In this document: positions 1 to 38,874 of the stretch, in pieces | Numbering within the stretch: position 1 is the first letter of the stretch | How the letters are laid out: each line of letters begins with the position of its first letter | Assembly (NCBI GenBank): GCA_030681555.1 | Contig: JAUXRW010000079.1 | Span: 1-38,874, forward strand | Reading direction: 5' to 3' | DNA: 38,874 nt | Source of the DNA: Acidimicrobiales bacterium | Lineage (GTDB): Bacteria; Actinomycetota; Acidimicrobiia; Acidimicrobiales; VFJN01 | Made by a program: the position numbers and the translations under genes | The notes under the pieces: generated by a model | Databases searched by the model: none | Seen by the model: only the letters and a program-made list of their open reading frames with translations | What the model was told of the DNA's origin: nothing

Positions 1-11
1 GGGGCCCCGCA

Positions 12-1133
12 ATGAGCACCAACGAAGAGCTGATCGGCCGAGCCGACATCAACGACCTCGAGGCGATCCTCGGCATCACGAACACCGACATCGACGCCAC
101 GATCCACGCAGTGAAGGACAACGCCGAGTGCATCTTCACCTGGGACTACGAGAAGGGGCAGCGCCCAGCGCTGAACCGCCTTTACGAGAAGGCAAAGGTC
201 TCGATGTGGAACGGGGAGACCGATCTCCCGTGGGACACCGAGGTAGACCAGGAGAAGGTCGTCGCCGAGAACGCGATGGCCAACGGCGGCTTCGACGCCG
301 ACATCGACGTGTCCGGCACCCCGCTCGAGAGCTGGGACGAGACCAACTGGCTGCAGTTCGGCGTCGAGAGCCAGAACTGGATGCTCAGCCAGTTCATGCA
401 CGGCGAGCAGGGCGCCCTGATCTGCACCGCCAAGATCGTCGAGACGGTGCCGTGGATCGACGCCAAGTACTACGCCTCGACCCAGGTCATGGACGAGGCC
501 CGCCACGTCGAGGTGTTCGCCAAGTACCTCGACACGAAGCTGTCGGGCCACTACCCGATCAACGCCCACCTCGAGATGCTGCTCGACGACATCGTCAACG
601 ACAGCCGCTGGGACATGACGTACCTCGGCATGCAGATCATGGTGGAGGGCCTCGCTCTCGCCGCCTTCGGCTTCATGCACCAGATGACGACCGAGCCGCT
701 CCTCAAGCAGCTGCTCCGCTACGTCATGAGCGACGAGGCCCGCCACGTCGCCTTCGGCGTCCTCTCGCTGAAGGAGTACTACGAGCAGCTCAGCGACGCC
801 GAGATGCTCGAGCGCCAGGAATTCGCCTTCGAAGCCGCCGTCCGCATGCGCGACCGGTTCCTCCAGCAGGAGGTGTGGGATCGCATGGGGATCGACCCCA
901 AGGTCGCCGCCGGCCTCGTGCTGCAGGCCCCGCAGCGCCAGCTCTTCCAGAGCATGCTCTTCTCGAAGATCGTGCCCAACTGCAAGAAGCTCGGGCTGCT
1001 CGACCGCAACGATCACTGGCTCCGCGGCAAGTTCACCGAGCTCGGCGTCATCCAGTTCGAGGACTGGGCGGACACCGGCGAGGAGTACGAGATGTTCGCT
1101 CTCGCCGAGGGCGAGCTGGCCTCACAAGCCTGA
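12..1133 (+). CDS. Ferritin-like di-iron protein
   Basis: The 373-residue protein has the four-helix di-iron ligand pattern: E132 (GEQGAL), E162/H165 (DEARH at 161-165), E212 (VEGLALAAF) and a second DEARH at 241-245 (E242/H245). This E, ExxH, E, ExxH layout is typical of ferritin-like oxygenases and of the ribonucleotide reductase R2-like superfamily. The likely role is oxygen-dependent di-iron oxidation of an unknown substrate, in the cytoplasm; there is no signal peptide or membrane helix. Only 11 bases precede the ATG, so the promoter lies outside the window. It is followed by a separately promoted gene at 1170. The di-iron fold is well supported; the substrate is not visible. Confidence 0.8.
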   Translation: MSTNEELIGRADINDLEAILGITNTDIDATIHAVKDNAECIFTWDYEKGQRPALNRLYEKAKVSMWNGETDLPWDTEVDQEKVVAENAMANGGFDADIDVSGTPLESWDETNWLQFGVESQNWMLSQFMHGEQGALICTAKIVETVPWIDAKYYASTQVMDEARHVEVFAKYLDTKLSGHYPINAHLEMLLDDIVNDSRWDMTYLGMQIMVEGLALAAFGFMHQMTTEPLLKQLLRYVMSDEARHVAFGVLSLKEYYEQLSDAEMLERQEFAFEAAVRMRDRFLQQEVWDRMGIDPKVAAGLVLQAPQRQLFQSMLFSKIVPNCKKLGLLDRNDHWLRGKFTELGVIQFEDWADTGEEYEMFALAEGELASQA

Positions 1134-1155
1134 CGGAGCGCTGAAGGCGCGCTGG

Positions 1156-1161
1156 TAGGGT
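1156..1161 (+). promoter_or_regulatory. -10 hexamer TAGGGT, leaderless promoter
   Basis: TAGGGT lies 8 nt before the ATG at 1170. No Shine-Dalgarno can fit in the gap, so transcription probably starts at or beside the start codon. No clear -35 is seen. A weak AGCGC/GCGCT inverted repeat (1137-1153) lies just upstream and may end the previous transcript. Confidence 0.55.
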
Positions 1162-1169
1162 CCGAGGCG

Positions 1170-1835
1170 ATGACCTCGCACTCGGACTCGGGCACCCTGG
1201 TGCTGCACGGCCTCCGCCTCAAGGGCTTCGCGGGCGCGGAGGCCGTCGCCGAGGCCGTCGGGATCGAGGACGCCGACGCCAAGCCGGAGCTCGACCACCT
1301 GGTCGCCCACGGGCTCGCCTCCTACCGCGAAGGCCGCCTCTCCGGCTTCACGCTGACGCCGGCCGGGCGCGAAGAGCACGCCCGCCGCCTCGAAGCGCAG
1401 CTCGAGGACACCGGCACCCGCCCGGTCATCCGGGGCGCCTACGAGCGCTTCCTCGAGATCAACGCCGACCTGCTGGACATCTGCACCGCGTGGCAGCTCC
1501 GCGACGTGGGCGGCGAGCAGGTCATCAACGACCACACCGATGCAGCACACGACCAAGCGGTCATCGGCCGGCTCGCCGAGCTCGACGCGAAGGTCCAGCC
1601 CATCTGCGCCGACCTCGGCGCCGCCCTCGACCGGTTCGCCGGCTACGGCCCGCGCCTCGCCGACGCGCTCGCCAAGGTCCGCGCCGGCGCCGTCGACTGG
1701 TTCACCAAGCCCATGATCGCCAGCTACCACACCGTGTGGTTCGAGCTGCACGAGGACCTGCTGGCCACGCTCGGCATCGAGCGGTCGTCCGAGACCCAGC
1801 CGGACGCCGAGTCCCAGCCGGAAAGGCAGCACTGA
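1170..1835 (+). CDS. Winged-helix (MarR-like) protein upstream of dapA
   Basis: A 221-residue protein. Its first ~75 residues look like a winged helix-turn-helix: helices around AGAEAVAEAVG and ELDHLVAHGLASYR, then a wing ending LTPAGREEHARRL. The rest is a charged helical domain (about 85-205) with Trp-rich stretches (CTAWQLRD, VDWFTKP) and a polar tail. It may be a regulator or a winged-helix scaffold; the ligand is unknown. The start at 1170 is favoured by a -10 hexamer 8 nt upstream. Its TGA overlaps the dapA ATG by one base (TGATG), implying translational coupling, but the sequence does not show that it regulates dapA. Confidence 0.7.
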   Translation: MTSHSDSGTLVLHGLRLKGFAGAEAVAEAVGIEDADAKPELDHLVAHGLASYREGRLSGFTLTPAGREEHARRLEAQLEDTGTRPVIRGAYERFLEINADLLDICTAWQLRDVGGEQVINDHTDAAHDQAVIGRLAELDAKVQPICADLGAALDRFAGYGPRLADALAKVRAGAVDWFTKPMIASYHTVWFELHEDLLATLGIERSSETQPDAESQPERQH

Positions 1836-2743
1836 TGGCCCGCGGCCGCTTCGGCAAGGTGCTCACCGCGATGGTCACCCCGTTCACCGACGCCGGCGAC
1901 CTCGATCTCGACGGCGCCGTCACCCTGGCCCGCTGGCTCCTGGCCCACGGCAGCGACGGCCTCGTCCTCGCCGGCACCACCGGCGAGGGTCCCACGCTCA
2001 GCGACGACGAGAAGGTGGAGCTCTGGACCGCGGTGCGCGCCGCCGTCGACGCCCCCCTCCTCGCAGGCAGCGGGAGCAACGACACGCGCCACACCCGCCA
2101 CCTGTCCGAGCGGGCCGCGGCCGCCGGCGTCGACGGGCTGCTCGTCGTGGCGCCGTACTACAACAAGCCCTCGCAGGCGGGCATGGAAGCGCACTTTCGA
2201 GCCGTCGCCGAGGCCACCCGCCTACCGATCGTCGTCTACGACATCCCCGGTCGCACCGGGCGGAAGGTCGACACCGACGTGCTCGTCCGCCTGGCCCAGG
2301 ACGTGCCCACGATCGTCGGCGTCAAGGACGCCGCCGGCAACCCCGGCGAGACCGCCCGGCTGGTGGCCGCCGCCCCCGCCGACTTCGACGTCCTGTCGGG
2401 CGACGACCCGATGACGCTGCCGCTGCTGGCCGTCGGCGCATCCGGCGTCGTCGGCACCGCCACCCATTGGTGCGGCGAGGTCATGGCCGACCTGATCGCC
2501 TCCTTCGAGAAGGGCGATCACGACCGCGCCCGGGAGCTGAACGCCTCGCTGTTCGAGTCCTACGCCTACGAGAGCCGGGACTCGGCCCAGTTCGCGCTGG
2601 CCGTCAAGGTGGCGCTGCGCTGCCTTGGCCTGCCGAGCGGACCCTGCCGCCTGCCCCTCGGACCGGAGCCTCCCGAGCTCGAGGCGGAGGCCGGGGCCAT
2701 GCTCGACCGCCTGGGCCGGCCCACTGCAGGCGGCGCCGCCTAG
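1835..2743 (+). CDS. dapA: 4-hydroxy-tetrahydrodipicolinate synthase
   Basis: DapA condenses pyruvate with aspartate semialdehyde, the first committed step to diaminopimelate and lysine. The 302-residue TIM-barrel protein has the family landmarks: GTTGE at 47-51, YYNKP at 108-112, catalytic-triad Tyr135 in YDIPGRTG, and Schiff-base Lys164 in GVKDAAGN. The open frame extends far upstream, but ATG 1835 gives the normal family length and overlaps the preceding TGA. The stop (TAG 2741-2743) abuts the rnj ATG with no gap. The dapA-rnj pairing is common in actinobacteria. dapF, dapC, dapD and dapE lie 14-19 kb downstream. Confidence 0.95.
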   Translation: MARGRFGKVLTAMVTPFTDAGDLDLDGAVTLARWLLAHGSDGLVLAGTTGEGPTLSDDEKVELWTAVRAAVDAPLLAGSGSNDTRHTRHLSERAAAAGVDGLLVVAPYYNKPSQAGMEAHFRAVAEATRLPIVVYDIPGRTGRKVDTDVLVRLAQDVPTIVGVKDAAGNPGETARLVAAAPADFDVLSGDDPMTLPLLAVGASGVVGTATHWCGEVMADLIASFEKGDHDRARELNASLFESYAYESRDSAQFALAVKVALRCLGLPSGPCRLPLGPEPPELEAEAGAMLDRLGRPTAGGAA

Positions 2744-4405
2744 ATGGCCGCACCTGTCACCGTCACCTTCCTGGGCGGCCTCGGCGAGATCGGCCGGAAC
2801 TGCATGGTCTTCGAATGCGAGGACCAGCTCCTCCTGCTCGACTGCGGCCTCATGTTCCCCGAGCTCGAGATGCTCGGCATCGACCTCGTGCTCCCGGACT
2901 TCACGTGGCTCCGGGAGAACAAGCACCGCGTCATCGGCTGCATCGCGACCCACGGCCACGAGGACCACGTCGGCGGCCTGTCGTACCTCCTGCGCGACCT
3001 CGAGTTCCCCGTGTACGGCTCGGCGTTCACGCTCGGCCTGGCCCGCAACCGCATCGAGGAGGCCGGCCTCCTCGGCCGCACGAAGCTGATCCCGGTCACC
3101 GACGGCGAGCGCCGCAAGATCGGCCCCTTCGACGTCGAGTTCATCCCCGTCACCCACTCGGTGCCCCACGGCTTCGCCACCGCCTTTCACACCTCGCAGG
3201 GCGTGCTGCTCCACACCGGCGACTGGAAGCTCGACCTCACCCCCGTCGACGGGCGCCTGACCGACCTAGCCCGCATGGGCGCGATCGCCTGCGGGGAGGG
3301 CATCCGACTCCTCCTCGGCGACTCCACGAACGCCGACTCGCACGGCCACTCGCGCAGCGAACGCAGCGTCGGTGGCGTGCTCTACGACCTCTTCCACGAG
3401 CACGAGGGGCGGCGCATCGTCATCGCCTGCTTCGCCAGCCACATCCACCGCGTGCAGCAGATCGCGGACGCCGCCATCGCCTTCAACCGGAAGATCGCCA
3501 CCATCGGCCTCTCGATGAAGAAAAACGTCCGGCTGGCCCGGGAGATGGGGCTGCTGACGATCCCGGAGAGCTCGCTGGTCGACATCGAGAAGGTCGGCGA
3601 CTACCCCGACGGCCAGGTTTGCATCATCTCCACTGGCAGCCAGGGCGAGCCGATGTCCGCCCTCACCCGCATGGCGAACCGAGAGAACCGCTGGCTCGAG
3701 GTCGGGGCCGGCGACACCGTCATCCTCAGCTCGCACCCCATCCCGGGCAACGAGATGAGCGTCACCAAGGTGATCGACGGCCTCGTGCGCCTCGGGGCCA
3801 AGGTCGTCCACTCCGGTCTGGAGGACGTGCACGCCACCGGTCACGCCAAGCAGGAGGAGATCAAGACCCTCTTCTCCGTCACCGAGCCGCAGTGGTTCGT
3901 GCCCGTCCACGGCGAGTACCGCCACCTTGTGCACCACGCCGAGCTGGCCCAGACGATGGGCGTCCCGGCCGAGCGCGCGCTCGTCTGCGAGGACGGCGAC
4001 CAGGTCACCATCGATGACGACGGTGTCCGCATCTCCGGCCAGGTGCCCGCCGGCTACCTGTTCGTCGACGGCATCGTGGGCGACGTCGGGCAGGGCGTGC
4101 TGCGCGATCGCCGCGTCCTCGCCGAGGAGGGCGTCGTGGTGGTCGTCCTCACCGTGGCACTCGACGACTGCGCGATCCTGACCGGCCCGGAGGTCATCAC
4201 CCGCGGATGGGTCTACGCGCCCGAGGCGGAAGACCTCCTGAGCGAGTGCACCGAGGTCGTGCGCGACGCCGTGCAGCACGCCTTCAAGGACACCAACCCG
4301 GACATCGAGGGGCTCGCCCGCGTCGTTCGCAAGGCGGCCGGCAAGTTCGTCAGCGATCGCACCCGCCGCAAGCCGATGATCGTCCCCGTCGTCATGGAGG
4401 CCTAG
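2744..4405 (+). CDS. rnj: Ribonuclease J
   Basis: A 553-residue metallo-beta-lactamase/beta-CASP nuclease of the RNase J family, with combined 5' exonuclease and endonuclease roles in RNA maturation and decay. The zinc motif HGHEDH is at residues 70-75. Further conserved parts are THSVPHG, HTGDWKLD, the beta-CASP segment with GSQGEP, and VHGEYRHLVHHA. Length is normal for the family and there is no targeting signal. The ATG follows the dapA stop directly, so the two are co-transcribed. mutM begins 16 bp downstream. Any essential role is inferred from relatives. Confidence 0.95.
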   Translation: MAAPVTVTFLGGLGEIGRNCMVFECEDQLLLLDCGLMFPELEMLGIDLVLPDFTWLRENKHRVIGCIATHGHEDHVGGLSYLLRDLEFPVYGSAFTLGLARNRIEEAGLLGRTKLIPVTDGERRKIGPFDVEFIPVTHSVPHGFATAFHTSQGVLLHTGDWKLDLTPVDGRLTDLARMGAIACGEGIRLLLGDSTNADSHGHSRSERSVGGVLYDLFHEHEGRRIVIACFASHIHRVQQIADAAIAFNRKIATIGLSMKKNVRLAREMGLLTIPESSLVDIEKVGDYPDGQVCIISTGSQGEPMSALTRMANRENRWLEVGAGDTVILSSHPIPGNEMSVTKVIDGLVRLGAKVVHSGLEDVHATGHAKQEEIKTLFSVTEPQWFVPVHGEYRHLVHHAELAQTMGVPAERALVCEDGDQVTIDDDGVRISGQVPAGYLFVDGIVGDVGQGVLRDRRVLAEEGVVVVVLTVALDDCAILTGPEVITRGWVYAPEAEDLLSECTEVVRDAVQHAFKDTNPDIEGLARVVRKAAGKFVSDRTRRKPMIVPVVMEA

Positions 4406-4421
4406 CCCGGGCGGGCGCGCG

Positions 4422-5225
4422 ATGCCGGAACTGCCCGAGGTCGAGACGGTGCGCCGCCAGCTCGAGCCGCTCGTCCTGGGCCGCCGGATCGTCGAGGGGT
4501 GGGGCCATCCGTCGGCCAAGTTCTCCTCGGCTCCGCTGGCCGCCGGGCCGACGATCGACGCGGTGGGCCGCCGAGGGAAGTACCTGGTGCTGGACCTCGA
4601 CGACGGCCGCCAGCTCATCGTCCACCTCGGGATGACCGGGCAGCTCCGCATGCGCCCCTCGCCCGACCTCGACCCGCACGTCCGCGCCTGGTGGGTGCTC
4701 GACCACGGCGACGTGCTGGAGCTTCGGGACGTGCGTCGCTTCGGCCGCATCGGCGTCGTGCAGGCGGGGGAGTACGCCACCCTCCCGACGCTGGCCGCGC
4801 AGGGGCCCGAGCCGTGGGACCCGTCGCTCGACCACGGAGGGCTGTGGACGCGGCTCCGCCGCAGCCGGGCCCGGGTCAAGACCCAGCTCCTCTCTCAGCG
4901 CCCGATCGCCGGCGTCGGCAACATCTACGCCGACGAAGCGCTGTGGCGGGCGGGGATCCACCCGGCGCACCGCACCGTTACCCACGCTGAGGCGGCCCGG
5001 CTCCTCGTCGCCCTCCGCCACGTGCTCGAGCAGGGGATCGCCAACGGCGGCACCACGCTCCGCGACTATCGCACCGTGGAGGGGCGGCCGGGCCGGAACC
5101 AGCTCGAGCTCGGCTGCTACGGGCGGGCGGGCCTGCCCTGCGGGCGCTGCGGCCAGGAGCTGCGCCGGTCCGTCATCGACGCACGGGGCACCACGCACTG
5201 CCCGCGCTGCCAGCCGCCCCGCTGA
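4422..5225 (+). CDS. mutM: Formamidopyrimidine-DNA glycosylase
   Basis: A 267-residue bifunctional glycosylase/AP lyase that removes 8-oxoguanine and formamidopyrimidines. The N-terminus MPELPEVE supplies the catalytic Pro2 and Glu3, and Lys53 in GRRGKY matches the conserved DNA-contacting lysine. The C-terminus carries the Fpg zinc finger (CGRC ... CPRC) followed by a short tail. All hallmark residues are present. MutM and its paralogue Nei share the fold; PELPEVETVRR is characteristic of MutM. It starts 16 bp after the rnj stop and is probably read from the dapA-rnj transcript. Confidence 0.93.
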   Translation: MPELPEVETVRRQLEPLVLGRRIVEGWGHPSAKFSSAPLAAGPTIDAVGRRGKYLVLDLDDGRQLIVHLGMTGQLRMRPSPDLDPHVRAWWVLDHGDVLELRDVRRFGRIGVVQAGEYATLPTLAAQGPEPWDPSLDHGGLWTRLRRSRARVKTQLLSQRPIAGVGNIYADEALWRAGIHPAHRTVTHAEAARLLVALRHVLEQGIANGGTTLRDYRTVEGRPGRNQLELGCYGRAGLPCGRCGQELRRSVIDARGTTHCPRCQPPR

Positions 5226-5283
5226 ACGGCTCCTCGCTCGAGTCCCACACCGCAGAAGCCGCTGTGGCTGGTGGGGCTGCTGG

Positions 5284-5289
5284 TACGGT
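5284..5289 (+). promoter_or_regulatory. -10 hexamer TACGGT, leaderless ftsK promoter
   Basis: TACGGT lies 10 nt upstream of the GTG at 5300. This supports that codon over the upstream in-frame GTGs at 5264 and 5291, because 5264 lies before the hexamer. No -35 or Shine-Dalgarno is apparent. Confidence 0.45.
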
Positions 5290-5299
5290 TGTGACCACT

Positions 5300-7726
5300 G
5301 TGGCCACGACCCAGCGACCCACCAAGCGCGCTCCTGCCAAGAAGAAGCGCCCGCCCGCCAAGAAGAAGGGCGCTGCCTCTTCGCGAGGCGCGCCGCCCCC
5401 CACCATCGTCGACCGTCTGGTCGCCGCCGTGGCCAGCGCCCTCTCCGGGCACCGGGCCGACCTCGTCGGCCTCCTCTGCATCGCCACGGGCCTCGTCGCC
5501 GGGATGGGGATCTACGCCGACGCCGCCGGTCCGATCGGCCGGGGGCTCGACACGGCCTTCGGCACCGCCTTCGGGTGGGGACGCATGGTCGCCCCCGTGT
5601 GCCTGGTCGGGGCCGGCGTCCTCCTGCTCCGCGGCGTTCGCAACGGCCTGGACGACGACGGCGCCGACGGGCCCGCACGGGCCCACATCTGGGTCGGTGG
5701 GGTGCTCCTCGCGTTGGCCGCCGCCGGGCTGCTCCACCTCACCGGCGGACGCCCGGCCCTCGACGCGCCCACCGAGGACCTCATGGGCGCGGGCGGTCTG
5801 CTCGGGCTCGCCGTGGCCGGTCCGCTGGCCTCGGGGCTGGCCCCTTGGGGCGCCGTCCTCGTCCTCTCCCTCCTCGCGCTGGCCGGCCTCGTGGTGCTCA
5901 CCCGCACGCCCGTGCGGGTGGCGGCCGAGAGCACGGCCAACGGCGTCCGGCCGGCGGGCACCGCGATCACCGGCGGCCTGCGCCGGGCCCGGGCCCACCT
6001 CTTCCTCCTCCGGTCCAGCGGGACCGGCGACGACGCCGCCGACGAGTCGGGCGACGACCTCGACGACGAGCTGTCGATCCACGTGTTCGACCAGGACGTC
6101 GACGACGTCCTCGAAGAGGCCGACGACCCGGCGGGCGCCACGGCACCGGCGTCCGCACCCCGTCCCAAGCTCGACGAAGCCACCGCCGTCAGCGGCACCC
6201 AGCTCGAGATCGAGCTAGGGCCTGCGGTCAAGGGCTCCGCCTGGAAGCTGCCGCCCGCCAACCTGCTGCAGCGCAGCGGCACCCAGGCCATCGACAAGGC
6301 CGCCGTCGAAGCCGCGGGGCGCGTGCTCGAGGACGCCTTGGCCCAGCACGGCGTCGAGACGAAGCTCGTGGGCATGGTGGTCGGTCCGTCGGTCACCCGG
6401 TACGAGCTCGAGCTCGGCCCCGGCGTGAAGGTCGCCCGCGTCACGAGCCTCCACAAGGACATCGCCTACGCGATGGCGTCGCCGGACGTGCGGATCCTGG
6501 CGCCCATCCCCGGCCGGCAGGCCATCGGCGTCGAGGTGCCGAACGTCGACCGCCAGATCGTGGCACTGGGCGACATCCTCTCGTCCGTCGAGGCCAAGCG
6601 GGCCACGCACCCGCTCGAGGTGGCGGTCGGCCGCGACATCAACGGCAAGTCCGTCCTGATGAACCTGGCGACCATGCCCCACCTGCTCATCGCCGGCGCC
6701 ACCGGTGCGGGCAAATCGAGCTGCCTGAACTCGCTGATCACCTCGATCCTCATGCGGTCCACGCCGGACCAGGTGCGGATGATCCTGGTCGACCCCAAGC
6801 GGGTCGAGATGGGCCAGTACGACCGCCTGCCCCACCTGCTCACCCAGGTGGTCACCAACCCGAAGAAGGCCGCCAACGCCCTGGCCTGGGCCGTGCGGGA
6901 GATGGAGCGCCGCTACGACCTGCTCGCCGAGGTCGGCTACCGCGACGTCACCGGCTACAACGCGGCGTTCGACCGGGGTGACCTGCCCGGCGAGGTCTCG
7001 CCCTCCGGTGAGGTGCTCCGGGCCTTCCCCCGACTGCCGTTCATCCTCATCGTCATCGACGAGCTGGCGGACCTCATGATGGTGGCGGCCCGCGACGTTG
7101 AGGACTCGATCTGTCGCATCGCCCAGATGGCGCGCGCCGTCGGCATCCACCTCGTCATCGCGACGCAGCGGCCGTCCGTGAACGTCATCACCGGCGTCAT
7201 CAAGGCCAACGTGCCGGCCCGCCTCGCGTTCGCCGTGTCCTCCGCCACCGACAGCCGGGTGATCCTCGACCAGACCGGGGCCGAGCGGCTCATCGGCAAG
7301 GGCGACATGCTCCTGCTCGGCCCGGCGTCCTCCGCGCCCTCGCGCATCCAAGGCTCCTGGGTCAGCGAGGAGGAGGTGAGGAAGGTGGCCGCCGTGTGGA
7401 AGCGACAGGCGCCGGAGCTCACCTTCGACGAGGAGGTGCAGGGCGCCGACAGCGCGCCCGGGAGCTCTGGGGGCGGAGGATCGGCGGGCGCCAGCGACGA
7501 CGACGACGATCTGGTGCTCCAGGCGATGGAGCTCATCGTCCGCTCACAGCTCGGTTCGACGTCGATGCTCCAGCGCAAGCTCAAGGTCGGCTTCGCCCGG
7601 GCCGGCCGGCTGATGGACCTGCTCGAGCAGCGCGGCGTGGTCGGACCGTCCGAGGGGTCGAAGGCCCGCGCCGTGCTGATGACCGTCGAGGAGCTGGAGA
7701 ACGCCCAACAGTCCGGCGAGCTCTAG
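5300..7726 (+). CDS. ftsK: DNA translocase FtsK/SpoIIIE
   Basis: A septum-anchored DNA pump that clears and resolves chromosomes at division. From GTG 5300 the protein has 808 residues. It begins with a Lys/Pro-rich cytoplasmic segment, then four or five membrane helices (about 45-205) and an acidic linker. The RecA-type motor follows, with Walker A GATGAGKS at 466-473 and a hydrophobic Walker B strand ending in IVIDELADLMM. An acidic spacer leads to a C-terminal gamma winged helix (about 737-808) that reads KOPS-type polarity sequences. GTG 5264 and 5291 are alternative starts. The TAG stop lies inside CTAG (7723-7726), which also ends the opposing gene. Confidence 0.93.
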   Translation: MATTQRPTKRAPAKKKRPPAKKKGAASSRGAPPPTIVDRLVAAVASALSGHRADLVGLLCIATGLVAGMGIYADAAGPIGRGLDTAFGTAFGWGRMVAPVCLVGAGVLLLRGVRNGLDDDGADGPARAHIWVGGVLLALAAAGLLHLTGGRPALDAPTEDLMGAGGLLGLAVAGPLASGLAPWGAVLVLSLLALAGLVVLTRTPVRVAAESTANGVRPAGTAITGGLRRARAHLFLLRSSGTGDDAADESGDDLDDELSIHVFDQDVDDVLEEADDPAGATAPASAPRPKLDEATAVSGTQLEIELGPAVKGSAWKLPPANLLQRSGTQAIDKAAVEAAGRVLEDALAQHGVETKLVGMVVGPSVTRYELELGPGVKVARVTSLHKDIAYAMASPDVRILAPIPGRQAIGVEVPNVDRQIVALGDILSSVEAKRATHPLEVAVGRDINGKSVLMNLATMPHLLIAGATGAGKSSCLNSLITSILMRSTPDQVRMILVDPKRVEMGQYDRLPHLLTQVVTNPKKAANALAWAVREMERRYDLLAEVGYRDVTGYNAAFDRGDLPGEVSPSGEVLRAFPRLPFILIVIDELADLMMVAARDVEDSICRIAQMARAVGIHLVIATQRPSVNVITGVIKANVPARLAFAVSSATDSRVILDQTGAERLIGKGDMLLLGPASSAPSRIQGSWVSEEEVRKVAAVWKRQAPELTFDEEVQGADSAPGSSGGGGSAGASDDDDDLVLQAMELIVRSQLGSTSMLQRKLKVGFARAGRLMDLLEQRGVVGPSEGSKARAVLMTVEELENAQQSGEL

Positions 7727-8451
7727 CAGCAGACGCTGACGAAGCCGCCGGCGGTGTCGTAGCTGACGTAGCCGCCGCCGCTGCGCCCGTCGGTGGGGCT
7801 GGCGTACACGCGGATCAGCACGCGTTCGTCGAACGGCAGGAAGCGGTCGATGACCACGTGGGTCACGGCGACCGGCATCGGGTAGCGGGTGACCGCGTCG
7901 GCGGTGAGCCTCGGCAGGACCGAGACGTCCAGGTCGGCGAGGGAGAACAGCCCGGGTTCGGTGTCGGCGTCCACGCGATCGTCGATCGGGTTGGCGTCGG
8001 CCTGTCCGACAGAGCCGTCCCGCCACATGCGGCGATCGATGTTCCCGGGGTCGGTCGGGTCCCGGTACGCCAGGTACGCATAGGTGTCGTAGACCGTGAG
8101 CTCGAGCACCTGGGCCGGGCCGCCGGCCGCGCTCGATAGCTGGGCCACGACGTCCGGCAGGCCGCCGGCGAAGAGGTTGGTGGCCGAGCTCGGCGTCCCT
8201 CCCCGCTGGGACGGCTCGCCCGTCGGACCGCGGCCCGGAAGCACCGTGGCGGAGGAGTCGGCCGGGATGGTGGAGGGGAGCTCCGTCGCCAGGCCGCCCT
8301 CGCCGCCCGTGGACTCGTCGTCCGGCCAGAGGCGGACCAGGCCCACCACGGCGCCGATCGTGACGGCCACACCCAGCGCGAAGCCGAACCATCGCCGGGC
8401 CCGGTCGTTCGACGACGTGATGATCGGAGCGGCCACGCCCGTGTGTACCAC
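7723..8451 (-). CDS. Membrane-anchored protein of unknown function
   Basis: I do not recognise a family. The 242-residue product has one N-terminal membrane helix (about 21-42) after a short basic segment (DRARRWF). A Gly/Pro/Ser/Thr-rich linker (about 43-90) and an extracytoplasmic domain of roughly 150 residues follow. The domain has beta-like stretches (VLELTVYDTYAYLAYRD, RVLIRVYASP) and ends in Cys-Cys. Topology is probably N-in, C-out. The GTG at 8451 is used; an in-frame GTG at 8436 is equally possible. Its start is 17 bp from the divergent gene at 8469, and its stop overlaps the ftsK stop in CTAG. Confidence 0.65.
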   Translation of the reverse strand: MVHTGVAAPIITSSNDRARRWFGFALGVAVTIGAVVGLVRLWPDDESTGGEGGLATELPSTIPADSSATVLPGRGPTGEPSQRGGTPSSATNLFAGGLPDVVAQLSSAAGGPAQVLELTVYDTYAYLAYRDPTDPGNIDRRMWRDGSVGQADANPIDDRVDADTEPGLFSLADLDVSVLPRLTADAVTRYPMPVAVTHVVIDRFLPFDERVLIRVYASPTDGRSGGGYVSYDTAGGFVSVCC

Positions 8452-8468
8452 GGTGCTAGTAAGGGCCG

Positions 8469-9386
8469 ATGGACGTCCGCACCCTCGCCACCGGCCTGCA
8501 GTTCCCGGAAGGTCCCGTCGCCCTCGCCGACGGGAGCGTCCTCGTCGTGGAGATCGCCCGCGGCACGCTCACGAGGGTGCGCGCCGACGGCACCGTCGAG
8601 GTGGTGGCCGAGACCGGGGGTGGCCCGAACGGGGCGGCGATCGGACCCGATGGGGCGGTCTACCTCTGCAACAACGGCGGCTGCTTCGACTGGCTCGACT
8701 ACGGCGGGCTGACGGTGCCGGGCCCGGTGCCCGAGGGCTGGACGGGCGGGTCCATCCAGCGGGTCGATCTCGACACCGGTGCGGTGACCACTCTCTACAC
8801 GGAGTCGTCGGGCCGTCCGCTGCGGGCCCCCAACGACCTCGTGTTCGATGCCCACGGGGGCTTCTGGTTCAGCGATCACGGCGTCCGCCTCGAGCGCACC
8901 AGCGACCGCACGGGGCTCCACTACGCCCTGCCCGACGGGTCGTCGTGCGAGGAGGTCGTGTTCCCTCTCGACGCCCCGAACGGCATCGGCCTGTCGCCTG
9001 CCGGGGACCTGCTCTACGCCGCCGAGAGCCACACGGGCCGCGTGTACTCCTGGCCGGTCGAGGCACCCGGGCGCGTGCAGGCGGTCACCCCGGTCGGCCA
9101 CGGTGGGCACGCGCTCGCCGGGCTCCCCGGGATGCAGCTGCTCGACAGCCTCGCCGTCGACGGAGAGGGCTGGGTCTGCGTCGGCACGCTCGTGAACGGT
9201 GGCATCACCGCCATCTCGCCCGACGGCTCGACGGTCGAGCACATCCCGCTGCCCGACCCGCTCGTCACGAACATCTGCTTTGGCGGCGACGACCTGCGCA
9301 CCGCCTACGTCACGCTCTCCGGGACCGGTCAGCTCGTGTCGTTGCCCTGGTCCCGGCCCGGTCTGGCGCTCGCCCACACCCGCTGA
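8469..9386 (+). CDS. SMP-30/gluconolactonase/LRE family protein
   Basis: A 305-residue six-bladed beta-propeller protein. It has the metal-site residues of the SMP-30 family: Glu14 in FPEGP, Asn in APNDLVFD, Asn in DAPNGIGLS, and Asp in DSLAVDGEGW. Family members are Ca/Zn-dependent lactonases hydrolysing sugar or other lactones; the substrate here cannot be read. There is no signal peptide, so it is probably cytoplasmic. The start ATG has TAGTAA 6 nt upstream, an imperfect -10, and no Shine-Dalgarno. It is followed after 77 bp by the separately promoted rimO. Confidence 0.85.
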   Translation: MDVRTLATGLQFPEGPVALADGSVLVVEIARGTLTRVRADGTVEVVAETGGGPNGAAIGPDGAVYLCNNGGCFDWLDYGGLTVPGPVPEGWTGGSIQRVDLDTGAVTTLYTESSGRPLRAPNDLVFDAHGGFWFSDHGVRLERTSDRTGLHYALPDGSSCEEVVFPLDAPNGIGLSPAGDLLYAAESHTGRVYSWPVEAPGRVQAVTPVGHGGHALAGLPGMQLLDSLAVDGEGWVCVGTLVNGGITAISPDGSTVEHIPLPDPLVTNICFGGDDLRTAYVTLSGTGQLVSLPWSRPGLALAHTR

Positions 9387-9448
9387 GGGAGCCACCCGGA
9401 GGCGAGTATCCGTCGGACGGTGGTTCGGATCGGCCGACCCCCCGCCGG

Positions 9449-9454
9449 TACCCT
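9449..9454 (+). promoter_or_regulatory. -10 hexamer TACCCT, leaderless rimO promoter
   Basis: TACCCT lies 9 nt before ATG 9464. It sits inside a 6-bp inverted repeat, CCCGCC (9441-9446) and GGCGGG (9455-9460). This may be an operator or may be chance in GC-rich DNA. Confidence 0.5.
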
Positions 9455-9463
9455 GGCGGGATC

Positions 9464-10756
9464 ATGGCCGGGCCGCGCACGTTCTACGTCGAGACGCTCG
9501 GCTGCCCGAAGAACCAGGTGGACTCCGACAAGCTGGTGGGCACCCTCCTGGCCGACGGCATGGCGGCGTCCGCCACCGCGGAGGGCGCCGACCTCGTCGT
9601 CGTCAACACGTGCGCCTTCATCGACGATGCCCGCCAGGAGTCGATCGACGTGGTCCTCTCGCTCGCCGACCGCAAGAACGATGGCGCCCGGCTCGTCGTC
9701 ACGGGCTGCATGGCGGAGCGGTACGGCGACGAGCTGGCAGACGCCCTGCCGGAGATCGACGCCGTCGCCGGGTTCGGCGTGCCCGTCACGCTCGGCCGCA
9801 AGCCGGGTGCCGTGTCCCTCCCGAGCTTCGACCTGCTCAACCTCCCCCGCCCGGCGCCCACCGCGCCGTGGGCCTACCTCAAGGTGGCCGAGGGCTGTGA
9901 CAAGGCCTGCGGCTTCTGCGCCATCCCCACGTTCCGCGGGCCGCAGCGCTCGCGGACGACGGCACAGCTGCTCGCCGAGGTCGACGAGCTCGTGGCGGCG
10001 GACGTGCGGGAGATCGTCCTCGTCGCGCAGGACCTGGCGAGCTACGGGCGGGACCAGGGCGTGGGCGAGCGGGCCCTCGTCCCGCTGGTCGGCCAGGTGG
10101 CGGCCCGGGTGGAACGCGTCCGCCTGCTGTACCTCTATCCGTCCGACCTCACAGCCGGGCTGATCGATGCCATCTGCGCGACGGGCGTGCCGTACTTCGA
10201 CCTCTCCCTGCAGCACGTGGCGGCGCCGCTGCTGCGCCGGATGCGGCGCTGGGGTGACGGCGACCGCTTCCTCGACCGCATCGGCGCCATCCGGGCTCAG
10301 GCGCCCGAGGCCGCCTTCCGGTCCAACTTCATCGTCGGCTACCCCGGCGAGACGGAGGAGCACCACGACCAGCTCCTGGCCTTCGTCCGCGACGCCGAGC
10401 TCGACTGGTGCGGCTTCTTCGCCTACTCCGCCGAGCAAGGCACCTACGCCGCCGACCTCGACGGCGAGGTGCGGCCCGAGCTGATGGCCGAGCGCCTCGG
10501 CGAGCTCCGCTCGCTGCAGGACGAGATCACGGCCCGGCGCCGGGACGAGCTCGTCGGCGAGCTCGTGGACGTGCTCGTCGACGCACCGGGCGTCGCCCGC
10601 AGCCATCGCGAAGCGCCCGAGATCGACGGGATCATCACGGTGCCGGAGTCCCTGGCGGTCGGCAGCATCGTGCCGGTGCGCATCACCGGCGCCGCCGGCC
10701 CCGACTGCGAGGCCGAGCCGCTCGTGGTTGCACCCTCCCGGGCCGGGAGCGGCTAG
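9464..10756 (+). CDS. rimO: Ribosomal protein uS12 methylthiotransferase
   Basis: A radical-SAM enzyme that beta-methylthiolates the conserved Asp of ribosomal protein S12. The 430-residue protein has the UPF0004 domain with Cys14 (LGCPKNQVD), Cys50 and Cys82 for the auxiliary cluster. The radical-SAM motif is C145-x3-C149-x2-C152 (EGCDKACGFC), and a C-terminal TRAM-like domain follows. LGCPKNQVDS and the CDKACGFC context distinguish RimO from MiaB, which is also present at 14260. The open frame extends much further upstream, but ATG 9464 begins the family sequence and has a -10 hexamer at the right distance. pgsA follows after 2 bp. Confidence 0.94.
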   Translation: MAGPRTFYVETLGCPKNQVDSDKLVGTLLADGMAASATAEGADLVVVNTCAFIDDARQESIDVVLSLADRKNDGARLVVTGCMAERYGDELADALPEIDAVAGFGVPVTLGRKPGAVSLPSFDLLNLPRPAPTAPWAYLKVAEGCDKACGFCAIPTFRGPQRSRTTAQLLAEVDELVAADVREIVLVAQDLASYGRDQGVGERALVPLVGQVAARVERVRLLYLYPSDLTAGLIDAICATGVPYFDLSLQHVAAPLLRRMRRWGDGDRFLDRIGAIRAQAPEAAFRSNFIVGYPGETEEHHDQLLAFVRDAELDWCGFFAYSAEQGTYAADLDGEVRPELMAERLGELRSLQDEITARRRDELVGELVDVLVDAPGVARSHREAPEIDGIITVPESLAVGSIVPVRITGAAGPDCEAEPLVVAPSRAGSG

Positions 10757-10758
10757 CC

Positions 10759-11322
10759 GTGGCCGCGCAGTTCGGCCCGTCGGCGCTGGCCACCCCGGCC
10801 AACCTCGTCACCATCGGGCGGCTGGTCCTCACGCTCCCGCTGCTCGTCATCGTCCTGGGCGCCGGGCCCTCCTGGCCGGGCTTCGTGATCTGGCTCGCGC
10901 TGGCGCTCACCGACGGGGTGGACGGCCACATCGCACGGCGGCACGGCACGACGAGGTCCGGCGCCTTCCTCGACCCCCTGGCGGACAAGGTCCTCGTCCT
11001 CGGGATGCTCATGGCCTTCGTCGCGGAGGGCACGTTCTGGTGGCTGCCGGTCGCCGTCATCACGCTGCGCGAGCTGGCCATCCAGGGGTTCCGGTCGTTC
11101 TGGGCCCGGCGGGGGCTCGCCGTGCCGGCCACGCGGCTGGCCAAGGCGAAGACCGTGGTGCAGCAGGTGGCCGTGGGCCTGGCGCTGATCCCGCCGGCCG
11201 GCGAGGACGCCACGTGGATGGCCAACGTGGTGCTGTGGGCAGCGGTCGGGCTGACCGTGGTCACCGGCGTGCAGTACGTGGTCGCCGGCAGCCGTTCGGC
11301 CACGAGCGCCGGGAGCCGCTGA
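10759..11322 (+). CDS. pgsA: CDP-alcohol phosphatidyltransferase, probable PG-phosphate synthase
   Basis: A 187-residue integral membrane enzyme that probably makes phosphatidylglycerophosphate from CDP-diacylglycerol and glycerol-3-phosphate. The CDP-alcohol motif is visible as D52-x2-D55-G56-x2-A59-R60-x7-G68-x3-D72-x3-D76. The usual spacing after Ala-Arg is eight residues; here it is seven. About five membrane helices are predictable from hydrophobic runs. The GTG start lies 2 bp after the rimO stop, and cinA begins 4 bp after its TGA. The rimO-pgsA-cinA-recA order supports the pgsA call, although other CDP-alcohol transferases share the motif. Confidence 0.87.
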   Translation: MAAQFGPSALATPANLVTIGRLVLTLPLLVIVLGAGPSWPGFVIWLALALTDGVDGHIARRHGTTRSGAFLDPLADKVLVLGMLMAFVAEGTFWWLPVAVITLRELAIQGFRSFWARRGLAVPATRLAKAKTVVQQVAVGLALIPPAGEDATWMANVVLWAAVGLTVVTGVQYVVAGSRSATSAGSR

Positions 11323-11326
11323 CCCC

Positions 11327-12568
11327 GTGCGGTGCGAGGTCGTGGCGATCGGCACCGAGCTGCTGCTGGGCCAGATCGTCGACACCAACTCCTCGTGGAT
11401 CGGCGAGCAGCTGGCCGCCCACGGGATCGACCACCTGCGCCAGACGAAGGTCGGCGACAACCAGGACCGCATCGTCGCGGTACTGCGGGAGGCCCTCGAG
11501 CGGGCCGACGCCGTGATCGTCTGCGGGGGCCTCGGCCCGACGCAGGACGACATCACCCGGGAGGCCATCGCCGTCGTGATGGGCGTGGAGCTCGTCCGCC
11601 ACGACCACGTGGCGGACGTCATCCGGGAGCTGTTCGCCTCCCGCGGCCGCGCCATGCCGGAGAACAACCTGCGCCAGGCCGACGTTCCGGCCGGGGCCAC
11701 ACCGATCGAGCAGCGGACCGGCACGGCCCCGGGGCTGATCTGCCCCGTCGGCCCGGACGGCCGGCAGGTCGTGTACGCCGTCCCCGGCGTCCCCTACGAG
11801 ATGCGGGAGATGCTCGAGCGGGCGGTGTTGCCCGACCTGGCCCGGCGGGCGGGTGTCGCCGTCGCCATCGTGAGCCGCACCCTCCGCACCTGGGGAGCGA
11901 GCGAGTCGCGCGTGGCCGAGCTGCTCGACCCCCGCATCACGGCGCTCGACGGACCCGGCAACCCCACGATCGCCTTCCTGGCCAGCGGCATCGAGGGGAT
12001 CAAGGTGCGGGTCACCGCGCGAGCCCCCACCGAGCAGGCCGCACAGGAGCTCCTCGATGCCGAGGAGGCCGAGGTGCGGGCGATCCTCGGAGACCTCGTC
12101 TTCTCCGGCGCCGACGAGACCATGGAGGCGGCGGTCGGGGGGCTGCTGACCGCCCGGGGCCAGACCCTCGCGGTGGCGGAGTCGCTCTCCGGGGGCCTCG
12201 TGGCGTCCCGGATCGTCGCCGTGCCCGGGGCCAGTGCGTGGTTCCGCGGTGGCGTCGTCGCCTACGCCAGCGACGTGAAGGCGGCGGTGCTCGGCGTGCC
12301 GCCCGGGCCCGTGGTGTCCGAGGCTGCAGCACGGGCGATGGCCGACGGCGTCCGCCGGGTGCTCGGCGCGGACGTCGGCCTGTCGACGACCGGCGTCGCC
12401 GGCCCGACGGACCAGGACGGCGAGCCGCCGGGCACGGTGTGGCTCGGCCTCGCGCTGGGCGACGCCGTCGACGCCGTCCGCATCCAGCTTCCGGGCGACC
12501 GCGACCGCGTGCGGCAGCTCAGCGTGATCTCGGCCATGGACCGCCTCCGCCGCCGCCTGCTCGACTGA
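11327..12568 (+). CDS. cinA: CinA family protein (nicotinamide-nucleotide amidase type)
   Basis: A 413-residue two-domain protein. Residues 1-~170 form the molybdopterin-binding-like domain, with [16 protein letters not shown] at the start and [10 protein letters not shown]. The C-terminal domain (about 255-413) is the PncC-type NMN deamidase, with the active-site region AESLSGG, where many relatives have AESCTGG, and STTGVAGP. Family members recycle pyridine nucleotides or hydrolyse ADP-ribose. The gene starts with GTG 4 bp after pgsA. recA is downstream but has its own promoter, so SOS control probably does not cover cinA. Confidence 0.92.
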
Positions 12569-12582
12569 CTCGCAGGGGATCC

Positions 12583-12611
12583 TTGATCGAACGGTTGTTC
12601 GTAGTTACAGT
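12583..12611 (+). promoter_or_regulatory. recA promoter: -35 TTGATC, -10 TACAGT
   Basis: TTGATC (12583-12588) and TACAGT (12606-12611) are separated by exactly 17 bp. Transcription should start near 12618, giving a leader of about 100 nt before the GTG at 12720. The LexA box lies almost wholly within the spacer. Confidence 0.75.
12587..12602 (+). promoter_or_regulatory. SOS (LexA) box of recA
   Basis: TCGAACGGTTGTTCGT matches the actinobacterial LexA site TCGAAC-N4-GTTCGA at all but the last position. It sits between the recA -35 and -10, so bound LexA would exclude RNA polymerase. Confidence 0.82.
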
Positions 12612-12719
12612 CGTGTCGTTCGCCCGGCGTTGTCACACCCCATCCGTAGGGTCGGCGACGTCACCTCGCTGCGGTCTCCGGGGCCCAGCCATCGAGCCAC
12701 CATCGAAAGGACGCCCACT

Positions 12720-13796
12720 GTGGAGCGCGACAGCAACCGTGAGAAGGCCCTCGACCTTGCCCTCGTCGGCATCGAGAAGCAGTTCGGCAAGGGCTCGGTC
12801 ATGAAGATGGGCGACAAGACGAACATGGCCATCGGCACCGTGCCCACCGGCGCCCTGGCCCTCGACCTCGCCCTCGGGATCGGCGGCCTGCCGCGCGGTC
12901 GGGTGGTGGAGATCTTCGGCCCGGAGTCCTCCGGCAAGTCGACGCTCGCCATGCACGTGGTGGCCGAGGCCCAGCGCACCGGCGGCATCTGCGCCTACGT
13001 CGATGCGGAGCACGCCATGGACCCGATCTACGCCCGGGCCATCGGCGTCGACGTCGACGAGCTGCTGATCTCCCAGCCCGACACGGGCGAGCAGGCGCTC
13101 GAGATCACCGACATGCTCGTCCGCTCCGGCGCCATCGACGTCGTTGTGATCGACTCCGTGGCCGCGCTCACGCCCCGCGCGGAGATCGAGGGCGACATGG
13201 GCGACACGCACGTCGGCCTCCAGGCTCGCCTGATGTCCCAGGCCCTCCGGAAACTCACGGCCAACCTCAACAAGACCGACACGATCTGCATCTTCATCAA
13301 CCAGCTGCGGGAGAAGATCGGCGTCATGTTCGGCTCGCCGGAGACCACCCCCGGCGGCCGGGCGCTGAAGTTCTACAGCTCGGTCCGCCTCGACATCCGC
13401 CGGATCGAGTCGATCAAGGACGGCGTCGAGGTGGTGGGCAACCGGACGCGGGTGAAGGTCGTGAAGAACAAGGTCGCTCCGCCCTTCCGGCAGGCCGAGT
13501 TCGACATCATGTACGGCCAGGGCATCAGCCGTGAGGGCGGCGTGCTCGACATCGCGGTCGACAACGACATCGTGAAGAAGTCCGGGGCTTGGTACACCTA
13601 CGAAGGTGAGCAGCTCGGTCAGGGCCGGGAGAACGCCAAGCAGTTCCTCCACGACAACCCGGAGATCATGATCGAGATCTCGGAGCGCATCCGGCTGCAG
13701 ATGGGCATCGGCGACCCGGGGGAGATCGCCGAGGCCGAGGGTGCGGCCGGCGATGCGGTGACCGATCCGGACGACGCCCCGATCAGCCTGGACTGA
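12720..13796 (+). CDS. recA: Recombinase RecA
   Basis: RecA forms ATP-dependent filaments on single-stranded DNA, drives strand exchange and activates LexA self-cleavage. The 358-residue protein has Walker [10 protein letters not shown] at 67-75, a Walker-B-region strand at [10 protein letters not shown], the L2/Q-loop part [19 protein letters not shown], and an acidic C-terminus. The frame is open upstream, but GTG 12720 begins the conserved N-terminus and has AAAGGA (12706-12711) 8 nt upstream. It is expressed from an SOS promoter. No recX follows; the next 463 bp have no convincing gene. Confidence 0.97.
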
Positions 13797-14039
13797 CCAC
13801 TCGGCCGAACCGGGCCGAACCGGCGAGATCGGCAAGACAAGGATCTCGGGCTGCTCCACCGAGCCACGTCGCAGGCGTCCTCACGGACGGGGCGATGGGT
13901 GGGTGATGGAGCAACTCAAGGTCTCGACGATGTCGAACCACGAACTCGGTGGCGGGAGCCATGACGGGGGACCTCCGCCAGCACGGCGCGGTGGAGGTCC
14001 AGGTCGTGGGGCCGGTGCACCTACCAGGCGATCACAACG

Positions 14040-14249
14040 GTGGCGATCGCTCCGCAGCTACGCGTGACCGGCGGGATCGACCGCATGTGCGCCCCGTCGT
14101 TCGCCGACCTCGAGATCGACGGGGAACGGCGCACGGCGCTGCGCCTCGTGATCGAGGGTCGCCACCATCGAGCGCCGAGCGCATCCGCCCCGGCGCCACC
14201 GGTGCTGACCGACCTGTCCGACGTCGGTGTCACGGGGAGCAGCCTCTAG
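14040..14249 (+). CDS. Doubtful small ORF or gene remnant
   Basis: A 69-codon GTG-started frame. Its first ~35 residues have the look of folded protein (VTGGIDRMCAPSFADLEIDG, then TALRLVIEG). The end is low-complexity Ala/Pro. Just upstream, in a different frame, GAVEVQVVGPVHL also looks protein-like, as if one frameshift separated two parts of an older gene. No Shine-Dalgarno or -10 is seen. Its TAG stop overlaps the miaB -10 hexamer. I recognise no family and it does not resemble RecX. It may be spurious. Confidence 0.25.
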   Translation: MAIAPQLRVTGGIDRMCAPSFADLEIDGERRTALRLVIEGRHHRAPSASAPAPPVLTDLSDVGVTGSSL

Positions 14250-14252
14250 CCT
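14247..14252 (+). promoter_or_regulatory. -10 hexamer TAGCCT, leaderless miaB promoter
   Basis: TAGCCT lies 7 nt before GTG 14260. It decides the miaB start, because the in-frame GTG at 14227 lies upstream of it. Confidence 0.55.
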
Positions 14253-14259
14253 CTCCTGC

Positions 14260-15681
14260 GTGACTGAGCCCCGCCGCTTCTTCGTCCGCACCTTCGGGTG
14301 CCAGATGAACGAGTACGACTCCGAGCGGATCGCCGGGTTGCTCGAGGCCGACGGGTTGGTGGCCACCGATGAGGCGGGCGACGCCGACGTCGTCGTCCTC
14401 AACACCTGCTGCATCCGGGAGAACGCCGACAACAAGCTCTACGGCACGCTGGGGCACCTCAAGTCGGAGAAGGAGCGCCGCCCCGACCTCCAGATCATGG
14501 TGGCCGGCTGCCTGGCCCAGAAGGACCGTGAGGTCGTGCTCGAGCGGGCCGGCCACGTGGACGTGGTGCTCGGCACGCACAACGTGCACCGGGCGGCCGA
14601 GCTCCTGCAGGAGTCGCGAGCGGACGGGCGCTCGATCGTAGAGATCCTCGAGGAGACGGTGATCGACGACCACGACCGCTTCCCGTCGGCCCTGCCACTG
14701 CGCCGCGAGGTGCCGTGGGCGGCGTGGGCAACGATCCAGATCGGGTGCGACAACGCCTGTGCCTTCTGCATCGTGCCGGCCGTGCGAGGCCGTGAGATCA
14801 GCCGGCCCGTCGCCGACATCGTCCGCGAGGTGGCGGCGGCGGCCCGAGACGGCGTCACGGAGGTCACGCTGCTGGGTCAGAACGTCAACAGCTACGGCCG
14901 CGACCTCACCCTGGCGGCGCGCCACGCCGGCGAGCCCACCCGGGTCCGGCCCCTGTTCGCCGAGCTGCTGCGCGACGTCGGCGCCGTCGACGGGATCCGG
15001 CGGGTGCGCTTCACAAGCCCGCACCCCAAGGACATCCGGCCCGAGACGATAGCGGCGATGGCCGAGGCGCCCGAGGTCTGCGAGCACCTGCACCTCCCGC
15101 TCCAGTCGGGCAGCGACCGGATCCTCGCCGCCATGCACCGCGGCTACACAGCCGAGCGCTACCTCGAGCGCCTCGCCGCCGCGCGGGCGGCCATCGACGA
15201 CCTGGCCGTCACCACCGACATCATCATCGGATTCCCCGGCGAGACCGAGGACGACGTCGAGCGCACCCTCGAGGTGGCGGCCGAGGCGGCCTACGACAGC
15301 GCGTACCCCTTCATCTACAGCCCCCGGGCCGGCACGGAGGCTGCCGCCATGGTCGACCAGTTCGTCGACGGCGACGTCGTCGCCGACCGCTTCGAGCGCC
15401 TGAAGGTCGTGCTCGAGCGATCCGCGCTGGCCGCCCACGAGCGGCGGATCGGGCGGGTGGAGGAGGTCCTCGTCGAAGGGCCGTCCCGGAAGGACCCGGC
15501 GGTGCTGACGGGACGCACCCGGCAGAACAAGCTCCTGCACTTCACGGCCGCCCACCTCCGCCCGGGCAGCTACGCCACCGTGCGGGTCACCGGCGCGGCC
15601 CCGCACCACCTGCGGGGCGAGCTCGTCGACGTGGTGGCGCCCCCGGCGCACAAGACTCGCCTGCCGCTCCTGGTCGGGTGA
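14260..15681 (+). CDS. miaB: tRNA-2-methylthio-N6-dimethylallyladenosine synthase
   Basis: A radical-SAM methylthiotransferase that converts i6A37 to ms2i6A37 in tRNAs reading UNN codons. The 473-residue protein has TFGCQMNEYDSE with Cys14, Cys50 (NTCCIRENA) and Cys84 for the auxiliary cluster. The radical-SAM motif is C163-x3-C167-x2-C170 (IGCDNACAFC), and a TRAM domain lies near the C-terminus. GTG 14260 is chosen over 14227 because the conserved N-terminus starts there and a -10 hexamer precedes it. It works with MiaA, encoded two genes downstream. Its TGA overlaps the next gene by 4 bases (GTGA). Confidence 0.95.
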   Translation: MTEPRRFFVRTFGCQMNEYDSERIAGLLEADGLVATDEAGDADVVVLNTCCIRENADNKLYGTLGHLKSEKERRPDLQIMVAGCLAQKDREVVLERAGHVDVVLGTHNVHRAAELLQESRADGRSIVEILEETVIDDHDRFPSALPLRREVPWAAWATIQIGCDNACAFCIVPAVRGREISRPVADIVREVAAAARDGVTEVTLLGQNVNSYGRDLTLAARHAGEPTRVRPLFAELLRDVGAVDGIRRVRFTSPHPKDIRPETIAAMAEAPEVCEHLHLPLQSGSDRILAAMHRGYTAERYLERLAAARAAIDDLAVTTDIIIGFPGETEDDVERTLEVAAEAAYDSAYPFIYSPRAGTEAAAMVDQFVDGDVVADRFERLKVVLERSALAAHERRIGRVEEVLVEGPSRKDPAVLTGRTRQNKLLHFTAAHLRPGSYATVRVTGAAPHHLRGELVDVVAPPAHKTRLPLLVG

Positions 15682-16187
15682 TCGAGCTCACCGAGGAGCC
15701 GTACGACGGCGGCCTGGCCGAAGGGCTCATCGCCGGCCTGCTCGCCGACCTCGACGAGCGCTACGCGGCGGACCTCGACGGCCTCACCTCGGAGGAGGTG
15801 GCGGCGGACCAGGCCGCGTACCTGGCCGAGGTGCGCGCCGAGGAGGTGCGCCGCCCGGTGGGAATCTTCGTGGTCGCCCACCTTGACGGAAACCCCGTGG
15901 GGTGCGGCGCCGTGCGGGCGCTCGACGCGGCGCGCCGCGTGGGCGAGATCAAGCGGATGTACACGCTCCCGACCGCTCGTCGGCGAGGCGTCAGCCGGGC
16001 GATCCTGCAGCGCCTGGAAGCGGTCGCCCAAGAGCTGGGGTATCGCCACCTGCAACTGGAGACGGGCGTGCAGCAGCCGGAGGCGGTCGCCCTGTACGAG
16101 TCGGCCGGTTGGTACCGCATCGAGCCGTACGGCCACTACCGCGCATCGCCGTGGTCGGTCTGCCTGGCCAAGGAGCTCCCCGGGTGA
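15678..16187 (+). CDS. GNAT-family N-acetyltransferase
   Basis: A 169-residue single-domain GNAT protein. The acetyl-CoA loop is visible as LPTARRRGVSRAILQRLEAVA, preceded by the beta4 strand VGEIKRMYTL. ETGVQQPEAVALYESAGW gives the late alpha4/beta6 part. The substrate cannot be read. GTG 15678 overlaps the miaB stop and its own TGA overlaps the miaA start, both by 4 bases, so it is translated as part of miaB-GNAT-miaA. A tRNA or ribosome link is possible by position only; GNAT proteins often acetylate small molecules or protein N-termini. Confidence 0.85.
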   Translation: MIELTEEPYDGGLAEGLIAGLLADLDERYAADLDGLTSEEVAADQAAYLAEVRAEEVRRPVGIFVVAHLDGNPVGCGAVRALDAARRVGEIKRMYTLPTARRRGVSRAILQRLEAVAQELGYRHLQLETGVQQPEAVALYESAGWYRIEPYGHYRASPWSVCLAKELPG

Positions 16188-17101
16188 GCGGCGTCGGCGG
16201 CGCGCACGCCGTGCTGGTGGGGGCGACGGCGTCGGGCAAGTCCGCGCTGGCGCTCGAGCTGGCCCGGCGCGACGCAGCCTGGGAGCTCGTGTCGGTCGAC
16301 TCGATGCAGCTCTACCGGGGGATGGACATCGGCACGGCAAAGCCGACGCCGGCCGAGCAGGCCGAGGTGCCGCACCACCTCATCGACGTCCTCGATCCGT
16401 GGGAGGACGGCACGGTCGCGCGGTTCCAGCGCGAGGCGCTGACCACGATCGACACCATCGAGGCGCGGGGGCGGCGGGCCCTGCTCGTGGGCGGCACGGC
16501 CCTCTACGTGCAGGCGGTGGTGGACGGCCTCGACATCCCGGGTCGTTACCCCGACGTACGTGAGGAGCTCGAGTCAGAGCCCGACACCGCCGTCCTCCGT
16601 CACCGGTTGGGCACGCTCGACCCGTTGGCCGCCGGCCGCATGGAGCCGGGCAACCGGCGCCGGATCGTGCGCGCCCTCGAGGTCACCCTCGGAAGCGGCC
16701 GGCCGTTCTCCAGCTACGGCCCCGGGCTCGACGTGCACCCCCCGACGCGGTTTCGCATGGTCGGCGTCGCCCGCGCCCCCGACGACACCGCACGGCGCAT
16801 CGAGGCGCGCTACGCGGTCCAGATGGAGGCCGGCTTCCTGGCCGAGGTCCGCCGTCTCATGGCCCACCCGCGCGGCCTGTCCCGGACGGCGCGCCAGGCC
16901 CTCGGGTACAAGGAGCTCATCGACCACCTGGAGGGAGCGTCGACCCTCGAGGAGGCGCTCGACCTGGCGGTGCGCCGCACCCGCCGGTTCGCACGACGGC
17001 AGCGCTCGTGGTTCCGTCGCGACCCGCGCATCCTGTGGCTGGACGTGGCGCCGGGCAGCGTGAACCCTCTCGTTGACGCGCTGGCCGCCGCCGTAGGCTG
17101 A
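16184..17101 (+). CDS. miaA: tRNA dimethylallyltransferase
   Basis: MiaA transfers a dimethylallyl group from DMAPP to N6 of A37, making the substrate of MiaB. The 305-residue protein has the P-loop GATASGKS, VSVDSMQLYRGMDIGTAKPT with the conserved Asp, LVGGTALYVQAV, and the late segments ALGYKEL and RTRRFARRQRSWFRRD that contact tRNA. Length is normal. The GTG start overlaps the GNAT stop by 4 bases. Its TGA (17099-17101) overlaps the last base of the dapF -10 hexamer. Confidence 0.95.
   Translation: MSGVGGAHAVLVGATASGKSALALELARRDAAWELVSVDSMQLYRGMDIGTAKPTPAEQAEVPHHLIDVLDPWEDGTVARFQREALTTIDTIEARGRRALLVGGTALYVQAVVDGLDIPGRYPDVREELESEPDTAVLRHRLGTLDPLAAGRMEPGNRRRIVRALEVTLGSGRPFSSYGPGLDVHPPTRFRMVGVARAPDDTARRIEARYAVQMEAGFLAEVRRLMAHPRGLSRTARQALGYKELIDHLEGASTLEEALDLAVRRTRRFARRQRSWFRRDPRILWLDVAPGSVNPLVDALAAAVG
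17094..17099 (+). promoter_or_regulatory. -10 hexamer TAGGCT, leaderless dapF promoter
   Basis: TAGGCT lies 9 nt before ATG 17109 and overlaps the end of miaA. It could let dapF be expressed independently of the miaB-miaA transcript. Confidence 0.5.
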
Positions 17102-17108
17102 TTCCCGC

Positions 17109-17909
17109 ATGCGCCTGTCCAAGCACCACGGCCTGGGGAACGACTTCCTCGTCCTGCTCGACCTCGCTGGCGCGCACCCGATCGCACCGGCGACCGCGCG
17201 GGCGCTCTGCGACCGGCGCACCGGCATCGGCGGCGACGGGCTGATCCGCGTCACCTCGGGCGGCCCCGACGCGGACGTGGCAATGGAGCTGCTGAACGCC
17301 GACGGCTCCACCGCGGAGATGAGCGGCAACGGCATCCGCTGCCTCGCCCAGGCGGTCTTCCAGTCGCAGGTCGTGCCGGGCCCCGCGCTGCGGGTCGCTA
17401 CGGCCGCCGGCCTCCGCACGGTCACGACCCTCTCCGGCGGGTCGGCGCACACCCAGCGCTTCACCGTCGAGATGGGGCAGGCCAAGGTGGGGGCGGACGA
17501 GCCCGAGTGGGTCGACGGGCCGGTGCTCCGGGCGACGCAGGTCGACGTGGGCAACCCGCACATGGTCCTCCACTGGGCCGAGGCGAACCTGCCCGACCGC
17601 GAGCGGCTCGTCGAGCTCGGGGAGCGCATCGACGGGCTGACGCCCGGGGGCACCAACGTCGAGGTCGTCCACGCCGGACCTCGGGACGGCGAGCTGTCGA
17701 TGGTCGTCTACGAGCGGGGCGTCGGACCCACCCAGGCCTGCGGCACCGGGGCCTGTGCCGCCGCCGCGGCCGCCGAGCAGTGGGAGCTGACCGCCTCGTC
17801 CACAACCGTGCACATGCCGGGAGGTCCGGTCGACGTCGTCCTCGGGGACCCCGTGCTCCTCACCGGCGAGACCACCTCGATCGCCGTCGTCTACGCCCCC
17901 TGGCCCTGA
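17109..17909 (+). CDS. dapF: Diaminopimelate epimerase, variant active site
   Basis: DapF interconverts LL- and meso-diaminopimelate without a cofactor, normally using two catalytic cysteines. The 266-residue protein has the family frame: KHHGLGNDF, RTGIGGDGLI, NADGS, and the second Cys in CGTGACA (Cys211). At the first catalytic position, where relatives have CGNG (Cys73 in Haemophilus DapF), this protein reads MSGNGIRC with Ser72. Cys78 a few residues later matches a common non-catalytic Cys. Position after miaA and before hflX is conserved in actinobacteria. The family call is firm; full epimerase activity is uncertain. Confidence 0.88.
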   Translation: MRLSKHHGLGNDFLVLLDLAGAHPIAPATARALCDRRTGIGGDGLIRVTSGGPDADVAMELLNADGSTAEMSGNGIRCLAQAVFQSQVVPGPALRVATAAGLRTVTTLSGGSAHTQRFTVEMGQAKVGADEPEWVDGPVLRATQVDVGNPHMVLHWAEANLPDRERLVELGERIDGLTPGGTNVEVVHAGPRDGELSMVVYERGVGPTQACGTGACAAAAAAEQWELTASSTTVHMPGGPVDVVLGDPVLLTGETTSIAVVYAPWP

Positions 17910-17922
17910 GGTACGACCGCGC

Positions 17923-19206
17923 ATGTCACTGATCGAACGGGCCGTACGGGAAAAGATCGTGCTCGTCGGCGTCACCCTTCCGCCCAGCTCCACCGAGGAC
18001 ACCGAGGCCGGGCTGGACGAGCTCTCGCAGCTGGTCGACACGGCCGGGGCCGACGAGGTGGCCCGCGTGGTCCAGAAGCGTCGCGCCCCCGACCCGCCGA
18101 CGTTCGTCGGCAAGGGCAAGGCGGCCGAGCTCCACGAGGTCGCCCTCGAGACGGACTGCGACACGGTCGTCTTCGACAACGAGCTGACGCCAGCACAGCA
18201 GCGCAACCTGGAGAAGCTGCTCGGACGGACGGCCATCGACCGTACCGCCGTCATCCTCGACATCTTCGCCCAGAACGCCCACAGCCAGGAGGGCAAGGCG
18301 CAGGTCGAGCTGGCGCTGCTGCGCTACCGGCTCCCGCGGATGCGCGGGAAGGGCACTGCCCTCTCCCAGCAGGGTGGCGGCATGTCGGCCGGCGGCGCCC
18401 GCATCGGCACGCGGGGCCCGGGCGAGACGCAGCTCGAGGTCGACCGCCGGCGGATCCAGCGGCGCATCCACAAGCTCGAGGCCGAGCTGCGCGAGATCGA
18501 GAAGCACCGGGCCACCCAGCGCAAGGCGCAGCTCCGCAGCCGCGTGCAGCGCATCGCGATCGTCGGTTACACCAACGCCGGCAAGTCGACGCTGCTCAAC
18601 CAGCTCACCGAGGCGGGCGTGCTCGTGGAAGACCGCCTGTTCGCCACCCTCGACGCCACCACCCGCCGCCTCGACCTGCCCGGCGGCGAGTCCGTGCTCC
18701 TCACCGACACGGTCGGCTTCATCCGCAAGCTGCCCCATCAGCTGGTGGAGGCCTTCAAGTCGACGATGAGCGTCGTGGTCGATGCCGACCTCCTGGTGCA
18801 CGTGGTCGACGCGTCGGCGCTGGACCCGGACGGGAACATCGAAGCGGTGCGGGCCGTCCTGCGGGCCATCGGGGCCGACGACGTGCCCGAGCTGCTCGCG
18901 TTCAACAAGGCCGACCTGGCGGCGGAGTCCGCCCGCCGCCTCACGAAGGTGCACGACGGCTCGGTGCTGATCAGCGCCACCACCGGCGAAGGCGTGCCCG
19001 ACCTGCTCCGCACGATCGCCGACCGCCTGCGCGCCCTCACCAACGTGGTCGAGCTGTCGGTGCCCTACGAGCGAGGCGACGTCATCGCGGCCGTGCACCG
19101 CGAGGGCGAGGTCCTCGTGGAGCTGGCGGAGGAGGCGGCGCTGCGGCTGCGCGTGCGCCTCGACGCGGCGTCGCTCGGGCACTTCGTCGACTACGTGGTG
19201 GGATGA
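17923..19206 (+). CDS. hflX: GTPase HflX
   Basis: A ribosome-associated GTPase that splits stalled or stress-damaged 70S ribosomes in well-studied species. The 427-residue protein has the HflX N-terminal domain (FVGKGKAAEL, FDNELTPAQQRNLE), a basic coiled-coil linker after GGGMSAGGARIGTRGPGE, then the G domain. The G domain has G1 GYTNAGKST, G3 DTVGF and G4 NKAD, and a short C-terminal domain follows. It starts 13 bp after dapF. A TACGAC sequence upstream is a poor -10, so it is probably read through from dapF. Its stop overlaps the next ATG by 4 bases. Confidence 0.95.
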   Translation: MSLIERAVREKIVLVGVTLPPSSTEDTEAGLDELSQLVDTAGADEVARVVQKRRAPDPPTFVGKGKAAELHEVALETDCDTVVFDNELTPAQQRNLEKLLGRTAIDRTAVILDIFAQNAHSQEGKAQVELALLRYRLPRMRGKGTALSQQGGGMSAGGARIGTRGPGETQLEVDRRRIQRRIHKLEAELREIEKHRATQRKAQLRSRVQRIAIVGYTNAGKSTLLNQLTEAGVLVEDRLFATLDATTRRLDLPGGESVLLTDTVGFIRKLPHQLVEAFKSTMSVVVDADLLVHVVDASALDPDGNIEAVRAVLRAIGADDVPELLAFNKADLAAESARRLTKVHDGSVLISATTGEGVPDLLRTIADRLRALTNVVELSVPYERGDVIAAVHREGEVLVELAEEAALRLRVRLDAASLGHFVDYVVG

Positions 19207-20315
19207 CCCGGTCCGTGACCGCTGTCGGAGGGTTCGTCCCGCCGCCGTACCCCTACGACCGCCTCGACGATCTCAAGCCCGCCGCCGAGGCCTTGCCCGG
19301 CGGGCTCGTCGACCTCTCCATCGGCACGCCCTGCGATCCGCCGCCCGCCGTCGTCGTCGAAGCACTGGCCCGGTCCGACGCCGAGCGCGGCTATCCGGCA
19401 TCGATCGGGTCCTCCGCCTACCGCGAGGCAGCGGCCGGCTGGTTGGCGCGGCGGTTGGACGTGTCGATCGGGCCGGCCCAGGTCGCCGCCTGCGTCGGCA
19501 CCAAGGAGCTCGTCGCCGGGCTGCCGCAGTGGCTGCGCCTCCGGCAGCCCCACCTCGACACGGTGCTGTACCCGGCCATCAGCTACCCCACCTACGCGAT
19601 GGGAGCCACGTTGGCCCGCTGTCGGGCCGTCCCCTACGAGCACATCGAGGCCATCGAGTCCGCCGACACCGAGCGGGCGCTGTGCCTCTGGGTGAACACC
19701 CCCGGCAACCCCACCGGCGCCTTGGCGGATCTCGAGACCGCGGCCGCGTGGGGTCGCGCGTGCGGCGTGCCGGTGCTCTCCGACGAGTGCTACGTCGAGT
19801 TCACCTGGTCGGGGCCGCCCCGCACGATCCTCCAGCACGGCCCCGATGGCGTCCTCGCGGTCCACTCGCTGTCGAAGCGGTCGAACCTCGCTGGCGTCCG
19901 CGCCGGCTTCTACGCGGGCGATGCGGATCTCGTCCGCTACGTGTCGGAGCTGCGGAAGCACGCTGGGTTCATGGTGCCCGGGCCGGTGCAGGCGGCGGCG
20001 GTGGCGGCATGGGGTGACGACGCCCACGTCGACGAGCAGCGCACGCGCTACCGGCACCGGTTGGAGCTGATGCGGTCGGCCCTCCGGTCGATCGGCGTCG
20101 ACGCTCCGGCGCCTGACGGCGCGTTCTACCTGTGGGCCCCGGCACCCGACGGCGACGCCTGGGCGCTCACCCGGCGCCTGGCCGAGCAGGGCGGTGCGCT
20201 CGTGTCGCCCGGGGAGTTCTACGGGCCCGCCGGTGCGGGCTACGTCCGGGTGGCCGTCGTGCAGCCGGACGACCGCATCGAGTTGGTCGCGCAGCGCCTC
20301 ACCGACGCCTCCTGA
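19203..20315 (+). CDS. dapC: Succinyldiaminopimelate aminotransferase
   Basis: A fold-type I PLP aminotransferase of 370 residues, probably converting N-succinyl-2-amino-6-ketopimelate to N-succinyl-LL-DAP. Visible landmarks are the N-terminus FVPPPYPYDRL, NTPGNPTG, the PLP-contacting SDECYVEF, Lys225 in HSLSKRSNLAG as the Schiff base, and the carboxylate-binding Arg near GYVRVAVV. General aminotransferases look alike, but the neighbouring dapD and dapE support DapC. The ATG overlaps the hflX stop (ATGA). Transcription probably ends at a UUCG hairpin that includes its own stop codon. Confidence 0.88.
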   Translation: MTRSVTAVGGFVPPPYPYDRLDDLKPAAEALPGGLVDLSIGTPCDPPPAVVVEALARSDAERGYPASIGSSAYREAAAGWLARRLDVSIGPAQVAACVGTKELVAGLPQWLRLRQPHLDTVLYPAISYPTYAMGATLARCRAVPYEHIEAIESADTERALCLWVNTPGNPTGALADLETAAAWGRACGVPVLSDECYVEFTWSGPPRTILQHGPDGVLAVHSLSKRSNLAGVRAGFYAGDADLVRYVSELRKHAGFMVPGPVQAAAVAAWGDDAHVDEQRTRYRHRLELMRSALRSIGVDAPAPDGAFYLWAPAPDGDAWALTRRLAEQGGALVSPGEFYGPAGAGYVRVAVVQPDDRIELVAQRLTDAS

Positions 20316-20331
20316 GCGCCTTCGGGCGTCA
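20313..20331. terminator. Shared bidirectional UUCG hairpin of dapC and dapD
   Basis: TGA-G-CGCC-TTCG-GGCG-TCA folds into a 7-bp stem with one bulged G (20316) and a UUCG tetraloop (20321-20324). The outer TGA is the dapC stop; the outer TCA is the complement of the dapD stop. The structure can form in both transcripts. On the dapC side TTCTTGTG follows, a weak U-rich stretch. Confidence 0.6.
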
Positions 20332-21312
20332 GTTCTTGTGGAGCGCTTCGTTGAGCTGCACCGTGCCGACGTCGCGCGCCAGCACCTCGATGGCGCCCGA
20401 CCGGCTGTTGCGCCGGAACAGGAGCCCGCTGCGGCCGCTGAGCTCCCGGGCCTTCACCACCGACCCGTCCGGCTGCGTGACGAGCGACCCCGCGGTGACG
20501 TAGAGGCCGGCCTCGACGACGCAGTCGTCGCCGAGGGAGATCCCGATGCCGGCGTTGGCTCCGAGCAGGCAGCGCTCGCCGAGGCGGACGACCTCCTTGC
20601 CCCCACCGGAGAGCGTGCCGATGATCGACGCCCCGCCCCCGAGGTCGGTGCCCTCGCCCACCACGACGCCCTGGCTGATGCGGCCCTCCACCATGGCGAC
20701 GCCCAGGGTGCCGGCGTTGAAGTTCACGAACCCCTCGTGCATAACGGTCGTGCCCTCGGCGAGATGGGCGCCGAGGCGCACGCGGTCGGCGTCGGCCACG
20801 CGGACGCCCGTCGGGACGACGTAGTCGAGCATGCGGGGGAACTTGTCGAGCGAGTGCACCTGCAGGGGCGAGCCGGTGGCCCGGGCCCGGAGGCGCGCCG
20901 CGTCGAGAGCCTCGATCGCTACGGGTCCGAGCTGGGTCCACGCCACGTTGCCCAGCACGCCGAAGAGACCGTCCAGGTTGACGGTGTTGGGTCGCACGAG
21001 GCGGTGGGACAGCAGGTGGAGCCGGAGGTAGGCGTCGCAGGTGTCGGCCGGAGCAGCGGACAGGTCGGCGATGGTCGTCCGCACAGCGACAACGGTCACG
21101 CCCCGCACGGCGTCCTCGCCCAGCGCCCCGGCCACCTCGGCCCCCAGCGCCTCGGCCGCCTCCGACGGGTCGAGGTCGACGCTGCCGGCCGTCGCTGTCG
21201 CGCCGGCCAGCTCGGGGCGCGGGAACCACGCATCGAGCACCCGCCCGTCAGCGGCGCGGGTGGCCAGGCCGGCGGCGGTGGCCCCGCCGGTGGTGCGGGA
21301 GGTGTCGGTCAC
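20329..21312 (-). CDS. dapD: Tetrahydrodipicolinate N-succinyltransferase
   Basis: DapD succinylates tetrahydrodipicolinate using succinyl-CoA, opening the succinylase branch. The 327-residue protein is of the long actinobacterial type: an N-terminal domain (1-~165), then a left-handed beta-helix of hexapeptide repeats ([57 protein letters not shown]), and a C-terminal segment. GTG 21312 is chosen because a -10 TACGGT lies 8 nt upstream; the longer frame would use TTG 21321. It is divergent from dapE across about 50 bp and converges on dapC. Confidence 0.93.
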
Positions 21313-21320
21313 GGTCGGCA

Positions 21321-21326
21321 ACCGTA
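21321..21326 (-). promoter_or_regulatory. -10 hexamer TACGGT, leaderless dapD promoter
   Basis: Read on the minus strand, TACGGT lies 8 nt before GTG 21312. Together with the dapE hexamer (21350-21355) it makes a compact divergent control region in which the two -10 elements are 23 bp apart. Confidence 0.55.
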
Positions 21327-21349
21327 CCGGTCGACGAACCGGCTCCCCG

Positions 21350-21355
21350 TAACGT
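21350..21355 (+). promoter_or_regulatory. -10 hexamer TAACGT, leaderless dapE promoter
   Basis: TAACGT lies 7 nt before ATG 21363. It favours that start over the in-frame GTG at 21354, which overlaps the hexamer. Confidence 0.55.
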
Positions 21356-21362
21356 GGGCGGC

Positions 21363-22424
21363 ATGACGGAGCCGGACCTGCTCGCCCTCACCGCCGAGCT
21401 CGTCGACATCCCCTCGGTCAGCCTCGACGAGGGCGCCATCACCGACCACCTCGAGGCCGCGCTGCGGGAGCTGCCCCACGTCGGCGTCGAGCGCATCGGC
21501 GCGAACCTCGTCGCCCGCACGGCCCTGGGGCTCGACCACCGCGTCGTCCTGGCCGGCCACACGGACACGGTCCCGGCCGATGGCAACGAGCGGGCCCGGG
21601 TGGACGGCGACGTGCTGTGGGGCCTCGGCGCGGCGGACATGAAGGGCGGGCTGGCGGTGATGCTGGCCCTGGCCCGCACCTTGCCCGATCCTGCGGTCGA
21701 CGTGACGTGGGTGTTCTACGCCGGCGAAGAGGTGGCCTCGGAGCACAACGGCCTGGCCCTCCTCGTGCGCGACCGGCCCGACCTCGTGGCCGGCGACGTC
21801 GCGATCCTCGGCGAGCCCACCGGCGCCGAGATCGAAGCGGGGTGCCAGGGCACGCTCCGCGTGGACGTGCGCCTGCGGGGCGTGCGTGCCCACTCGGCCC
21901 GACCCTGGATGGGTCGCAACGCGGTGCACCGGCTGGGAGCGGTGCTGCGCACGATCGAGGCCGTCCCGGAGCGGAGGCCGGTGATCGACGGGTGCGAGTT
22001 CCGCGAGGCGCTCCAGGCCGTCGCCGTCTCTGGCGGGGTGGCCGGCAACGTCGTCCCCGACCTCGCCACGCTGACGCTCAACCGGCGGTTCGCACCGGAT
22101 CGCACCGTCGGGGAGGCGGAGGCGGAGCTCCGGGCGCTCCTCGCTCCCCACCTGGAGGACGGTGACGAGGTGGAGGTCGTCGACGCGGCGCCCGCCGCCG
22201 CACCCGGCCTCGGGCACCCCGTCCTCCGGCGCCTGATCGACGAGCACAAGCTCGAGGTGCGGGCCAAGCTCGGCTGGACGGACGTGGCCCGCTTCACGCA
22301 GCTCGGCATCCCGGCCTGCAACCTCGGTCCGGGCGACGCGACGCTCGCCCATGCCGCCGACGAGCGGGTCGACCGGGCGTCGCTTGACCGCACGTACGCG
22401 GTGCTACGAGCTTTGCTCTCCTGA
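21363..22424 (+). CDS. dapE: Succinyl-diaminopimelate desuccinylase
   Basis: An M20-family binuclear zinc hydrolase of 353 residues that releases LL-DAP from N-succinyl-LL-DAP. Metal and catalytic residues are visible: His66 and Asp68 (GHTDTVP), bridging Asp92 (GAADMKGG), Glu122-Glu123 (YAGEE), Glu151 (GEPTG), and a late His in LAHAADERV. The dimerisation or lid domain (about 175-280) includes RAHSARPW. The product is the substrate of DapF. It converges on the protease gene with only 14 bp between stop codons. Confidence 0.93.
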
Positions 22425-22438
22425 GCGCCGGGTCGCCG

Positions 22439-23803
22439 TCAGTCGTCTCGGTCGAGGAGGCGCCACGCCACGCTGACCGTGGCCACGCCGGCCGCCGACA
22501 GCAGGGCCACCGCGATGCCGAGCAGCCACGGGGACGGGTCCTCGTCCTCCTCGTCGACGCCGAACTGCGCGGCCTGCTCGGTGCCCGGCAGACGATTCGC
22601 CGGGGCGCTCGTGTCGGGGACGACGACCGTGGTGGGGGCGGTGTCCGGCGGGGTGGTGCCGGGCGTGGTGGTGCCGGGCGCCGCCGTGGTGGAGGTATCG
22701 ACGGGCGGGGTCGTGGTCGCAGGGGCCGGGCCGGGGCCGGCGGCGCGCCCGATGTCGATGCGGCCCATCCCAAAGGCGGGATCGCGACCCCCGGCGCCGA
22801 GATCCTTCGCCGTGCTCAGCAACCGGTCGACGGCGGCCTCCGGTGTCAGGCCCTGGCTGCGGAGCAGGGCCAGCGCACCCGACACGTGTGGGGCGGCCAT
22901 GGAGGTGCCGGCCAGGCAGGCGTACTCGTCTCGGTGGCCGCTGATCCAGTAGGTCGAGAGGATCCCCTTGGGTCGGCCCCCGGTGGCGCAGTCGGCCGGG
23001 TCGGTCTCGCCTTCGCCACCCGGCGCGGCCAGGGGCCACCGAGCCGCCCGCAGGATGCCGGAGGTGGAGTTGGAGTACGACGCGCGCTCGTCCTCGCGGG
23101 TCGTGGCCGTGACGACGATGGCCGGCTCGTCGCCGAAGCCGGACGGGAGGAGGGAGTCGTTCCCGGCCGCGATGACGGCGATGACGCCCTGGCTCCAGGC
23201 GTAGTTGATGGCCTCGCAGAACGCGCAGCCGAGGGTGCCCTGGAGCGTGCCACCGCCGAGGGACAGGTTGATGACGTCGGCTCCGTGGTCGGTCGCCCAC
23301 CGGATCCCGGCGGCCACATCTCCCGAGGTGCCGGCGGCGGTGCACCCGGAGTCGCTGCACTCGTTCACCAGCACCCGGACGGCGAGGAGCTGGGCGTCCG
23401 GGGCGACCCCCGCGATGCCGCGGTCGTTGTCGGTGGCGGCCGCCGCGATGCCGGCGACGTGGGTGCCGTGCCCGTTGTCGTCCTGCGCCGATCCGGTGCA
23501 GCGGCCGGGGTCGCCGCTCGTGCCCACGCAGCTCGTGCTGTCCACGATCTTGTCGGCGAGGTCCTCGTGGGTGAGGTCGAGGCCGGAGTCGATCACGGCG
23601 ATGGTGATGCCTGCCCCACGGCTGGCCGCCCACGCCTGGGGCGCCCCGATGCGCTCGAGGCCCCACTGCAGGCCCTGCGTGAACACCGGGTCGTTGGCCT
23701 CGTCCGCCCCCTGTGCCCCCGGCGCAGGCACCGTTCCCACCAGCATCATCAGCGCCAGGGCGAGCGCGCGCGAGCGGTGGCGGGACCGGGACATCCGTCC
23801 CAT
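22439..23803 (-). CDS. Membrane-anchored subtilisin-like (S8) serine protease
   Basis: A 454-residue secreted protease. A signal peptide (basic start, hydrophobic ALALALMMLVG, then an AxA-type region near residues 26-33) precedes the S8 domain. The triad is Asp72 (VIDSG), His112 (GHGTH) and Ser301 (GTSMAAPH), with oxyanion Asn215. A Thr/Pro-rich linker (about 360-400) and a C-terminal membrane helix (about 426-448) give the topology of mycosin-like proteases. No ESX or type VII genes are nearby. ATG 23794 is an alternative start. lexA ends 40 bp upstream on the same strand, so read-through is possible. Confidence 0.9.
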   Translation of the reverse strand: MGRMSRSRHRSRALALALMMLVGTVPAPGAQGADEANDPVFTQGLQWGLERIGAPQAWAASRGAGITIAVIDSGLDLTHEDLADKIVDSTSCVGTSGDPGRCTGSAQDDNGHGTHVAGIAAAATDNDRGIAGVAPDAQLLAVRVLVNECSDSGCTAAGTSGDVAAGIRWATDHGADVINLSLGGGTLQGTLGCAFCEAINYAWSQGVIAVIAAGNDSLLPSGFGDEPAIVVTATTREDERASYSNSTSGILRAARWPLAAPGGEGETDPADCATGGRPKGILSTYWISGHRDEYACLAGTSMAAPHVSGALALLRSQGLTPEAAVDRLLSTAKDLGAGGRDPAFGMGRIDIGRAAGPGPAPATTTPPVDTSTTAAPGTTTPGTTPPDTAPTTVVVPDTSAPANRLPGTEQAAQFGVDEEDEDPSPWLLGIAVALLSAAGVATVSVAWRLLDRDD

Positions 23804-23843
23804 TGTCGGTCACCCGCGGGGGGAACGGGTAGTCGGCGCGTGG

Positions 23844-24476
23844 TCAGAGGCGACGCAGGACGGTGACCACCCGTCCGAACACCGCGACCTCGTCGGCCTC
23901 GAACACCATCGGCTGGAGCCGTTCGTTGGCGGGCAGCAGGGTGACGGTGGCGCCCTTGCGTCGGTAGGTCTTCACCGTGGCCTCGTCGCCGGGGATGCCC
24001 GCCACCACGATGTCGCCGTTGTCGGCGGTGGACTGCGACCGGCACACGACGTAGTCGCCGTCGACGATGGCGGCGTCGATCATCGAGTCGCCGCGGACCC
24101 GGAGCATGAAGAGGTCGCCCTCACCCGTGAAGTCCGCCGGGAGCGGCAGCGTCTCCTCGATGTTCTCCTGCGCCAGCACGTCGGTGCCAGCGGCGACGTC
24201 GCCGACGAGCGGCACGTGGCGCACGGGGCGCCGCTCGACGGGCGCTCCGGAGGTGGCGTCGAAGCGCACCTCGATGGCGCGGGGCTTCGTCGGGTCCCGC
24301 AGGAGGAAGCCCAGGCGCTGCAGGGTGGCGAGGTGCGCGTGGACGGTGGACGGCGACGTCAGCCCGACGGCCTCGCCGATTTCGCGCACCGACGGGGGGA
24401 ACCCGCGGTCGCGCTGGTGCTGCTCGATGACTTCGAGGATCTCCCGCTGGCGCGGGGTGAGGGTGACGTCGGCCAT
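23844..24476 (-). CDS. lexA: SOS repressor LexA
   Basis: LexA represses DNA-damage genes until RecA filaments trigger its self-cleavage. The 210-residue protein has an N-terminal winged helix (about 1-65, with PPSVREIGEAVGLTSPSTVH), the cleavage site Ala96-Gly97, nucleophile Ser131 (RGDSM) and general base Lys169 (ATVKTYR). ATG 24476 is chosen within a longer frame because GGAGG (24486-24482) lies 5 nt upstream and the family sequence begins there. Its promoter carries LexA boxes, implying autoregulation. It is divergent from the LysM gene, as lexA is in mycobacteria. Confidence 0.96.
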   Translation of the reverse strand: MADVTLTPRQREILEVIEQHQRDRGFPPSVREIGEAVGLTSPSTVHAHLATLQRLGFLLRDPTKPRAIEVRFDATSGAPVERRPVRHVPLVGDVAAGTDVLAQENIEETLPLPADFTGEGDLFMLRVRGDSMIDAAIVDGDYVVCRSQSTADNGDIVVAGIPGDEATVKTYRRKGATVTLLPANERLQPMVFEADEVAVFGRVVTVLRRL

Positions 24477-24489
24477 GTGGACCTCCAGG

Positions 24490-24505
24490 ACGTACAGGTG
24501 TTCGA
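24490..24505 (-). promoter_or_regulatory. SOS box at the lexA start site
   Basis: On the minus strand TCGAACACCTGTACGT has a perfect left half-site and one mismatch in GTTC of the right half. It directly follows the lexA -10. Confidence 0.55.
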
Positions 24506-24534
24506 ACCGTACCGCTGCACCTCCAGCAGTGCAA
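24506..24534 (-). promoter_or_regulatory. lexA promoter: -35 TTGCAC, -10 TACGGT
   Basis: On the minus strand, TTGCAC (24534-24529) and TACGGT (24511-24506) are 17 bp apart. The transcript should start near 24500, giving a short leader with a Shine-Dalgarno. LexA boxes abut both ends. Confidence 0.68.
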
Positions 24535-24546
24535 ACACGTGTTCGG
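24531..24546 (+). promoter_or_regulatory. SOS box overlapping the lexA -35
   Basis: GCAAACACGTGTTCGG matches AAC-N4-GTTCG of the LexA consensus. It overlaps the lexA -35, so binding here should block that promoter. Confidence 0.6.
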
Positions 24547-24576
24547 CGGACGGCCGTTCGATCAGATCCCTTGACG

Positions 24577-24592
24577 ACGAACGGGTGTTCGT
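24577..24592 (+). promoter_or_regulatory. SOS box in the LysM-gene promoter
   Basis: ACGAACGGGTGTTCGT has a perfect dyad (ACGAAC/GTTCGT). It directly follows a TTGACG -35 (24571-24576) and precedes a TAGGAT -10 (24596-24601), so it fills the promoter spacer as in recA. The 19-bp spacer is longer than usual. Confidence 0.72.
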
Positions 24593-24609
24593 GGGTAGGA
24601 TGCCGAGTG

Positions 24610-24625
24610 CCGAACATGCGTTCCC
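24610..24625 (+). promoter_or_regulatory. Additional SOS box upstream of the LysM gene
   Basis: CCGAACATGCGTTCCC contains the core GAAC-N4-GTTC with degenerate flanks. It lies at the predicted transcription start. A weaker half-site pair, GAGC-ACGT-GTTC, follows at 24627-24638. Confidence 0.5.
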
Positions 24626-24693
24626 GGAGCACGTGTTCACCGTGGCCCGCAGCCCACCGCTGCTCGTCACACCCCCTGAGGAGACTGCCTGCC

Positions 24694-25233
24694 ATGAGCA
24701 CCGCCACCGCCACCGCCGCCCGAGGTCCCCTCGACTCCCACGAGCTGACCTTCCACGACGTCGGCGCCTCGAGCGCCTACAGGGCGAGCCCGGCGCTCCG
24801 CCTCCTGCCCACCACCGTACCGCCCGGTCCGCCGGCGCCCGACCGCCCCGACCTGCGCGTGCTCGAGGGTGGCCGGGCGCCGGCCCGGCTGCTTCGCGAA
24901 GCCACGTTCCGCCGTCGCCGCCGGGCGGCCCTGGCCGTGCTCGGTGCCACCATCGTCGTCCTCATCCTCCTGGCCAGCGCCATCTCGGCCAGGATCGCCG
25001 GCGGTGGCCACCCCTCCGCTGCCGCCGGCGCCTCGTCGCCCACCCCGGCTGCCGCTGCCGGCGCGGCCGGGGTGGCTGCTCCGCAGAAGTGGGTGGTGCG
25101 CCCCGGCGACACGCTGTGGTCGATCGCCTCCAGCATCGCTCCCGAGGTCGACGTCCGCATCACGGTCGACCGTCTCGTCCGGGCGAACGGCGAGGCGCCG
25201 ATCGTCGTCGGGCAGGCGCTCGAGCTGCCCTAG
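24694..25233 (+). CDS. LysM membrane protein, probable SOS division inhibitor
   Basis: A 179-residue protein. It has a cytoplasmic N-terminus ending in RRRRR (73-77), one membrane helix (about 78-100), an Ala/Pro linker and a C-terminal LysM domain (about 132-178, WVVRPGDTLWSIAS), which should bind peptidoglycan outside the cell. ATG 24694 has GAGGAG at 24678-24683. Position divergent from lexA, LexA boxes in its promoter, and the helix-plus-LysM layout match the role of YneA (Bacillus), DivS (Corynebacterium) and ChiZ/Rv2719c (Mycobacterium), which delay division during the SOS response. The functional call is inferred from context. Confidence 0.82.
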   Translation: MSTATATAARGPLDSHELTFHDVGASSAYRASPALRLLPTTVPPGPPAPDRPDLRVLEGGRAPARLLREATFRRRRRAALAVLGATIVVLILLASAISARIAGGGHPSAAAGASSPTPAAAAGAAGVAAPQKWVVRPGDTLWSIASSIAPEVDVRITVDRLVRANGEAPIVVGQALELP

Positions 25234-25254
25234 CGGTCCACCGGCGCCGACGGG

Positions 25255-25274
25255 GCGCGCCTAACCTGGCGCGC
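25255..25274 (+). promoter_or_regulatory. nrdR promoter with palindrome centred on the -10
   Basis: The -10 TAACCT (25262-25267) is flanked exactly by a perfect 7-bp inverted repeat, GCGCGCC (25255-25261) and GGCGCGC (25268-25274). The ATG follows at once at 25275. The layout suggests a leaderless promoter with an operator over its -10. The arms are GC-rich and unlike an AT-rich NrdR box. Confidence 0.55.
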
Positions 25275-25757
25275 ATGCGCTGTCCCGCCTGCGGGTCGTT
25301 CGACGACAAGGTCATCGACTCCCGCCAGGCCGACGACGGCTCGTCGATTCGGCGCCGTCGGGCGTGCATCGCCTGCGCCCGGCGGTTCACGACCTTCGAG
25401 CGCGTCGAGGAGGCGCCGCTCGTGATCGTCAAGCGCTCCGGGGAGCGGGTGCCGTTCGACCGCACCAAGATCACCGCCGGCGTCCGCGCCGCCGCCAAGG
25501 GCCGACCGGTGGAGGCGAACGATGGCGTGGCCATCGACGACCTCGCCAGCGCCATCGAGGACGGGCTGCGCCTCGACGGCCGCGGCGAGGCGACGTCGGA
25601 GGAGGTCGGGCGGGCGGTGCTCGAGCACCTGCGGGAACTGGATCCCGTGGCCGCCATCCGGTTCGCCAGCGTGTACCTCGGGTTCGACGACCTCGCCGAC
25701 TTCGAGCGCGAGGTCACCCTCCTCGCGAAGCGAACCGCCCCGAAGCGGCACAGCTAG
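25275..25757 (+). CDS. nrdR: Transcriptional repressor NrdR
   Basis: NrdR senses ATP/dATP and represses ribonucleotide reductase genes. The 160-residue protein has the zinc ribbon (MRCPACGS, then [12 protein letters not shown]) and the ATP-cone domain (about 46-136, [17 protein letters not shown] onward) with the late segment [16 protein letters not shown]. Length and order are standard. A likely target, nrdJ, lies 3.5 kb downstream. Its TAG is directly followed by the stop of the opposing reductase gene, with no gap. It starts 41 bp after the LysM gene but has its own promoter. Confidence 0.95.
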
Positions 25758-26519
25758 TCACCGGAGAGCGGCCGTGGGGCCCTCCCGCACCCACCGCCCG
25801 AGCAGCAGGCCGTCGCCCTCGAGCAGTCGATCCAGTCGCATCGACACCGGCGCCGACAGCACCGTACCGACCGCCGCCCGACCCTCGTCGCCGGCCACGA
25901 GGATCGGGGTGAGCGTGCACGCCCACTCGTCCACCAGGTCGGCGGCGAGGAGATCTGCGTTGAGGTGGGGGCCGCCTTCGCAGGTGATGCGCTCCACGCC
26001 AGCGGCCGCCAGCGCGGCCATGGTGGCCCGCAGGTCGACGCTGGTGTCGCCGGCGACGACCACATCGGCCACCTCCTCGGTGGCGCGGCGCCGGTCCGCG
26101 GGCGCCGTCTCGCAGGTGAGCACCAGGGGGCGGGGGCCCTCCGCCGTGAACAGCGTCGACGTGAGGTCGAGGTCGAGGGACCGGGTCACGACGGCGATCC
26201 GCGGTGCCTCGGGAAGGCCGCGAGCCACCCGTGCGGCGCGTTGCGACGGCGAGGGCCGTGCGGGGCCGTAGCCCTCCGCCCGGACGGTGCCCGCCCCCGC
26301 CATCACGACGTCGGCCACCTGCCGCAGCGCGTGGAACAGCGCCTTGTCGGCGGGACGACCCAGCCCACCCGACCGCCCGTCGATCGTGATGGCGCCGTCG
26401 AGCGAGGTGATCATGTTGACGAGCAGCCACGGCCGGTCGGCGGGGGTCGGCCGGGCGTCGGCGACGACCAGCTCGTCGACGTCGAGGTCGTCGGCCGGAT
26501 CCGGCCACAGGCGGCGCAC
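25758..26519 (-). CDS. RibD C-terminal-type pyrimidine reductase family protein
   Basis: A 253-residue protein with the dihydrofolate-reductase-like fold of the RibD reductase domain: [55 protein letters not shown], and the NADPH-site region [21 protein letters not shown]. Riboflavin RibD is usually fused to a deaminase, which is absent here, so this is a stand-alone paralogue; the substrate may be a flavin precursor or another compound. The frame is open well upstream, but GTG 26519 has a -10 hexamer 8 nt before it and gives the usual length. Confidence 0.85.
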
Positions 26520-26527
26520 GCCCGCCG

Positions 26528-26533
26528 ACGCTA
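26528..26533 (-). promoter_or_regulatory. -10 hexamer TAGCGT, leaderless reductase promoter
   Basis: On the minus strand TAGCGT lies 8 nt before GTG 26519. A 5-bp inverted repeat CGCCG/CGGCG flanks it. Confidence 0.5.
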
Positions 26534-26582
26534 GTCCCGGCGACATGGCGCTCGAGGTGGTGCAGCGGCCAGGCTGACCACC

Positions 26583-27290
26583 ATGTCGCCCACGCGCCGC
26601 CACGGCCCGGAGGTGCACCGGGCGAACCGGTCGGGCTGGTTGCGCGCCGCCGTGCTCGGAGCGAACGACGGCATCGTCTCGACGGCCAGCCTCATCGTCG
26701 GGGTGGCCGGGAGCGGCGCGGGCTACGGCACCGTCCGGACGGCGGGGATCGCCGCCGTGGCTGCGGGTGCCCTGTCGATGGCGGCGGGCGAGTACGTGTC
26801 GGTGTCGGCGCAGCGCGACGCGGAGCGGGCCGACCTCCGTCGCGAACGAACCGAGCTGCGCGACCACCCGGCGTCGGAGCTCGCGGAGCTGGCGGAGATC
26901 TGGCGGGGTCGCGGGCTGGATGCCGGCCTGGCCCAGACCGTGGCCGAGCAGCTCACCGAGGCCGACGCCCTCGGCGCCCACGCCCGGGACGAGCTGGGCC
27001 TCGTCGACGGTGCCCGGCCCGCGCCCGTGCAGGCGGCCGCCACGTCCGCACTCGCCTTCGCCGCCGGTGCGCTCTTTCCCTTGATCGCCTTCCTCCTCGG
27101 CCCCCGGGACGGGAGGTCGGCGGTGGTCGTCGTCCTGGCCACGCTGGCGCTGGCCGCCTCCGGCGCTGCTGCCGGGGCCCTGGGCGGCGCCCCGCGCACC
27201 CGCGCCGCCGTGAGGGTGGCCGCCGGCGGCCTCGCGGCGATGCTGCTCACGATGGCCATCGGAGAGGCGGCGGGCGCCGCGCTGGGCTGA
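26583..27290 (+). CDS. VIT/CCC1-family Fe2+/Mn2+ transporter
   Basis: A 235-residue membrane protein with the five-helix VIT layout: helices at about 20-42, 51-73, 150-173, 180-200 and 210-235. The hallmark GANDGIVSTASLIVGVAG is in helix 1 and SMAAGEYVSVSAQRD closes helix 2. A charged cytoplasmic loop (about 75-148) with many Glu residues corresponds to the metal-binding domain. Relatives export Fe2+ or Mn2+ from the cytoplasm. No promoter motif is obvious; a 10-codon ATG ORF (26545-26577) precedes it and is probably chance. Confidence 0.87.
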   Translation: MSPTRRHGPEVHRANRSGWLRAAVLGANDGIVSTASLIVGVAGSGAGYGTVRTAGIAAVAAGALSMAAGEYVSVSAQRDAERADLRRERTELRDHPASELAELAEIWRGRGLDAGLAQTVAEQLTEADALGAHARDELGLVDGARPAPVQAAATSALAFAAGALFPLIAFLLGPRDGRSAVVVVLATLALAASGAAAGALGGAPRTRAAVRVAAGGLAAMLLTMAIGEAAGAALG

Positions 27291-27319
27291 CAACCCCGTC
27301 GCCTCGAACGGGAGCCTCG

Positions 27320-27546
27320 CCACCGCGCCGGACCTGCCCGGGGCGCCTCTCGAACGGCTCGTCGAGCGCGCGGCACGCTCGTCGTGGTCGACCCCCGACG
27401 GTCGCGGACGGACTCGTCGACCGCGGAGCCGCCACCGGTCTGGTCGACGTCGTGAACGCGCTCATCGGCAACCTCGACCGTTCGACCCGGTGTCCGGCAA
27501 CGCCGTACTGAAGGGGATCCCGGTGCCGGTGTCTGCGGCGCGCTAG
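27320..27546 (+). pseudogene. Frameshifted C-terminal gene remnant
   Basis: Protein-like segments occur in successive frames: LPGAPLERLVERA, then GTLVVVD, then VADGLVDRGAATGLVDVVN continuing to ALIGNLDR, then FDPVSGNAVLKGIPVPVSAA and TAG. Joined, they read as one C-terminus broken by several frameshifts, the last near 27480. No intact start or full-length frame exists. The final TAG (27544-27546) shares CTAG with the opposing marR stop, as intact gene pairs here do. I cannot name the family. Chance reading of GC-rich DNA is the alternative. Confidence 0.35.
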
Positions 27547-28076
27547 CTCGCCGAAGCCGCGGTGCCCGCCCCGACCTCGACCGCTGCGTCGGAGCTGGCG
27601 CACGCGGCTTGGGGGTTCACGGCGTCCCGGAGGCGACGGAGGAGCCCGCAGAGGGTGGCCAGCTCCTCGGCGTCGAAGGTGCGGTCGAACACCTCCACGA
27701 GGTGCTCGAGGTGGTGGGGGAGCACACGGCGCAGGCGCGCCTCGCCCTCCCCGGTGAGGGCGGCGTAGGAGCTGCGCCGGTCGGTCGGGCAGGCCTCACG
27801 GCGGACGAGCCCCTCCGCCTCGAGGCGGTCGACGGCCCGGGTGAGTCCGCTGGCGGAGAGCGTGGTCTGGGCGGCGAGGGCGCTCATGCGGAGCCGGTGG
27901 CCCGGGGTGCGGGCCAGGCGGAGCAACAGCTCGAACCACTGCAGGCTGAGGCCACCGGTGGCCCCGAGCCCGCGCTCGGCCGCGCTCGTGAACCCTGCGT
28001 GCGTCTCGACGAGCAGTCCCACCGTCGTGAGGTGGGGATGCTCGAGGGGGTCTGCGGCGGTGCGGTGGGCAGCCAT
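27543..28076 (-). CDS. MarR-family transcriptional regulator
   Basis: A 177-residue winged-helix regulator: dimerisation helix around LTTVGLLVETHAGFTSAAERG, recognition region MSALAAQTTLSASGLTRAVDRLEAEGLV, and a wing with CPTDRRSSYAALTGEGEA. The C-terminus returns to the dimer interface. ATG 28076 is chosen because a -10 (TACAGT) lies 7 nt upstream; the longer frame would use GTG 28085, which overlaps the hexamer. It is divergent from yceI across a region with twin TTGC-N4-GCAA sites, so it probably represses both genes. The inducer is unknown. Confidence 0.88.
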   Translation of the reverse strand: MAAHRTAADPLEHPHLTTVGLLVETHAGFTSAAERGLGATGGLSLQWFELLLRLARTPGHRLRMSALAAQTTLSASGLTRAVDRLEAEGLVRREACPTDRRSSYAALTGEGEARLRRVLPHHLEHLVEVFDRTFDAEELATLCGLLRRLRDAVNPQAACASSDAAVEVGAGTAASAS

Positions 28077-28083
28077 GGAGATC

Positions 28084-28111
28084 ACTGTACCGAAGGTGGT
28101 TGCGAACGCAA
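28084..28111 (-). promoter_or_regulatory. marR promoter: -35 TTGCGT, -10 TACAGT
   Basis: On the minus strand TTGCGT (28111-28106) and TACAGT (28089-28084) are 16 bp apart. The ATG follows after 7 nt, so the transcript is predicted leaderless. The -35 lies inside operator 1. Confidence 0.6.
28100..28111. promoter_or_regulatory. MarR operator 1, TTGC-GAAC-GCAA
   Basis: A TTGC/GCAA dyad with 4-bp centre. It contains the -35 hexamers of both divergent promoters (TTGCGA for yceI, TTGCGT for marR), so one bound dimer could shut both. Confidence 0.6.
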
Positions 28112-28128
28112 GGACTCGGGTCTAGAGT
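28100..28128 (+). promoter_or_regulatory. yceI promoter: -35 TTGCGA, -10 TAGAGT
   Basis: TTGCGA (28100-28105) and TAGAGT (28123-28128) are separated by 17 bp. The leader to ATG 28197 is about 60 nt and ends with AAGGAG (28183-28188) 8 nt before the start. Confidence 0.65.
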
Positions 28129-28131
28129 TAT

Positions 28132-28143
28132 TTGCACAAGCAA
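28132..28143. promoter_or_regulatory. MarR operator 2, TTGC-ACAA-GCAA
   Basis: The arms are identical to operator 1 and start 32 bp away, close to three helical turns. It lies just past the yceI -10, at the predicted start of transcription. Confidence 0.6.
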
Positions 28144-28196
28144 CCATTGCGCCGACAACGGAATCCCCTTACTGGCGCCGACAAGGAGCACCCACG

Positions 28197-28772
28197 ATGA
28201 CCACGATCACCTCCCTCACCCGCACCGTCGACGGCGTCGAGGTCCCCGCCGCCGGCACCTACGCGCTCGACGCCTCCCACTCGCACGTGGGATTCAGCGT
28301 CCGCCACCTCATGGTCTCGAAGACCAAGGGCCGCTTCGCCGACGTCACCGGCACGGTGGTCATCGCCGAGGACCCGCTGGCGTCCTCCGTGGAGGTCAGC
28401 ATCGCCACGGCGTCCATCGACACCCGGGACGAGACGCGTGACGGGCACCTCCGCTCGTCGGACTTCCTCGACGTCGAGCACCACCCCGCCATCACGTACC
28501 GGTCCCGCACGGTGACCCCCGCCGGCTCCGGCCGCTGGGCGGTCGAGGGGGACCTGACGGTTCGTGGCGTCACCCGTCCGGTCGCCCTCGAGGTGACCTT
28601 CGAAGGCGGTGCCAAGGACCCGTGGGGCGGCGAGCGGATCGGCTTCACGGCCCGCGGAGAGCTCGACCGTGAAGACTTCGGCCTCACCTGGAACCAGGCC
28701 CTCGAGACCGGCGGCGTCCTGGTCGGCAAGGCCGTGAAGCTCGAGATCGAGGCCGAGGCGGTCCGCCAGTAG
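28197..28772 (+). CDS. YceI-family lipid-binding protein
   Basis: A 191-residue lipocalin-like beta-barrel protein. Family landmarks are GTYALDASHSHVGFSVRHLM, the following KTKGRFADVTG, HLRSSDFLDVEHHPAITY, LTVRGVTRPVALEV and the end region TWNQALETGGVLVGKAVKLEIE. Relatives bind polyisoprenoids or amphiphiles; many are periplasmic, but this one has no signal peptide and is probably cytoplasmic. ATG 28197 is fixed by a good Shine-Dalgarno. It is divergent from a MarR regulator that probably controls it. A weak CCTGTGG/CCACAGG inverted repeat downstream (28807-28840) may end the transcript. Confidence 0.92.
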   Translation: MTTITSLTRTVDGVEVPAAGTYALDASHSHVGFSVRHLMVSKTKGRFADVTGTVVIAEDPLASSVEVSIATASIDTRDETRDGHLRSSDFLDVEHHPAITYRSRTVTPAGSGRWAVEGDLTVRGVTRPVALEVTFEGGAKDPWGGERIGFTARGELDREDFGLTWNQALETGGVLVGKAVKLEIEAEAVRQ

Positions 28773-28780
28773 CGGCGGCC

Positions 28781-28861
28781 TGTGGACCGACGGGGGGTGC
28801 TGTGGACCTGTGGTGGATAACAAACGCCTCAATCCACAGGTTGTCCCTCTGGCGTTCCACA
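28781..28861. promoter_or_regulatory. Cluster of DnaA-box-like sites
   Basis: Five 9-mers resemble DnaA boxes (TTATCCACA or TTGTCCACA on either strand): TGTGGACCG (28781), TGTGGACCT (28801), GGTGGATAA (28812, 8 of 9), CAATCCACA (28830) and CGTTCCACA (28853, weakest). They lie in 81 bp between yceI and nrdJ. DnaA regulation of nrd genes is known in E. coli; here it is a suggestion. Confidence 0.4.
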
Positions 28862-29086
28862 AGGTCCTCTCTTTAGGTTTCGATGCGTGAAGGGGCCGCG
28901 ACGTGCACGACCGGATTGGTGGTAGTCGATTCACGTCTGTGGTGGGCTGGACGACTCCTTGGAGGACCCGAGCTCGGAGTGCGCCGAGCGCGGCGCTCCG
29001 GGGGGCGGGCCCTCTACCTGCGAGTGCGTGTCGCGGCCCCGCACGCTGGGCATGCTGAGGTCGAGGAAAAAACACCCGGCCGGGCG

Positions 29087-29116
29087 TTGACACAGCTGTA
29101 GTTACAGTGCTGTAGT
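29087..29116 (+). promoter_or_regulatory. nrdJ promoter: -35 TTGACA, -10 TGTAGT
   Basis: A consensus TTGACA (29087-29092) is followed after 18 bp by TGTAGT (29111-29116). A stronger -10-like TACAGT (29103-29108) lies too close to that -35. The octamer CTGTAGTT occurs twice (29096 and 29110), a possible regulator binding site. Confidence 0.55.
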
Positions 29117-29118
29117 TC

Positions 29119-29134
29119 TCCCTACATCTTGTGG
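29119..29134 (+). promoter_or_regulatory. Possible NrdR box
   Basis: TCCCTACATCTTGTGG matches about 11 of 16 positions of the NrdR consensus ACACWATATATWGTGT, strongest in the right half. NrdR usually binds two boxes about three turns apart; I see no good second copy, so this is tentative. Confidence 0.3.
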
Positions 29135-29256
29135 CTCGGGGGCGTCGGAGGACGAAGCAGCCACAAGACCTTGTGTCAGCGGACCTCGCGTCCCGGGGCA
29201 CTCGGTCCCGCAGCGCCCTCACCTCCGCACCTCGAACCCAGGGAAGGTCCCAGCAG

Positions 29257-32163
29257 ATGGCAATCGCACCCGAGCAGGCCGGCATCGGCATCCGGCGCTA
29301 CTTCACGACCGAGGGCGTCGACCCGTACGACGAGATCACCTGGGAGCGCCGCGACGCTCGCATCACCAACTTCCAGGACGGCACCGTCGCCTTCGAGCAG
29401 CTCGGGGTCGAGTTCCCCAGCACGTGGTCGCTCAACGCCACGAACATCGTCGCCCAGAAGTACTTCCGGGGCACCCCCGGCACGCCCGAGCGGGAGTCGT
29501 CTCTGCGCCAGGTCATCGACCGCGTGGCCGACACCATCACGCAGTGGGGCTTGGAGGGCGGTTACTTCGTCGACGTCGAGGAGGCTCGCGTCTACAACGA
29601 GGAGCTCCGGCACCTCCTGGTCACCCAGAAGGCCGCCTTCAACTCGCCGGTGTGGTTCAACATCGGCGTCCCCGGCGTCCCCCAGCAGGCCTCGGCCTGC
29701 TTCATCCTCTCGGTCGACGACCAGATGGACTCGATCCTCAACTGGTACGTCGAGGAGGGCACGATCTTCAAGGGCGGCTCGGGCTCGGGGATCAACCTCT
29801 CCCGCATCCGCTCGTCGGTCGAGCTGCTGAAGGGCGGGGGCACGGCGTCGGGGCCGGTCAGCTTCATGCGGGGGGCCGACGCGTCGGCCGGCACGATCAA
29901 GTCCGGCGGCAAGACCCGTCGCGCCGCCAAGATGGTGATCCTCAACGTCGACCACCCGGACATCGAGGAGTTCATCTGGGTCAAGGCCCGCGAGGAGAAG
30001 AAGATCCGCGTCCTCGAGGAGGCCGGCTTCGACATGAGCCTCGACGGCAAGGACATGGCGTCGGTCCAGTACCAGAACGCCAACAACTCGGTGCGGGTCA
30101 CCGACGAGTTCATGCAGGCCGTCGTCGACGATGCCGACTGGCACCTGCGGGCCGTCACGGACGGCTCGGTCGTGCGCACCGTGCGGGCCCGTGACCTGAT
30201 GCGGCAGTTCGCGCAGGCGTCCTGGGAGTGCGCCGACCCGGGCATGCAGTTCGACACGACGATCAACCGGTGGCACACCGCTGCCAACACGGGGCGGATC
30301 AACGGCTCCAACCCGTGCTCGGAGTACATGCACCTCGATGACTCGGCGTGCAACCTGGCCAGCCTCAACCTGCTCGAGTTCCTCGACCTCTCCGACGAGG
30401 CCGTCGCCGGCGCCGGGACCACCGACTCCTTCGACGTCGAGGGCTTCCGCCACGCCGTAGAGATCATGTTCACCGGCCAGGAGATCCTGGTCGGCCGGGC
30501 CGACTACCCGACGGCCGCCATCGGCGAGACGTCCCGCCAGTTCCGCCAGCTCGGCCTGGGCTACGCCAACCTCGGCGCCATGCTGATGGCCCTCGGCCTG
30601 CCCTACGACAGCGATGCCGGCCGGGCCTACGCCGCCGCCATCACCTCGCTCATGACGGGCCACGCCTACGCCACGTCCGCCCGCACCGCCGGGCGCATGG
30701 GGCCCTTCGCCGGCTTCGAGCCCAACCGCGAGCACATGCTGCGGGTCCTCCGCCAGCACCAGGAGGCGGCCGCCGGCATCGACGAGGAGCTCGTGCCCGC
30801 CCACCTCCTCGCCGCCGCCCAGACGTGCTGGGACGACGCCAACGAGCTGGCCGAGCACGCCGGCGTGCGCAACTCGCAGGCCTCGGTCCTCGCGCCCACC
30901 GGCACCATCGGCCTGATGATGGACTGCGACACCACCGGCATCGAGCCCGACCTCGGCCTCTGCAAGGTGAAGAAGCTGGTCGGTGGCGGCACCATGCAGA
31001 TCGTCAACCAGACCGTTCCCCGGGCGCTCGCCCGGCTCGGCTACACGGCCGCCCAGGCCGACGAGATCGTCGCCTACATCGACGAGCACAAGTCGATCCT
31101 CGGCGCCCCGCACCTGGCCCCCGAGCACGTCCCGGTCTTCGCCTGCTCGATGGGCGACAACACGATCCACTACTCCGGCCACGTCCGGATGATGGCGGCC
31201 GTCCAGCCGTTCATCTCGGGGGCCATCTCGAAGACGGTCAACATGCCCGAGGACGCCACGGTGGAAGAGGTGGAGCAGCTCCACGTCGACGCCTGGCGGC
31301 TGGGGGTGAAGGCCATCGCCATCTACCGCGACAACTGCAAGGTGGCGCAGCCGCTGTCCACCGCCAAGTCCGCCACCCAGGAGGCGGCGCTGGCCGGTGC
31401 CGCCCAGGCCACCCAGGTGGTGGAGAAGATCGTGGAGCGGGTCGTCGAGAAGGTCATCAAGGTCCCCACCCGCGAGAAGCTGCCGCGCCACCGCAACTCG
31501 CACACGTTCGAGTTCCGGGTGGCCGACTGCAAGGGCTTCGTCACCGTCGGCGAGTTCGACGACGGCCGTCCCGGTGAGATCTTCCTGCGCATCTCGAAGC
31601 AGGGCTCCACCCTCGCCGGGATCATGGACGCCTTCGCCATCTCGGTGAGCTACGGCCTCCAGTACGGCGTGCCGCTGCGGGTCTACGTCGAGACGCTCAC
31701 CAACACCCGCTTCGAGCCCGCCGGCATGACCGACGACCCCGATCTGCGGATCGCCTCGTCGATCCTCGACTACATCTTCCGGCGCCTCGCGGTCGACTAC
31801 CTCTCCGTCGAAGAGCGGGCCGAGCTGAACATCCTCACCACCGGCGAGCGCACGCAGCCGACGCTGCCCGGCGTCGAGGAGACGATCACGGAGAACCGGC
31901 AGGGGAGCGACATCGCCGCCGACCCGCCCAGCTTCGACGCCAGCTCTCCGCTGCTGTCGGCCACCGATGCCCCGAGGGAGCTCAGCCTGCTCGAGCGGGC
32001 CGGCGTCACCGACCCGGCCCCGGCCAAGCCCAACCCGAACATCGCCCCGCCCAAGGTCATCCACGCCGACGCCCCGTACTGCATGCAGTGCGGCGTCCAG
32101 ATGCAGCGGGCCGGCTCCTGCCACGCCTGCCCCAGCTGCGGCAGCACCAGCGGCTGCAGCTGA
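29257..32163 (+). CDS. nrdJ: Adenosylcobalamin-dependent (class II) ribonucleotide reductase
   Basis: Reduces ribonucleotides to deoxyribonucleotides with a radical generated from adenosylcobalamin. From ATG 29257 the protein has 968 residues. Key residues are redox pair Cys148 (QQASACFIL) and Cys365 (DDSACNLAS), thiyl-radical Cys354 and Glu356 (NPCSEYM), and FKGGSGSGINLSRIRSS. A charged coiled stretch (VEKIVERVVEKV) leads to a TSCPD domain (about 745-860). The end carries zinc-ribbon Cys pairs (CMQC, CPSC) and a terminal Cys segment. The frame is open upstream, but ATG 29257 has GGGAAGG at 29241-29247. Probably repressed by NrdR and tied to B12 supply. Confidence 0.95.
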   Translation: MAIAPEQAGIGIRRYFTTEGVDPYDEITWERRDARITNFQDGTVAFEQLGVEFPSTWSLNATNIVAQKYFRGTPGTPERESSLRQVIDRVADTITQWGLEGGYFVDVEEARVYNEELRHLLVTQKAAFNSPVWFNIGVPGVPQQASACFILSVDDQMDSILNWYVEEGTIFKGGSGSGINLSRIRSSVELLKGGGTASGPVSFMRGADASAGTIKSGGKTRRAAKMVILNVDHPDIEEFIWVKAREEKKIRVLEEAGFDMSLDGKDMASVQYQNANNSVRVTDEFMQAVVDDADWHLRAVTDGSVVRTVRARDLMRQFAQASWECADPGMQFDTTINRWHTAANTGRINGSNPCSEYMHLDDSACNLASLNLLEFLDLSDEAVAGAGTTDSFDVEGFRHAVEIMFTGQEILVGRADYPTAAIGETSRQFRQLGLGYANLGAMLMALGLPYDSDAGRAYAAAITSLMTGHAYATSARTAGRMGPFAGFEPNREHMLRVLRQHQEAAAGIDEELVPAHLLAAAQTCWDDANELAEHAGVRNSQASVLAPTGTIGLMMDCDTTGIEPDLGLCKVKKLVGGGTMQIVNQTVPRALARLGYTAAQADEIVAYIDEHKSILGAPHLAPEHVPVFACSMGDNTIHYSGHVRMMAAVQPFISGAISKTVNMPEDATVEEVEQLHVDAWRLGVKAIAIYRDNCKVAQPLSTAKSATQEAALAGAAQATQVVEKIVERVVEKVIKVPTREKLPRHRNSHTFEFRVADCKGFVTVGEFDDGRPGEIFLRISKQGSTLAGIMDAFAISVSYGLQYGVPLRVYVETLTNTRFEPAGMTDDPDLRIASSILDYIFRRLAVDYLSVEERAELNILTTGERTQPTLPGVEETITENRQGSDIAADPPSFDASSPLLSATDAPRELSLLERAGVTDPAPAKPNPNIAPPKVIHADAPYCMQCGVQMQRAGSCHACPSCGSTSGCS

Positions 32164-32186
32164 CGGGAGGGAGGGGGCGTCTGGGT

Positions 32187-34127
32187 CTAAGCCTGGTCGG
32201 TCCAGGCGATGAGGACGGCCTCGACCGGCTCGGCGATTCCCTTGAGCTCGAGGGTGCGCTGGCCGGCCACGGCCACGGCTTGCTCACAGGTTGCGACGAG
32301 GTCGGCGCTGGCCAGCACCTCGCCGGGTCCGGCGGCTGCGGAGATGCGCGCAGCACGTGTGACCGCCGATCCGAAGTAGTCGTCGTCACGCGCCGAGGCC
32401 TCGCCGGCGTGGAGGCCGATGCGGACGGTCGGCGCGAACCCATGCTCGGCACCATGACGGGCGAGGGCGCGCTGGATCGCGGCGGCACAGCCGATGCCGT
32501 CACCAGGCTGGCCGAAGACCGCGAAGAACCCGTCCCCGCCGTGCTTGACCTCTTCTCCGCGCCACCGATCGAACTCGGCGCGCAACGTCCGGTCATGCCA
32601 GCGCAGCAGCTGCTCCCAGGCAGCGTCACCCATTGCTTCGGCCAGTCGCGTCGAGTCGACGATGTCCGAGAACAAGAAGGTGCGCACGGTCCGGAGAGCA
32701 GGCGCATCATGAGCAGGACCGATGTCGAGGTCGACAGCCACGCCGGCTTCCGTCGCCATCCGCTCGGCGGCCTTGATCTCGAGGCGTGCGCCGGCGACGT
32801 CGCCGTCCGCGACGAGCGCCCTCGCCAGCAGGACGCGTGCCTCGACAGCTTCGTAGGGGGCGTCCAGCTCGCACCAGGTCCTGATCCCGCGCTGCAACGC
32901 CTCGATCGCAGCGGCGGTGTCTCCCCGGTGCAGGGCCAGTGCTCCGCGGGCTATCGCAGCGGCGGCCGCCGGGCCTTTCGTGCCGAGCCGTGTTGCCAGC
33001 GCCTCCAGCTCGGCGACGCTTTCGGCGGCGGCGCGCTCGTCGCCGACCGCCAGCGACGCGTTGACGTGAACGGGGAGGACGAAGACCCGGCGCTCGCGTG
33101 CAAGGAACCCGGGGTCGCCGAGCGAGCGGTCGAGGCTCCGGACAGCCGCCTTGGCGTCGCCCTGGGCCAGCAGCAGGCGACCCCGCCCGGGTTGTCCGTC
33201 GTCACCCAGCGCCACGGCCTGCGCGAGGGCTTCCTCGGCGCCGGCCAGATCGCCTCGGCGAACCCGGATCTCCACCAGCTCGCTGAACCCCCACCCGGCG
33301 CTGTAGCGGTTCACCTCGAGGAGCTCCGCGCACGCTTGCATGACGCGTTCCTCGGCCTCAGCGAGGTGCCCATGGAGCCGGTCGATCTCGCCCTGATGGA
33401 ACCGGCACAGCCCGGTGTATCCAGCGATCGATTCTCGCTCGCAGTAGCGGGTCGAGACCTTTGTCCATTCGGTGGCGCGGCCCCAGTCGCACAGCGCTCG
33501 ACAGATCGAGATCACCGAGCAGTACACGTAGCCGGCGTGGATCGGCGCCACCCCCGGCCGCATCGCGAGCGCCGCTGCCTCGTCGACCAGCGGGATGACC
33601 TCTCGCATGCCGCCTTCCGCGACCGCGAGATGGGCCAGCCCCTGCACCGCGAGTGCCTCCATGCCCGGGCTGCGCACCCGCCGCGCGATCGCTCGCGCCT
33701 CGTTCAGCCCTGCGCGCGCCGCTGCGGTGTCCCCGGCCTCCATGTGCGTGAACGAAAGCGCCCACTGGGCCTGCGCATGCTCAGCCGACTCGGGCTGGTC
33801 CTGAAGGTGCTCCAGTGCCCGCAAGAAGCAGGTCAGCGCCACCGCTTCGTCGCCCATCTGCTTGTGGTGCCGCGCTTGTTCGAGGGCCATGCGCGCCGCA
33901 CCGGCGGCGCTGCCAGCATCCATGAAGCCGGTCTCGGCGCGCTCGAGCGAGTTGACGAAGCCCTCCTGATCGCCAGCCCAGCGGCACGACCACGCCAGAC
34001 GCTCGACATCGTCGGGAACAAGAGGGCTGCAGGCGTCGGCCTCCAGAAGCGCGGCGCGAGCAGCCGTCCAGTCATTCCGGTTGAAGGCGCTGCGGGCGCC
34101 GTCGAGGAGATGCTCGCTCCCAGACAC
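32187..34127 (-). CDS. TPR-rich protein with class III nucleotide cyclase domain
   Basis: A 646-residue protein. Residues ~1-470 are helical TPR-like repeats with AxxxxxxGD turns; residues 483-646 form a class III adenylate/guanylate cyclase domain. Metal Asp488 (FSDIVDST) and Asp532 (HGGDGF) are present, with Lys in EVKHGGD. In DYFGSAVTRAARI the usual transition-state Asn is Thr, while Arg is kept, so activity may be altered. GTG 34127 is favoured because GGAAGGA lies 7 nt upstream; GTG 34148 is the longer option. Cytoplasmic, no membrane helix. The stop is 23 bp from the nrdJ stop. It probably makes cAMP in response to an unknown partner. Confidence 0.85.
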   Translation of the reverse strand: MSGSEHLLDGARSAFNRNDWTAARAALLEADACSPLVPDDVERLAWSCRWAGDQEGFVNSLERAETGFMDAGSAAGAARMALEQARHHKQMGDEAVALTCFLRALEHLQDQPESAEHAQAQWALSFTHMEAGDTAAARAGLNEARAIARRVRSPGMEALAVQGLAHLAVAEGGMREVIPLVDEAAALAMRPGVAPIHAGYVYCSVISICRALCDWGRATEWTKVSTRYCERESIAGYTGLCRFHQGEIDRLHGHLAEAEERVMQACAELLEVNRYSAGWGFSELVEIRVRRGDLAGAEEALAQAVALGDDGQPGRGRLLLAQGDAKAAVRSLDRSLGDPGFLARERRVFVLPVHVNASLAVGDERAAAESVAELEALATRLGTKGPAAAAAIARGALALHRGDTAAAIEALQRGIRTWCELDAPYEAVEARVLLARALVADGDVAGARLEIKAAERMATEAGVAVDLDIGPAHDAPALRTVRTFLFSDIVDSTRLAEAMGDAAWEQLLRWHDRTLRAEFDRWRGEEVKHGGDGFFAVFGQPGDGIGCAAAIQRALARHGAEHGFAPTVRIGLHAGEASARDDDYFGSAVTRAARISAAAGPGEVLASADLVATCEQAVAVAGQRTLELKGIAEPVEAVLIAWTDQA

Positions 34128-34515
34128 ACCAGCATCCTTCCACGCCACCCCAAGGCCGTCTCTCGTCGGTCGACGGTCCCAGCAATGGCATCAGGTGGTG
34201 GGTGGCCAAGCTCCCGGTGAGCTCGACGAACGAGCCGGGCGTGCCGCGGGTGCGTTCGCTGGCAGGGATGGGGCGAGTTGCCCATGGCTCAGGGTCCGAC
34301 TGACCTCGATACTCGTTGTGGGCCTCGCTGGCTTGGCTCGCGTTCCTGTCCGATCCGGGCGCGGAGGGCGGGACTGGCAATGCTGCCAACGAGGCGGACT
34401 TCGTGGGGTTGATGGCGGTCGCGCTCGCCGTTGCCTTCGCCGTCGGCTACCTCTGGCATCGCCGCTCGGGCGACTGACAGCTCCGTTGACCGGGCGGTCC
34501 CCTCGACGGCGCCGC
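34128..34515. other. 388-bp region between cyclase and DUF72 genes
   Basis: No established gene. One doubtful 53-codon membrane ORF (34316-34477) is described separately. A GACCG-GG-CGGTC inverted repeat lies near 34488-34499, before the DUF72 stop, and may be a weak terminator or operator. No promoter for the cyclase gene was convincing. Confidence 0.45.
34316..34477 (+). CDS. Doubtful small membrane protein or fragment
   Basis: A TTG-started 53-codon frame with two hydrophobic stretches: WASLAWLAFL near the start, and FVGLMAVALAVAFAVGYLW followed by HRRSGD. The pattern (helix, polar loop, helix, basic end) is plausible for a small two-helix membrane protein. No Shine-Dalgarno is present and the start is weak. 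It could instead be the C-terminal remnant of a longer membrane protein. A second in-frame start is ATG 34412. Confidence 0.3.
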   Translation: MWASLAWLAFLSDPGAEGGTGNAANEADFVGLMAVALAVAFAVGYLWHRRSGD

Positions 34516-35247
34516 CTACGCAGGAGCGACGCCGAGCAGGTCGAGGAAGCGCTCGGCGTCGCCCACGCGCGGGAGGTTGTTGAACAGGACGTAGGGGCTC
34601 GGCCGGTCCGCGACGAGGTCGCGCAGCCGTCGCAGCTCCTCCTGGGAGTGCACGTGGCGGGACCCGGTGGTGCCGTGCAGGCGGTAGTAGGTGCCGTCAG
34701 GCGTGACCGTCTCCGTCTGCATCGGGTCGACGACGTGCACGAGGTCGAGGTCGTGGCACAGCTCGGTGAGCAGCGGGGTGGGCCAGTCGCCCCTGGGCTC
34801 CCAGAGCAGCCGACCCTCCGGGCGGGCCACCGTCGTCACGAAGGTGCGTAGCCGCTCGACGTTCGCGTCCGTCGGCCGGAAGCTCTTCGGGCACTGCAGC
34901 AGGACGGCCGTGGCACCGAGGATCCGAGCGCACTCGAGGGTGCGCTCCCACGCTCGGAGCACCGGCGGGGTCGACCGGAAGGCGCCCACCTGCCCGTGGT
35001 CCTCCGGCGGCAGCCCTCGCTTGAGCCGCCGGTAGGTGGGGCTCCCGGACTCGTGCGTCACGAGCTGCCACGCCTTGCTCGTGAACTCGAAGTCGTTCGG
35101 CACCTCGGAGCGCCACCGCCGCAGGAGCGCGTCAGCCGGCGGCTCGTAGAAGGTGTGCTGTACCTCCAGGAGCGGGAACGTGCGGAGGTAGGCCGCTCGC
35201 GAGATCGTCCACCCGCACAGGCCGACGCGGGCCCCTGCTCCGGTCAT
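34516..35247 (-). CDS. DUF72 (YecE-like) family protein
   Basis: A 243-residue TIM-barrel-like protein of the DUF72 family: VGLCGW near the start, LEVQHTFYEPP (the NSTFY-like strand), FEFTSKAWQLVTHE, a central LLQCPKSFRPT and the late YYRLHG and SPYVLFNN. The family function is not established. Compared with typical members, the start region CGWTISRAAYLRTFPLLEVQ is shortened. Its ATG overlaps the stop of the upstream ferredoxin gene by 4 bases (ATGA), so the two are translationally coupled. Confidence 0.83.
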   Translation of the reverse strand: MTGAGARVGLCGWTISRAAYLRTFPLLEVQHTFYEPPADALLRRWRSEVPNDFEFTSKAWQLVTHESGSPTYRRLKRGLPPEDHGQVGAFRSTPPVLRAWERTLECARILGATAVLLQCPKSFRPTDANVERLRTFVTTVARPEGRLLWEPRGDWPTPLLTELCHDLDLVHVVDPMQTETVTPDGTYYRLHGTTGSRHVHSQEELRRLRDLVADRPSPYVLFNNLPRVGDAERFLDLLGVAPA

Positions 35248-35474
35248 CGAACCTCGGGGGACGCAGGGGTGCCCTCAGCGTCGAGGAGGCGGATGGCACC
35301 GACCGGGCACAGGTCGGCGACCTCCCGCAAGCGCTCGTCGGAGAGCTCCGCGCCGGGGCGCACGATGGCGAGGGCCTCGGGACCGTCCTGGTAGGCGAAG
35401 GCCTCTGGAGCCTCGAGCACGCATGCCCCCGAGCTGACGCACACGGCGTGGTCGACCTCGGCGCGCAGTGCCAT
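35244..35474 (-). CDS. [3Fe-4S]-type ferredoxin
   Basis: A 76-residue small acidic ferredoxin. The cluster pattern is C12-x2-S15-x2-C18 and C56-Pro. Having Ser where a fourth Cys could sit is typical of [3Fe-4S] ferredoxins that feed electrons to P450s and other oxygenases in actinobacteria. Visible motifs are VDHAVCVSSGACVLEAPEAF and ADLCPVGAIRL. GGGGAGG directly abuts the ATG, too close for a normal Shine-Dalgarno, with TAACCG just before. It overlaps the DUF72 gene and lies 72 bp downstream of the methyltransferase gene on the same strand. Its partner is not identified. Confidence 0.88.
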   Translation of the reverse strand: MALRAEVDHAVCVSSGACVLEAPEAFAYQDGPEALAIVRPGAELSDERLREVADLCPVGAIRLLDAEGTPASPEVR

Positions 35475-35498
35475 CCTCCCCGGTTACCCGCACCGGTC

Positions 35499-35513
35499 CG
35501 CCGGCATCCGGCG
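35499..35513. terminator. GC hairpin after the methyltransferase gene
   Basis: CGCCGG-CAT-CCGGCG forms a perfect 6-bp stem with a 3-nt loop in the 72-bp gap between the methyltransferase stop and the ferredoxin start. No T-run follows, so it may only attenuate transcription. Confidence 0.35.
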
Positions 35514-35546
35514 TGCGACGGGCAGGGGAGCTCAGGTGAACGTCTG

Positions 35547-36341
35547 TCAGCGACGGGCGCGCCGGGCGGACACGACGAGGTAGCGGCTCGTGCTCCGGAA
35601 CGCCTCCGGGTCCTCGTTGTGCGTCCGCAGCACATCGAGCAGCTCTCGTCGGGCCGCTGCTTCGATTCCACGTCGCTGAAGCACCTCGAAGGCCGTCACC
35701 GCCAGGGGATGGGTGGCCAGCTCGGTCTCGAGGTAGGCCTCCGGGTTCGCCGCCTGGAAGGACAGCTCCTGGGGTCCGGCAACGTTCGCGACCATCCCAT
35801 GGCGTGAGAAGAGGCTGCTCAGCTCGGCGGCGTCGTGCCACGCGAACCTGGGTGCGGGCGCCGGCGCTCCCAGTGCCGTGCGCACCAGTTCCTGCATTGC
35901 ACCGGCGAAGGCTCCGAGGGCGCCGCCGGGGACCCACGCCGTGAACAGGATGCGGCCGGCAGGCGTGAGCACCCGGCTCAGCTCGGCCGCCGCCGCCTCG
36001 GGGTCTGGAGCGAAGACCACGGCGAAGTTGGAGAGGACGCAGTCGAAGGCCGCGTCAGGAGCGGGGATCGCCGCCGCCTCGCCCTCCGCGAACGTGACCT
36101 CCAGCCCTCGCTCGGCTGCGCTCTCGGCGGCGACGGCGAGCAACCGCGGTGACGGATCCACGGCCGTGACCGACGCACCGGCGGCCGCGGCGAGGAGCGC
36201 GGCGTTCCCCGTCCCGCACCCCACATCGATCACCGTCTCGCCCTCGCTGACGTCGGCGGCACCGACCAGGACCTCGGCCGCGGGCAGCAGCAGCTGTGCG
36301 GTCCGCTCGTAGTGGCCGACTCCCCAATCACCTACCGACAC
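35547..36341 (-). CDS. Class I SAM-dependent methyltransferase
   Basis: A 264-residue methyltransferase. Motif I is VIDVGCGTGNAALLAAAAG (Asp39-Gly45 core), the acidic ribose-binding residue is in VTAVDPS, then FAEGEAAAIPAPDAAFDCVLS (motifs II-III) and RVLTPAGRILFTAW. It resembles the UbiE-like group that methylates small molecules; the substrate is unknown. GTG 36341 lies 4 nt after the monooxygenase stop, so the two genes are one operon. That pairing suggests oxidation and methylation of the same compound, which is inference. Confidence 0.87.
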   Translation of the reverse strand: MSVGDWGVGHYERTAQLLLPAAEVLVGAADVSEGETVIDVGCGTGNAALLAAAAGASVTAVDPSPRLLAVAAESAAERGLEVTFAEGEAAAIPAPDAAFDCVLSNFAVVFAPDPEAAAAELSRVLTPAGRILFTAWVPGGALGAFAGAMQELVRTALGAPAPAPRFAWHDAAELSSLFSRHGMVANVAGPQELSFQAANPEAYLETELATHPLAVTAFEVLQRRGIEAAARRELLDVLRTHNEDPEAFRSTSRYLVVSARRARR

Positions 36342-36345
36342 CCGC

Positions 36346-37731
36346 CTAGTTCACCACCTCTCGCCCGTCGGCGAGCTGGGTCAGGCGGGCGAGGCCGGCT
36401 TCGGCGTGCGCCTGCAGGCGAGTGGTCGCGGCCACGACCTCCGGATCGGCGCGACGGCTCGGGTCGATGCGGGCGGGGTTCAGCTCGCAGCCGTTGGCCC
36501 ATGCCGCGATGTCGGGCTCGGCGCCGTAGGTCCGTGCCGCCACGGCGCCGCGTGCCTGCATGCGGGCCCACTCGGTCAGGGTGTTGCCGTAGGCATTCGC
36601 AGGGCACACCCGGTTGCGCTCGCGGTCGTCGTCGCGCGTCGCCTCCACGTAGCCGGCCAGCGCCGCGCAGAAGCACGGGAACCCGGCGCGGATCGTCTGG
36701 AGCCGGATGACGTCCGGTCCCCAGATCGGGACCATCGGCGGGTGCTGCAGCCCCGAGGCCGCGCAGTGCACGACGACGGCACCGGGGGGCAGCGGAACCT
36801 CGCCCTTGTCGAGCACGACGGCCTCCGCGGTCACGTGGCGGATCCGGCCCATTCGCACCACGTGCTCGACGGTGCGCAGCAGGTCGAGCTCCCAGGTCGC
36901 GAGCGTCGGGGCCTTGGCCATGCTCGGGGCGACCTGCGGGTCGATCCGGAGCATGACGCCAGCGGTCTCGAGGCGCAGGAACAGGTCGTCGAGGGAGGCG
37001 GCGTCGGCCGCTGCCGCCATCGTGTCGGCGGCCAGCCCGATGGCCACCGCCGGGTCCGGCTGCACGACGGCGCGGTTGAGCATCCAGGGATCCCGCGGTC
37101 GGATCCACACGATCCCATCGGGATCGACGCCGTTGCGAAGGAGCCAGACGATGCCGTCGGTCGCCGTCTTGCCCGAGCCGACGAACACGTACGCCGTCGG
37201 ATCACCGTCGAGCCTCGCCAGCTCGTTGATCGTGACGACGTGCGCCCCGGGCGTGACGGCGAAGGGGGGCGGCGTCGTGGCCGGGATCGACGGAGCAAGG
37301 TAGGCGGCGTCGACGACCCGCCGTCGCACGCGCACCCGCACCTCCTCGCCGGTGGGCGATGTCGCGATGTGGCCCGTGCTGTCGATCCGATGCTCGTGGC
37401 CGGCCAGGAACGTCACCCGGCCGGAGCCGAGGAAGCGGCGGCGGAGGGCGTCGTCGTAGTAGGCGAGGATCTCGGCCCTGTGCGCCCGCTCGTGCAGGCC
37501 CGCCTCTGGTCCCTCCTGCTGGATCGAGCCGCTCCCGAGGGGCGTCGAGGCGACGCCGTAGAAGCGCGACGCCTGGTGGAGCTGCACGAAGGGGTAGGCG
37601 TCCTGCCAGTGCCCGCCCGGAGCGGGCCGGCGGTCGAGGAGGGTGACGTGGACGTCGGCGTGGTCGATCAGCGCGTCCGTGAACGCCATCCCCATGGCCC
37701 CCGCGCCCACGACCAGGTAGTCGGTGTCCAC
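36346..37731 (-). CDS. FAD/NAD(P)-binding monooxygenase-like protein
   Basis: A 461-residue flavoprotein. The N-terminal FAD fold shows GAGAMG at 9-14, the strand end LLDRR and GGHW at 39-42. A second dinucleotide motif, VGSGKTATDG near 184-193, fits NADPH binding as in flavin monooxygenases and lysine/ornithine hydroxylases. The classic FMO fingerprint FxGxxxHxxx(Y/F) is not seen, so the exact subclass is open. There is no membrane helix. The GTG start has no good Shine-Dalgarno. A TACGTT sequence about 65 bp upstream on this strand is a possible -10. It is divergent from lhr across 188 bp. Confidence 0.82.
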   Translation of the reverse strand: MDTDYLVVGAGAMGMAFTDALIDHADVHVTLLDRRPAPGGHWQDAYPFVQLHQASRFYGVASTPLGSGSIQQEGPEAGLHERAHRAEILAYYDDALRRRFLGSGRVTFLAGHEHRIDSTGHIATSPTGEEVRVRVRRRVVDAAYLAPSIPATTPPPFAVTPGAHVVTINELARLDGDPTAYVFVGSGKTATDGIVWLLRNGVDPDGIVWIRPRDPWMLNRAVVQPDPAVAIGLAADTMAAAADAASLDDLFLRLETAGVMLRIDPQVAPSMAKAPTLATWELDLLRTVEHVVRMGRIRHVTAEAVVLDKGEVPLPPGAVVVHCAASGLQHPPMVPIWGPDVIRLQTIRAGFPCFCAALAGYVEATRDDDRERNRVCPANAYGNTLTEWARMQARGAVAARTYGAEPDIAAWANGCELNPARIDPSRRADPEVVAATTRLQAHAEAGLARLTQLADGREVVN

Positions 37732-37875
37732 CGAGGCCCACTCTGCCCCGTCCTGCGCACGCGTGCTGGCCGTCCTCCAGGTTCGGGCCGTGGCGCCGAA
37801 CGTAAGCTTCCTGCGGTCGACGACCGGTGCCCGCAGTGCCTCTCATGATCGAAGGCCGGGTGCGCCGACCTGCGG

Positions 37876-37895
37876 GACGCCCCTCCGGGGGTGTC
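37876..37895. repeat. Hairpin-forming inverted repeat before lhr
   Basis: GACGCCCC-TCCG-GGGGTGTC forms an 8-bp stem (one G-T pair) with a 4-nt loop in the divergent lhr/monooxygenase region. Its location 12 bp upstream of the lhr -10 suggests an operator, or a structure in the leftward leader. Confidence 0.4.
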
Positions 37896-37907
37896 ACACG
37901 GCAGACC

Positions 37908-37913
37908 TAAGGT
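37908..37913 (+). promoter_or_regulatory. -10 hexamer TAAGGT, leaderless lhr promoter
   Basis: TAAGGT lies 6 nt before GTG 37920, the shortest spacing in the set. ACCT-A-AGGT makes a small dyad over it. Confidence 0.5.
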
Positions 37914-37919
37914 GACCGC

Positions 37920-38874
37920 GTGTCCGCCCCGACGCAGGAGCCGCTGTTCGACCCGCTCGAGCTGGACACCGTCACGGCCGACACGACGCTGTTGCCGAGC
38001 GTGGAGCTGCACCCGGCCGTCGCCGCCTGGTTCCGTGAGCGGTTCCCCGACGGGCCGACACCGGCGCAGGAAGCGGCCTGGCCCGCCATCGCCGCCGGCG
38101 ACCACACCCTCGTGGCCGCGCCCACCGGCTCCGGCAAGACGCTGGCCGGGTTCCTCATGGCGATCAACCGCCTGTACCTCGCCCACGCCCACGGGCACGG
38201 CGTCGCCGGCACGAGGGTCGTCTACGTCTCGCCGCTCAAGGCGCTGGCCGTCGACATCGCCGAGAACCTCGAGCGGCCGCTCCGGGAGATCGGCGCGCAG
38301 GCCAGGCGGTTAGGGCTGAGCGCGCCCGACCTCACCGTCGGGGTCCGCACCGGCGACACCACCAGCAGCGAGCGGGCAGCGATGCTGCGATCGCCGCGCA
38401 CGTTCGTCGTCACCACGCCGGAGTCGCTCTACCTGCTGGTCACCGCGGCCAAGAGCCGGAGCACGCTCGGCACGGTCGACACGGTCATCGTCGACGAGAT
38501 CCACGCCCTGGCCCGGGACAAGCGGGGGAGCCACCTCTGCCTGACGCTCGAACGGCTCGCCCACGTGTGCGAGGTTCCCCCGGCGCGGGTGGGGCTCTCG
38601 GCGACGCAGAAACCGATCGAGGTGGTCGCGGCCCTGCTCGTCGGCACGCGCACGAACCCCGACGGTCGGCCTCGATGCACGATCGTCGACACGGGCCACC
38701 GCCGGGCCCTCGACGTCACGCTCGAGCTGCCCGACGGTGAGCTCGAGGCGATGGCGTCCGCCGCGCAGATGGACAACGTGCTCGACCGGATCGCCGACCA
38801 CGTGGCAGGCCACCGCACGACCATCGTGTTCGTCAACACCCGTCGCCTCGCCGAGCGGCTGGCCCACGAGCTCG
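37920..38874 (+). CDS. lhr: Lhr-type large DEAD/DEAH helicase (5' part)
   Basis: The first 318 codons of a gene cut by the window end. The product has a Q-motif region (PTPAQEAAWPAIAAG), Walker A APTGSGKT, motif Ia VSPLKALAVD, TTPESLYLL, Walker B VDEIHALARDKRGSHL, and SAT in GLSATQKP. Domain 2 begins at IVFVNTRRLAERLAHE. LKALAVDI and the DEIHALARDKRGSHLCLTLERL arrangement are typical of Lhr, a 3'-5' ssDNA translocase induced with DNA-repair genes in mycobacteria. Full Lhr is about 1,500 residues, so most of the gene lies outside. GTG 37920 is set by the -10 upstream. No LexA box is seen. Confidence 0.92.
   Translation, partial: MSAPTQEPLFDPLELDTVTADTTLLPSVELHPAVAAWFRERFPDGPTPAQEAAWPAIAAGDHTLVAAPTGSGKTLAGFLMAINRLYLAHAHGHGVAGTRVVYVSPLKALAVDIAENLERPLREIGAQARRLGLSAPDLTVGVRTGDTTSSERAAMLRSPRTFVVTTPESLYLLVTAAKSRSTLGTVDTVIVDEIHALARDKRGSHLCLTLERLAHVCEVPPARVGLSATQKPIEVVAALLVGTRTNPDGRPRCTIVDTGHRRALDVTLELPDGELEAMASAAQMDNVLDRIADHVAGHRTTIVFVNTRRLAERLAHEL

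Follow-up and report, generated by a model that had tools for sequence, protein, structure and literature searches.

Diaminopimelate epimerase (DapF) provides a building block of lysine and of the bacterial cell wall, and its activity normally requires two cysteines. The enzyme serves as the standard illustration of how a thiol/thiolate pair carries out cofactor-free 1,1-proton transfer, and it is through these two cysteines that it is treated as a drug target. The window, by which we mean the whole stretch of 38,874 nucleotides analysed here from an Acidimicrobiales bacterium, encodes a DapF homologue with a serine where the first of the two cysteines is expected. The locus therefore raises the question of whether a DapF with a Ser/Cys pair can be the epimerase on which its host relies. 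We predict that it is, and that the protein is quite probably the working LL-/meso-DAP epimerase of the host, using Ser72 and Cys211 as its catalytic pair.

The dapF open reading frame (17109-17909, forward strand) encodes a protein of 266 amino acids. Its first active-site motif reads MSGNGIRC, within the segment ...AEMSGNGIRCLAQ..., and the codon of Ser72 is AGC (17322-17324, +). The second catalytic cysteine, Cys211, is intact in the segment TQACGTGACAA (codon at 17739-17741, +). The protein scores 192.4 bits against the curated equivalog model TIGR00652, whose cut-off is 114.65, and 139 bits against PF01678, the sole Pfam-A family that it matches. No match was found to a proline racemase family in Pfam-A, nor, in NCBIfam, to the models NF033599 and NF052224 of the histidine racemases CntK/HisR. 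When the protein is aligned with the DapF proteins of C. glutamicum, Arabidopsis and Anabaena, Ser72 lies opposite their first catalytic cysteine and the surroundings of both motifs are free of gaps. Thus, the catalytic cysteine is not located elsewhere in the protein, a possibility the earlier note had considered. Of the two cysteines that define the class, the protein lacks the one in CGNG and retains the one in CGTG. The open reading frame, the profile matches and the alignment therefore all confirm what had been read from the letters, an unambiguous serine codon at the first position combined with an intact Cys211. We also considered Cys78 as a replacement nucleophile and rejected it: it is kept in 127 of 128 Ser72 proteins but equally in 39 of 39 Cys72 proteins, which means that it is no stand-in particular to the Ser clade.

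Upstream of dapF lie miaB, a GNAT gene and, directly adjacent, a miaA homologue (16184-17101, +); the names of miaB and miaA, and the start codon of the latter, were assigned by inspection. Downstream, hflX (17923-19206, +; TIGR03156, 436 bits) is followed by three genes of DAP synthesis that all score over the cut-offs of their models. These are dapC for the succinyl-DAP aminotransferase (19203-20315, +; TIGR03539, 361 bits), dapD for the tetrahydrodipicolinate N-succinyltransferase (20329-21321, reverse strand; TIGR03535, 480 bits) and dapE for the succinyl-DAP desuccinylase, which makes LL-DAP (21354-22424, +; TIGR01900, 454 bits). Among related loci, hflX is found downstream of the Ser-dapF gene in 72 of 72 cases and a miaA-like gene upstream of it in 66 of 71. 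The genome paper of Ilumatobacter coccineum reported no dapE and invoked dapL (PMC3910706); the dapE that stands beside dapC in the window is clear, and its absence in I. coccineum is worth rechecking.

The predicted model of the protein (pLDDT 95.4, pTM 0.92) shows the two-domain, pseudo-symmetric fold of DapF. Ser72 is found directly before helix 73-85 and Cys211 directly before helix 212-224, and such a helix-cap arrangement has been described for both DapF cysteines (PMC12039745). Structurally, the model comes closest to DapF in the closed, ligand-bound state, the first match being the inhibitor-bound Anabaena enzyme (9mro; Z 35.7, 254 residues, 1.9 A), followed by 3ejx (Z 34.8) and 5m47 (Z 33.6). 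C. glutamicum DapF needs the DAP-binding residues N15, N74, N85, N159, N194, E212 and R213 (PMC5296763), whose equivalents in the window protein are N11, N63, N74, N149, N183, E202 and R203. All seven are nearly invariant in the Ser and Cys groups alike. That all the tested binding residues are kept argues for DAP as the substrate.

How could a serine serve in this active site? L,L-aziDAP alkylates the first cysteine of DapF and D,L-aziDAP the second (PMC12039745). By analogy, the first catalytic residue would face the proton at the L-centre of LL-DAP, so that the LL-to-meso direction would depend on Ser72 as the base, which is the chemically harder role for a hydroxyl. We propose that Ser72 and Cys211 cap two facing helices, one on each side of the alpha-carbon. 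In the LL-to-meso direction, Ser72 would take the L-centre proton inside a closed, water-free pocket, and Cys211 would return a proton from the opposite face. Exchanging Cys for Ser in a related histidine racemase greatly reduces turnover, and either C83A or C221A nearly abolishes the activity of C. glutamicum DapF (PMC5296763). Since such mutants are slow or nearly dead, enzymes that carry the serine by nature must have adapted at other positions. The Ser and Cys groups diverge most strongly at columns 6, 61, 79, 81, 82, 122, 225 and 236. These columns are candidates for such adaptations, but not proof of them, as they may merely mark descent. One of them, His6, is present in 108 of 128 Ser-clade rows and rare elsewhere; it is a possible compensating base, though the residue is not constant and Tyr, Leu and Trp occur too.

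A reason for the exchange is suggested by the behaviour of the two-cysteine enzyme, since C. glutamicum DapF is inactivated under oxidation by a disulfide between its catalytic cysteines (PMC5296763). A Ser/Cys pair cannot form this bond, which makes redox resistance plausible as the advantage gained, and escape from the inactivating disulfide is a likely reason why Cys was exchanged for Ser.

Since serine is a poor base, one of the two proton transfers might not be made by the protein itself. Cys211 would then carry out one transfer, while the other would fall to an ordered water that Ser72 and the helix dipole hold in place and polarise. Two ordered waters are indeed seen in Anabaena and Arabidopsis DapF when the active site is closed; however, the chemistry of DapF is thought to rely on the expulsion of water (PMC12039745). 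Moreover, in 77 diverse rows position 72 is occupied by Ser, and once by Thr, but never by Ala or Gly, a pattern suggesting that the hydroxyl itself takes a direct part. We therefore consider a water relay rather unlikely.

Another proposal keeps both residues but makes them unequal: a pKa difference between the two sides could lead to turnover in essentially one direction. The Cys/Thr aspartate/glutamate racemase EcL-DER provides a precedent (PMC8142540), and the cell requires conversion from LL to meso only. However, with the first cysteine on the LL side, a serine that acts only as an acid would favour conversion from meso to LL, which is the wrong direction. The overall equilibrium, furthermore, is set by thermodynamics, so that any one-way behaviour can only be kinetic. 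This proposal, too, appears doubtful to us.

A working DAP epimerase is also what the metabolism of the host would demand. The window protein is the only PF01678 protein found in a search of its own genome, and the best match to meso-DAP dehydrogenase (Ddh) there reaches 21.8 bits, far below the cut-off. Neither a second dapF nor ddh, the two genes for which the earlier note had proposed a search, was thus found in this genome. Ddh was likewise not detected over the cut-off in any of 119 genomes of the class, while the C. glutamicum control was positive, and in a further set it was found in 1 of 47 genomes. Ddh is absent from nearly all genomes examined, and in most of them DapF is encoded by a single copy. 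The one genome with a hit, G260 of the window's order, encodes a true Ddh (422 bits) alongside its Ser-DapF. Five one-contig genomes of the clade (G005, G017, G030, G113 and Aquihabitans sp. G128, the last a complete chromosome) have a single DapF, and it carries the serine. Salinilacustristhrix flava EGI L10123, Aquihabitans sp. G128 and IMCC26207 are cultured strains that combine a Ser-DapF with the absence of Ddh. LysA, which acts on meso-DAP, is present in the window's genome (432 bits), and lysine synthesis therefore needs meso-DAP. The genome also encodes a MurE with a DNPR motif, which we do not trust to tell meso- from LL-DAP enzymes. Meso-DAP has been found in the murein of Acidimicrobium ferrooxidans (PMC3035218) and in the walls of most Iamiaceae (PMC12263773), both being data from cultured species of the group that are not matched one-to-one with the sampled Ser-DapF genomes. 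The earlier worry over which isomer is used in the wall is therefore answered only in part, by these reports for the group and by the presence of LysA in the host.

These results bear on whether the protein might have lost its DAP epimerase activity, and now acts on another substrate or catalyses an elimination, with meso-DAP supplied by another enzyme. There is precedent for such a change: in the proline racemase superfamily the members with a Cys/Thr pair are dehydratases, and some homologues of DapF (HisR, CntK and DcsC) act on other substrates. However, the window protein retains every DAP-binding residue and does not match the HisR and CntK models. Its gene lies between miaA and hflX, beside dapC and dapE, in a genome with neither Ddh nor a second DapF. 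A loss of activity is thus quite improbable.

The serine is not confined to the window. The 80 nearest relatives found in a scan of species genomes are, by their titles, Acidimicrobiia and related actinobacterial MAGs; all 80, like the window's own genus, have Ser at position 72 and Cys at position 211. In the first set of relatives, column 72 is Ser in 89 of 89 rows. Of 96 genomes sampled from the window's order, 94 encode the Ser form, one the Cys form and one has no detected dapF; genomes missed by the motif pattern were checked with the family model for this count. Of 296 sampled genomes of the class, 227 are picked up by a motif pattern permitting Cys, Ser or Thr and 86 by its Cys form, which leaves roughly 140 with Ser; the remaining families of the class are Cys/Cys. 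The alignment of related DapF proteins thus favours the clade variant that had been envisaged, with a serine fixed across a large clade. The sole Cys/Cys genome of the window's order (G244) has no further DapF, and the one it has is very divergent (branch 3.2) and scores just below the TIGR00652 cut-off. A protein so divergent, with nothing else in the genome, looks like a gene replacement, and this dapF was probably acquired. Finally, position 72 is Thr (EMTGNG) in one genome (G067), which is nested in the Ser clade.

When column 72 was left out of the tree, the 77 rows of the class with Ser or Thr grouped as a single clade (SH-aLRT 93), placed among Cys/Cys rows. In a second tree, from which both catalytic columns had been removed, the support for the Ser clade is 95. 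The summed branch length within this clade is 44.6 substitutions per column, and the median column has undergone 28 changes. Column 72, in contrast, shows a single change, the one to Thr, and column 211 none. Ser72 is encoded by AGY in 111 rows and by TCN in 16. A return to Cys at column 72 was not seen save for the replaced gene of G244, although TGY is only one base away from AGY. To judge from the sequences, this is what selection for a hydroxyl residue looks like, rather than decay. In a single MAG, Ser72 could be put down to a mistake in sequencing or assembly, or to gene decay. However, chance or error is excluded by the presence of Ser in all 89 rows of the first set. The residue is also found in 94 of 96 genomes of the order, isolates and complete genomes included, and column 72 is strongly constrained, so that this explanation has next to no probability.

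Further DapF variants were found in the course of this analysis. In three other families of the same phylum (f81, f89 and f92), 14 genomes were examined, and in each of them the sole PF01678 protein carries serines in place of both catalytic cysteines, with the motifs ELSGNG and SSGTG, ASGTG or ASGSS. The one example scanned (L224) passes TIGR00652 with 189 bits, and a search of 16 genomes from these families detected no Ddh over the cut-off. The Ser/Cys pair also turns up separately, in four small genomes of family f77 and in a single genome of family f59 (G425). One genome (G640, 6 percent contamination) has two DapF proteins (L204 and L219), one Ser/Ser (EKSGNG...ASGSSSC) and one Cys/Cys. 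The mirror case, in which the first cysteine is kept and the second is replaced by Ser (TTGSGTG), is seen in a genome (G218) with a second PF01678 protein. In the 1-Mb genomes of family f29, the first motif reads CVNG instead of CGNG, with Val after the catalytic cysteine in 4 of 4 cases.

Throughout a large branch of the class, DapF is usually encoded by one gene only, and that gene strictly keeps the serine. This casts doubt on the textbook two-cysteine rule, which probably does not hold for bacteria with Ser-DapF. If the sole-copy Ser/Cys versions, and the Ser/Ser ones, do the job of DapF, the thiol pair is not essential. The abstraction of an alpha-proton (pKa about 29) by a weak serine hydroxyl could then be tested in evolved enzymes instead of crippled mutants. 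Ser-DapF moreover makes it possible to test whether redox resistance caused the exchange. A caution also applies to family models such as TIGR00652, which let proteins without catalytic cysteines through and raise no flag. Tentatively, these strands may be joined into a wider picture, in which entire bacterial lineages rely on DAP epimerases that are essential and yet dispense with the cysteine pair. Of the Acidimicrobiia sampled, about half or more would have a Ser/Cys enzyme whose Ser is the LL-side base, and another lineage of the phylum would have Ser/Ser enzymes; the exchange would have persisted because lysine and wall synthesis thereby escape being shut off by oxidation. We regard this combined picture as possible, but less than even in its chances.

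In the open-access literature we found no description of a Ser-DapF, or of DapF in Acidimicrobiia or Thermoleophilia, which is no proof of novelty. The known DapF proteins of H. influenzae, C. glutamicum, Anabaena and Arabidopsis share with the window protein the fold (Z 28-36), the DAP-binding residues, the second cysteine and the place in the succinylase DAP pathway. They differ in that the first cysteine is present and an inactivating Cys-Cys disulfide is possible, whereas the clade of the window has a fixed serine. The C73S variant of H. influenzae DapF (PDB 2Q9H), which both Foldseek and VIA match to the window model, has the identical residue at the identical position. However, that serine was made by mutagenesis, while the one in the window protein is natural and, it appears, selected.

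Two systems outside the family also have mixed pairs. Avi_7022 is a Ser-Cys 4-hydroxyproline 2-epimerase (Ser93/Cys255) for which two-base epimerisation has been reported (PMC4113996). It resembles the window protein in its overall fold and in the placing of Ser and Cys on opposite faces, but differs in family, substrate and pathway, and the identity of the window protein to the related structures 4q2h and 4lb0 is about 18-19 percent. We take the family of Avi_7022 to be PF05544. The fold family of EcL-DER, in turn, is presumably unrelated to DapF. What EcL-DER has in common with the window protein is a hydroxyl residue in place of one cysteine of a two-cysteine cofactor-free racemase, and it has been reported to convert L-Asp to D-Asp irreversibly (PMC8142540). 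The suggestion that the window protein uses a Ser/Cys pair, as some enzymes of the proline racemase fold do, gains support from the known Ser/Cys hydroxyproline 2-epimerase (PMC4113996) and from a genome that offers no second DapF or Ddh. By analogy, Avi_7022 and EcL-DER show that mixed Ser/Cys or Cys/Thr pairs can work.
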